Shown: piece by piece, positions 1 through 44,806 of the stretch | Layout: the number at the start of each line of letters is the position of its first letter | How positions within the stretch are numbered: position 1 is the stretch's first letter | Assembly (NCBI GenBank): GCA_017516465.1 | Contig: JAFXCR010000005.1 | Coordinates: 1-44,806, forward strand | Length of the DNA stretch: 44,806 bases | Direction of reading: 5' to 3' | Source of the DNA: Ruminococcus sp. | Lineage (GTDB): Bacteria > Bacillota > Clostridia > Oscillospirales > Ruminococcaceae | Program-made: the position numbers and the translations under genes | The notes under the pieces: generated by a model | The model's input: only the letters and a program-made list of their open reading frames with translations | What the model was told of the DNA's origin: nothing | The model's database searches: none

Positions 1-261
1 GAGCCTATGAATCCGCAGACTCCATACGGTTGGTTCAGAGAGTTCTGCAAGCACAACGGATTCAGATTCTGTGATATTCATTCACTGCGACATCTCCATG
101 CAAGCTTGTTGATTAACGCAGGCATAGATGTAGTTGCGGTATCGGGAGATATGGGACACAGCGTAGTCGGAACAACGCTGAATTTATACAGCCATATGTT
201 TCAGGAAGCAAGAGTCCGCAACTGCGATGCAATTACCGAAGCACTCAACTTCGGAACATGA
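1..261 (+). CDS. Tyrosine recombinase/integrase, C-terminal fragment
   Basis: The reading frame is open at the window edge, so this is only the last ~86 residues of a phage-type tyrosine recombinase, which cuts and rejoins DNA through a tyrosine nucleophile. Visible catalytic elements are the box II motif HSLRHLHAS (His and Arg), the GH of MGHS, and the tyrosine of LYSHMF. The N-terminal arm-binding and core-binding domains and the first catalytic Arg lie outside the window. The stop codon is followed by an 8-bp hairpin. The gene ends 138 bp from the 3' end of tRNA-Glu on the opposite strand, typical of an integrative element inserted at a tRNA, with the element body to the left. Family assignment is secure; the element type is unknown. 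Confidence 0.85.
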   Translation, partial: EPMNPQTPYGWFREFCKHNGFRFCDIHSLRHLHASLLINAGIDVVAVSGDMGHSVVGTTLNLYSHMFQEARVRNCDAITEALNFGT

Positions 262-266
262 AAACA

Positions 267-288
267 GCCACAGCATAACAGCTGTGGC
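267..288 (+). terminator. Hairpin after the integrase gene
   Basis: GCCACAGC and GCTGTGGC form a perfect 8-bp stem with a 6-nt loop, starting 6 bp after the integrase stop. No strong T-run follows on the plus strand, so this is a weak or factor-assisted terminator candidate. Confidence 0.4.
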
Positions 289-313
289 GTACATAAAATC
301 GTAAATTCAAAAT

Positions 314-333
314 AAGTGGCTGACAAGTGGCTG
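314..333 (+). repeat. Tandem direct repeat AAGTGGCTG x2
   Basis: AAGTGGCTG occurs at 314-322 and again at 325-333, an 11-bp period (one DNA turn), between the integrase stop and the tRNA-Glu 3' end. Phased short direct repeats near an attachment site are typical of integrase arm-type or excisionase binding sites. That role is inferred from position only. Confidence 0.35.
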
Positions 334-344
334 GCGGTATTTTC

Positions 345-390
345 GGACAAAAACAAAACCCACAAACGCCGATAAATAGGCGTTTGTGGG
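345..390 (-). terminator. Rho-independent terminator of the tRNA operon
   Basis: A perfect 12-bp stem (CCCACAAACGCC at 359-370 with GGCGTTTGTGGG at 379-390, 8-nt loop) is followed on the minus strand by a T-rich tract of the form TTTTGTTTTT. It lies 10 bp beyond the tRNA-Glu 3' end. Confidence 0.85.
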
Positions 391-399
391 AATGTGATG

Positions 400-474
400 T
401 GGTGACCCGTACGGGAATTGAACCCATGATTCCGCCGTGAAAGGGCGATGTCTTAACCTCTTGACCAACGGGCC
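400..474 (-). tRNA. tRNA-Glu (anticodon TTC)
   Basis: Read on the minus strand, the sequence folds as a cloverleaf. The acceptor strands are GGCCCGT and ACGGGTC, the anticodon loop is CTTTCAC with anticodon TTC, the T-loop contains GGTTCAATTCC, and an encoded CCA is at 400-402. It follows tRNA-Met after 4 bp and shares its promoter. Its 3' end faces the integrase fragment, making it the likely integration target. Confidence 0.95.
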
Positions 475-478
475 TTTT

Positions 479-555
479 TGGTAGCGGCAGTAGGATTTGA
501 ACCAACGACCAATCGGGTATGAACCGAGTACTCTAGCCAGCTGAGCTATGCCGCC
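479..555 (-). tRNA. tRNA-Met (anticodon CAT), elongator type
   Basis: Minus-strand cloverleaf, 77 nt including an encoded CCA (479-481). The acceptor stem is GGCGGCA with TGCCGCT, and the anticodon loop TTCATAC gives CAT. The paired first acceptor base (G-U) argues for elongator rather than initiator tRNA-Met. A CAT anticodon modified to read Ile AUA cannot be fully excluded. First gene of the two-tRNA operon. Confidence 0.9.
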
Positions 556-574
556 ATTCCTTTAGTGCTTAATT

Positions 575-603
575 ATTATACAACGAAAATGAGAAAAAGT
601 CAA
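575..603 (-). promoter_or_regulatory. SigA-type promoter of the tRNA-Met/tRNA-Glu operon
   Basis: On the minus strand TTGACT and TATAAT are separated by exactly 17 bp, and the -10 box ends about 20 bp before the mature 5' end of tRNA-Met. The rest of the 556-698 gap is AT-rich with no other recognisable feature. Confidence 0.85.
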
Positions 604-689
604 TAGAAAACAGCGATAAAATTTATTTTTTGTATATATCAACAAACAAACGAATGATTTTATCTTGTTAATAGGTCTATATTTACAAT

Positions 690-725
690 TCCACACAAAA
701 AAGAACGGTATAAAACCGTTCTTTT
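690..725 (-). terminator. Terminator downstream of yabR
   Basis: The stem AAAAGAACGGT (699-709) with ACCGTTCTTTT (715-725) is followed on the minus strand by a T-run (TTTTTTGTGTGG). It begins directly after the yabR stop and closes the yabP-yabQ-divIC-yabR transcript. Confidence 0.85.
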
Positions 726-727
726 GA

Positions 728-1186
728 TTATTTTCTTCGGGTTCCGTTTTTTCTGTCAGTACTTCTTTTGAGATCACACTGACGTTCCTCGCTTGTCTGT
801 TTGAAGCGGGACATCATATCCTCAAAGGACATTTCAGAGAGTGGCTGCTGTTTTTTAGGTTCCCAGACGTTAGCCCTGTTTCGGTTCTGACCGCCGTCAC
901 CAGATTTTTTCTGATGCTGTCTTGGTGCCGCAGGAGCAGCCTGATCGGCTTCAATGGCTTTTTTTATGGAAAGACTCACCTTTCCAGCCTCATTCACGCC
1001 GATCACCTTAACCTTGACCTCCTGATTTTCCGTCAGATGATCTCTTATTTCGTTAACGAATGTGTTAGCGATTTCAGAGATGTGAACCATACCTGTTCCG
1101 CCGCCGTCGATATCGACAAAAGCACCATACTGAGTTATGCCCTTCACCTTACCGTTGTAGATTTTACCAATTTCCAGCTGCTGCAT
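728..1186 (-). CDS. yabR: S1 RNA-binding domain protein, YabR family
   Basis: The protein has 152 residues. Residues 1-75 form a single S1/OB-fold RNA-binding domain (GKVKGITQYGAFVDI, TGMVHISEIA, VKVKVIGV), close to general stress protein 13/YabR, which associates with RNA or ribosomes. Residues 76-152 are a low-complexity basic tail rich in Q, R, K and N. The protein is cytoplasmic. It follows divIC, the order also seen in Bacillus yabP-yabQ-divIC-yabR, so the assignment rests on both domain and synteny. An AAGGAG lies 12 bp before the ATG, a slightly long spacing. Its exact role is unknown in the family. Confidence 0.85.
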   Translation of the reverse strand: MQQLEIGKIYNGKVKGITQYGAFVDIDGGGTGMVHISEIANTFVNEIRDHLTENQEVKVKVIGVNEAGKVSLSIKKAIEADQAAPAAPRQHQKKSGDGGQNRNRANVWEPKKQQPLSEMSFEDMMSRFKQTSEERQCDLKRSTDRKNGTRRK

Positions 1187-1209
1187 ATGTATATTTTACT
1201 CCTTTAATA

Positions 1210-1515
1210 TTAGTCCCTTGATGTATCGTAGAACCTACGCTCGTCCGGATAAGCATAGTCGCGTTCTTCCACAGCGATTCTTTCAATATAGACTGACAAA
1301 TCATCACTTTCAACGATCTGCTGAAGATCGGCGTTTTCGACCTCATATTCTTCAATTTTTGCTTTGATCGAATTAAGCTCTCTTTCTTTTCCGGCACATT
1401 CTTTTTCAGTTGAATAGATTATCATAACGCATCCAGCAACAATTGCCACAGCCAACACTCGGATAAGCACCTTATTGAACAGACCTTTTTTTTCTTGCTT
1501 TGACTTTTTCGGCAC
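1210..1515 (-). CDS. divIC: Septum formation initiator, DivIC/FtsB family
   Basis: The protein has 101 residues: a short basic cytoplasmic N-terminus, one membrane segment at about residues 15-35 (VLIRVLAVAIVAGCVMIIY), then an extracytoplasmic coiled coil (about 40-72) and the short C-terminal region typical of DivIC. In the family it joins FtsL and DivIB/FtsQ to activate septal peptidoglycan synthesis. The start is GTG, and the gene overlaps the 3' end of yabQ by 44 bp, so translation is probably coupled. Synteny with yabP-yabQ upstream and yabR downstream supports DivIC over another FtsL-like protein. Confidence 0.85.
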   Translation of the reverse strand: MPKKSKQEKKGLFNKVLIRVLAVAIVAGCVMIIYSTEKECAGKERELNSIKAKIEEYEVENADLQQIVESDDLSVYIERIAVEERDYAYPDERRFYDTSRD

Positions 1516-2038
1516 TTTCAGTCACATTCCTTTTCATTTTGGATTCCTTTTTATTATACAACAGATTCAGTCTTTTTAGCAATAGTATTCCTATTTTTTT
1601 AATAGTATTTACTATAAATTTGGAACATCCCACAAATTTGACCGTTGCTTTTTTACTTATAAATACATAAAAAGTCCGCATCGGTAAAGAAACTACCCAT
1701 ATCGTCTTTTTCACAAAATAGCAGAGCTTTTTCATGGCTGCAATAACCACACTGCCTACCGTTGCAAGATACAGAACAAAGCCTGCCGTATTTCCGATAA
1801 CGAAGTAAAAACGCAGTTCCCCGCGTGAAGCGGCTGAAACGAAGGCTGAAAGGACTATCCCATAGAAAACAAGAAATGCTGCGTCCTCAGCAAACACCAT
1901 CCAGTTTTTGTGCGGAAGAATTACCCTTGCCGTCCGAAACACATCGTATACAAATCCCAGCAGAAATCCCATAAGGCATGACAGTGCGAAAAGCACCAAT
2001 TCCTCGCGAACGGAGAAGAATGTTTCCGGAACATTCAT
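1472..2038 (-). CDS. yabQ: Spore cortex biosynthesis membrane protein YabQ
   Basis: The protein has 188 residues with about four hydrophobic segments in the first ~110 residues (LVLFALSCLMGFLLGFVYDV onward), matching YabQ. YabQ is a forespore outer-membrane protein needed for cortex formation in Bacillus. The C-terminal third is basic and soluble. The start ATG overlaps the yabP stop in an ATGA arrangement. Its presence implies that this lineage has, or had, sporulation capacity. Confidence 0.85.
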   Translation of the reverse strand: MNVPETFFSVREELVLFALSCLMGFLLGFVYDVFRTARVILPHKNWMVFAEDAAFLVFYGIVLSAFVSAASRGELRFYFVIGNTAGFVLYLATVGSVVIAAMKKLCYFVKKTIWVVSLPMRTFYVFISKKATVKFVGCSKFIVNTIKKIGILLLKRLNLLYNKKESKMKRNVTESAEKVKARKKRSVQ

Positions 2039-2313
2039 CGGAATAATCTCCCCAATGCCGAAAGAGGTCCCTTCCTGTCCCTGTCGCCGTAGACCATCGA
2101 CCAGATATCACCGGTTATGGTCATATTTCCCGTTTCAACGCTCATGGAATCTATATGAAGCTCACGTCCCTGAATCACCAGTTCCCCGAGTTCCGTATAG
2201 AGACTTATAGTTTTTTCGTCAAAGCTGTCAACGTCTGTCACACCCGAAATGCTCATGCTTCTGCGGTTTTCCAGTATAATATTGTGATTCTGCTTTACCG
2301 TCTTGTCCGACAT
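2035..2313 (-). CDS. yabP: Sporulation protein YabP
   Basis: The 92-residue protein matches the YabP/YqfC family: NHNIILENRRSMSISGV, DVDSFDEKTISLYTELGEL and the repetitive beta pattern of GRELHIDSMSVETGNMTITG. Family members are spore-coat or cortex-associated proteins made in the mother cell. A GGAGGT lies 8 bp before the ATG. The 78-bp gap to proS shows no convincing housekeeping promoter or terminator. A mother-cell sigma promoter may be present but could not be assigned. Confidence 0.85.
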   Translation of the reverse strand: MSDKTVKQNHNIILENRRSMSISGVTDVDSFDEKTISLYTELGELVIQGRELHIDSMSVETGNMTITGDIWSMVYGDRDRKGPLSALGRLFR

Positions 2314-2391
2314 ATCAATGTACCTCCGAAAAATTCTTTACGGCACATTATATTCATTTTGACGGCAGATTATGCTGATAATCGTATTATA

Positions 2392-3831
2392 TTAATAAGC
2401 CTTGCCCCAGTAAACCGTACACTTTGCAGGCTTTCCGCAGCATACGCAGTTGCCTGCCTTACGTTCCTGCATGAAGGGGATACAGCGTGAGCCAACGCCT
2501 GTCTTTTCCTTTACCTCATCCTCGCAGGCTTCATCTCCGCACCACATAGCCTTGATAAATCCGTCGCCGTTTTCTTCAAGAGCCTTGTTGATCTCATCGA
2601 TTGTCTCGCAGGAATATGTTCTGTTGTTCATATTCTCAAGTGCCTTGTTATACATTCCTTCACGAGCTTCATCAAGCTTTGCAGAAACTGTTTCTTCAAG
2701 CTTTTCAAGCGGAACAACAACCTTTTCGCCGTTCCAGCGTGAAGCGATTACGCACTGACCGTTCTCGATATCCTTAGGGCCGATTTCAACACGGACAGGA
2801 ACACCCTTCATCTCGTACTCTGAGAACTTCCATCCGGGAGAGTTGTCGCTATCGTCAAGTTTTACACGACAGCCTGTCTTTGAAAGACGTTCCTTAAGCT
2901 CTGCCGCCTTTTCAAGTACGCCTTCTCTGTGCTGTGCGATAGGGATGATAACTGCCTGAACAGGTGCAACTGCCGGCGGAAGAACAAGTCCTTCGTTGTC
3001 GCCGTGAGTCATGATAACTGCACCAATAAGACGTGTTGTTACTCCCCAGCTTGTCTGATGCGGGAAAACCCTCTTGTTTTCCTTGTCTGTATACTGAATC
3101 TCAAACGCCTTTGCAAAGCCATCACCGAAATAGTGTGAAGTTCCAGCCTGAAGAGCCTTTCCGTCGTGCATAAGAGCCTCGATAGCATATGTAGCTTCTG
3201 CTCCTGCAAACTTATCACTATCTGTCTTTTTACCCTTTACAACTGGCATAGCAAGTGCATTTTCGCAGAACTCAGCATATACGTTGAGCATACGCTCTGT
3301 TTCCTCAATTGCCTCCTCAGCGGTAGCATGGATAGTATGTCCTTCCTGCCAGAGGAATTCTCTTGAACGAAGAAAAGGACGTGTTGTCTTTTCCCAACGA
3401 ACAACGCTTACCCACTGGTTGTAGAGCTTAGGAAGATCTCTGTATGAATGGATGATATTTGCATAATGCTCACAGAAAAGCGTCTCTGATGTAGGACGTA
3501 CACAAAGCCTGTCCTCCAGTTTTTCGCTTCCGCCGTGAGTCACCCATGCAACCTCGGGAGCAAAGCCTTCTACATGATCCTTTTCCTTCTGGAGAAGGCT
3601 CTCAGGAATGAACATCGGCATACATACATTTTCGTGTCCTGTTGCCTTGAACATTCCGTCAAGAATACGCTGGATATTCTCCCAGATAGCGTAGCCATAA
3701 GGACGAATCACCATACAGCCCTTTACGCTTGTATATTCAACGAGTTCCGCCTTCTTGCAGATATCTGTATACCACTGTGCGAAATCCTCATCCATTGAGG
3801 TGATTTCTGTTACCTTTTTTTCCTTAGCCAT
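2392..3831 (-). CDS. proS: Prolyl-tRNA synthetase, archaeal/eukaryal type
   Basis: A 479-residue class II aminoacyl-tRNA synthetase that charges tRNA-Pro. The N-terminus ([23 protein letters not shown]), motif 2 ([24 protein letters not shown]) and motif 3 region ([16 protein letters not shown]) fit the short ProS type 3, which lacks the bacterial YbaK-like editing insertion. A zinc-like C-terminal domain has cysteines at CGDEAC and [10 protein letters not shown], and the protein ends in the conserved aromatic residue (GKAY). The GAGG ribosome site is well placed. It is 27 bp downstream of the fakA-like gene and probably co-transcribed; no T-box leader is seen. Confidence 0.95.
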
Positions 3832-3858
3832 TTTATTTTTACCTCGACTTTCTGATTA

Positions 3859-5517
3859 TCATTCAACTGAAATTATATAGTAATAAACAGGCTGTCCGCC
3901 ATCAACGAGCATCACATCAATCTTACTGCTGAGCTTGGACTGGAGTATTTCGAGAAGCTCCTCAGCGTTCTCGGCTGTAACATCAGCACCGTGAATCAGC
4001 GTAACATAGCTTGTATCGCCCTTTGCAAGCTTTTTTGTCAGCTTGATAACAGCCTTGTTGATATCCTTTTCCGTAAAGGAAAGCTTGCCGTTTTCAAGAG
4101 CAAGTATCTCACCCTCTTTTATCTGTTTTCCTTCAAACTCGGAATCTCTTGCGGCAAATGTGACCATTCCCGTTGAAACCTTCTCAAATGCCTTTGTCAT
4201 GTTGATTCTGTTATCTGAGAGACTGAGTGTTTCGTCGAATGCGAGCATTGCAGAAATACCCTGGGGAATAGTTCTTGTCTGGAGTACACAGACCTTTCTG
4301 TCTGCAAGTCTTACTGCCTGTTCTGCCGCCATGATAATATTTTTGTTGTTCGGAAGTACAAATACAGTCTTTGCAGGAGTCTGCATTATTGCTCTGAGAA
4401 TATCGTCTGTGGAAGGATTCATTGTTTGTCCGCCATGTACGATAGCGTCAGCACCAAGATCGGTGAACATTGCTTCAAGACCGTGACCTGCGGCAACAGC
4501 AACAAATCCGAAATCCTTTTCCTGTTCTGCCGGAGTAAAGCCTTCTTCTTCGGCTGTTTTAGCTTCCTTGACCTTATTCTGATGCTGGATACGCATATTC
4601 TCGATTTTTGGCTTGGGATCGTTGATGAACCAGCCGAATTCAAGTCCCTTCTGGAGAGCCTTTCCGGGATTGTCAGTATGAACGTGTACCTTGATTATCT
4701 CCTCATCGTCAACAACCACAACACAGTCACCAATTGTTTCCAGATATGCACGGAGCATAAATACATCAGGGCAGTCCTTTTTCTTTTCAAGCATGAATTC
4801 TGTACAGTATGTATAATTGATTTCTTCGTCATATTCACTTACTGCACTGCGGAAGGAATCAGCATCGCCAGAATTATCAGTACTGGTCTCAGACGGTTCT
4901 GCAATAGCTCCGCCCTCAAAAACAGCAGTCATGGCACGGAAAATTATAAGCAGTCCCATTCCACCGGCATCAACTACGCCGGCTTTTTTAAGCTGAGGAA
5001 GCATTTCTGTTGTCTTTGCAAGTGTGGCTTCTGCCTCATCGCAGACAGCGTTCCAGAAGATTTCTGTATCGTTTGTAGAGAGAGCTGTTTCCTTTGCCTT
5101 TTCTGCGGCTAATCTCACTACGGTGAGGATTGTTCCCTCAGTAGGCTTCATTACAGCCTTGTATGCAGCCTCAACTCCGAGTGAAAGGGCATTTGCGAAA
5201 TCCTCGCAGCCTGCCTCGGTACACTGAGCAAGTCCCTTTGAAAATCCTCTGAAAATCAGCGACAGAATTACGCCGGAATTTCCTCTTGCACCTCTCAGGA
5301 AAGCAGAAGCCGCAGCCTTTGCCACCTCAGAAACTGGTGCGTCATCGCCGATTCTTTTGAGTACAGCGATTGAATTTTCTATTGTCATGGACATATTTGT
5401 ACCAGTATCTCCATCCGGAACGGGATAAACATTGAGTTCATCCACCTCACGTTTTCTATTGCTGATAGTAATTGCCGCCGATATAATGGCGTCTCTTAGC
5501 ATGGAACCCTTAATCAA
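3859..5517 (-). CDS. fakA: DAK2-domain protein, YloV/FakA-like (fatty acid kinase ATP-binding subunit)
   Basis: The 552-residue protein has an N-terminal DAK2 kinase domain with the metal/ATP signature PVPDGDTGTN (about residues 32-41) and GARGNSGVILS, followed by the FakA-type middle and C-terminal domains. In the family it phosphorylates fatty acids bound by FakB (DegV) partners so that exogenous fatty acids enter phospholipids. No FakB gene lies in the window. A longer frame opens at a GTG at 5547, but GGAGG sits 7 bp before a TTG at 5517, which I take as the true start. It follows yloU, the conserved yloU-yloV pair. Function is by family, not proven here. Confidence 0.85.
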   Translation of the reverse strand: MIKGSMLRDAIISAAITISNRKREVDELNVYPVPDGDTGTNMSMTIENSIAVLKRIGDDAPVSEVAKAAASAFLRGARGNSGVILSLIFRGFSKGLAQCTEAGCEDFANALSLGVEAAYKAVMKPTEGTILTVVRLAAEKAKETALSTNDTEIFWNAVCDEAEATLAKTTEMLPQLKKAGVVDAGGMGLLIIFRAMTAVFEGGAIAEPSETSTDNSGDADSFRSAVSEYDEEINYTYCTEFMLEKKKDCPDVFMLRAYLETIGDCVVVVDDEEIIKVHVHTDNPGKALQKGLEFGWFINDPKPKIENMRIQHQNKVKEAKTAEEEGFTPAEQEKDFGFVAVAAGHGLEAMFTDLGADAIVHGGQTMNPSTDDILRAIMQTPAKTVFVLPNNKNIIMAAEQAVRLADRKVCVLQTRTIPQGISAMLAFDETLSLSDNRINMTKAFEKVSTGMVTFAARDSEFEGKQIKEGEILALENGKLSFTEKDINKAVIKLTKKLAKGDTSYVTLIHGADVTAENAEELLEILQSKLSSKIDVMLVDGGQPVYYYIISVE

Positions 5518-5591
5518 TTCCAATCCTCCATTCAGTTCATGCGGCACCGCACATCAGGCAGAAACCGCAATTTTATTAATAATCTTATTTC

Positions 5592-5951
5592 TTATACTGT
5601 CATATCGTCAACGTATACATTGACCTTCTGCACGGGTATTCCTGCTGTTTCCTCTACGGTAAATGAAACGTTATGAATAATACTGTTTACAGCAGCAGTA
5701 ATATTGGTGCCGTGGCTTACCTTTATGTGAAGATCTATAACAAGGCCTCCGTTCTTTCCAATGCGGACGGATACTCCGCTTTTGGATTTAAAAGCCTTTC
5801 CGAAGGTAAGTCCCGACATTGTACGTTGAAAGGTATTCACGCCGGAAAGTCCCGAAACGCCGAAGCAGTCCATGACCGTATGGCGAACGATCTCAGTAAT
5901 ATAGCCCTCAGATACGGTGATTTTTCCTATATGATTTTCAAATCCTACCAT
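5592..5951 (-). CDS. yloU: Asp23/Gls24 family protein, YloU-like
   Basis: The 119-residue soluble alkaline-shock (Asp23/Gls24) protein contains GKITVSEGYITEIVRHTVMD near the N-terminus, the central VRIGKNGGLVIDLHIKVSHG and the C-terminal VQKVNVYVDDM. The start is set by AAGGAG 7 bp before the ATG at 5951. Family members form a membrane-tethered scaffold in some Firmicutes and are commonly linked to fakA/yloV, as here. It has its own promoter upstream. Confidence 0.85.
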   Translation of the reverse strand: MVGFENHIGKITVSEGYITEIVRHTVMDCFGVSGLSGVNTFQRTMSGLTFGKAFKSKSGVSVRIGKNGGLVIDLHIKVSHGTNITAAVNSIIHNVSFTVEETAGIPVQKVNVYVDDMTV

Positions 5952-5982
5952 AAACTCACTCCTTCGTGATATAATCACTTAT

Positions 5983-6011
5983 ATTATAACATAATATCAG
6001 AAAAAAAACAA
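5983..6011 (-). promoter_or_regulatory. SigA-type promoter for yloU-fakA-proS
   Basis: On the minus strand TTGTTT and TATAAT are separated by 17 bp, with the -10 box about 30 bp upstream of the yloU start. Confidence 0.65.
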
Positions 6012-6057
6012 GCATTTCATGCAAATCAATTTGTATGTTTAAATAATTTTAATTGTA

Positions 6058-6123
6058 GGGGCGGATGACTACATCCGCCCGTTTTTGCAGACGTTGTGGA
6101 TGCCGTCCCTTACATTGTCTGCA
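6058..6123. repeat. Two adjacent intergenic hairpins
   Basis: Hairpin 1 is GGGCGGATG (6059-6067) with CATCCGCCC (6072-6080) around a 4-nt loop. Hairpin 2 is TGCAGACGTTGT (6086-6097) with ACATTGTCTGCA (6112-6123), 10 of 12 positions paired. They sit after the last gene of the polysaccharide operon and before the yloU promoter. Hairpin 1 resembles short GC-rich palindromes that I recall as dispersed in related genomes; it could also serve as terminator for the upstream operon. The rest of 5952-6143 shows only the yloU promoter. Confidence 0.55.
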
Positions 6124-6143
6124 TTTATTTTACACATATCATA

Positions 6144-7094
6144 TCATTTCTTTGCCGCATTACGACGGCTGTTATATATCTGTCCGACTGCAAATGCCGC
6201 CAGATCAGCGAAAACAGAAGCAAGACGCATTACAAGTACAAAGAGAACTATCCTCTCCTGATGTGCCGCTCCGCTTACAAATATCATTACGCCCTCACGG
6301 ATACCTATTCCTCCGGGTGCACCGGGAGTTACAAATCCGATTATCCATGCAAACATGAACGCTCCCGTCAGAACAGTAAGCTCACCGAAGTTCGATGTAT
6401 CCCCTACAATAAGAAGCAGACACATGAAATAACCTGCTGCCTGCACGCTGTTGCTTGCAAGGTAGTAGAAAATTCCAGCCACTGCACTTTTTCTGTTTCC
6501 CTTTTCAAAAGCCTTTGAATAGCGTGAAATATATTCCTTCAGCTTATCTCCGAACTTTATCCGTACAAATATAAATACCGCCGCTATAAGAAGTACTCCG
6601 GCAATGCCGACAATAATGAATTTCTCTCCGTATTTTTCAAGAAGTCCGGCAATGCTTCCTCTCAGAAGCACAATAGCGATGATTCCTGTCCAGAATACGC
6701 AGAACAGTATATCAAGAATGGTAGCACAGGCAACATCCACATGGCTGATATTCATGTCGATGGCAAGCTTGTTTCTTCCCACATACTGGAATACGTTTCC
6801 GGGAACATACTTGTAAATATTTGATTTCGTATATACCGGCATTGCTGCAGAAAACGGTATCTTCCTTGACGAAAGTGCTCTCGTGAAGCCAAGCCATGGA
6901 ATACATCCTATCACGATAAAAAATCCCTGAACTGCGATGCTGAGCAGAAGCGATATGATAATCTCAGCCGAAGCAAGATCCTTCGTATCTATGTCCATAT
7001 CAGCAAACTTTTTTACTACAAACAGGAGTGCCGCTATAACAAGAGCGTTTCCCAGAAGCCTGACGATTTTTTTTAGATTCAGCTTTTTTGTCAT
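6144..7094 (-). CDS. Lysylphosphatidylglycerol synthase-like / flippase-like TM domain protein
   Basis: The 316-residue integral membrane protein has about eight hydrophobic segments and the UPF0104/LPG-synthase-TM hallmarks: VYTKSNIYKYVPGNVFQYVGR in the first third and FVTPGAPGGIGIREG in the last third. Related proteins synthesise or translocate lipids, and free-standing versions often sit in polysaccharide clusters with undefined roles. The start ATG at 7094 overlaps the stop of the upstream glycosyltransferase as ATGA, so I prefer it to a longer frame starting at 7148. It is the last gene of the polysaccharide operon. A role in lipid-carrier or glycan translocation is inference. Confidence 0.75.
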   Translation of the reverse strand: MTKKLNLKKIVRLLGNALVIAALLFVVKKFADMDIDTKDLASAEIIISLLLSIAVQGFFIVIGCIPWLGFTRALSSRKIPFSAAMPVYTKSNIYKYVPGNVFQYVGRNKLAIDMNISHVDVACATILDILFCVFWTGIIAIVLLRGSIAGLLEKYGEKFIIVGIAGVLLIAAVFIFVRIKFGDKLKEYISRYSKAFEKGNRKSAVAGIFYYLASNSVQAAGYFMCLLLIVGDTSNFGELTVLTGAFMFAWIIGFVTPGAPGGIGIREGVMIFVSGAAHQERIVLFVLVMRLASVFADLAAFAVGQIYNSRRNAAKK

Positions 7095-8239
7095 TTCCTG
7101 TCCGCCTTTTCCGAAAGACGCTTCACGACCTCGTTCATTCTGTCCCATGAGTAGCGGTAAGCCTCAGCGTGTACATTATCGCTGAACTCAGCAGCCTTGT
7201 TTTCTCTGAAAAATTTCACAACAGCCTCGCCAAGGGCCTGCGGATTCTTCGGAGGAACAATATATCCCGTCTTTCCATCGAGCACAACCTCCGGAAGTCC
7301 GCCGACATCCGTAGCTATTACCGGCTTTTCAAAGCTGTATGCAATCTGTACTATTCCGCTCTGTGTTGCGGATTCATATGGAAGCACAACAAGATCGCAG
7401 GCGGCAAAATATTTCTCTATCTCCTTGTCGGGAATATAGCCGTCAACAACTGTTATTGAATCACCAACCCTGCTTTTCTCAATAAGGTTCATATAGTCTG
7501 CCTTATCGCTGCCGAACTCTCCTACAACCATGAGCTGAATGTCTTTGTCGGCAGCAATTATATCGGGCATTGCTTTTATGATGTGCTTCAAGCCCTTATA
7601 TTCCCTTACAAAGCCGAAAAACAGCATTATCTTTCTGTCCTCGGGGATTCCGAGAATTTTTCTTGCTTCTTCACGGCTCATGTCTTTTATCTTGAACATA
7701 TTGAATGTCGGAATAACTGTTGTTTCGTAATTAGGTCTGCTAAGAATGCTTTTAAGATCATCGGCATCCATTCTGGAATGCGTTATGAAGCCTGCTCCTC
7801 TTTTCAGAACTTGTTTTGTGAGGAATTTATCCAGCGGAAAACGCTCGTGGGGAAATACATTGTGACATACGAAAATTTTCGGAATCTTTCTCAGCATTGC
7901 CGAAAGAAGTATATAGCACGGCGAAAAGTAAGGGTGCCACCACTGTATAATCATGAAATCCGGCTTCATTTTCTTTATCTTCATCGCACTGCTGATGATA
8001 TTGAACGGGTTCGCAGTATTTATGAGAAACTGTGCATCGTCTATTTTCAGAACATCATTGGCGTAATCACGCTGCTCCTTTTTGAACAGGAGCTTAGGAT
8101 ACTGCATCTTATATGATACTGTTTTAACGTCAAAATCCTTTTTCAGATTCTTCACCATAGAGCCTGTATGATGGGAAATTCCGCCCTTATACGGATAAAC
8201 CGGTCCTATCATTACAAGTCTTTTCTTATTCTTTGCCAT
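7091..8239 (-). CDS. GT4-family glycosyltransferase
   Basis: The protein has about 382 residues and a GT-B fold. The N-terminal nucleotide-fold half begins LVMIGPVYPYKGGISHHTGS. The donor-binding half has FFGFVREYKGLKHIIKAMP, the retained Glu of VVLPYESATQSGIVQIAY and VIATDVGGLPEVV. It would transfer a sugar from an NDP-sugar to the growing polysaccharide at the cytoplasmic face. ATGs at 8239, 8248 and a GTG at 8260 are all possible starts; AGGA is spaced best for 8239 or 8248. It overlaps the GT2 gene upstream and the flippase-like gene downstream. Sugar specificity cannot be read from sequence. Confidence 0.85.
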   Translation of the reverse strand: MAKNKKRLVMIGPVYPYKGGISHHTGSMVKNLKKDFDVKTVSYKMQYPKLLFKKEQRDYANDVLKIDDAQFLINTANPFNIISSAMKIKKMKPDFMIIQWWHPYFSPCYILLSAMLRKIPKIFVCHNVFPHERFPLDKFLTKQVLKRGAGFITHSRMDADDLKSILSRPNYETTVIPTFNMFKIKDMSREEARKILGIPEDRKIMLFFGFVREYKGLKHIIKAMPDIIAADKDIQLMVVGEFGSDKADYMNLIEKSRVGDSITVVDGYIPDKEIEKYFAACDLVVLPYESATQSGIVQIAYSFEKPVIATDVGGLPEVVLDGKTGYIVPPKNPQALGEAVVKFFRENKAAEFSDNVHAEAYRYSWDRMNEVVKRLSEKADRK

Positions 8240-9191
8240 TTTTTTCATCCTTTTCCTCACAGTCAGCCTTTCTTACCCTGTACTGTATATCCTCAAGCAG
8301 CTTTCTGTTTGCGGCTATCGTATCGCCGAGAAGTCCCATTGTTATCGTCTGGAAGCCGAGCATTATGAATATAGCTGTCAGAATAAGCGACTGTATATGA
8401 CCATCGCCCTCGCCCATTCCCATGAACACAAGGAAGCGTATGCCGAGAATCGCTCCGAGAAGCATCAGGACTGAACCTATTGTCATGAAGAATTTCAGCG
8501 GCTTGTACATTACAAATGAGCGTGTGATTACTGTTGATGAACGCTTCATGTAGCGCCACATACTTGAGAAAAGTCGTGAAGGTCTTGTTTCGGGATTCGT
8601 TCTGATCGGCACGGATGTCATGGCTGTTTTGTTGTTTCCAGCCTGAATAATGGTTTCAAGCGTGTAGGTGTATTCGTTTACAACGTTCAGTCTGAGAGCC
8701 GCTTCTCTTGAATATGCACGGAAACCGCTGGGAGCGTCGGGAATATCAGTTCCGGAGGCGACACGGACTACCCAGCTGCCAAGATGCTGGAACTTCTTTT
8801 TCTTCCATGAAAAATGCTCTGTCTCGTCGATAGGACGCTCACCGATAACGATATCTGCCTTTTCATCAAGAATGGGACGGACAATCTTTTCAATATCGGC
8901 TCCGCAGTACTGATTATCAGCGTCTGTATTGACAATGATATCTGCACCGAGGTGGAGACAGGCATCGATTCCAGCCATAAATCCCTTTGCAAGTCCCTTG
9001 TTCTGCTTGAAGTTCACGATATGATGAAAACCGAGTTCCTTTGCCTTTGCGGCGGTATTATCCTTGCTTCCGTCGTTGATGATAAGATATTCTATGGTAT
9101 CAATTCCGTCGATATGTCTCGGAAGATCATTATAGGCAAGTTCGAGTGTTTCTTCCTCATTATAGCATGGTATCTGAATGATAAGCTTCAT
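8226..9191 (-). CDS. GT2-family glycosyltransferase, DPM/GtrB-like with membrane anchor
   Basis: The 321-residue GT-A enzyme has IPCYNEEETL at the start, LIINDGSKDNT, the metal-binding DTDAD-type motif NTDADNQY, and a C-terminal pair of membrane helices (about residues 230-295). This architecture fits polyprenyl-phosphate glycosyltransferases, which load a sugar onto a lipid carrier. It could supply the lipid-linked donor used by the GT-C-like protein encoded just upstream. GGAGG, provided by the last codons of the upstream gene, lies 8 bp before the ATG. Sugar and carrier are unknown. Confidence 0.85.
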   Translation of the reverse strand: MKLIIQIPCYNEEETLELAYNDLPRHIDGIDTIEYLIINDGSKDNTAAKAKELGFHHIVNFKQNKGLAKGFMAGIDACLHLGADIIVNTDADNQYCGADIEKIVRPILDEKADIVIGERPIDETEHFSWKKKKFQHLGSWVVRVASGTDIPDAPSGFRAYSREAALRLNVVNEYTYTLETIIQAGNNKTAMTSVPIRTNPETRPSRLFSSMWRYMKRSSTVITRSFVMYKPLKFFMTIGSVLMLLGAILGIRFLVFMGMGEGDGHIQSLILTAIFIMLGFQTITMGLLGDTIAANRKLLEDIQYRVRKADCEEKDEKNGKE

Positions 9192-9194
9192 AAT

Positions 9195-11342
9195 TTAGTC
9201 CTCCATGTTGACTTTTATTGAATTGAGCTGCATTGAAACAGCATCTGGTTCATAAAGAAATACAATAATTTCCATATCGCTTACGACCTTTTCCACATCG
9301 GCATTAAGCTCAATGCTTACCATGCCGTTTTTGTCTGTCATGTCTGATGTAATCTCTGCATGAGCAAAGCTTGTATCTGTCGAATTGCTTCTTATCTCCG
9401 CATAACCTATGCTTAATGTATCTTCATTTGCTCCGTAAACCTCATCTAACTCCATGTCAAGAGTAAAGTTGTAGATTCCCTCATCAAGTCTGAGGTATGG
9501 TCCGAAGCAGAGATACGGGTTTTCAGGATTACTTTCAATCGCATCCTCATTCGCAATATAGCATTCCACATCAAAAACATTCATTATTGAAAGCGGAAGC
9601 TCTGTTTCTGAAGATTCATTCTTTTTTCCCGATACCAGTACTCTCTTGTCAGAAAGGTCAAGGATCTCGTGTCCTGCATAGCTTATAATATCGCTTCTGT
9701 TTATAAATATTACGGAATCTTCCGACATTTCCATGCCGTCCCTGTAAAAATCAACTCTGACATCATTCAATTTATACTGAAGATAGCAGGCAAATGTTCC
9801 CGTACCCGGCTCAACATATATGTATTTTTTTCCGCTTTCCTTAACTCTGTCTATGAGGGCGGAATCACTCACATAGTTTTCCTGATTCTTCGTAACGGCT
9901 ATCATTGCATCAGGTGTATTAGAATTGAATGCGTACATACATATGAATGAAGCAACATATATTCCAAGCTTATGCTTTTTAAGTGAATAAAGTACCAGTG
10001 CAAGAATAAAGAAAATCGTTACGGAATAGCTCAGATACGCATGAAAATTCGTTCCGTTCTCCTCATAAAGCCTGCATATTCCAGGAACTGTTACCTTATT
10101 GAATACCTGCTGTGATGCTTCCTGAACCGTTATGGCAGCTCTTTTCGCTCCGATTTTCATGATGAGCGGTATGAGCATCATTGCTCCCATATCATATTTA
10201 TCCGCATTGTAAAGGAAGCAGATTCCTGTCATGATGAGTATTCCCACCATTATATCAAAATAGCGTGTATAAACCACATGGTCGATACGCGTAAAATCGA
10301 ACATGAAAACTCCGCTTATTATCCATGTTGAGATAAATGCACAAAATATAAACAGAAGAATATATGAACTGTTCTCAATCCCACTGCCCTTTTTCTTTCT
10401 GATTACATCAAACGTCTCTATTGAAATTCTTCTGAACATTGCCCAGATTGCAAAAAGTGCAAGACAGAATGTTGCCGCTGAAATCGCAAAGCCCTGTGAC
10501 GCAAGTATTGAAAGAAGCCTTTTTACAGATTCTCCTGATGAGAACGCTGCCTTTATCTTGCCAAATACGCTTGAAGCATCGTTGCCGCTTGAAGTTCCCG
10601 ACTCCCACAACACAGATTTGAGATGAGACTTTATAAGTTTATCCGCAATGATTCCTACTGCAAGAACTCCTGCAAACACACCGCCCTGTCTGAAATTTAT
10701 CTTTCTGAAAATCAGTGCTGCTGCCATTACAAGCACAACAGAAGCAACGATTCCGATAGTTCTGTTATGAACCATGAACAAATACGCTGCCACCAGTCCA
10801 AGGCTTCCGCAATTAAAATAAGTCGCTTTATTTATAACTCTCACAAGAAGAAACGCCGTAAGAGTTGTTACAAAAAGCAATGCTGTTTCACAAAAGGCAA
10901 TGGCTGCATTGAGACGATAGGCTGTATAGAATATGCCTGCCGCTGCAGCAACGCTTGCAGGAAGCTTCTCAAGCTTCGGAAATAGATTCCTCAGAATATA
11001 AACAAACATGAAATACGAAAGTATCTGCATTACGATGTTCAGCATAAGTGCCGCCCTGTATAACAGAACCGTATCAGAAATAAGCTTCATAAGAGGTGCA
11101 AGCATAAAGCTGTATCCATATGAATACCACGCAAGTGAATTTGAAACGCCACGCCAATCCAGACCTGCAAATTCCGCTGCATGAGTCCAGTATCCCATTT
11201 CGTCGTTATATACGATTGGGTTGCTGCATTCTCCGACAATTCCGAAATTCACCCAAAAAATTGCCGCTGCAAACAGGATCGTCACTATGTCCTGAAGCTG
11301 AAATTTCGGAAGCGAAAGGCTGAATTTCTTCTTTTCGCTCAT
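9195..11342 (-). CDS. Large membrane protein, GT-C glycosyltransferase-like
   Basis: The 715-residue protein has roughly 11-13 membrane segments over residues 18-500 and a soluble C-terminal ~200 residues predicted to be beta-rich and extracytoplasmic. The first loop carries YNDEMGYW, an acidic DE pair positioned as in GT-C enzymes (PMT/ArnT-like), which use lipid-phosphate sugars outside the membrane. I do not recognise a precise family. The start overlaps the upstream GT4 stop (ATGA). Pairing with the GT2 next door suggests that GT2 makes a lipid-linked sugar and this protein attaches it as a side branch; that is inference. Confidence 0.6.
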   Translation of the reverse strand: MSEKKKFSLSLPKFQLQDIVTILFAAAIFWVNFGIVGECSNPIVYNDEMGYWTHAAEFAGLDWRGVSNSLAWYSYGYSFMLAPLMKLISDTVLLYRAALMLNIVMQILSYFMFVYILRNLFPKLEKLPASVAAAAGIFYTAYRLNAAIAFCETALLFVTTLTAFLLVRVINKATYFNCGSLGLVAAYLFMVHNRTIGIVASVVLVMAAALIFRKINFRQGGVFAGVLAVGIIADKLIKSHLKSVLWESGTSSGNDASSVFGKIKAAFSSGESVKRLLSILASQGFAISAATFCLALFAIWAMFRRISIETFDVIRKKKGSGIENSSYILLFIFCAFISTWIISGVFMFDFTRIDHVVYTRYFDIMVGILIMTGICFLYNADKYDMGAMMLIPLIMKIGAKRAAITVQEASQQVFNKVTVPGICRLYEENGTNFHAYLSYSVTIFFILALVLYSLKKHKLGIYVASFICMYAFNSNTPDAMIAVTKNQENYVSDSALIDRVKESGKKYIYVEPGTGTFACYLQYKLNDVRVDFYRDGMEMSEDSVIFINRSDIISYAGHEILDLSDKRVLVSGKKNESSETELPLSIMNVFDVECYIANEDAIESNPENPYLCFGPYLRLDEGIYNFTLDMELDEVYGANEDTLSIGYAEIRSNSTDTSFAHAEITSDMTDKNGMVSIELNADVEKVVSDMEIIVFLYEPDAVSMQLNSIKVNMED

Positions 11343-12517
11343 ATGTTGTCAATGACCTCCTTAAAACTGTCGATAATAACCTCCCAGCAGTAATTATCAT
11401 CTATATATTTTTTTGCATTTTTCCTCATAAGTGCGTATTCGCCTTCGTGTGAGAAAATATAACGGAGGATTCCCTCAAATTCAAAGTAATTTGTATAATA
11501 AAGTCCGCCGTTGCTCTTTACGCAGTGACCTTTGAGAACCTCGCATCTGCCGTTGACGATAACCGGCACGGAAAGCGTCATTGCTTCAAGAACGGAAATG
11601 GACAGGCTTTCAAATTCAGAGGGGAGTACAAGAGCCTTAGCTCCGGATATGCCGCTGAATTTATCCTCTTCGCTTACAAAGCCGAGACTGAGTATATCCT
11701 TATGCTTAGGTATCTTGCAGACCGGCTTGCCCATAAGCACAAGTTTGAGTCCGCTTTCGGGATTGCGTGTCTTATACTCCATGAAATACCGGAACATCTC
11801 GGGACAATTCTTTCCCTCGTCGATTCTTCCGACATAGATAATGTAATCTCCGGTGATATCAAATTTGCTTCTGAACGCACTTTCATCCGGAGTACACGGA
11901 ACTTCAACGCCTGTTCCCATGACCTCACAAGGAATGTCCTTACAGTCGAAAAGACGCTGTACAAGAGCTTTTTCCTCATCCGTAAGGAATACAAATGCCT
12001 TCGGAAGGGTAAAAAGCTTTTCAAAGGTTTTGAAATGAATAAAGGGTTCTTCATGGGCAGTCGGGATAAAGACGGATTTTTCAGCCACCTCGGGAAGTCC
12101 CATTACAGTCAGATAGTAAAGATACGTCACGAATATAAAGGCGTCGTAATTATCCTTGTTCGCCCTGATATATTCAATAGCTTCCGGCGAATACGGTCCC
12201 TGCTTCTCAAACCAGAGCTTTTCCGCTGAAAGATCAGCATTTCCTGCTCCTATCTGGGCAAGGTATGTGCCGTTATAGCTATTGAAATCCTCCGCACGGC
12301 ATTCCTTTACAGGAAATCTTCGCACATGAACGCCGTTTATATCTTCACAGTCAGCCTGATAATGATTTTCCCATGTGGTGTAGTCCAGAGCTTTTGTGGT
12401 GATTACATCCACCTCAAAGGCATCAGTAAGTCTTTCGGCGATAAGACGGGTGTAATATTCAGAACCTCCGTTCACTTCCATGCCGTATCTCTGATTTACC
12501 AGTGCAATTCTTTTCAT
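11339..12517 (-). CDS. GT4-family glycosyltransferase (tandem paralogue 1)
   Basis: The 392-residue GT-B glycosyltransferase begins RIALVNQRYGMEVNGGSEYY. It carries DYIIYVGRIDEGKN in the donor-binding half and the E-x7-E motif within LPSEFESLSISVLEAM. Its C-terminus (NGGLYYTNYFEFE, WEVIIDSF) closely parallels the next gene upstream, suggesting tandem duplication. The start shares one nucleotide with the preceding stop (TAATG). It presumably adds one residue of the polysaccharide repeat at the cytoplasmic membrane face; the donor is unknown. Confidence 0.85.
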   Translation of the reverse strand: MKRIALVNQRYGMEVNGGSEYYTRLIAERLTDAFEVDVITTKALDYTTWENHYQADCEDINGVHVRRFPVKECRAEDFNSYNGTYLAQIGAGNADLSAEKLWFEKQGPYSPEAIEYIRANKDNYDAFIFVTYLYYLTVMGLPEVAEKSVFIPTAHEEPFIHFKTFEKLFTLPKAFVFLTDEEKALVQRLFDCKDIPCEVMGTGVEVPCTPDESAFRSKFDITGDYIIYVGRIDEGKNCPEMFRYFMEYKTRNPESGLKLVLMGKPVCKIPKHKDILSLGFVSEEDKFSGISGAKALVLPSEFESLSISVLEAMTLSVPVIVNGRCEVLKGHCVKSNGGLYYTNYFEFEGILRYIFSHEGEYALMRKNAKKYIDDNYCWEVIIDSFKEVIDNI

Positions 12518-13725
12518 TAGTCCTTCTCTCCGGTGATATCTCTGAAGAATGTCCTGTACTTGTCAACAATGACATCCCAGTCGAAATTACGCTTTACATA
12601 TTCTTTTCCATTGCTTCCCATAAGCCATGCTGTATCGCTGTTTTTGGTGATATAGTCGGTACAGGCTTCAAATTCAAAGTAATTTGAGAAATAAAGTCCG
12701 CCGTTTGACTCAGAAACAAAATTCCTCGTAACAGCACAGTCCTCATGCACGAGAACGGGACGTCCGCACAGCCAGCTTTCCATGATAACAAGCGAGAAGC
12801 TTTCATTCTTCGAGGGCTGACAGAGAAATTCTGCCGCACCCTGAGCGTTATACTTGTCCTGACGGTCAACGAAGCCAAGGTCAATTACCCGCTTGTCCAG
12901 TATAAGTCCGGCAGGAATGTCTATCTCTCCGCCGCCAATAAGCACAAGCTTTAAATCGGTATCGTGACGCTTTATATACTCTGCGAAGTACTTCACCAGA
13001 GTATGAACGTTCTTTCCCTCGTCCTTGCGTCCGGCATAGAGTATAAATTTTTCCTTTATGCCATACTTTTCCCTGAACTCCGCAGGATCCGGCACAATAT
13101 CAGTATCCATTCCGATACCCATGACGATTGTTTTTGTTCCGCTTTTTGAAAAGCCATAAAGCTTTTCTGCAAGCTCTGCCTCCGGACGTGCATTGAATAT
13201 CATTCCTGCCGTCTGCGAAAAAAGCTCTCTGAAACGGCTCATATATGCGTAGCTTTCGTCGTGGAAGCACGGAATCAGTACTGATTTATACGGACATATC
13301 TTTGCTCCGTTGTATGTAGTTCCGAACATATACGGAATGAATACAAACAGAGAGTATTCATCGTTATGAGTGCTGATATACTCATAAAGGTCAGGGCTGT
13401 TCACCATTTCCCTGAGGAATACATCCTCCTCCTCCTGAGTAATTGTATTGCCGCCCATAAGCTTGGCGTTTACGGCGTCGAATGCCTCGTTATCTCTTTT
13501 GCGTACTTTGAAGCGGCGTATGGTAATCCCGTTTACCGTCTTGTCAAGACCTTCCTTGTAGTAATTTCTGCTCCAGTCGGAGGCGAATTCCTTTACACAG
13601 GTGGTAAGTATCTCCAGACGTACTCCGGCACTGTGAAGATGTCCTGCAACCTCACGAAGCTCCATTTCAGCTCCTCCGGGAATACCGTCGGCATACCACG
13701 GGATAACAAATCCTATTTTTTTCAT
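12517..13725 (-). CDS. GT4-family glycosyltransferase (tandem paralogue 2)
   Basis: The 402-residue GT-B enzyme begins KKIGFVIPWYADGIPGGAE. FILYAGRKDEGKNV mirrors its paralogue, and E-x7-E lies in CQPSKNESFSLVIMES. The C-terminal NGGLYFSNYFEFE and WDVIVDKY repeat the pattern of the neighbouring 392-residue enzyme. The two probably share an ancestor and may transfer similar sugars in different linkages. It lies between the 358-residue GT4 (29-bp gap) and its paralogue (1-bp overlap). Confidence 0.85.
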   Translation of the reverse strand: MKKIGFVIPWYADGIPGGAEMELREVAGHLHSAGVRLEILTTCVKEFASDWSRNYYKEGLDKTVNGITIRRFKVRKRDNEAFDAVNAKLMGGNTITQEEEDVFLREMVNSPDLYEYISTHNDEYSLFVFIPYMFGTTYNGAKICPYKSVLIPCFHDESYAYMSRFRELFSQTAGMIFNARPEAELAEKLYGFSKSGTKTIVMGIGMDTDIVPDPAEFREKYGIKEKFILYAGRKDEGKNVHTLVKYFAEYIKRHDTDLKLVLIGGGEIDIPAGLILDKRVIDLGFVDRQDKYNAQGAAEFLCQPSKNESFSLVIMESWLCGRPVLVHEDCAVTRNFVSESNGGLYFSNYFEFEACTDYITKNSDTAWLMGSNGKEYVKRNFDWDVIVDKYRTFFRDITGEKD

Positions 13726-13754
13726 ATTGTCACACTTTCTTTAATGAGGAACTT

Positions 13755-14831
13755 TCAATTATCAGACGCAATAAATGCCTTGAGCTGCTTCTCGAAAATA
13801 TCTCTTATCCTGTCGTAGGAGAAGTCCTCAAGACGGCGGCGCTGTCCCTCGATTATCTGTTTTTTCAGCTGTTTATCAGTAAGTACACGTCTTATCACTC
13901 TTGCGGCAAATACGGGATCGTTGCTGTCAAGCAGGACTCCGCAGCCGCCGAGAGTATCGCCGATAGCACTCGTATCATATGCAATTATCGGTACATCAAA
14001 GAACATTGCTTCCGCAAGCGGAACGCAGAAGCCTTCATGCTCGCTCATGCAGACAAAGGCATCCGCAAGACGATAATATGCCAGTATTTCGTTGAATTTT
14101 ATATGTCCGGTGAAGATAACATCATCTGCAAGACCAAGAGCCGAAGCGTATTTCACAAGACGCTCATAGTAGTTCTCCATGCCGGAATAAGAGCCTACAA
14201 GTATAAGTCTTGAATCAGGATCAAGCCGCTTGTACTGATAGAATGCCCTTATAACATTTTCCTGCTTCTTGTTGGGAGCAATTCTTCCCACGAAGATAAG
14301 ATTGCGTTTTCCGTCGCCGTATTTGGTGAGGATATTCTTTGCCGGAGCCTGCTTATAATCCTCAAAGCGGATAAGTATAGGTCTTACGTCAATGGGACAG
14401 GTATATCCCATTCTCAGAAGCTCCGACCTGTTATAGGCAGAATCCGCAAGGCAATACTCAACCTTATCCCTGAGATGCTCCACGCCCTTATAACCGTACT
14501 CCGTCAGCGTTGTGGCGGCAGTACTGTACGGACGGAAGAACTCCGGAGGTGTGATATTGTGGTATATCATTATCTTACGGCATGGGAATTCATCTATCTT
14601 AAAAGTAAGGTCTGTTCCGGTTGATTTATGGTAAAGAAGGATATCATCCTTTTTCAAATCTTTCAGGCGGCTGATATTCTTAGCCGTATCAGACGGCAGA
14701 CGCTTATCAACATTTTCCGCATATATCTCGGATGTATAGCCCATATCGGCAATTGCGCCCTTTAGTGCTATTGTATCGTTTCCGATAGCATCGCCGAAGG
14801 ACATCGTTGTCAGAAGCTGTACTATCCTCAT
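13755..14831 (-). CDS. GT4-family glycosyltransferase
   Basis: The 358-residue GT-B enzyme has LIFVGRIAPNKKQENVIRAF and E-x7-E in CMSEHEGFCVPLAEAMFFD, the GT4 donor-site signature often annotated as a mannosyltransferase-type domain. The N-terminal acceptor half has an unusual opening (RIVQLLTTMSFGDAIGNDT), seen in enzymes of ABC-transporter-dependent polysaccharide clusters. It starts with an ATGA overlap at the end of the 166-residue coiled-coil gene. The exact sugar is not predictable. Confidence 0.85.
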   Translation of the reverse strand: MRIVQLLTTMSFGDAIGNDTIALKGAIADMGYTSEIYAENVDKRLPSDTAKNISRLKDLKKDDILLYHKSTGTDLTFKIDEFPCRKIMIYHNITPPEFFRPYSTAATTLTEYGYKGVEHLRDKVEYCLADSAYNRSELLRMGYTCPIDVRPILIRFEDYKQAPAKNILTKYGDGKRNLIFVGRIAPNKKQENVIRAFYQYKRLDPDSRLILVGSYSGMENYYERLVKYASALGLADDVIFTGHIKFNEILAYYRLADAFVCMSEHEGFCVPLAEAMFFDVPIIAYDTSAIGDTLGGCGVLLDSNDPVFAARVIRRVLTDKQLKKQIIEGQRRRLEDFSYDRIRDIFEKQLKAFIASDN

Positions 14832-15328
14832 TCCGTATCCTGCTTTCCGAGTTCTTCCCTGAGAGCAGCATTTTCACGCTCAAGGGAATCAATACGGCTG
14901 CGAAGCTCCTTCTGTGCAAGCTCCAGTGTTTCGAGTCTTGAAAGAAGCTCGCCGGAATTATCATCCTGACGGCTCTCTGCGGAGCTTTTCATTACGTTAA
15001 GTACGTTGACTGCCGCCGCATTGAAGCTGTTCTGCTCAAAAACAACGGGTTCAACATAGAATTTTGTAAGCTTGCGTATAACCTTCTTGATGAATACCAC
15101 TATGGGATTTCCGGCAAGCGGCTTATACGGCTGGATATAGTGATGTGCGTTGACGTAGGCAAGAGCCTCGTCTGCGGCAGAAAGTGAAGCTCCTGCCTCA
15201 GCTGAAACCTGTACCGGTTTCTTATAAGGAACATCCTCAAAGCTGAGCATATCGGGAGTAAGTCCCTTTTCCTCTATTTCACGCTTTATCTGTGCCATTA
15301 TTTCCTCAATATTTATTTTATTTTCCAT
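14828..15328 (-). CDS. Small coiled-coil protein of the polysaccharide operon
   Basis: The 166-residue protein has no recognised enzyme domain. Residues 1-35 are charged and helical (IEEIMAQIKREIEEKG). Residues ~70-110 contain NPIVVFIKKVIRKLTKFYVE, an amphipathic, membrane-interface-like stretch, followed by FEQNSFNAAAVNVLN. Residues ~125-163 form a leucine/glutamate coiled coil (LLSRLETLELAQKELRSRI). I recall a similar segment fused to the N-terminus of methyltransferases or glycosyltransferases in Wzm/Wzt clusters; here it is free-standing. A scaffold or membrane-recruitment role next to the methyltransferase is inference. Confidence 0.6.
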   Translation of the reverse strand: MENKINIEEIMAQIKREIEEKGLTPDMLSFEDVPYKKPVQVSAEAGASLSAADEALAYVNAHHYIQPYKPLAGNPIVVFIKKVIRKLTKFYVEPVVFEQNSFNAAAVNVLNVMKSSAESRQDDNSGELLSRLETLELAQKELRSRIDSLERENAALREELGKQDTE

Positions 15329-15344
15329 TTTATTTCTCCTGTCC

Positions 15345-16472
15345 TTATTTTACAGCAATTACTGCATAATCCTGACTTCCGTAAAGCAGTCCGGAAATAT
15401 TCTTCATAGCACTGTTGAATTCTCCGGCACCCTCGATATTCAGCTCCGGTATTTCAAACGGAGGTCTGCTCTGCTCAGTATATACAATGCTGATATTTCT
15501 GAAGCCCGCCTTTTCGAGGAAATACTTCATTGTCAGCGGATGTACCGGTTTTATATGCGAAGGATCAATATAGAATGCGTTCGTATAGATTGCGAGTGAA
15601 GTTGGGTTGGGTGTTTCTATAACGATACAGCCGCCCTCCGCAAGCTTCTCATAGGCTGTATTGCAAAGACGTATAATATCACCTGTTTTTAGATGCTCCA
15701 CAACCTGTCCCACAAAGATTCCGTCTACGCTATCCTGTTCCGACAGATATTTCACTCCGTCGCCGCATTCAGCAGAAAGTCCCTTCATATTGCAGTAATC
15801 AGCATACGGCTGGTAAATATCCACTCCCCGTGCGTTGATGCCGTTATCCTTCATGAGACTGAGGAATTCACCTCGTCCGCAGCCGATATCGACTACATTT
15901 GTCTTGTCACGGAAGTATTCAAGATATATTTCCTGTGCCTTTCTGATGCTCTCGATAGAACCTCTGAAATGATTCTCAAAGTCGAAGTAATCAATCTCCT
16001 CATACTCTGATTCTCCGCCACCTGATGATACCTCAACCGCCGGAGCTGTCTGCACAGCCATATTTTGCTGATTTATCCTTATCCTGTTGTTCTTCATTCC
16101 CTTTTCAATGACGTTCAGCTTGAGCTTTGCAAATTCACCATCAGCCGAAAGTCTTTCTATTAATGTATTATTATTCCTGAGATTTACACTTATCGTTTCG
16201 ACATCGTTTCTGAGAGCTTCAAGGGCATTCATACGTTCAAGGATATCGGCGTCTGAGCGTGATCTTGTCAGAATTTCCTCCCGAAGCTCGTCTATCTGCT
16301 TCTGGATTCCGCAGACTGCTCTTTCGATATCTCCGGCACGCTGATTCATCTGCTCAATATCCAGAGATACCGCACTGAAGCCCTCAAAAAGAGAACCGAA
16401 AAACAGTCTCCGGAAAAATGCTCTGATTCCTCCGCACGTCTTTTTTTCCATGTAATCGCTTGTATTGCTCAT
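15345..16472 (-). CDS. Coiled-coil class I SAM methyltransferase of the polysaccharide operon
   Basis: The 375-residue protein opens with a basic amphipathic segment (IRAFFRRLFFGSLFEGF), followed by a long coiled coil (about residues 38-135). A class I methyltransferase domain starts near residue 165, with motif I VVDIGCGRGEFL (about 191-202), the acidic motif II in ARGVDIYQP, and QVVEHLKTGD. The IDPSHIKPVHPLTMKYFLE block is typical of sugar or lipid methyltransferases in Wzm/Wzt loci. By analogy with WbdD, which couples a methyl cap to a coiled-coil ruler, it may end chain growth and mark chains for Wzt. Unlike WbdD, no kinase domain is present. The chain-termination role is inference. Confidence 0.75.
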   Translation of the reverse strand: MSNTSDYMEKKTCGGIRAFFRRLFFGSLFEGFSAVSLDIEQMNQRAGDIERAVCGIQKQIDELREEILTRSRSDADILERMNALEALRNDVETISVNLRNNNTLIERLSADGEFAKLKLNVIEKGMKNNRIRINQQNMAVQTAPAVEVSSGGGESEYEEIDYFDFENHFRGSIESIRKAQEIYLEYFRDKTNVVDIGCGRGEFLSLMKDNGINARGVDIYQPYADYCNMKGLSAECGDGVKYLSEQDSVDGIFVGQVVEHLKTGDIIRLCNTAYEKLAEGGCIVIETPNPTSLAIYTNAFYIDPSHIKPVHPLTMKYFLEKAGFRNISIVYTEQSRPPFEIPELNIEGAGEFNSAMKNISGLLYGSQDYAVIAVK

Positions 16473-16513
16473 ATTTTACCTTCTTTTCAGTCAGGGTGTA
16501 TTACCTTATAAGC

Positions 16514-17800
16514 TCAGTTTATATTCCATTTATGGCTTATTCTTGCAATTCCTACATCGCCGATGGAATTTATCATTTCTATCTTATATGCTTCACGGTA
16601 GTAGTCAACGGGAATACCATCGCCTGTTTCGATAGCGAAATCTATAAGGTATTCGCCGGCAAGAAGTCCGACATCCTCCAGCACTATTTCGGCTGTACCG
16701 CTTCTGTCAAGCCGAAACTCCTCGTACTTGTCTATTCTTGTATTTGTACCGTAGCACTGAATGCCGTCACGGCTGAATATTCCGATTCCGAAAACTGCGT
16801 CATCGACCGGCTTGTTCACCGTATATTCAAGCCGGAAAACAATCTGCTCGCCTGTGCGGAAAACCTTCTGCTGAGAGCCGTCTGCCGTATATGCACGGAT
16901 TTTCTTTATCCTTGCACTGCCGTTTCCCCAGCGTTTCGGAGCTTCCTCCGGAGCTGTCTCTTCCTCCTGTTCGGGAGCCGTATCTTCTTCTGTCTGTTCT
17001 GTTTCGGAAGCTTCATCAGACTGCTTCTCCTCAAGCTCTTTGCTTGTCGTTTCCTGAAGCTTTCTGCCCATGAAATCAAGGTATTCAAGGTCTATTTCCT
17101 TCGGATCGCCCTCTGCTTTTATAAGTCCCTCGTGAATCCAGATTGAACGGTCACATATCTGCTCTATCTGTCCGAGAGAATGTGAAACAATAACGATAGT
17201 TGTTCCCTTTGCCTTTATTTCCTTAAGCTTGTTGAAGCACTTCGCCTGAAAATTCGCATCTCCTACGGCAAGAATCTCGTCAATCAGAAGTATATCTGCG
17301 TCAACGTTTATCGCAACGGAAAACGCAAGACGCATATACATTCCGGAGGAGTATGTTCTTACCGGATTGTCAATGAATTCCTCCAACTCTGAAAAGCTGA
17401 TTATATCTTTAAGTCTTGCATCGATTTCCTTTTTCGTAAGACCGAAAATTGCAGCATTTGTGTAGATATTCTCCCTGCCGCTCATGTCCGGATGAAAGCC
17501 CGCACCAAGCTCAATAAGACTGGAGACTCTGCCGTTCATGGTGATTGTTCCTGTATCGGGATACATTATCTTCGTAAGAAGCTTGAGCGTGGTGGACTTT
17601 CCACATCCGTTGTGTCCGATAAGACCGATTGCCTCGCCCTTTTTCACCTGAAAGCTTATCCCCCTGAGAACTCTGCGTTCCTCGTAGCGGTTTCTTTTCC
17701 GGAACAACAGTCTTTCCTTGAGCTGAGAGCCTTTATCCGGAAAAACCTTGAAGCTTTTGGTTATATTGTTTACATCAATTGCAATATCATTCACAGCCAT
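16514..17800 (-). CDS. Polysaccharide ABC exporter ATP-binding protein, Wzt-like with C-terminal glycan-binding domain
   Basis: The 428-residue protein has residues 1-~245 as an ABC ATPase of the Wzt/TagH branch: Walker A GHNGCGKST (~62-70), signature YSSGMYMRLAFS, Walker B ILLIDEILAVGD, and SHSLGQIEQICDRSIW. Residues ~246-290 are a Glu/Thr/Ala-rich acidic linker. Residues ~290-428 form a beta-sandwich Wzt_C domain (WGNGSARIKKIRAY, FGIGIFSRDGIQCYGTNT). In E. coli O9a and related systems this domain recognises the modified chain end before export. It abuts the permease gene with no gap. The C-terminal domain is the main evidence for export of a capped polysaccharide rather than teichoic acid. 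Confidence 0.88.
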   Translation of the reverse strand: MAVNDIAIDVNNITKSFKVFPDKGSQLKERLLFRKRNRYEERRVLRGISFQVKKGEAIGLIGHNGCGKSTTLKLLTKIMYPDTGTITMNGRVSSLIELGAGFHPDMSGRENIYTNAAIFGLTKKEIDARLKDIISFSELEEFIDNPVRTYSSGMYMRLAFSVAINVDADILLIDEILAVGDANFQAKCFNKLKEIKAKGTTIVIVSHSLGQIEQICDRSIWIHEGLIKAEGDPKEIDLEYLDFMGRKLQETTSKELEEKQSDEASETEQTEEDTAPEQEEETAPEEAPKRWGNGSARIKKIRAYTADGSQQKVFRTGEQIVFRLEYTVNKPVDDAVFGIGIFSRDGIQCYGTNTRIDKYEEFRLDRSGTAEIVLEDVGLLAGEYLIDFAIETGDGIPVDYYREAYKIEMINSIGDVGIARISHKWNIN

Positions 17801-18577
17801 TTATAATTCCTCCGCAAAGTGACGCTGGAGTCTGCTGAAAACAAGACATCCCAGTATCAGGAAGAACAAGCCGAATCCTATCGCCGATATCAGCGATGAA
17901 AAATCAGGCATTGCCTTGTTGTACAGCACTGTTCTGTAACACTCAATAACGTGCGTCATGGGATTTAGATTGAACACCGGCAGAAGCTCGTCCGGAACAA
18001 TGGATTTATCGTACATAATGGGAGTCATATACATCCACATCATTGAAAGGATTCCGAGGATATGCTCCATATCCCTGAAATAGACGGTTACAGCCGAGGT
18101 CAGCAGAGCCATTCCGAGAGCCATGAGATATTCAACCGCCATTATGACCGGCAGTGCAAGCAGTGCGATAAAGTTGATTCCTGCACCGGTCACGATTATC
18201 ACCGCAAAAATAACGATGAAGCACAGCAGCATATTTACAAAGCTGCTTGTAACGTAGGATATCGGTATGACCATTCGTGGAAAGTAGATTTTTTTGATGA
18301 GATCCTTCTGGGCAACGACTGAGGATGCTCCGACAGTTATCGCAGAGGAAAAGAATATCCACGGGATGAGTGCCACAAAAAGATAGAGATAGTAGCGTTC
18401 GATGTTTGATCTGAGGATAAAGGAGAAAACTACCGTGTATACCACAAGCTGAAGCAGGGGATTTATAAAAGTCCAGAGAAAGCCAAGAACAGAGCCTTTA
18501 TAGCGTCCTCTGAGATCCTTCTTCACAAGACTGAATATCATCTGTCTGTACGCATACAATTCCTTTATTGTATTCAT
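17801..18577 (-). CDS. Polysaccharide ABC exporter permease, Wzm/TagG-like (ABC-2 type)
   Basis: The 258-residue ABC-2 membrane protein has six predicted membrane segments. The N-terminal amphipathic region has LVKKDLRGRYKGSVLGFLW, and the centre LIPWIFFSSAITVGASSVV; both are hallmarks of O-antigen/teichoic-acid exporters. It forms the translocation channel with the Wzt-like ATPase encoded immediately downstream. A longer frame begins at 18613, but AAGGAG lies 6 bp before the ATG at 18577, so I use that start. First gene of the operon, about 50 bp behind a near-consensus promoter. Confidence 0.9.
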   Translation of the reverse strand: MNTIKELYAYRQMIFSLVKKDLRGRYKGSVLGFLWTFINPLLQLVVYTVVFSFILRSNIERYYLYLFVALIPWIFFSSAITVGASSVVAQKDLIKKIYFPRMVIPISYVTSSFVNMLLCFIVIFAVIIVTGAGINFIALLALPVIMAVEYLMALGMALLTSAVTVYFRDMEHILGILSMMWMYMTPIMYDKSIVPDELLPVFNLNPMTHVIECYRTVLYNKAMPDFSSLISAIGFGLFFLILGCLVFSRLQRHFAEEL

Positions 18578-18624
18578 TTTGAACTCCTTTTTCAAAATTG
18601 TATATTTTTCCATAGTATCATTTA

Positions 18625-18654
18625 ATTATAACACAGTGTATACTTTGCTGTCAA
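18625..18654 (-). promoter_or_regulatory. SigA-type promoter of the polysaccharide operon
   Basis: On the minus strand TTGACA and TATAAT are separated by 18 bp, about 48 bp upstream of the permease start. No other clear promoter was seen inside the 12-kb operon. The region is divergent with the promoter at 18696. Confidence 0.8.
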
Positions 18655-18695
18655 TAGTAATATTGCCGAAAAACGGCATTTCCGACCGCTGCCGA

Positions 18696-18724
18696 TTGAC
18701 AACAGGACTGCATCGTGGTACAAT
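18696..18724 (+). promoter_or_regulatory. SigA-type promoter of the SLOG-family gene
   Basis: TTGACA and TACAAT are separated by 17 bp on the plus strand. The -10 box overlaps the first base of the palindromic element at 18724-18814, so transcription would start inside the element. Confidence 0.75.
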
Positions 18725-18814
18725 ATAGGCAATACCGAACAAAGCTTGTGCAAAAGATGCGAAGTCAGATTTTGTGCAAAGCCGTAAGGCGTGCTTTGTG
18801 CGGTGTTGCCTATA
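18724..18814. repeat. Dispersed palindromic element, copy A
   Basis: The ends are inverted repeats of about 22 bp with few mismatches: TATAGGCAATACCGAACAAA on the left, and on the right GGTGTTGCCTATA preceded by GCTTTGTGC. The interior contains further GCACAAA/TTTGTGC repeats. It forms nearly the whole 5' leader of the SLOG gene. The reverse complement of this copy aligns with both arms of copy B at 24797-24971. Confidence 0.75.
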
Positions 18815-18842
18815 ATACAAAACAACAGAAAGAGGGATGGTT

Positions 18843-19325
18843 ATGGGCTCAGCTTGCTTTACAGGACACAGAGTAATTCCGCAGACGGCAGAACTTGAAG
18901 AACGTCTGTACAGCGTTCTTGAACGGTGGATATGTACAAAGAATATCACGGATTTTTACGCCGGCGGAGCTATCGGCTGGGATTCTTTTGCGTCCGCCGT
19001 TGTATTGAAGCTGCGTGAGGTATATCCTCAGGTAAGGCTTCATCTGGTGCTTCCATGCTCCAGTGAGGAACAGTCTGCAAGATGGACAGCGTCCCAGCGA
19101 AAGGAATATTACCGCATACTGGAACTCGCAGATTCCGTCGAATATATATGCAGAAGCTACTTCAACGGGTGCATGAAGGAACGCAATATACGTCTTGTAG
19201 AATATGCCGATACCTGCTGCTTCTGCTTCTGGGATCCCTCCGTGTTCACAAGCGGTACCGGACAGACAGTTCGCCTTGCCCGCAAAAAGGGACTGATGAT
19301 AGTGAATTTCAGAGACAATTACTGA
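18843..19325 (+). CDS. SLOG-family protein (DUF1273/YpsA-like)
   Basis: The 160-residue protein has an N-terminal CFTGHR signature (residues 4-9), a glycine-rich turn FYAGGAIGWDSFAS, LVLPCSSEEQSARW, and a late GTGQTVRLARKKG. These are marks of the SLOG Rossmann fold shared with YpsA, DprA and LOG proteins, which bind nucleotides or related small molecules. The molecular role is not established for this subgroup. An ATG at 18837 lies too close to GAGGG; the ATG at 18843 has 6-bp spacing and is preferred. It is divergent from the polysaccharide operon and monocistronic. Confidence 0.75.
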   Translation: MGSACFTGHRVIPQTAELEERLYSVLERWICTKNITDFYAGGAIGWDSFASAVVLKLREVYPQVRLHLVLPCSSEEQSARWTASQRKEYYRILELADSVEYICRSYFNGCMKERNIRLVEYADTCCFCFWDPSVFTSGTGQTVRLARKKGLMIVNFRDNY

Positions 19326-19360
19326 TTTTTCCGTACACGAAAGGAACACTAAAAAAGTGC

Positions 19361-19389
19361 TTGACATTTTACGGAATATAACGTAAAAT
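19361..19389 (+). promoter_or_regulatory. SigA-type promoter of glyQS
   Basis: TTGACA and TAAAAT are separated by 17 bp and lie about 40 bp upstream of the TTG start. The leader is too short for a T-box riboswitch. Confidence 0.75.
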
Positions 19390-19428
19390 ATAATTGATAA
19401 ATTATTATCAGGAAATGAGGTTATAAAA

Positions 19429-20832
19429 TTGAAGAACAATGAAAAAATAATGGACAGAATTGTAGAGCTATGCAAGTCAAAGGGCTTTGTGTATCCTGGT
19501 TCAGAAATCTACGGCGGTCTTGCAAATACATGGGATTACGGTCCTCTCGGCGTTGAGCTGAAAAACAACATCAAGAAGGCTTGGATGAAGAAGTTCGTTC
19601 AGGAGAACAAGTACAATGTAGGTCTTGACAGTGCTATCCTTATGAATCCCCAGACATGGGTTGCTTCAGGTCATATCGGCGGCTTCTCAGATCCTCTCAT
19701 GGACTGCAAGGAGTGCAAAACTCGTCACCGTGCAGACAACCTCATCGAGGACTTCGACGGCACAAACGTTGCTGGCTGGACAAATCAGCAGATGACCGAC
19801 TACATAAACGAAAAGGAAATCGTATGCCCTAACTGCGGAAAACGCAATTTTACAGATATCCGTCAGTTCAACCTTATGTTCAAGACATTTCAGGGCGTTA
19901 CAGAGGATAACAAGTCTGAGCTTTATCTCCGTCCGGAAACAGCACAGGGTATCTTCGTAAACTTTGCAAATATCCAGAGAACTACCCGTAAGAAGGTACC
20001 TTTCGGTGTTGCACAGATCGGTAAATCCTTCAGAAACGAGATCACTCCCGGAAACTTCATCTTCCGTGTCCGTGAGTTCGAGCAGATGGAGCTTGAATTC
20101 TTCTGCAAGCCCGGTACAGACCTTGAATGGTTCAATTACTGGAGAAGCTTCTGTAAGGAATTCCTTCTGAATATCGGTCTCAAAGAGGAGAATCTCCGTC
20201 TTCGTGACCACGATCCTGAGGAGCTTTGCTTCTATTCCAAGGCAACTACTGATTTTGAATACCTCTTCCCGTTTGGCTGGGGCGAACTCTGGGGCGTTGC
20301 TGACCGTACAGACTACGACCTCACACAGCATATCAATACAAGCGGCAAGTCACTTGAATACTTTGATCCTGAGACAAACGAGAAGTACATTCCTTACGTT
20401 ATCGAGCCTTCACTCGGCGTTGAGAGACTTTTCCTCTCTGTTGTTACTGAGGCTTATGACGAGGAGGAACTCGTTTCCACTGACAAGAACGGCAACGAAA
20501 AGAAGGAAACAAGAACAGTTATGCGTTTCCATCCGGCTCTTGCACCTTTCAAGTGTGCAGTTCTTCCGCTTGTAAAAAAGCTCACTCCCAAGGCTGAGGA
20601 AGTATACGAAATGCTCTCCAAGAAGTTTATGGTTGACTTCGACGAAGCTGGTACTATCGGTAAGAGATACCGCCGTCAGGATGAAATCGGTACCCCCTTC
20701 TGTATCACTTATGACTTCGATACCCTCGAAAAGGATAACTGCGTGACAGTCCGTGACCGTGATACAATGACACAGGAAAGAGTCGCAATCGACGATCTCG
20801 TTGCATATCTTGAGGAAAAAATCGCATTCTGA
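19429..20832 (+). CDS. glyQS: Glycyl-tRNA synthetase, single-chain (dimeric) type
   Basis: The 467-residue class II synthetase attaches glycine to tRNA-Gly. It shows the homodimeric GlyRS pattern: [18 protein letters not shown] near the N-terminus, a zinc-ribbon-like pair CKEC/CPNCGKR, motif 2 [20 protein letters not shown], motif 3 [10 protein letters not shown], and the C-terminal anticodon-binding domain ([13 protein letters not shown]). The start is TTG with GAGG 8 bp upstream. The stop is adjacent to the 327-bp palindrome. Codon use is rich in AAG and CTC forms, consistent with high expression. Confidence 0.95.
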
Positions 20833-21158
20833 TAAAAAAGTACCGCACTGATAATGGTGGTACTCTTACAGGTGTTTTATACATATTTATTGAGGAAAAC
20901 CCTTTTGAAAAAGGGTTCTTCCTCAAACTCCTTTCCTAAAACTTTCAGTATTAAATTTCCGCCTTATAGGGCACACCGAGAGAAAACCTTTTGTTTCTCG
21001 TTTATTTGGTGTCTGTGCCCTATAAGGCGGAAATTTTAGTATTAAAAGTCTTTGGAAGGGGGTACGGGGGAGAACCTTTCCTCAGAAAGGTTTCCCCCGA
21101 TAGATACGCATGAAGTACCTATAAGAATACTGCCGTTATAAATGCGGTACTTTTTTAT
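20832..21158. repeat. 327-bp intergenic giant palindrome (MITE-like)
   Basis: The ends are a perfect 16-bp inverted repeat: ATAAAAAAGTACCGCA at 20832-20847 and its complement at 21143-21158. Similarity continues inward along arms of about 140 bp. Two local hairpins lie at 20892-20924 and 21066-21098, and a perfect 22-bp inverted repeat flanks the centre (20954-20975 and 21014-21035). The whole interval between glyQS and metH is therefore one imperfect palindrome. Each end finishes outward in a T-run after a GC-rich stem, so it can work as a bidirectional terminator. No coding capacity is seen. Confidence 0.85.
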
Positions 21159-21423
21159 GAGTATATTTTCGATGCTATGTCAACGGTCTGTTTTGCGTCT
21201 TTTGCGTAGAAGTCAGCGTGTATCTGTTTTGCGTAGGCTTCTGTAAGAACTGCACCGCCTACAACTGTTTTACAATCTGTATATTTTTCATTCAGAAGTG
21301 CAACAGTATCAGCCATAGATTTGAGCGTTGTTGTCATGAGTGCAGAAAGTCCTACAAGCTTTACCTGATGCTTTATTGCCGCTTCAACGATCACTTCCGG
21401 AGCAACATCCTTTCCGAGATCAA
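21155..21423 (-). pseudogene. metH: metH C-terminal part, out of frame (rest of the cobalamin-binding domain)
   Basis: This frame encodes the remainder of the B12-binding Rossmann domain missing from the upstream ORF: VIDLGKDVAPE, LVGLSALMTTTLKSM and VVGGAVLTEAYA, ending in TVDIASKIYS. It joins the upstream ORF if one nucleotide is added near 21426. It has no credible ribosome site of its own, so it is expressed only if the frameshift is not real or is bypassed. Its stop codon lies inside the last bases of the intergenic palindrome. Confidence 0.85.
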
Positions 21424-23520
21424 TTACTTGAATCCATAGCTTTCAAGCAGAACCTTTACAATATTCTTGCCAATATCATGGATATCTCCCTTTACAGTTG
21501 CAAGAACAATTTTCCCCTTTGATACGCCGTCTGAGCCGGAAGGGAGGCTTTCCTTAACGACCTCAAAGCAAGCTTGTGCTGCTCCGGCAGTGAGGATGAG
21601 CTGCGGAAGGAAGATAGTTCCCTTTTCAAATTTTTCACCGGCAGAATCAAGTGCCGGAATGAGATATTCATTGATTATCGTCATCGGATCGTTGTCTTTA
21701 AGCAGTTCACGGGCAGCTTTTACAGCGTCGTTTTTGAGTCCGTTTTCAACTGCATAGGAGATATCAACATTTCCTGACGGTACAGGAACAGCCGGTGCAG
21801 CAGAAGCAGAATTATCCTGTGAGTATACTTTTATAAATTCCACTGAATTGCGGTCGATTCCGGCAAGAAGACGATATGCACGGACAGCACCGGTAATTGA
21901 CTCCACATTGGGATTGATTATCGGCAGATCAAGACCGTTCTGGAGAGCCATTGTCAGAAAAGTTCTTGTGATAAGCTCACGGTTGGGCAGTCCGAAGGAA
22001 ATATTTGAAACGCCGAGGACAGTTTTCAGACCAAGCTCGGATTTTACACGTTTCAGCGCACCAAGAGTCTCCATAACGCCGTCCTGTTCAGCGGAGGCTG
22101 TCAGCGTGAGACAGTCGATATACACATCTTCACGGGGAATGCCATATTCAAGCGCACGGCTGAGAATTTTCTCTGCAATAGCGAAACGTCCTTCCGCAGT
22201 TTTGGGAATTCCTGCCTTGTCGAGAGTAAGTCCGACAACAGCGGCACCGTATTTTTTTACAAGAGGAAGTATAGCGTCAAGAGATTCATCCTCGCCGTTG
22301 ACGGAATTTACGATAGGCTTGCCGTTGTAGACACGAAGTCCGGCTTCGAGTACTTCAGGAATCGTGGAATCAAGCTGAAGCGGTGTATCGCAGACGCTCT
22401 GGATAGCTTTTACAGCCTTTATCATCATAGCCTTTTCGTCGATTTCGGGATGTCCCACGTTTACGTCAAGAATTTCAGCTCCGGCATGAATCTGCTCCAC
22501 AGCCTGACCGAGGATGTAGTCTATATCTCCGGCAACAAGAGCCTCCTTGAAGCGCTTTTTGCCGGTAGGATTTATTCTTTCACCGATAATTCTTGGCTGG
22601 TCTATTTCCACACAGGAAACAGCCGAACAGACAACGCTTCTTCTGACGATTTCACGTTCTGTTCTTCTGACTCCAGAAAAAGAGTTTACAAGAGCGTTTA
22701 TGTGTGCAGGAGTAGTTCCGCAGCAGCCGCCGAGAATGGAAACTCCGGCTTCTGCAAGCTTCAGTGCACTTGTGGAAAAATCCTCAGGGGATACATTGAA
22801 AAGTCCTGTTGAAGGATCGGGCAGACCGGCATTCGGTTTTGCGATGACGGGAAGCTCTGTATTGGCACAGATTTTTTCCAGAACGGGAAGAAGCTCTGCC
22901 GGACCGAGAGAACAGTTTACACCGATTGCGTCTGCTCCGAGACCAGTAAGAACAACAGCCATTGCCTCCGGTGAAACTCCGGTAAAGGTACGCATATTTG
23001 CCTCAAAGGTCATTGTTACAAGAACGGGCTTGTCGGAATTTTCCTTTGCCGCAAGGAGAGCCGCTTTTGTCTCATAGAGGTCGGTCATTGTTTCGATAAT
23101 GATAACATCTGCGTCCTTTCCGGCGAGAACAATTTCGCGGAAGCAATCGTAGGCTTCCTCAAAAGTGAGAGTTCCGGAAGGTTCAAGAAGCTGTCCGAGA
23201 GGTCCGATATCGAGAGCGGCAAGAGCCTTTCCGTCAGCGGCTTTCTTGGCGTTGGCAATACCTGCCGACACCACCTCAGCAACGGTATATCCGCTGTTTT
23301 TCAGCTTATAGCTGTTTGCTCCGAAAGTATTTGCACAAAATATATCAGAGCCGCTTTCCACATACTGTCTGTGGATATTCATAATCGCTTCGGGGTTTGT
23401 GATATTGAGCAGTTCGGGATTATGTCCCGTTTCGATTCCCGTTGACTGTATCATAGTACCCAGACCGCCGTCAAGAAAAACAAAGTCTTTTTTATTCAGG
23501 ATTGAAGTAAGTTTATTCAT
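21424..23520 (-). CDS. metH: Cobalamin-dependent methionine synthase, frameshifted after the B12 His motif
   Basis: MetH transfers a methyl group from methyltetrahydrofolate through cobalamin to homocysteine. The N-terminal homocysteine domain has zinc-ligand cysteines in GVNCSLGP and GGCCGTTP. The pterin domain has GERINPTGKKRFKEAL and DVNVGHPEIDE. The cap and start of the B12 domain follow, with cobalt-ligand motif DIHDIG in GDIHDIGKNIVKVLLESYGF. The ORF then stops, about 85 residues short of the domain end. GGAGA lies before the ATG at 23520; the longer frame from 23541 is unlikely. Even if repaired, it is the ~795-residue form without the C-terminal reactivation domain. It follows pheA with a 17-bp gap. 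Confidence 0.92.
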   Translation of the reverse strand: MNKLTSILNKKDFVFLDGGLGTMIQSTGIETGHNPELLNITNPEAIMNIHRQYVESGSDIFCANTFGANSYKLKNSGYTVAEVVSAGIANAKKAADGKALAALDIGPLGQLLEPSGTLTFEEAYDCFREIVLAGKDADVIIIETMTDLYETKAALLAAKENSDKPVLVTMTFEANMRTFTGVSPEAMAVVLTGLGADAIGVNCSLGPAELLPVLEKICANTELPVIAKPNAGLPDPSTGLFNVSPEDFSTSALKLAEAGVSILGGCCGTTPAHINALVNSFSGVRRTEREIVRRSVVCSAVSCVEIDQPRIIGERINPTGKKRFKEALVAGDIDYILGQAVEQIHAGAEILDVNVGHPEIDEKAMMIKAVKAIQSVCDTPLQLDSTIPEVLEAGLRVYNGKPIVNSVNGEDESLDAILPLVKKYGAAVVGLTLDKAGIPKTAEGRFAIAEKILSRALEYGIPREDVYIDCLTLTASAEQDGVMETLGALKRVKSELGLKTVLGVSNISFGLPNRELITRTFLTMALQNGLDLPIINPNVESITGAVRAYRLLAGIDRNSVEFIKVYSQDNSASAAPAVPVPSGNVDISYAVENGLKNDAVKAARELLKDNDPMTIINEYLIPALDSAGEKFEKGTIFLPQLILTAGAAQACFEVVKESLPSGSDGVSKGKIVLATVKGDIHDIGKNIVKVLLESYGFK

Positions 23521-23537
23521 ATTATTATCTCCGTGAA

Positions 23538-24656
23538 TCAATTTTTAAATGTTCCGAGAATGCGGAAGTATTCAAGATTTTCTTCAAGATCCCTCAGCGT
23601 TGCCTTGACTCTGGAATCTGTAAGCCTTCCGCTGAAATCGAGGTAGAAAAGTGCGTCAAAGCTTCCGTCCCTGATGGGGCGGCTTTCGATTCTGATGAGA
23701 TTCATGCCGTTTACGCAGAATTTTGTCAGCAGACGATACAGACTTCCCTCAGTATGGGGAATTTTCAGCATTACAGAAATAACATCCGCTTCAGGATCTG
23801 CCTGCATATTTCTGGAAATACAGACAAATTTCGTACGGTTTACGGAAACGTCGGAGATATTCCGTGCAAGAATCTTAAGTCCGAGTCTTTCTGCACATTC
23901 CACAGAGCATATTGCGGCTGTTTTCTCTGACGCATCACTTTTGGCAATCTTCTCAGCAGCCGTTGCAGTATTGCCGTAATCCGCTGTTTTAAGGGAATTT
24001 TCAGATATGAATTCACTGCACTGGGCGAGAGCCTGCGGATGAGAGTATACCTTTCTGATTTCCGTCAGCGGCATATCTGTTACAGCGGCAAGACAGTGAT
24101 TTATTTCCACTACGACTTCCTTTACTATGTAGACGAAATATTTTGCCATGAGATCGTATGTGCTGTCCACGGAACCGGCTGTCGAGTTGTGAACCGGCAG
24201 AACTCCGTAGTCAAGCTCACCCGACTGTACTGCCTGGAAAACGTCCTCGAATGTGCGATAGTAAATGATATCACGGTCGCCGAAAATCATTCTTGTAGCA
24301 GTTTCAGAATTTGCACCTGATGTTCCCTGACAGCCTATTTTTGTTGCCCTTTCAAGCTCGGTAGGGGGACAGATGTAATCCGGAGTCCCTTCAAGAATGG
24401 TACGGTTCTGGAGAATCTTGCTGATATCCATGATAGTAGCGAAAAGAGCCGCCGTTCCGTTTTCAAGCTCAGGATCGCCTGTAAGTGCCTTTATACGGTC
24501 GATTACCTGTTGCTCACGATTACCCTGGAATACGGGCAGATTGTTCTTTTTCTTATAATCCGCAACCCCCCTGCAGAGCTCCATTCTCTTCATAAAAAGC
24601 GAAAGAATCTCACTGTCTGTTTCGTCGATTCTGTCACGCAGCTGCTGTAAATCCAT
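23538..24656 (-). CDS. pheA: Bifunctional chorismate mutase / prephenate dehydratase (P-protein)
   Basis: The 372-residue enzyme converts chorismate to prephenate and then phenylpyruvate for phenylalanine synthesis. Residues 1-90 are an AroQ chorismate mutase (LRDRIDETDSEILSLFMKRM). About 105-285 form the prephenate dehydratase domain (GCQGTSGANSETATRMIFGD), with the catalytic Thr in NRTKFVCIS. About 295-372 form a regulatory ACT domain with the phenylalanine-binding RIESRP, so feedback inhibition is expected. GGAGG is well placed. It leads the pheA-metH operon from a promoter directly upstream, and no leader-peptide attenuator was seen. Confidence 0.95.
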   Translation of the reverse strand: MDLQQLRDRIDETDSEILSLFMKRMELCRGVADYKKKNNLPVFQGNREQQVIDRIKALTGDPELENGTAALFATIMDISKILQNRTILEGTPDYICPPTELERATKIGCQGTSGANSETATRMIFGDRDIIYYRTFEDVFQAVQSGELDYGVLPVHNSTAGSVDSTYDLMAKYFVYIVKEVVVEINHCLAAVTDMPLTEIRKVYSHPQALAQCSEFISENSLKTADYGNTATAAEKIAKSDASEKTAAICSVECAERLGLKILARNISDVSVNRTKFVCISRNMQADPEADVISVMLKIPHTEGSLYRLLTKFCVNGMNLIRIESRPIRDGSFDALFYLDFSGRLTDSRVKATLRDLEENLEYFRILGTFKN

Positions 24657-24688
24657 TTAACAATTCCTCCTGAAAACCATTTACTCAT

Positions 24689-24717
24689 AGTATATCAGAT
24701 TTTTTAAAAAAAATCAA
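24689..24717 (-). promoter_or_regulatory. SigA-type promoter of pheA-metH
   Basis: On the minus strand TTGATT and TATACT are separated by 17 bp, with the -10 box about 33 bp upstream of the pheA ATG. Confidence 0.75.
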
Positions 24718-24737
24718 TAAAAATTTAGAATAATATA

Positions 24738-24767
24738 TTGCAAAAGGTAACCTATGTGTGTTATAAT
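24738..24767 (+). promoter_or_regulatory. Probable promoter of the ruvC operon
   Basis: TTGCAA and TATAAT are separated by 18 bp on the plus strand, divergent from the pheA promoter. The leader would run about 270 nt to ruvC and include palindromic element copy B. Confidence 0.6.
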
Positions 24768-24796
24768 AATAGAGAATGTAATGGACAGTCTGATTT

Positions 24797-24971
24797 AAGC
24801 AACACCTCACAAAGCACGCCTTGCAGCTTTGCACAAAATCTGCTCGCTTATTTTCCGTCATTCCGCACAGAAAGCTCTTGAAATACGACGGTATGTCTGC
24901 GAGCTTTCTGTACAATCTGACGAAAAAACTGACTTTGCATCTTTTGCACAAGCTTTGTGTTGTGTTGCCTA
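24797..24971. repeat. Dispersed palindromic element, copy B (long form)
   Basis: Both outer parts match the reverse complement of copy A: the left starts GCAACACCTCACAAAGCACG and the right ends GTGTTGTGTTGCCTAA. About 88 bp are added in the middle (about 24841-24928). The added part is itself palindromic, with CAGAAAGCTC (24868-24877) and GAGCTTTCTG (24901-24910), and TCCGTCA facing TGACG. It fills most of the ruvC leader. No binding site or riboswitch class was recognised. Confidence 0.75.
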
Positions 24972-25041
24972 ATGCAAGAAAAATGGTTCTGTCTAGAGGA
25001 TTTCCACGGAGCATCCCGACGTTCCATGGAAGGAGTGCTTC

Positions 25042-25530
25042 ATGGCAAATACAATCAGAATTTTAGGAATAGATCCCGGCTACGCTATTGTCGGCTTCGG
25101 AGTCCTTGACTACGACGGCTATCGCTTTACTCCCATTGAATACGGTGCAGTTCTTACCGAAGCACACACGCCATTTCCGGAACGGCTCAAGGCGATTCAC
25201 GAAGATATCGAATATATATTTGACAAATTCAGACCTCAGTGCATGGCGATTGAACGTCTGTATTTCACGACAAATCAGAAAACCGCTATCGATGTCGCTC
25301 AGGCAAGAGGAGTGACCGTCCTTTCAGCGGCAAGAAGAAATATCCCTGTCTCGGAATATACTCCGCTTCAGGTGAAGCAGTCTGTCGTGGGCTACGGAAA
25401 GGCTGAAAAGCATCAGGTTATGGAAATGACTCGCCAGCTTCTCGGTCTTGCACAGATTCCTCGTCCGGACGACGCCGCAGACGCTCTTGCAATTGCAATA
25501 TGTCACGGACACAGCACAAGATTCAGATGA
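25042..25530 (+). CDS. ruvC: Crossover junction endodeoxyribonuclease RuvC
   Basis: The 162-residue Holliday-junction resolvase nicks symmetric strands of four-way junctions. The acidic catalytic set is visible in ILGIDPG (N-terminal Asp), AIERLYF (Glu) and PDDAADALAIA (C-terminal Asp pair), with the phenylalanine of the wedge region in YFTTNQKTA. Length is normal. GGAAGGAG precedes the ATG. It forms a ruvCAB operon with ruvA (15-bp gap) and ruvB, which is separated by sseB. Confidence 0.95.
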   Translation: MANTIRILGIDPGYAIVGFGVLDYDGYRFTPIEYGAVLTEAHTPFPERLKAIHEDIEYIFDKFRPQCMAIERLYFTTNQKTAIDVAQARGVTVLSAARRNIPVSEYTPLQVKQSVVGYGKAEKHQVMEMTRQLLGLAQIPRPDDAADALAIAICHGHSTRFR

Positions 25531-25545
25531 AAAGGAACGATAATC

Positions 25546-26160
25546 ATGATATACAGCTTAAACGGACGTCTGGCAGTAAAGGAACTCAATTTCGCCGTTA
25601 TTGAGTGCGGCGGAGTCGGCTACGGATGCCGTACCTCATACAATACTATCGCTCAGCTCGGCGAAACAGGCAGCAGCGTCATGCTGTACACTCACCTTTA
25701 CATAAGAGAGGATATGGCAGAGCTTTTCGGATTTGCCACACAACAGGAACTCAGCTGCTTCCGTCTGCTTATATCTGTTTCGGGAGTAGGTCCGAAGGCG
25801 GCAATATCCATCCTCTCCGATGTTACTCCGGAACAGTTCGCCTTTCTTGTTGCATCCGGCGACAGCAAGGCATTTACCCGTACAAAGGGTATCGGTGCAA
25901 AGACAGCACAGAGAATCGTTCTTGAACTTAAGGATAAAATCTCGTCCGAATCAATCAGCGGTGCCTTCACAGGAGCTTCCATTCCGTCATCGCCGGCGGC
26001 AGGAGCTTCATCAGCGTCAGTATCAGAGGCACTTGAAGCACTTATGGTACTCGGATATTCTCAGGGAGAAGCTTCATCCGTACTCGGAAAGCTTGATCCG
26101 TCACTCAGCACTCAGGAGCTTATCAAAGAAACTTTACGGCTTATGACAGCCGCAAAATAA
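25546..26160 (+). CDS. ruvA: Holliday junction branch migration protein RuvA
   Basis: The 204-residue tetrameric DNA-binding subunit recognises Holliday junctions and loads RuvB. The N-terminal OB fold (residues 1-~63) is followed by two helix-hairpin-helix motifs, GVGPKAAISIL and GIGAKTAQRIVLELKDK. A Ser/Ala-rich linker (about 145-165) leads to the RuvB-contacting C-terminal domain (EALEALMVLGYSQGEASSVL). All expected parts are present. AAAGGAA precedes the ATG. Confidence 0.95.
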   Translation: MIYSLNGRLAVKELNFAVIECGGVGYGCRTSYNTIAQLGETGSSVMLYTHLYIREDMAELFGFATQQELSCFRLLISVSGVGPKAAISILSDVTPEQFAFLVASGDSKAFTRTKGIGAKTAQRIVLELKDKISSESISGAFTGASIPSSPAAGASSASVSEALEALMVLGYSQGEASSVLGKLDPSLSTQELIKETLRLMTAAK

Positions 26161-26173
26161 ATAAACAAATAAT

Positions 26174-26217
26174 TTAATGAGCCGCGCAGCGATACGACCT
26201 ATGCGTAAAGCCATTAA
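26174..26217. repeat. Intergenic hairpin between ruvA and sseB
   Basis: TTAATG (26174-26179) pairs with CATTAA (26212-26217), extended by GC/GC and CGCA/TGCG pairs inside. No T-run follows, so a transcript-processing or attenuating structure is more likely than a terminator. Confidence 0.4.
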
Positions 26218-26238
26218 TACAGAAAGGGAGAATTAATC

Positions 26239-26970
26239 ATGAATCTCGACGAATTATTGAAAGCAGCAATCAAAGACCCGTCAAAACGCTCACTTTTTCT
26301 TCAGACTCTCATCAAGAGCGACGTCTATGTAATCTGCAAGAATCCCGTAAAACATGAGAGAAGCAGAGAAGAAGGCGGAATCCAGCTGGAGCTCGTTACC
26401 ACACAGAATCCGGATGGTGATATCTTTATCCCGTTCTTTACCAGCTACCGTGCTCTCCAGCAGTTCGCAAAGCGTTACGTTGACTGCTACAAGATTAACT
26501 GCCTGAGACTCTTCGACCTCATTCAGTCAGTATCAGCAGTTCTCAACCCTAACTCCTACGGCAAGGAATTCTCCTCACAGGAAATCAAAAGCATCCTTAT
26601 GGTTGCAAGAAATCTCAAGATCAAGGCTATTTCCTACAACGAGGCTGATATCATCTCCTACCGTCCCGTTGAACATTCTGTAAGCCACATCACAAGAGCT
26701 GCCGGTAAATTCCTCTCAAAGCAACCTAACGTTGACCGTGCCTTCATCATGGAAATGGTAAAGGGCTGCGAAAAGCCGCAGATTCTCATGGTTCTTGATA
26801 TGATGGGCTCTACCAGAAAGCTCTTTGTCCCCCTCTCAAAGTACCTCTCAAAAACTGTAAAGCACAACGAACACCTCTGCTTCATCAGCTACGAACAGGA
26901 AATGGGCAGAAAGGCTGCTGCAACGGTGGATCCCTTCTATGTGCGTAAAAAACGCTATTTTGAAAAGTAA
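26239..26970 (+). CDS. SseB-family protein
   Basis: The 243-residue soluble protein has an N-terminal SseB domain (about 1-120: LFIPF-type segment DGDIFIPFFTSYRALQQFA) and an SseB C-terminal domain (about 155-243: VDRAFIMEMVKGCEKPQILM). The family name comes from enhanced serine sensitivity in E. coli; the biochemical function is not established. It has a good AAAGGGAG site and sits between ruvA and ruvB, so it is likely co-expressed with recombination genes. Codon use is biased like glyQS, suggesting substantial expression. Confidence 0.75.
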   Translation: MNLDELLKAAIKDPSKRSLFLQTLIKSDVYVICKNPVKHERSREEGGIQLELVTTQNPDGDIFIPFFTSYRALQQFAKRYVDCYKINCLRLFDLIQSVSAVLNPNSYGKEFSSQEIKSILMVARNLKIKAISYNEADIISYRPVEHSVSHITRAAGKFLSKQPNVDRAFIMEMVKGCEKPQILMVLDMMGSTRKLFVPLSKYLSKTVKHNEHLCFISYEQEMGRKAAATVDPFYVRKKRYFEK

Positions 26971-27006
26971 TCATACATCAGTTCAGATACAGAAGGCGGT
27001 GATACT

Positions 27007-28053
27007 ATGATACAGACAGAGGATATGGAGTTCGCTCCGAGAATAATCTCCCCTGAAACTACTGTTGAGGACAGCGATATCGAAGTAAATCTCAGACCTC
27101 AGACGCTTCATGAATATATCGGTCAGGATAAAGTGAAAGAAAATCTTGCAGTCTATATCGAAGCGGCAAAACGCAGGGGCGAGCCTCTCGACCACGTTCT
27201 TCTTTACGGCCCTCCTGGTCTCGGAAAAACAACTCTTTCGGCTATCATAGCCCATGAACTCGGCGTGAATCTCCGTGTGACCACTGGTCCCGCTATCGAA
27301 AAGCCGGGCGATCTCGTATCTCTGCTTACAAGTCTCAGCGATAATGATGTGCTGTTTATTGACGAAATACATCGTCTTTCCCATGCCGTTGAGGAAATCC
27401 TCTATCCGGCGATGGAGGACAGGGTTATTGATATTATTATCGGAAAAGGTCCGTCAGCAAGATCAATCCGTATGGATCTCAGACCGTTCACTCTCATCGG
27501 TGCAACCACAAGGGCAGGTCAGCTTTCGGCTCCTCTCCGTGACCGCTTCGGCGTTATCCAGCGTCTGGAGCTTTACACAAAGGAGCAGCTGACCGATATC
27601 ATCCGCAGAAGTGCAATGATTCTCGGTATCCCTTGCGAAACGGACGGTGCGGCAGAAATTGCAGGACGCTCCAGAGGAACGCCGAGAATTGCCAACAGAC
27701 TCCTCAAAAGAGTGCGTGATTTCGCCGATGTCATGGGCAACGGACAGATAACTCAGCAGATAGTTACCATAGCTCTCGGCAGACTCGATATCGATGAGCT
27801 TGGGCTCGACAGCCTTGACAGACGTATGCTTGAAATGATAATAAAGGGCTACGGCGGTGGTCCTGTCGGACTGGAAACTCTTGCCTCGGCTATAAATGAG
27901 GAATCAATAACGCTGGAGGATGTCTGCGAGCCATTCCTCATGCAGCTGGGATTTCTCGGCAGAACTCCGAGAGGACGTGTCGCCACAAAGCTTGCCTACG
28001 AGCATCTGGGATATACTGCTCCCGATGACGGAAACAGACAGCTGAGCTTCTGA
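27007..28053 (+). CDS. ruvB: Holliday junction branch migration ATPase RuvB
   Basis: The 348-residue AAA+ motor hexamer drives branch migration with RuvA. Walker A is GPPGLGKTT (~68-76) and Walker B includes LFIDEIHRL. Sensor/arginine-finger elements lie in LIGATTRAG and PLRDRFG, and the C-terminal winged helix ends [18 protein letters not shown]. Length is normal. GAAGGCGG lies before the ATG. Confidence 0.97.
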
Positions 28054-28064
28054 AAATAAACGCT

Positions 28065-28607
28065 ATGTTCAGATTCGCTGTAAAACGGAATATCCGCTGT
28101 AATTCGGCTCTGGATCAGAAATCCGGAACAATGATAAACGGTCAGGCGTGCGGCTGCGTTGCAGATTTCCGCTACGGACTCTGCCGCATGAGCTTCAACG
28201 GCTGTGAGGTAATTGCTGTTCACAACGCTCTCGTCTGGCTCGGAATTCCTCAGAAGCTTGCGGATATCGCCGCATATATGGAACGCTTCAGGATGCTTAT
28301 GGGCTTTTTTGGGTGCAGTCCCTTTAAAATCGGGAAGGCTCTCTCGCATTTCGGAGCAGATTACACAAAAACAAAAAATCCGACGCAGTCTTCTGCGTAT
28401 GTGGTTTCATTCTGGACGAAAAGACGCTTTCTTTCGTCAATCCACACCGTATTCTGCGTGAAAACAGATGCCGGAACAGAAGTTTACAACAGCTCCAACA
28501 GATGCACGGACGTCAGAATATACGAGGATATACAACAGTATATCGGCAAAAAGAAGCCGATCGCTGTATATGCTCTGAAAAACAGAAATAAAGACAACAC
28601 CGCATAA
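28065..28607 (+). CDS. Hypothetical protein, papain-fold-like (possible cysteine peptidase relative)
   Basis: The 180-residue protein has no family I can name with certainty. NGCEVIAVHNALVWLG (Cys47) resembles the catalytic-cysteine helix of C39/papain-like folds. A later SIHTVFCV (His127) followed by VYNSSN (Asn142) gives the expected Cys-His-Asn order. There is no signal peptide or membrane helix, so it would be cytoplasmic. The ATG at 28065 lacks a clear ribosome site; a start at 28131 (MINGQACG) or inside ruvB is possible. Its last codons and stop lie within palindromic element copy C. Confidence 0.5.
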   Translation: MFRFAVKRNIRCNSALDQKSGTMINGQACGCVADFRYGLCRMSFNGCEVIAVHNALVWLGIPQKLADIAAYMERFRMLMGFFGCSPFKIGKALSHFGADYTKTKNPTQSSAYVVSFWTKRRFLSSIHTVFCVKTDAGTEVYNSSNRCTDVRIYEDIQQYIGKKKPIAVYALKNRNKDNTA

Positions 28608-28628
28608 AGCTTGTGTGATGTTGCCTAA
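28592..28628. repeat. Dispersed palindromic element, copy C (minimal form)
   Basis: This retains only the terminal repeats: ACAACACCGCATAAAGC on the left joined directly to TTGTGTGATGTTGCCTAA. The TAA stop of the preceding 180-residue gene (28605-28607) lies inside it. It occupies most of the gap before the GlmM-like gene. Confidence 0.65.
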
Positions 28629-28657
28629 AGAACAAAGTAGAAAAAGGAGAAAACAAA

Positions 28658-30019
28658 ATGTCAGGACTGTTCGGAACAGACAGCGCAAGAGGTCTGATTG
28701 TGGCAGAGCTTTCCTGCGAGCTTGCTATGCAGGCAGGAAGAGCGACTACGGAACTTTTTGCCGGTGAACAGGGAGGAAAAATTATTGTTGCCAAGGATAA
28801 TGCTTTATCCTCGGCAGTGCTTGAAGCGGCAGTCTGTGCCGGAATATGCTCATCCGGAGCAGATGCGGAAACCGTCGGTGAGCTTTCAGGTGCGGCGGCT
28901 TCATTTATTGTAAAGAAACATAACGCTGCGGCTGGAATTATGATAAGCGAGGCTACGGGAATCACCGGTGCAAGCGGAATAACTGTATTCGGCAGTGACG
29001 GTTTCCGTCTCAGCGAGGAAATGCAGCTTTTTATTGAGGAACGCATATACCCCGTGTCCGAGGAACGCCGCAGATTTGAAAATATAGGCAGAATGCTCAG
29101 CTGCAATACCGCCGCTGAGGAATATTTCAGCCACCTTAAAGAAATAACAGAAACATCTCTTGAAAATATAAAAGTCGCCATAGTATGCAAAAACAGCTTC
29201 ATTGAAAAAAATATCAAGGAGCTTCTTTCCGAAATGGGGGCAGACGTTACTATTATTCAGGATAACACAAGCCTCTCGGAAATAGAGGATACTCCCGATA
29301 TCGCTCCGGTAATTACAGGCTTTGAATGTCTTATGGATATGGTTGAAGCCGGAGATTTCCACTGCGGTCTTGCATTTGCTGGAGACGGCAGCAGCTTTCA
29401 GGCTGTTGATGAAAATGGTATGCCGGTTGACGGAGATACGCTTCTCGCTATAATCGCCGGATATCTGAGACAAAAGGAACTTCTTAAGGACAATACCATC
29501 GTCGTGAATGTCATGAGCAGTCTCGGTCTGCTGAACTTCGCTGAAAAAAACGATATCAACGTCGTTACATCGGGTTCATGCGGAAGAAGCGTACTTGACC
29601 GTATGCGTGAAGGAGAATACAATCTCGGCGGAGGTCAGAGTGGTCACATCTTCCTGACCGATTACTCCCCCTGCGATGACGGTCTGCTGTGTGCATTGAA
29701 GCTTCTTGAAATACTTGCATCAACCAGAAAGAAGCTCAGCGAGCTTGCCGGTGAAATGAAAAAGCTTCCGCAGATATCCCTTAATGTACGTATAAGCGAC
29801 AAGGGCAGAGAGGTTTGGAAGAATGATGAAAAAATCACCGGACTCATCGAGCATTACGAGGAAGAACTCGGCAGTGAGGGACGGATTATCGTCCGTGAAA
29901 GCAGCGGAAACGCTCCATTTATCCGTGTTATGATTGAAGGATGCGATTTCGGCAGAATAAATGATATTGCTGTGGATATTGCACAGTGCATCAAGGACAG
30001 ATGCAGATTCTATAACTGA
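28658..30019 (+). CDS. GlmM-like phosphohexomutase paralogue lacking catalytic residues (pseudoenzyme candidate)
   Basis: The 453-residue protein is collinear with phosphoglucosamine mutase, which interconverts glucosamine-6- and -1-phosphate. The opening LFGTDSARG and late QSGHIFLTDY and RVMIEG are kept. The phosphoserine loop, normally ISASHNP, reads ISEATGI (96-102), so the phosphorylated Ser is Ala99. The metal loop, normally DGDADR, reads AGDGSS (241-246). The sugar-binding Glu of GGEQSGH is Gly326, and the phosphate-loop GTEP is GNAP. All four active-site loops are altered in an intact ORF with AAGGAG at the start, so it is unlikely to be a mutase. A binding or regulatory role is inference; a true glmM should exist elsewhere. 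Confidence 0.85.
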   Translation: MSGLFGTDSARGLIVAELSCELAMQAGRATTELFAGEQGGKIIVAKDNALSSAVLEAAVCAGICSSGADAETVGELSGAAASFIVKKHNAAAGIMISEATGITGASGITVFGSDGFRLSEEMQLFIEERIYPVSEERRRFENIGRMLSCNTAAEEYFSHLKEITETSLENIKVAIVCKNSFIEKNIKELLSEMGADVTIIQDNTSLSEIEDTPDIAPVITGFECLMDMVEAGDFHCGLAFAGDGSSFQAVDENGMPVDGDTLLAIIAGYLRQKELLKDNTIVVNVMSSLGLLNFAEKNDINVVTSGSCGRSVLDRMREGEYNLGGGQSGHIFLTDYSPCDDGLLCALKLLEILASTRKKLSELAGEMKKLPQISLNVRISDKGREVWKNDEKITGLIEHYEEELGSEGRIIVRESSGNAPFIRVMIEGCDFGRINDIAVDIAQCIKDRCRFYN

Positions 30020-30061
30020 TACAGATACATAGCGGACTGCAAAAAGAAGGGAGAAAATAAT

Positions 30062-30928
30062 TTGAGAACCGCACAAAACTGGAAGGATTACACTATACTT
30101 GATACTACCGACGGAGAAAAGCTCGAAACATGGGGAGATATCAGCCTTGTTCGTCCCGATCCGCAGATAATATGGAAAACAGACAAAGCCAATCCGTTAT
30201 GGAACAGTGCCGATGGTCATTATTACCGTTCCACTCAGGGCGGCGGTAAGTGGGAATTTCGCAAAAGACTTCCGGAGTCATGGTGCATTTCATACGGAGA
30301 TCTGAAATTCAATATACGTCCTACTGGCTTCAAGCATACCGGACTCTTTCCGGAACAGGCTGTAAACTGGGACTTTATGGCTGACAAGATAAAAAATGCC
30401 GGAAGAAAAATAAGCGTACTCAATCTCTTTGCATACACGGGCGGAGCAACTCTCGCCTGTGCCGCTGCAGGAGCAGAGGTATGTCATGTGGATGCCTCAA
30501 AGGGTATGGTACAGTGGGCAAGAGACAATGCCGCCGCATCAGGACTTTCCGACAGACCGATACGCTGGATTGTGGACGACTGCGAGAAGTTCATTGCCCG
30601 TGAGATAAGACGAGGCAGACGCTATGACGCTGTTATAATGGATCCTCCGAGCTACGGCAGAGGTCCCGGCGGCGAGGTCTGGAAACTCGAAAACTGTATC
30701 TATGACCTTGTGAAGCTCTGTGAGAGAGTACTTTCCGATGATCCGCTTTTCTTCCTGATAAACAGCTACACTACGGGACTTTCCCCCTCTGTTATGGGAT
30801 ATATCCTCGGCAGTGTGCTGACAGAAAAATTCGGCGGCAAGGTAAGTTTTGACGAGATCGGACTTCCAGTAAAATCAACAGGAATGACTTTACCATGCGG
30901 CTCAACTGCTATATGGCAGAATGAATGA
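30062..30928 (+). CDS. Class I SAM-dependent methyltransferase, RlmI/RlmK-like
   Basis: The 288-residue protein has a central Rossmann methyltransferase domain. Motif I is VLNLFAYTGGATLACAAAGA, the acidic loop CHVDASKGMVQWARDN, and the catalytic/target-base motif MDPPSYGRGPGGE. This pattern is shared with RlmI/RlmK-type 23S rRNA cytosine or guanine methyltransferases. Unlike full RlmI, no N-terminal PUA domain is evident, so the RNA target is uncertain. The start is TTG with GGGAG 7 bp upstream. It lies between the GlmM-like gene and ecfA1 with short gaps, consistent with co-transcription. Confidence 0.8.
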   Translation: MRTAQNWKDYTILDTTDGEKLETWGDISLVRPDPQIIWKTDKANPLWNSADGHYYRSTQGGGKWEFRKRLPESWCISYGDLKFNIRPTGFKHTGLFPEQAVNWDFMADKIKNAGRKISVLNLFAYTGGATLACAAAGAEVCHVDASKGMVQWARDNAAASGLSDRPIRWIVDDCEKFIAREIRRGRRYDAVIMDPPSYGRGPGGEVWKLENCIYDLVKLCERVLSDDPLFFLINSYTTGLSPSVMGYILGSVLTEKFGGKVSFDEIGLPVKSTGMTLPCGSTAIWQNE

Positions 30929-30946
30929 TAAGAAAAAGGAAACAGA

Positions 30947-31801
30947 ATGAATAATATCATTGAAATAAAGAATCTGCACTTCAGCTATGAACCTACAAGC
31001 GAGAATGAAAATCCGCCGGAAGTGCTGAAGGGTATTGATCTCTCTATAAAAGAAGGGGAATTCGTTGCCGTTCTCGGTCACAACGGATCAGGCAAATCCA
31101 CGCTTGCAAAGCATCTTAATGCTATCCTCCTTCCCTCTCAGGGAAGCGTCATTGTGGACGGCATCGACACGGCTGACGAGGATAAGCTCTTTGAACTGAG
31201 GCAACGTGCCGGAATGGTTTTCCAGAATCCCGATAATCAGATAGTTTCCTCAATTGTCGAGGAGGACGTCGCATTTGCACTGGAAAATCTTGGCGTACCC
31301 TACGAGGAAATGCGCCGCCGTGTTGACGAATCTCTCAAGGCAGTGAAGATGTATAAATACAGGCTTCATTCTCCGTCACAGCTTTCGGGCGGACAGAAGC
31401 AGAGAGTTGCAATTGCCGGAATAATCGCAATGCAGCCGAAGTGCATCATACTTGACGAGCCTACTGCCATGCTTGATCCAAGCGGCAGAAAGGAAGTCAT
31501 GGCGACCATAAAACGCATGAACCGTGAACAGGGTATCACTGTCGTGCTGATTACACACTATATGGATGAGGCGGCTCAGAGCGATCGTGTTGTCGTTATG
31601 GACAGCGGAAAAATCGTTATGGACGACAAGCCTGAAAAGGTTTTCTCTCAGGTCGATGTGATGAAGAATATCAGACTTGATGTTCCTCAGGTGACTGAGC
31701 TTGCTTGGGAGCTTAAAAAAGCCGGATACGATATTTCTCCGGAAATTATCTCTGAGGATGAATGTGTTGAAGCAATCATCCGCCTTATGTCGGAAAATTG
31801 A
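30947..31801 (+). CDS. ecfA1: ECF transporter ATPase EcfA1
   Basis: The 284-residue ABC ATPase energises vitamin or micronutrient uptake by group II ECF transporters. Walker A is GHNGSGKST (~44-52), Q-loop [10 protein letters not shown], signature [13 protein letters not shown], Walker [14 protein letters not shown], and switch His in [21 protein letters not shown] precedes the ATG. It forms the conserved ecfA1-ecfA2-ecfT block. No S component is encoded in the window, so the module probably serves several S proteins encoded elsewhere. Confidence 0.93.
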
Positions 31802-31827
31802 TTCTATAATAACAGGAGGGCATTGAT

Positions 31828-32691
31828 TTGCCGATTCTTGAAACACAGGAGCTTACCTACGTTTACAGCCCGGGGACTCCTTTTGAAAAAAAGGCTGTTG
31901 ATAATGTGAATATCTCCATTGAAAAAGGCGAGATTATTGGCGTAATGGGACATACAGGATCGGGAAAATCCACACTGATCCAGCACTTCAACGGACTCCT
32001 TAAGCCGACCTCCGGAAGAGTTCTTCTCAATGGACGCGATATCTGGGAAGATAAGACAAAAATCCGTGATGTGAGATTTCAGGTCGGACTTGTCTTTCAG
32101 TATCCTGAGTATCAGCTCTTTGAGGAAACTGTCTTTAAGGATATAGCCTTCGGTCCGAAGAATATGGGACTCAGTGACGATGAAATCAAACGCCGTGTAT
32201 ATGAAACGGCACATGATATCGGACTTTCCGAGGAGCTTATGGAACGCTCCCCGTTTGATCTTTCCGGCGGTCAGAAGCGACGCGCGGCAATCGCAGGAGT
32301 AATGGCAATGGAACCGGAAATACTTATTCTTGACGAGCCTACCGCAGGTCTTGATCCCGCAGGCAGAGACAAAATTCTCAGCCACATAAAGGCTTATCAC
32401 CAGCGGACAGGCAACACTACTCTTATCGTATCGCACAGCATGGAGGATATAGCATCATTTGCGGACAGAATTCTCGTTATGAACGATGCAGGACTGTTCT
32501 GCTTCGATGAAACAGTAAAGGTCTTTTCACGGTCAGAGGAGATCGCACAGATAGGACTTGATGTTCCTCAGATAACAAGAGTTTTCGATAAGCTGAAAAA
32601 ACGCGGATTTGACTTCGGCAAGGAAGTATATACCGTTGAATATGCCAGAAATCTGCTTTTGAAAAAACTCGCCGAAAGAGAGGCCCGCTGA
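31828..32691 (+). CDS. ecfA2: ECF transporter ATPase EcfA2
   Basis: The 287-residue partner of EcfA1 in the ATPase heterodimer has Walker A GHTGSGKST (~41-49), Q-loop GLVFQYPEYQLFEETV, signature LSGGQKRRAAIAG, Walker B ILILDEPTAGLDP, and switch His in LIVSHSMEDI. The YPEYQLF segment is characteristic of EcfA2. The start is TTG behind AGGAGGG. The stop is one base from the ecfT start. Confidence 0.93.
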   Translation: MPILETQELTYVYSPGTPFEKKAVDNVNISIEKGEIIGVMGHTGSGKSTLIQHFNGLLKPTSGRVLLNGRDIWEDKTKIRDVRFQVGLVFQYPEYQLFEETVFKDIAFGPKNMGLSDDEIKRRVYETAHDIGLSEELMERSPFDLSGGQKRRAAIAGVMAMEPEILILDEPTAGLDPAGRDKILSHIKAYHQRTGNTTLIVSHSMEDIASFADRILVMNDAGLFCFDETVKVFSRSEEIAQIGLDVPQITRVFDKLKKRGFDFGKEVYTVEYARNLLLKKLAEREAR

Positions 32692-32692
32692 A

Positions 32693-33493
32693 TTGCTGAG
32701 AGATATTACAATAGGACAGTATTTTCCGGGGAACAGCATTATTCACAGGCTTGATCCCCGCTTCAAGATAATAATGACAGTGCTTTATATAATCATGCTT
32801 TTTGCCGGCGGAACCTATATCGCACTTGCAATAGGTGCGGTATATACAATCATAGCCGTTGCACTGTCAAGGATAAAACCGAAAATGTTCGTAAAGAGCA
32901 TAAAGCCGATTATGCCTTTTCTTGTCATAACGGCTCTTATAAATCTGCTGCTGATAAGCTCCGGCGATATTGTCTGGCAGTGGAAATTCCTGAAAATAAC
33001 CGATGTCGGTATAAATACAAGCGTCTTTATGATATTGAGGATAATCCTTCTTATTACAGGAACATCCCTGCTTACCTATACTACTTCCCCTATCACGCTC
33101 ACAGACGCTATTGAACGACTTTTATCGCCGCTTAAAAAACTGAAATTTCCTGTTCATGAGCTTGCAATGATGATGTCAATAGCACTGAGATTCATTCCCA
33201 CGCTCATCGAAGAAACAGATAAGATAATGTCCGCCCAGAAGGCAAGAGGTGCGGAAATAGATACCGGAAGCTTTATGACAAGAGCAAGAAATCTTGTGTC
33301 GATTCTTGTTCCTCTGTTCATATCGTCGTTCCGGAGAGCTGATGAGCTTGCAACAGCAATGGAATGCCGCTGCTACAACGGCGGTTCAGGACGTACACGT
33401 CTCAGGCAGCTCCGATCATCTGCAAGAGACTATATCGCACTTGCTGTAACTATTGCATTTCTTGCAGCAGCTATTATTCTAAGTAAGATATAA
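32693..33493 (+). CDS. ecfT: ECF transporter transmembrane coupling protein EcfT
   Basis: The 266-residue membrane subunit links the EcfA dimer to S components. It opens GQYFPGNSIIHRLDPRFKI, has about five or six membrane helices, and two cytoplasmic coupling-helix motifs: KARGAEIDTG and AMECRCYNGGSGRTRLRQL. The second carries CRC in place of the classic ARG, a variant also seen in Firmicute EcfT. The start is TTG, almost fused to ecfA2, implying translational coupling. Confidence 0.92.
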   Translation: MLRDITIGQYFPGNSIIHRLDPRFKIIMTVLYIIMLFAGGTYIALAIGAVYTIIAVALSRIKPKMFVKSIKPIMPFLVITALINLLLISSGDIVWQWKFLKITDVGINTSVFMILRIILLITGTSLLTYTTSPITLTDAIERLLSPLKKLKFPVHELAMMMSIALRFIPTLIEETDKIMSAQKARGAEIDTGSFMTRARNLVSILVPLFISSFRRADELATAMECRCYNGGSGRTRLRQLRSSARDYIALAVTIAFLAAAIILSKI

Positions 33494-33503
33494 AGAGGAA
33501 AAA

Positions 33504-36500
33504 ATGGAGAACACAAACGAAAAGGAATATGTAGGGCTTTATGAATCCGGATCCAGCAGCAAAAGAAACAGAAAATCACCGGAAAGGTTCAGAAAAAGCA
33601 AATTTCATAATATAATAGAAGCAATATCCGGAAAATCTGTCTCTGCCGGAATAAAAACCGCACGGCTTGGAAATCGCTTCAGAAAAAGCAGATTCTGCGA
33701 TATAATGTATGGAAAAGGAGTGCTGTTTTTTGTACTCTCCTTCTTCATTCCGGCATTCATATTTGCATACGGCTTTGCTCAGCACGGAATACAGCCATTC
33801 GACAGTGACGGCGACAGACAGATGCTTGTTATTGATCTGTGGCACCAGTATTACCCATTCTTTCGCGTGGAACGTGAAAAGCTCCTGTCAGGAGGCTCGT
33901 TCCTCTACTCATGGCAGAATGGTCTTGGCTCGAATTTCCTGTCGCTTATCGCATACTACGCTGCAAGTCCGCTTAACTGGATATCCGTATTTTTCGATTC
34001 CGGTCATGTAAGAGAAGCTCTTTCGTATATACTCGTAGGAAAAATTGGCTTTGCAGGAGCATTCTTCAGCTGCTTCCTGCGATATACATTCAGACGCCGT
34101 GATTTCTCACTGTGCGTATTTTCATCCATGTACGCCCTTTGCAGCTATATGCTGGGATATTACTGGAACGTAATGTGGATGGATACCATTGCACTGTTCC
34201 CTCTTGTGATGATGGGGATAGTTGCAATTACCCGTGAAGGCAAATGGAAAACCTTCACTTTTGCACTGGCACTTTCCCTTTTCTCGAATTACTATATAGG
34301 CTTGTTTACCTGTATTTTCTGCGTATTCATGTTCGCCGCTTCGGGGATAATTGAATTCAGAGGCATTAAGGATCTTCTCTGCAAGCTGGTTATCATGATA
34401 CGTTCATCCGTGCTTGGAATTGCTCTTGCGGCATTTATCCTACTGCCGGCATACTTCGGTCTTAAGCTGAGTTACAGTGCCAACAACACCTTTCCGGAAG
34501 AAACAATAGAAAACTACAAGTGGAATGAGCTTTTTGCAAATATGATTTCCTATAAGAACCCCACCGCACTTGAAGGACTTCCAAATTTCTCCAGCGGTAT
34601 GCTGGCAATAATGCTTTTCGGAGTATTCATGCTGTCCTTCGGGGTAAAAATCAGGGAAATGGGAGCATATTCGCTGCTACTCGGACTTATAGTCGTAAGC
34701 TGCAACATCAACAAGCTCGATCTTATCTGGCATGGACTTCACGTTCCCAACCAGATACCTCACAGATACGCATTCATATTCAGCTTTGTATTCATAGCCA
34801 TGGCATACAGGGCATACGATGTTCTGCTGAAAAATGGCATAAAGGTATATCAGCTTCTGCTGATGCTCGTCGGACCTGTCCTTGTATTCCTGTGCGAAAG
34901 GATGTACTACGTTCAGGACGGCAACAATACTGAAAAAGAAATTCTTCGTTTCCGTAATATAGGTTTTGGAAATGCAGAAAAATATGCAGCCCTTGCAGCT
35001 CTTGCACTGGTTTTAATGTATATGGCGGCAAGACTCATACCCATGAGAAACAGACAGCTGAAAAACCGCATTTCAGGCACGATGCTGATTGCATCGGCAG
35101 CGTCAGTGGCTGTCTGCGTCATAATATGCGTCTATAAGTACGCAATCAAAAAGGAACAGCTTGATATTTCCGAAGCTATTCAGAAATCAATGATCATTAC
35201 AGCGGCATATTTCATGGTATTCCTTGCTGTAAAGGTCTTTCCGTTCAGAAAAACCGCTGTAAGAAATTTCTTCATGACGGCGGCAATCGGAACAGCAGTA
35301 TTTTCAGAGCTGATAAGCAATGCCCGTATCGGTCTGAATACACTGAATCCCTCGGCATTCAACAGCTATCCCGCCAACGGTCGGGAGGTTCAGTCACTGC
35401 TGAACAAAGCGGCAAATTCCGAGGAGGATCTCTTTTACAGAACTGAAATAGCCGCCCCGTGGACGCTGAACAACGGTGCTCTTTACGGATATAACGGCGT
35501 TTCTCAGTTCTCATCCACAGCAAATGTCGCAGTGACGACGCTTTATTCACGTCTGGGACTGTACGCTTCCGAAGCGGGCAACAGATATTATTACAGAACA
35601 TCTACTCCTGTGGTAAACTCTCTGCTCGGCATTCAGTATATTATCGACAGCAACGGTCCTCTCAACACAGAGGAGAAATTTCTTGAATACTACGACGCAT
35701 CCGGAAATTCCTACCTCTATAAAAACAAATACCCGCTTTCTCTCGGCTTCATGATGGACGAGGATATTCTCAGCATGGAGGACAGTGCAGGTCTTAATCC
35801 GCTGGAATTCCAGAATACTATCGTAAAGCTTGCAGCAGGAATTGAAGAGCCTCTGTTCAACGCCTGTGCTGTGACTCTCGTTGAAAGAGACGGCATAGAT
35901 GTTACAAAGAACGGTTTTGGAAATTACACCTTCCGTGTTACCGCAAAGGAAGGCACAGATGCAAAGGTTACCTACACCTTTGCCGGTACTGAAGGCTCTG
36001 TTATGTATTCATACGTCAGCTCGACCGGCAGCGGCATCAAGGATGTAAGAGTAAGCTGTGATGATCTCTGGGTAATGCCCAATGATGACGGTAATCCCAA
36101 AGATCTGATCAAGTCTTATCCCCTTGTTATCCCCATGGGAAACAGCGGCGAAGGTACTATGTCACGAGTACAGATGACCGTGAGGGATGACAAGAAATCA
36201 GGCAATTATCAGCTGAAAACGTATACGATGAATCTTGAACTCTTTGAAAAGTTCTACGACAGTCTTGCCGATGAACAGCTTGAAATAACAAGTTTCAGTG
36301 ACGCAAAGATAAAGGGAACCATCAACGCAAAGAAGGATGGGGTAATGTTCCTGTCCATTCCGTACGAAAAGGGCTGGTCGGTGTATATCGACGGAAAAAA
36401 AGCCGATACTTTCAAGGTGCTTCACTCTATGCTCGGAGTGGAGGTTTCCGTGGGAAATCATGATATCGTACTGAAATACTCACCGGAAGGCTTTAAAGGC

Positions 36501-36782
36501 GGTCTTGCCGTCTCCGGTGCAGGATCTGTCGGAATCGGAGCAGTTATCTGGTACGATCACCGCAAAAAATACAGAAAAAAACGCAGGGGCAAAGAGCCGG
36601 AAGGCATTATCCCTGACGAAGACGAACTGACCGATGAGACGGATATTTCCGAAGCGTCTCAGGATATACAGATATACGATCAGTTCGGCAGAACAGAAGA
36701 AATTCCGGAATTTACAGCGGAAACAGAAGCGGAGGCAGAGAATGAGAAATCTGAAAGTAATGACAGCCTATCGGGGAACTGA
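33504..36782 (+). CDS. YfhO-family large membrane protein
   Basis: The 1092-residue protein has a soluble basic N-terminus (1-~70), then about 13 membrane helices (FFVLSFFIPAFIFAYGFAQ onward). The YfhO signature follows the first helix: SDGDRQMLVIDLWHQYYPFF. A large extracytoplasmic beta-rich region (about 620-1000) leads to a final helix and an acidic cytoplasmic tail (1025-1092). In Bacillus and Listeria, YfhO members glycosylate teichoic acids using lipid-linked sugars, so a cell-envelope glycosyltransferase role is likely. The N-terminus repeats RFRKSKFHNII / RFRKSRFCDIM at ~28 and ~57. Its 3' end overlaps truA by 41 bp. Confidence 0.82.
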   Translation: MENTNEKEYVGLYESGSSSKRNRKSPERFRKSKFHNIIEAISGKSVSAGIKTARLGNRFRKSRFCDIMYGKGVLFFVLSFFIPAFIFAYGFAQHGIQPFDSDGDRQMLVIDLWHQYYPFFRVEREKLLSGGSFLYSWQNGLGSNFLSLIAYYAASPLNWISVFFDSGHVREALSYILVGKIGFAGAFFSCFLRYTFRRRDFSLCVFSSMYALCSYMLGYYWNVMWMDTIALFPLVMMGIVAITREGKWKTFTFALALSLFSNYYIGLFTCIFCVFMFAASGIIEFRGIKDLLCKLVIMIRSSVLGIALAAFILLPAYFGLKLSYSANNTFPEETIENYKWNELFANMISYKNPTALEGLPNFSSGMLAIMLFGVFMLSFGVKIREMGAYSLLLGLIVVSCNINKLDLIWHGLHVPNQIPHRYAFIFSFVFIAMAYRAYDVLLKNGIKVYQLLLMLVGPVLVFLCERMYYVQDGNNTEKEILRFRNIGFGNAEKYAALAALALVLMYMAARLIPMRNRQLKNRISGTMLIASAASVAVCVIICVYKYAIKKEQLDISEAIQKSMIITAAYFMVFLAVKVFPFRKTAVRNFFMTAAIGTAVFSELISNARIGLNTLNPSAFNSYPANGREVQSLLNKAANSEEDLFYRTEIAAPWTLNNGALYGYNGVSQFSSTANVAVTTLYSRLGLYASEAGNRYYYRTSTPVVNSLLGIQYIIDSNGPLNTEEKFLEYYDASGNSYLYKNKYPLSLGFMMDEDILSMEDSAGLNPLEFQNTIVKLAAGIEEPLFNACAVTLVERDGIDVTKNGFGNYTFRVTAKEGTDAKVTYTFAGTEGSVMYSYVSSTGSGIKDVRVSCDDLWVMPNDDGNPKDLIKSYPLVIPMGNSGEGTMSRVQMTVRDDKKSGNYQLKTYTMNLELFEKFYDSLADEQLEITSFSDAKIKGTINAKKDGVMFLSIPYEKGWSVYIDGKKADTFKVLHSMLGVEVSVGNHDIVLKYSPEGFKGGLAVSGAGSVGIGAVIWYDHRKKYRKKRRGKEPEGIIPDEDELTDETDISEASQDIQIYDQFGRTEEIPEFTAETEAEAENEKSESNDSLSGN

Positions 36783-37491
36783 ATATCACGGTTTTCAGCG
36801 GCAGAGCAACGCAGTGACTGTTCAGGAAACGCTTGAAAAACATCTTTCAAAGGTACTCAACGAGCCGGTAACGATAACAGGCTGTTCACGGACAGATACG
36901 GGAGTGCACGCAAATAATTTCTGCTTCAATGTAAAGACAAACAGCACAATATCGTGTCTTGGCTTTCAGAGAGGCGTAAACGGCGAGCTTCCCGATGATA
37001 TATCAATCCTCAGCTGCGAGGATGTACCCCTTGATTTCCACGCACGATTCGACTGTGTGGGCAAGGAGTATATATACAAAATGCACTGCAGCGAATCAAA
37101 AAATCCTTTTGCTCCTGATCTGATGTTCCATTACAGACGGAAATTTGATATTGAAGCGGCAAGAAAAGCGGCAGGGTATCTTGTAGGCGAACATGATTTT
37201 GCTTCGTTTTGTGCCGACTGTACTAATGTTTCCACAACGGTGAGGACAATATATTCATTGGAAATAGAAAATTGTGGAGATTCAGTGACAATGCTTGTAA
37301 AAGGCAACGGTTTTTTGTATAATATGATTAGAATAATCGCAGGAACGCTTATAGATGTAAGTGAAAAAAGAATATCTCCTGATGATATCCCTGAGATACT
37401 CAGTGCAAAAAACAGACTCCGTGCCGGCAGAACTGCTATGGCGCACGGACTGTATCTCAACCGTGTATTCTATTCTGCTGATGAATTATAG
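36742..37491 (+). CDS. truA: tRNA pseudouridine synthase TruA
   Basis: The 249-residue enzyme modifies uridines 38-40 of tRNAs. The N-terminus has KVMTAYRGTEYHGFQRQ, the catalytic-aspartate motif is GCSRTDTGVHA, then FHARFDCVGKEYIYK and FLYNMIRIIAGTL. The frame is open from 36634, but GGAGG lies 6 bp before the ATG at 36742, giving the normal family length. The start is inside the end of the yfhO-like gene, so translation is probably coupled. ecfT and truA are usually adjacent in Firmicutes; yfhO lies between them here. Confidence 0.95.
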   Translation: MRNLKVMTAYRGTEYHGFQRQSNAVTVQETLEKHLSKVLNEPVTITGCSRTDTGVHANNFCFNVKTNSTISCLGFQRGVNGELPDDISILSCEDVPLDFHARFDCVGKEYIYKMHCSESKNPFAPDLMFHYRRKFDIEAARKAAGYLVGEHDFASFCADCTNVSTTVRTIYSLEIENCGDSVTMLVKGNGFLYNMIRIIAGTLIDVSEKRISPDDIPEILSAKNRLRAGRTAMAHGLYLNRVFYSADEL

Positions 37492-37507
37492 AAAGGGGTG
37501 AGGCTTC

Positions 37508-38683
37508 TTGCCGAGAATGTATGACGAAAACGATATAGTCGATATGAAAAACAGGAAAATCAGGCAGCGACGATTAAAGAAACTGCTTATATTCCTTATA
37601 ATTGCAATTTTTCTGACAGTACTGTTCGTTACAAGAAGTCTGTGGCTCCCGATAGTAAAGGGTTGGGGCAATCATTACAAAACAATTGTCAATTCCGGCA
37701 GACTCGCTGAGGGAAACTTCCCCATTGAGGTGGACGGCGGAGAAAATTATCAGATACGCTATACCGTAGAACGCATAATGGTTCAGAGCGATACTAACCT
37801 TTACATATATGATATTGACGGAAGTCTGCTCAAAAAGCGTCAGCACACATATACAAATCCAAAGCTGTGCGTCGCAAACGGAAAGGCTCTTGTCTACGAA
37901 AGCGGTGGAAATGAATTCTCTGTTGAGGACGAGGAGGAAGTTTTTTACAGCCGCAGCTACGACAATAACATATATTTTGCAAGGCTCAGCTCCGATGGAG
38001 TTACAGCTGTTGTTACTGAATCTGACGATTACAGCTGTGAGCTAAAGGTATACGACAAAAAAGGAACTCTCATCTACGAGCGTAAATGTACCGATATGCT
38101 TATCGACCTGAGCTTCATTGACGAAAGCAAGGGGTGTGTTTTAGGCTTCCTTTCGGCAGAAAACGGACAGCTTACCACTAAAATCAGGGAAATAAGCTTC
38201 AGCAAGAAGGGAGAAAAATGGACTTCACCCGGATTCAACGCCTGTGCCTACGAGATATTCGGTTCTTCTGAGGGAACCTTCATCTACGGCGATACCGCCT
38301 GCGGATATATTGATCCGGACGGACAGATAAGCTCCTATTATGAATACGACGGCAAATGCGTATCAGGAGCAAGCATGAGTGGAAAATCGGCAGTAGTCAT
38401 CAACAACGATGACAGACGTGTATATACGGCGGCTCTTTTCTCAGGAAACGGAAAGACTCCCCTTGTCGTTGAGCTGGAATCTCCGGCTGTGGCAGTATCT
38501 GTTTTCCGGGGGCTGGCATATATTCTTACTCAGGAAGAAGTTCTTGCATACGACTTTAAGGGAAATCTTCGCTCGACAGCAGCAGTCAACGATTCATATT
38601 CAGGCTTTGTCAGAAGCGACGATCATATTTTCCTTAAAGGATATGACAAAATAGACCGTATTGATTACGATACGGGATCTTGA
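37508..38683 (+). CDS. DUF5711-family single-pass membrane protein
   Basis: The 391-residue protein has a basic N-terminal cytoplasmic stretch (1-~26), one membrane helix (about 27-45, LLIFLIIAIFLTVLFVT), and an extracytoplasmic domain of repeated WD/PQQ-like beta strands, recurring every ~40-45 residues (for example TNLYIYDIDGSLLKK, YSCELKVYDKKGTLIYE, YGDTACGYIDPDG). It fits DUF5711, found mostly in Ruminococcus relatives, with unknown function. A beta-propeller sensor or scaffold outside the membrane is a reasonable fold guess only. The start is TTG behind AAAGGGGTG. Confidence 0.7.
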   Translation: MPRMYDENDIVDMKNRKIRQRRLKKLLIFLIIAIFLTVLFVTRSLWLPIVKGWGNHYKTIVNSGRLAEGNFPIEVDGGENYQIRYTVERIMVQSDTNLYIYDIDGSLLKKRQHTYTNPKLCVANGKALVYESGGNEFSVEDEEEVFYSRSYDNNIYFARLSSDGVTAVVTESDDYSCELKVYDKKGTLIYERKCTDMLIDLSFIDESKGCVLGFLSAENGQLTTKIREISFSKKGEKWTSPGFNACAYEIFGSSEGTFIYGDTACGYIDPDGQISSYYEYDGKCVSGASMSGKSAVVINNDDRRVYTAALFSGNGKTPLVVELESPAVAVSVFRGLAYILTQEEVLAYDFKGNLRSTAAVNDSYSGFVRSDDHIFLKGYDKIDRIDYDTGS

Positions 38684-38729
38684 TAAAACGGAGGATTGAC
38701 GTGGTACAGCACCATGTCAGACAAAAATT

Positions 38730-39641
38730 ATGGGTTCACAATTCTGGTGGTTCTATGACGTACTCTTTGTGGCAGTAATACTTGTAATGGTATATCTGTC
38801 AGCAAAAAGAGGAATTTTCAAATCACTTCTGCATTTTTCAGGATATTTTCTGGCAGTCGTGATTGCATTTTCCGTAAGCGGTTCCATCGCAAACGTACTA
38901 TATAAAAACAGTATAAGAAACAGCAATATAAAAAATTTAAAAACAACACTGGATGAAATTGATTTCATTATGGACTCAATAAATCTCATCGAGACTGAAT
39001 TTGATTTCAACGGTGAAATAAGCTATAACCGCATGGAGAAAATCTATATCGAGAAGAACAGTCTGGGATACAGCTATGACAAGCAAATCTATCAGTATGT
39101 TTCAAGTATCTACACAGGCAAGATCGAAAATGAAAAATTATTCTACAACAGGCTTCATAAAGCCTATGGTGTTTATATCAGCAATATCGTAGACGACGAG
39201 CTGAATACCTATGCGGCAGAAACAGCTTTAAGAAGTATCATCGACAAGCCGAAGCAGATGGATGAGCTTATCCCACTGCTCCTTGAACATGAGGATCGCA
39301 GTGCAGCAGCAGAATACATAGCCGACAAATACACAGCAGGACCATACAAAAGCATTGTCCGGCTTATCAGCTTCATTTCTATTCTTATGGTGATAATCGG
39401 TATTACAATACTGCTGACAAATACAACCTTCAAAACGCCGGGCTTCCAGAGTCTCGGATCGCATATCGGCGGCGGAGTTGTCGGTATTCTGCTTGGTCTG
39501 GTAATCGTTGTGTTCATAACCGCCTGCATACGTCTTAACGTTATCTGCGGCGAGAATAAAATGTTATTTTTCAATAACGAGGCAATTGACAACACACATC
39601 TGTTCAGACATATATATAACTTTATCACTTTAAATCTTTGA
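38730..39641 (+). CDS. CvpA-family-like membrane protein
   Basis: The 303-residue protein has two N-terminal membrane helices (FYDVLFVAVILVMVYLS; LLHFSGYFLAVVIAFSV), with the CvpA-like AKRGIFKSL between them. A charged middle (about 70-205) leads to two C-terminal helices (LISFISILMVIIGITILL; GGGVVGILLGLVIVVFI). CvpA relatives are linked to colicin V production and envelope stress in other bacteria; the function here is unknown. The ATG has no ribosome site. A GGAGG at 38690-38694 instead fits a GTG at 38701 in another frame, and one additional A at 38723-38727 would join the two frames. Confidence 0.65.
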   Translation: MGSQFWWFYDVLFVAVILVMVYLSAKRGIFKSLLHFSGYFLAVVIAFSVSGSIANVLYKNSIRNSNIKNLKTTLDEIDFIMDSINLIETEFDFNGEISYNRMEKIYIEKNSLGYSYDKQIYQYVSSIYTGKIENEKLFYNRLHKAYGVYISNIVDDELNTYAAETALRSIIDKPKQMDELIPLLLEHEDRSAAAEYIADKYTAGPYKSIVRLISFISILMVIIGITILLTNTTFKTPGFQSLGSHIGGGVVGILLGLVIVVFITACIRLNVICGENKMLFFNNEAIDNTHLFRHIYNFITLNL

Positions 39642-39665
39642 TAGTCAACAGGAGGATTCTGCTTA

Positions 39666-41981
39666 ATGATACCAATGTGCAGCAACTGCAAAAAAAGACC
39701 CGCCGTTGTGTTTATCACTACGATGCAGGGAAACGAAAAGAAGAACGAGGGACTCTGCCTTTCCTGTGCAAGGGAAAGAAATATCCCGCAGGTGACGGAA
39801 TATATGAATAGAATGGGCATAACCGGTGATGAAATTGATCAGATATCCGAGCAGATGATGAGTATGCTCGACGGCGACAGCTTTGAAATGGGCGGCTCTG
39901 GTCTGATGCCTGATTTTATCTCAAATATGTTCAGTATAAACAGCGATGAATCTGAAAGCGACAGTAATGATTCTGCTCCCTCTGAAAAAAACAACGCTAA
40001 GGACAGTGGTAATGAAAAGGGTGGAAAAAAGGGAATCTTCGGCAGAAAGGAAAAAAAGAAGGAGCTTAAGTTCCTCAGCAGCTACTGCACCAATCTTTCA
40101 CAGAAAGCAGCTGATGGTCAGCTTGATACAATTATCGGACGTGATAAGGAAATAGCCCGTGTTGTCCAGATTCTTTCAAGAAGAACAAAGAACAATCCCT
40201 GTCTTATCGGTGAGCCCGGTGTCGGAAAAACCGCAATCGCAGAGGGTATCGCCCAGCGTATTAACGAGGGAAATGTTCCGTTCAATCTGGAGGATAAAAA
40301 GGTTTATCTCCTTGATCTGACAGCTCTTGTTGCCGGAACTCAGTTCCGCGGACAATTTGAAAGCCGTGTGAAAGGTCTTGTAGACGAGGTAAAGCGTGAG
40401 GGAAATATCATTCTCTTTATCGACGAGGTTCATAACCTTGTGGGTGCCGGAGATTCTGAAGGCTCAATGAACGCTGCGAATATTCTCAAGCCTGCACTTT
40501 CAAGAGGTGAGGTTCAGGTTATAGGTGCAACAACTTTCGGTGAATACAGAAAGTACATCGAAAAGGATTCCGCCCTTGAAAGACGTTTCCAGCCTGTTAC
40601 AGTCAGCGAACCTACTATTGAGGATACCGTTGACGTTCTGCTCGGCATAAAGAAACATTATGAGGAGTATCATAAGGTGCATATCTCCGATTACCTTATC
40701 AGAGTGTGTGCTGTTCTCTCTGAAAGATATATCACAGACCGTTTCCTGCCCGACAAGGCTATCGACCTTATGGACGAGGGATGTGCAAGAGCCTGCATAC
40801 GCTCCCCCGAAATTGCCGATTACGCAAAGCTCTGCAAGGAAATCAGTGTTCTTGAAGAAATGGAAAAAACTATCTCAGAACAAAACGAGATTGATTATCA
40901 GGCTCTGGCAGAAGTTAAGGGAAAGCTTATTCATACCCGTGAGGACGCTGAAAAGCTTCGGGAAAAGGCAGAAAATATTCAGGTTACTGAAGAAGATATC
41001 ACCAAGGTGGTTGAGCTGTGGACTGGTATTCCGGCAAGCAAGATCGCAGAAACTGAGTTCCTGAAAATAGCAAGACTTGAAAGTGAGCTTAAAAAACACG
41101 TTATCGGTCAGGATGAAGCTGTTGAAACTCTTGCAAAGGCGATAAAGCGTACAAGAGTGCGTCTCAGCAAGCGTCGCAGACCAGCATCGTTCATTTTCGT
41201 GGGACCTACCGGAGTTGGCAAAACAGAGCTTGTAAAGTCTCTGGCACAGGAAATGTTCGATTCTCCCGAACCGCTTATCCGTCTTGATATGACGGAATAT
41301 ATGGAAAAACATTCCGTTGCAAGAATGATTGGCTCTCCTCCGGGATATGTCGGCTACGATGAGGCAGGACAGCTTACTGAAAAAGTCCGCCGCAGACCTT
41401 ACTCCGTTATTCTCTTTGATGAGATTGAGAAGGCTCATCCGGATGTCATGAATATCCTCATGCAGATTCTTGACGAGGGCAGAGTTGACGATGCTCACGG
41501 CAGAACAGTAAACTTTGAAAATACCATTATCTGTATGACCTCCAATGCGGGGTCTACCGATAAATCCACAGGCGTAGGATTCAACAGAACGATAAATGAA
41601 ATATCTAAAGACAAGGCTATAAAGGGTCTTCGTGATTTTCTCCGTCCAGAATTCATCAGCCGTATCGACGAGATAGTTGTGTTCAGACAGCTTGAAAAGA
41701 CGGATTACGCAAGAATCGCAGCTCTCATGCTTGACGAAATGAAGGAGCCGCTTTCCGAAAAGAATATTGCTCTTGAATATTCCGAAGCTGCTCTGGAGCT
41801 TATCGCAGAAAAGGCTTTCGGAAAGTCATACGGTGCAAGAGATATCCGACGTGTTATCAGGCAGGATATCGAGGATAAGATTGCTGAAATCATTATTGAC
41901 AACGCATCGGAAACAGACCGTATCGCAGTTGACGCAGAAAACGGCGAGCTTAAAGTTTCCGGCTTAAAGAACAGCAACTAA
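39666..41981 (+). CDS. Clp/Hsp100 AAA+ unfoldase, ClpE-like with N-terminal zinc finger
   Basis: The 771-residue protein has a Cys4 zinc motif at the N-terminus (C5, C8, C31, C34), as in ClpE, then an Asp/Ser/Lys-rich linker (about 90-140). AAA+ module 1 has Walker A GEPGVGKT (~182-189) and [12 protein letters not shown] short middle domain (about 400-440) and AAA+ module 2 follow, with Walker A GPTGVGKT (~513-520) and [16 protein letters not shown] tripeptide in STGVGFN is placed like the ClpP-docking loop, so it probably feeds a ClpP protease. There is no Clp N-domain repeat pair of the ClpC type, and no ctsR, mcsA or mcsB lies adjacent. GGAGG is spaced 10 bp from the ATG. Last gene of the rightward operon. 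Confidence 0.88.
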
Positions 41982-42010
41982 TACAGGATGTCTATCGAAT
42001 TGAAGAAAAT

Positions 42011-42060
42011 ATCAAAAAATACGCTCTCCGTATCACCTGATGGAGAGCGTTTCTTATTTT
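42011..42060. terminator. Bidirectional terminator between the clpE-like gene and the SGNH gene
   Basis: ACGCTCTCC (42021-42029) pairs with GGAGAGCGT (42042-42050). A T-rich tract follows on the plus strand (TTCTTATTTT) and, read on the minus strand, ATTTTTTGAT. It separates the two convergent genes. Confidence 0.85.
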
Positions 42061-42061
42061 C

Positions 42062-42943
42062 TTATGATACAGGTATTGTCTTCTGACAGTACCACTCGCA
42101 CCACTTGGGATATGCAGCAGCATAGACATGAATACCGTCACTGGTATAGCCTGCTTCAAGATTTCCCTTGTCGTCGTCAAATATGTCGTTTACATCTATG
42201 TAGAATATCTTCTGACTGTCGGCAAGTGTACTGATTTTATTATTAAGAGCATTTATTCTCTCGTTGTTGACAGAATTAGACTGTGTATCAAATGTAACGT
42301 GCATATTCGCCTGAATGAATATTATCGCTTCAGGAGCCTTCACACGGATATTTTCAATGAGTCCTTTATAGATTGCAAAAGTACCGTCGAGATCATTTCC
42401 GACCTCGTTGATACCGAGCATAACGTATACCTTCTTGTACTTTCCGGATGAAAGAAGCTTACTCAGTTCGCCGTTGGCACTGGATTTTTTTGCATCTGCG
42501 GTGCTGAGACCTTCCTCGCAGTAGAAATCAGCGTTGCCGAGAGAACCATATTCACGGATTCCCACTGTACGGGAATCGCCGATAAACAGAGCATTATCGA
42601 AATACGAGTAATCTCCCTGAACGAATCCCCGATAGTAGATCTGCTCCGTTGTCTCCTCAGCAGAGGTCGAAGCCATTGGCTCGCTTGCCGGATTACTGTG
42701 ATTGCCGTTTGCAGAGGATGCCGCAGTATTCTGCTGTACTCCGCTGATGTCAGAGCCGGAAGTCTCCTGTTTACCGGATTGTTCTTCGAGTCCCTTTGAA
42801 ATGTCGATATCCTCAATGCTCACCTTGTTTTCCTTCTTTTTTTCGGCACTGGTTGTCCAGATCTGCCTGAAAATCATCGGCGACGCTACCACGCAGGTAA
42901 GGATGAGAATGATTGAATATGTACACTGCTTGAATCTATTCAT
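42062..42943 (-). CDS. SGNH/GDSL-type hydrolase, membrane-anchored
   Basis: The 293-residue protein has an uncleaved signal-anchor (about 7-26, YSIILILTCVVASPMIF), a Ser/Asn/Glu-rich linker (about 35-100), then an extracytoplasmic SGNH fold. Its blocks are FIGDSRTVGI (catalytic Ser), the glycine block in STADAK, MLGINEVGND (block III Asn) and SDGIHVYAAAYPKW (Asp-His). Encoded directly after an MBOAT acyltransferase, it probably takes the acyl group outside the membrane and transfers it to, or removes it from, a cell-wall polymer, as in PatA/PatB-type systems. Acceptor unknown. CAGGAG precedes the ATG. Confidence 0.82.
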   Translation of the reverse strand: MNRFKQCTYSIILILTCVVASPMIFRQIWTTSAEKKKENKVSIEDIDISKGLEEQSGKQETSGSDISGVQQNTAASSANGNHSNPASEPMASTSAEETTEQIYYRGFVQGDYSYFDNALFIGDSRTVGIREYGSLGNADFYCEEGLSTADAKKSSANGELSKLLSSGKYKKVYVMLGINEVGNDLDGTFAIYKGLIENIRVKAPEAIIFIQANMHVTFDTQSNSVNNERINALNNKISTLADSQKIFYIDVNDIFDDDKGNLEAGYTSDGIHVYAAAYPKWCEWYCQKTIPVS

Positions 42944-42989
42944 TTTTTTTCTCCTGAATTTTTCTTTTTGTTCTACATTTTATTTATTT

Positions 42990-44381
42990 TTAGAATCTGA
43001 AATACATGAACGGATCGTCCATGCCTTTATACATACAGTATACTGACGCCCAGAACACTGTCAGCAGAAGAAGGGAACAGAATACTGATTTTTTTATTTT
43101 TTTATAGATGCGTTCTGGAATCGGCGTTGAGAAGATCACGCCGGCTATCAGATATTTCGCATATATTCCCCAGTACTTTGCGTAATCCTTTTCAAAGAGG
43201 ACTGTTTCCTTATCGTGCGTAAAGGGGAGCAGACGGTTCAGATACGTTCTGAGCTGATCGAAATCGGTTATGGCAAATATCAGCCATGTTATGGGAATAA
43301 TTGCAATCATCCACGCATGACCTATAATTGCAAACCTATTGAGTAGTTTTCCTAAACAGAATTTTTCCAGCATGATTATAACGAACAGTACCATTCCCCA
43401 CAGAACGAAATTCCAGCTTGCACCGTGCCATAATCCGGTAAAGAGCCACACAACGAAGGTATTGCGAATCATTGCGGATTTACCGTTTCTGTTTCCGCCC
43501 AGAGGTATGTAAACGTAATCCCTGAACCACGAGCCGAGCGTCATGTGCCAGCGTCTCCAGAAGTCTGTCATCGTTCTGGAAATATACGGATGGTTAAAGT
43601 TTTGAGGAAGCTCAAAGCCCATTATTCTGCCAAGACCGATAGCCATGAGCGAATATCCGCAAAAGTCGAAGTAAAGCTGAAACGAATACGCAAAGGCTCC
43701 CATCCACGCAAGCCTTGTTGATATTGTACCGAAGCCGATTGTTGCTATATCCTTCCACAGACCGGATAGCTGATTTGCCAGAAGAACCTTGTATCCAAGA
43801 CCAATAGTGAAGGTCTTGAGTCCGTCCTCTACGTTTTTTATGCTGTGAGTACGGTGCCTGAGTTGTTTTGCGACCGTCCCGTATGTAACAATAGGTCCGG
43901 CTATCAGCTGAGGGAACATACTTATGTACGCACCATAATTTATGAAGTTCTTTTCAGCTCTTATTTTACGCCTGTATACGTCGATGATATACGAAACGTT
44001 CTGGAATGTATAGAAGCTGATGCCAATAGGAAGGATAATATCCTTCACCGTCAGCGATGAGTTGAAAAGAGTATTTATATTTTCTGTTCCGAAGCCCCAG
44101 TATTTGAAAAAAATCAGCCACCAAAAGTTAAAAGCTACACCAAAAGTAAGCCAGAATCTCCCTGCCCGCCGGTAGCTTTCAATAAATTGTCCAACGATGA
44201 AATTGAAAAGCATCGTGAGAAGAAACAGCCCTATATATACCGGACTGCCAACACCCATGCCGTAAAAAATAACGCTCCCTGCAAAAATAACAGCGTTTTT
44301 GTATTTTTTCGGCACAATTCCGTATACAATAAAAAATGCAGGAAGGAATATAAAAATAAACTCCAAGCTGCTGAATACCAT
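42990..44381 (-). CDS. MBOAT-family O-acyltransferase, AlgI/PatA-like
   Basis: The 463-residue membrane protein has about 11-12 helices. AlgI-type marks are ILPIGISFYTFQNVSYIID, FPQLIAGPIVTY, WRRWHMTLGSWFRDYVYIPL and the catalytic-His motif LWHGASWNFVLWG. Family members move acyl (often acetyl) groups from a cytoplasmic donor across the membrane for modification of alginate, peptidoglycan or teichoic acid. It is operonic with the SGNH protein (46-bp gap). AAAGGGG precedes the ATG. Confidence 0.9.
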   Translation of the reverse strand: MVFSSLEFIFIFLPAFFIVYGIVPKKYKNAVIFAGSVIFYGMGVGSPVYIGLFLLTMLFNFIVGQFIESYRRAGRFWLTFGVAFNFWWLIFFKYWGFGTENINTLFNSSLTVKDIILPIGISFYTFQNVSYIIDVYRRKIRAEKNFINYGAYISMFPQLIAGPIVTYGTVAKQLRHRTHSIKNVEDGLKTFTIGLGYKVLLANQLSGLWKDIATIGFGTISTRLAWMGAFAYSFQLYFDFCGYSLMAIGLGRIMGFELPQNFNHPYISRTMTDFWRRWHMTLGSWFRDYVYIPLGGNRNGKSAMIRNTFVVWLFTGLWHGASWNFVLWGMVLFVIIMLEKFCLGKLLNRFAIIGHAWMIAIIPITWLIFAITDFDQLRTYLNRLLPFTHDKETVLFEKDYAKYWGIYAKYLIAGVIFSTPIPERIYKKIKKSVFCSLLLLTVFWASVYCMYKGMDDPFMYFRF

Positions 44382-44463
44382 TATACTACCCCTTTGTTCC
44401 TTTTGTTCTTTTTTATATTTTTTTCTCTCTTTTTTCTATCATTTTTTTATCTGATATATTATT

Positions 44464-44492
44464 ATTTTACAACGGATTTCTGTACTTGTCAA
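44464..44492 (-). promoter_or_regulatory. SigA-type promoter of the MBOAT-SGNH operon
   Basis: On the minus strand TTGACA and TAAAAT are separated by 17 bp. The ~75-nt leader to the MBOAT start is almost entirely A and G (poly-purine), with no stable hairpin seen. Confidence 0.8.
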
Positions 44493-44520
44493 TACTATTT
44501 TTAATATTTTTTTCCTACTT

Positions 44521-44563
44521 CAAAAACAAAAAAATCCCCCTCCGGAAGTGACTCCAGAAGGGG
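44521..44563 (-). terminator. Terminator of the activase-type gene
   Basis: An 11-bp stem with two mismatches (CCCCCTCCGGA at 44536-44546 with TCCAGAAGGGG at 44553-44563) is followed on the minus strand by a T-rich tract of about 14 nt. It lies 13 bp after the stop codon at 44576. Confidence 0.8.
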
Positions 44564-44575
44564 TTGGTTTTCAGG

Positions 44576-44806
44576 TCAGAGGCGTGCATTTGCAAGCATG
44601 AGTTTGATTCTGTTTTCCTGATTAACTCTTGTTGCGCCGGGGTCGTAATCAATAGGCACGATATTGGCATTCGGATTATCCTGTTTAATAGCACGGGACA
44701 TTCCCTTTGCGACGATATGGTTAGGCAGACATCCGAAAGGCTGGGCGCAGATGATATTTTCAACTCCGGATTTTGCCAGAGCCGCCATTTCAGCCGGAAT
44801 AAGCCA
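44576..44806 (-). CDS. Acyl-CoA dehydratase activase-type protein (BadF/BadG / DUF2229 family), C-terminal fragment
   Basis: Only the last ~76 residues are in the window; the frame is open at the right edge. ENIICAQPFGCLPNHIV, KGMSRAIK and NIVPIDYDPGATRVNQENR match the C-terminal part of the large 2-hydroxyacyl-CoA dehydratase activase-like proteins (BadF/BadG ATPase plus DUF2229 regions). These carry an iron-sulfur cluster and use ATP to prime electron transfer. The Cys in FGCLPNH is a likely cluster or metal ligand. For the large stand-alone forms the substrate is unknown. A good terminator follows. Confidence 0.75.
   Translation of the reverse strand, partial: WLIPAEMAALAKSGVENIICAQPFGCLPNHIVAKGMSRAIKQDNPNANIVPIDYDPGATRVNQENRIKLMLANARL

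Follow-up and report, generated by a model that had tools for sequence, protein, structure and literature searches.

GlmM, the phosphoglucosamine mutase of the alpha-D-phosphohexomutase superfamily (TIGR01455; PDB 7ojr, 3pdk, 6gyz), has been linked to functions beyond its chemistry. In B. subtilis and S. aureus it inhibits the c-di-AMP cyclase CdaA/DacA via direct contact, which is a precedent for a protein-protein function of GlmM (PMC8573169, PMC6368335), and domain 1 forms the homodimer face of the B. subtilis protein (PMC8573169). A second essential function of GlmM besides GlcN-1-P synthesis is debated in B. subtilis, and genetic results favour it (PMC6797236). Inactive phosphohexomutases are known, e.g. 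vertebrate PGM5 (aciculin), which is retained and apparently non-catalytic; in the herring protein the active site is conserved and substrate is still bound (PMC7761743). In another family and another process, the citrate synthase CitA of Caulobacter has a second role that is independent of its enzymatic activity (PMC7083601). Inactive phosphohexomutases as such are thus known, and a GlmM pseudoenzyme would be new, as no report of one was found among the matches listed for open-licence PMC papers.

Here we describe, on the basis of sequence data, a gene of a Ruminococcus species within a window of 44,806 nt, i.e. the whole stretch of DNA that was analysed. The encoded protein resembles GlmM over its whole length and its gene occupies the same ancestral address, but it lacks the catalytic Ser, most of the metal loop, and the sugar-binding Glu. 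In contrast to PGM5, the native gene has been displaced by another GlmM, and the losses recur and reach the Ser and the metal ligands. In contrast to the CdaA-inhibiting GlmM proteins, the contact residues are not conserved in the native copies. The window gene is very probably a retained, displaced pseudoenzyme. Native GlmM copies are often altered beside a second GlmM and yet preserved, which suggests a second, non-catalytic job of GlmM.

The window gene occupies the ancestral glmM address

The features of the locus are listed below.

25042-25530, +, ruvC (ORF; upstream half of the glmM address)
25546-26160, +, ruvA (ORF; upstream half of the glmM address)
26239-26970, +, SseB-like gene between ruvA and ruvB (profile match)
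27007-28053, +, ruvB (ORF; upstream half of the glmM address)
28065..28607, +, ORF of 180 aa between ruvB and the window gene (no Pfam match)
28645..28649, +, AGGAG, likely ribosome-binding site, 8 nt ahead of the ATG (read from the sequence)
28658..30019, +, native-locus GlmM, 453 aa, very probably turned pseudoenzyme (ORF, Pfam and NCBIfam profiles, orthologues)
28940..28978, +, former phosphoserine loop, residues 95-107, MISEATGITGASG, Ala99 replaces the phosphoserine (alignment, sequence)
29369..29401, +, former metal loop, residues 238-248, AGDGSS in place of DGDADR (alignment, sequence)
29621..29653, +, former sugar-binding loop, residues 322-332, GGGQSGH, Gly326 replaces Glu (alignment, sequence)
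29810..29839, +, EVWKNDEKIT, residues 385-394, start of domain 4, candidate retained surface (conservation of Trp387)
29888..29923, +, phosphate-binding loop of domain 4, residues 411-422, RESSGNAP versus RESGTEP, one additional residue (alignment, sequence)
30062-30928, +, SAM-dependent methyltransferase (profile match; downstream half of the glmM address)
30947-31801, 31828-32691 and 32693-33493, +, three ABC/ECF-like transporter genes (downstream half of the address)

The ruv gene names are our assignments by eye from the translations, and the ECF names of the three transporter genes were likewise presumed by eye. The gene order ruvC-ruvA-ruvB-glmM-methyltransferase-ABC genes recurs in other genera and in outgroup families. 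As outgroups, four stretches were read from further families of the order. An ordinary GlmM follows straight after ruvA-ruvB in three of them (L142, L144 and L145), two of which also have the same methyltransferase and ABC genes after GlmM; the fourth (L143) has another phosphohexomutase, at a different place. Within the genus, both ruvB and the methyltransferase are present in the flanks read for 105 of 109 copies. In other genera, the address is shared by eight of ten intact copies that are the only GlmM found (L186 and L188 have neither gene in the flanks read) and by six of seven altered copies (the G218 copy has the methyltransferase only).

The window gene is therefore the native, syntenic, vertically inherited glmM, because it holds the address seen in the outgroups, and the canonical GlmM found elsewhere in the genome (C7-type, see below) is the second copy. 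The preliminary description had called the window gene a GlmM paralogue. In the ordinary sense of the word this has to be reversed, the canonical copy being probably the newcomer.

The window protein has lost most catalytic residues

The reading frame of 453 codons runs uninterrupted from ATG to TGA at 28658-30019 on the plus strand, as read from the sequence and the ORF list, and together with the AGGAG motif it bears out the earlier description of an open frame with a good ribosome site. The residue replacements noted there (Ala99, AGDGSS, Gly326, GNAP) can all be read directly, i.e. M95-I-S-E-A99-T-G, A241-G-D-G-S-S246, G324-G-G326-Q-S-G-H, and R413-E-S-S-G-N-A-P420. Alignment with the intact orthologue L059 shows the replacement of Ser101 by Ala, of the next His by Thr, and of Glu326 by Gly, and in the metal loop Asp/Asp/Asp/Arg is replaced by Ala/Asp/Ser/Ser. 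What remains is the central metal-loop Asp, both Ser and His in QSGH, and the Arg that opens the domain-4 loop. When this last loop, RESSGNAP, is compared with RxSGTEP, the Arg, Ser and Gly are retained, the Thr is lost, and one residue is inserted. The statement that every catalytic loop is rewritten thus applies to the loops as such and not to every single residue, because the middle Asp and the domain-4 Arg were kept. The protein has neither the catalytic phosphoserine of the superfamily nor the metal loop DxDxDR, the GlmM sugar-binding motif GEQSGH (here GGQSGH) or the GlmM phosphate loop RxSGTEP. These losses indicate that mutase activity has very likely been lost, in line with the preliminary description, which had considered it very unlikely.

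Pfam profiles for domains I, III and IV matched the window protein over the cut-off and that for domain II below it (24.4 versus 29.3 bits), and phmmer matched residues 3-448 to the GlmM structure 6gyz. The four-domain architecture of the superfamily is therefore present, and the fold has presumably been kept. The score against the GlmM equivalog TIGR01455 (NCBIfam) is 315.6 bits and lies below the cut-off of 447.55 bits, which is passed by both the C7-type GlmM (525.1 bits) and the intact orthologue L059 (559.8 bits). Three records of metagenome-assembled genomes (MAGs), two named Ruminococcus sp. and one Oscillospiraceae bacterium, encode relatives with 76-84% identity (75-83% by another comparison) and nearly the same rewritten loops, so that chance or a local sequencing error can be ruled out. 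The first residue of the metal loop is Glu in these three relatives versus Ala in the window protein.

A second, canonical GlmM is encoded in the same genome

The assembly of the window has a size of 1.99 Mb and is 95% complete. It contains two further matches to the family. One of them, on C40, we take by eye to be a phosphoglucomutase. The other, at C7, is the canonical glmM that the preliminary description had proposed to look for: the protein has 461 aa, contains SASHNP, DGDADR, GEQSGH and RESGTEP, and is 28% identical to the window protein. Its gene is flanked by what we presume, by eye, to be an MBL-fold gene and a glycoside-hydrolase-like gene.

Among 125 genomes of the genus, 109 have a C7-type GlmM and 120 have a copy at the ancestral address; in three C7-type genomes (G015, G070 and G081) no address copy was detected. 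In the family, the C7-type is patchy. At E<=1e-115, 16 of 124 genomes gave a match, three of these matches being native copies and two belonging to this genus; at E<=3e-179 it was found in 11 other genera among the 124 genomes searched. Elsewhere in the phylum, six other genomes of 299 have a match at 63-70% identity, and the next match is at 52%. The C7-type GlmM was probably acquired by horizontal spread. The patchiness of the C7-type in both family and phylum, and the position of the window gene at the ancestral address, speak against an ordinary duplication within the genus.

Three fates of the native copy

We aligned 126 address copies, i.e. 19 from genomes with the native GlmM only, 104 from genomes that also have a C7-type GlmM, and three from incomplete genomes. 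Thirteen active-site residues were checked, six of which (the Ser, three Asp, Arg and Glu) were defined as core. The native-only set comprised nine genomes of the genus and ten hand-picked genomes that represent ten other genera; searched with an intact native protein, these genomes gave no match to a C7-type. From the genus, 109 of the 120 genomes with an address copy contributed to the alignment; two broken, one partial and four fragmented copies as well as four copies found later were left out. Many of the genomes compared are incomplete.

All 19 native-only copies keep all 13 residues. Beside a C7-type GlmM, 102 of 104 copies are without at least one of the 13 residues and 81 are without at least one of the six core residues; the core is kept in 23 copies, and all 13 residues are kept only in L022 and L068. 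The same division was found in other genera, where all seven copies beside a C7-type are altered (five genera, counted within the 104) and all ten copies of the hand-picked native-only genomes are intact. Outside the native-only set, the phosphoserine is lost in 33 and the sugar-binding Glu in 72 of 107 address copies. The third fate is deletion. Only the C7-type was found in seven genomes of six other genera and in G048 of another family. In six of these eight genomes the methyltransferase comes immediately after ruvB and tblastn detected no remnant of GlmM, which argues that loss of the native glmM is tolerated; in the other two (G241 and G048) other genes follow ruvB. In genus g78, the native-only and the C7-only fates occur in different species.

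Fourteen genus genomes have an address copy and no C7 match, i.e. the nine with intact copies and five MAGs that are 64-90% complete. Three altered copies from incomplete genomes without a C7 match (L074, L021 and L105) were kept out of the 104; they would speak against the rule if the C7-type were truly absent there. Fisher tests at the genome level gave p values of 4.6e-11 and 2.2e-20, which ignore relatedness and are not relied on.

In a GlmM tree from which the loop columns had been left out, the state of the phosphoserine changed at least nine times and that of the third metal Asp four times. In a tree of ruvB plus methyltransferase, the inner branches of which are weak, the respective numbers are 13 and six. 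Independent contrasts between C7 presence and residue loss number two to three on well-supported branches and three to seven on all branches. None of the supported contrasts has the opposite direction, and in some pairings one shows no difference. The contrasts are consistent with a C7-linked loss, and are too few for significance.

The alterations differ in kind. Of the 23 copies that keep the core, 18 jointly have the changes GEQSGH to GEPNGH/GEPDGH and RESGTEP to RESGKEP, which may reflect an altered substrate specificity instead of a loss. This concerns address copies of clade C (e.g. L010, L012 and L060) in C7-carrying genomes. The degenerate copies L114-L117 have lost the N-terminal FGTD motif and have frames open over 400 codons, and L237-L240, which match the same profile, have open frames of 416-431 codons. 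In genus g132 (G255, G334, G391, G439, G480 and G516), the best GlmM match in the family-wide search is far under the equivalog cut-off (best E value 4.7e-95).

Altered copies are under purifying selection

The dN/dS values were calculated with our own Nei-Gojobori counts. For six pairs from the window's own and the nearest clades they range from 0.047 to 0.142, in agreement with the view that the gene is not simply decaying. Close pairs gave 0.107 and 0.183 within the SGCER clade; the corresponding values were 0.043 and 0.068 for clade B and 0.076 and 0.087 for clade C. For all altered copies together (68 non-independent pairs with dS 0.05-1), the median is 0.111 and the maximum 0.249, and for 36 pairs of clade C the value is 0.122. 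For comparison, five pairs of C7-type sequences, taken from species of the window's clades, range from 0.036 to 0.054, and the whole C7-type class has a median of 0.052 and a maximum of 0.267 (L175/L203; 15 pairs). The altered copies are thus less constrained than the C7-type, with about twice the dN/dS. Intact copies without a C7-type have a median of 0.477 (eight pairs, the three highest of which all include L189); the high values probably reflect saturation between genera. The values for the pairs L031/L094 and L013/L056 are 0.100 and 0.045, the latter at a dS of 1.4.

Purifying selection after the loss of catalytic residues is what characterises a pseudoenzyme, and a simple pseudogene can be rejected on the dN/dS values of the six close pairs and of the 68 altered pairs. 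In the preliminary description, orthologues that retain SASHN and DGDADR would have been taken as an indication that the window copy is simply decayed. Such orthologues do exist, but this conclusion does not follow, because the fully intact ones lie in genomes without a second GlmM (with the exceptions of L022 and L068) and purifying selection acts on the altered copies.

Where the remaining constraint may lie

To describe the constraint on the loops, the ratio of loop entropy to the entropy of the other positions was used. The ratio is 0.09 for intact genus copies, 0.27 for clade C, 0.31 for the C7-type, and 0.38 and 0.64 for two sets of clade B. The five-member clade of the window has a value of 0.40, and 18 of 452 shifted masks gave a value as low. 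Values near 1 were found for the SGCER clade (0.82), the twelve-member clade of the window (0.87), its sister clade of seven (0.98), L042-L047 (1.06), and four degenerate copies (1.06). In several lineages, the remaining constraint is thus not in the pocket, because the loop ratios there are near those of the rest of the protein. The altered loops, the conservation of which in relatives the preliminary description had proposed to check, are conserved in the five-member clade but not in the sister clade.

In the twelve-member clade, domain 1 is the best conserved (0.77) and domain 2 the least conserved domain (0.53). Intact genus copies have the same extremes, so the ranking is no specific sign of dimerisation. 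Conservation of a segment that opens domain 4, ExWKND..IT, is higher in altered copies than in intact ones. Trp387 of this segment occurs in all 107 address copies that do not belong to the native-only set (104 with a C7-type and three from incomplete genomes), which makes the WKND segment a candidate for a retained surface. The Trp is also present in nine of nine intact genus copies, three of ten other intact copies, one of ten outgroup GlmM proteins, and none of 41 C7-type proteins. The difference in other genera (7/7 versus 3/10) has a p value of 0.0098, uncorrected for relatedness or search; the residue was picked post hoc and may be a lineage mark.

Possible roles of the retained protein

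The following course of events would best explain the results. The native, vertically inherited glmM stayed at its ancestral address, and a second, canonical GlmM, which probably spread horizontally, would have assumed the phosphoglucosamine mutase activity. The native copy would then have lost catalysis (in the window protein the Ser, two of three Asp, the Arg and the Glu are gone), and would have been retained as a protein by selection. The retained job could be a protein-protein role that the ancestral GlmM already had beside its chemistry, perhaps exerted by a dimer joined through domain 1, with the WKND segment as part of its surface. Taken as a whole, we moderately favour the proposal that the displaced native GlmM is kept as a pseudoenzyme for a non-catalytic, protein-protein role. 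On its own, the assignment of a non-catalytic partner role to the window protein has a little less than an even chance of being correct. That this second function is independent of catalysis and performed even by a sole copy, the foreign GlmM having taken over the chemistry, is a tentative proposal. The native role is not needed everywhere, because the gene is gone in several genera.

Several rival readings were considered. The rewritten pocket might bind a sugar phosphate or a related metabolite and signal its level. In favour of this, the loops in the five-member clade of the window are more conserved than the rest, both in the loop ratio and in pN (0.043 for the loops versus 0.126 for the rest). 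Vertebrate PGM5 is an example of an inactive relative with intact substrate binding (PMC7761743). However, the loops vary about like the rest in the sister clade, in L042-L047 and in degenerate copies, they are just slightly slower in the SGCER clade, and the sugar-binding Glu is lost in two thirds of the copies, so that a ligand sensor appears unlikely. A new reaction of the altered pocket would be most plausible for the DG[GSA]xER copies that retain the Ser, since two sets of clade B have conserved loops and most clade-B copies keep the Ser, the first Asp and the Arg, with Glu at the third Asp. The window copy, in contrast, has probably no known phosphohexomutase chemistry left, and a new enzyme is a very unlikely description of it. 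The native gene might also be a relic on its way out, dispensable after the arrival of the C7-type, with the altered copies as stages of a slow decay. The direct ruvB-methyltransferase junctions in C7-only genomes, two broken copies (L023 with one stop, L118 in two frames), and a series from near-canonical copies to some without the FGTD motif are what would be expected. Such a decay is nevertheless improbable in view of the low dN/dS values of the altered pairs, an open frame in 109 of the 111 genus copies of nearly full length that were inspected, and the derived Ser9, Ser106 and Arg117 that are common to at least 22 of 23 copies of clade D.

Two further proposals name a partner. The window protein could pair with the C7-type GlmM and tune its activity like a prozyme: altered copies occur beside the C7-type, domain 1, the homodimer face in B. 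subtilis (PMC8573169), is well conserved, and a catalytically dead paralogue acts as an activator in another system (PMC5201418). The two proteins are, however, just 28% identical, and the C7-type is the sole GlmM found in C7-only genomes, which makes such a subunit quite improbable. As a dedicated inhibitor of CdaA, the window protein would have the known moonlighting partner of GlmM, and its genome does contain cdaA, together with a cdaR-like gene, on another contig; no glmM was found near cdaA in the 12 kb read. The contact residues speak against this. At the positions of D151, E154 and D195 of the B. subtilis protein, acidic residues are present in 2, 13 and 41 of 107 copies and in 0, 0 and 4 of the nine intact genus copies. 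The window protein has Ser, Thr and Glu at these positions and thus does not show the CdaA-binding pattern, and the C7-type keeps the first in 41 of 41 cases and the others in none. In addition, domain 2, which makes the contact, ranks lowest in conservation within the window's clade, and all 18 genomes tested have cdaA, no matter what became of the native gene. An inhibitor of CdaA is therefore very unlikely, and the partner of the native protein is probably another one, because the contact residues are largely absent even where the native copy is the sole GlmM and cdaA is present regardless.

Under the preferred reading, a displaced native GlmM with a protein-protein role, the 81 altered copies would be natural separation-of-function mutants, which could reveal both the function and the partner. 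They stand beside a canonical GlmM able to cover the chemistry, so that the native copy lets a second function be probed without blocking cell-wall synthesis. The recurrence of the pattern, in which sole copies stay intact and displaced ones are altered or deleted, offers a good case in which to study how an essential enzyme becomes a pseudoenzyme. Many such genes may bear the name glmM without having the activity.

Additional features of the locus

The 180-aa ORF at 28065-28607, which by eye presumably encodes a C39-like cysteine peptidase, was found in 101 of 109 genus loci read, with some flanks cut. A tie between this neighbour and the alteration of GlmM was not seen, as it lies beside seven of nine intact and 94 of 100 other genus copies. 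The SseB-like gene in the ruvA-ruvB interval is also present in the genus stretches L138 and L141 and weakly matched in L214 of another genus. L207 (G152:C3:2211324-2212232) is a second, partial GlmM of the native type, with an open frame of 350 aa and without the first part. It is located a few kb from the full copy, and the methyltransferase and ABC genes are repeated, resembling a segmental duplication.
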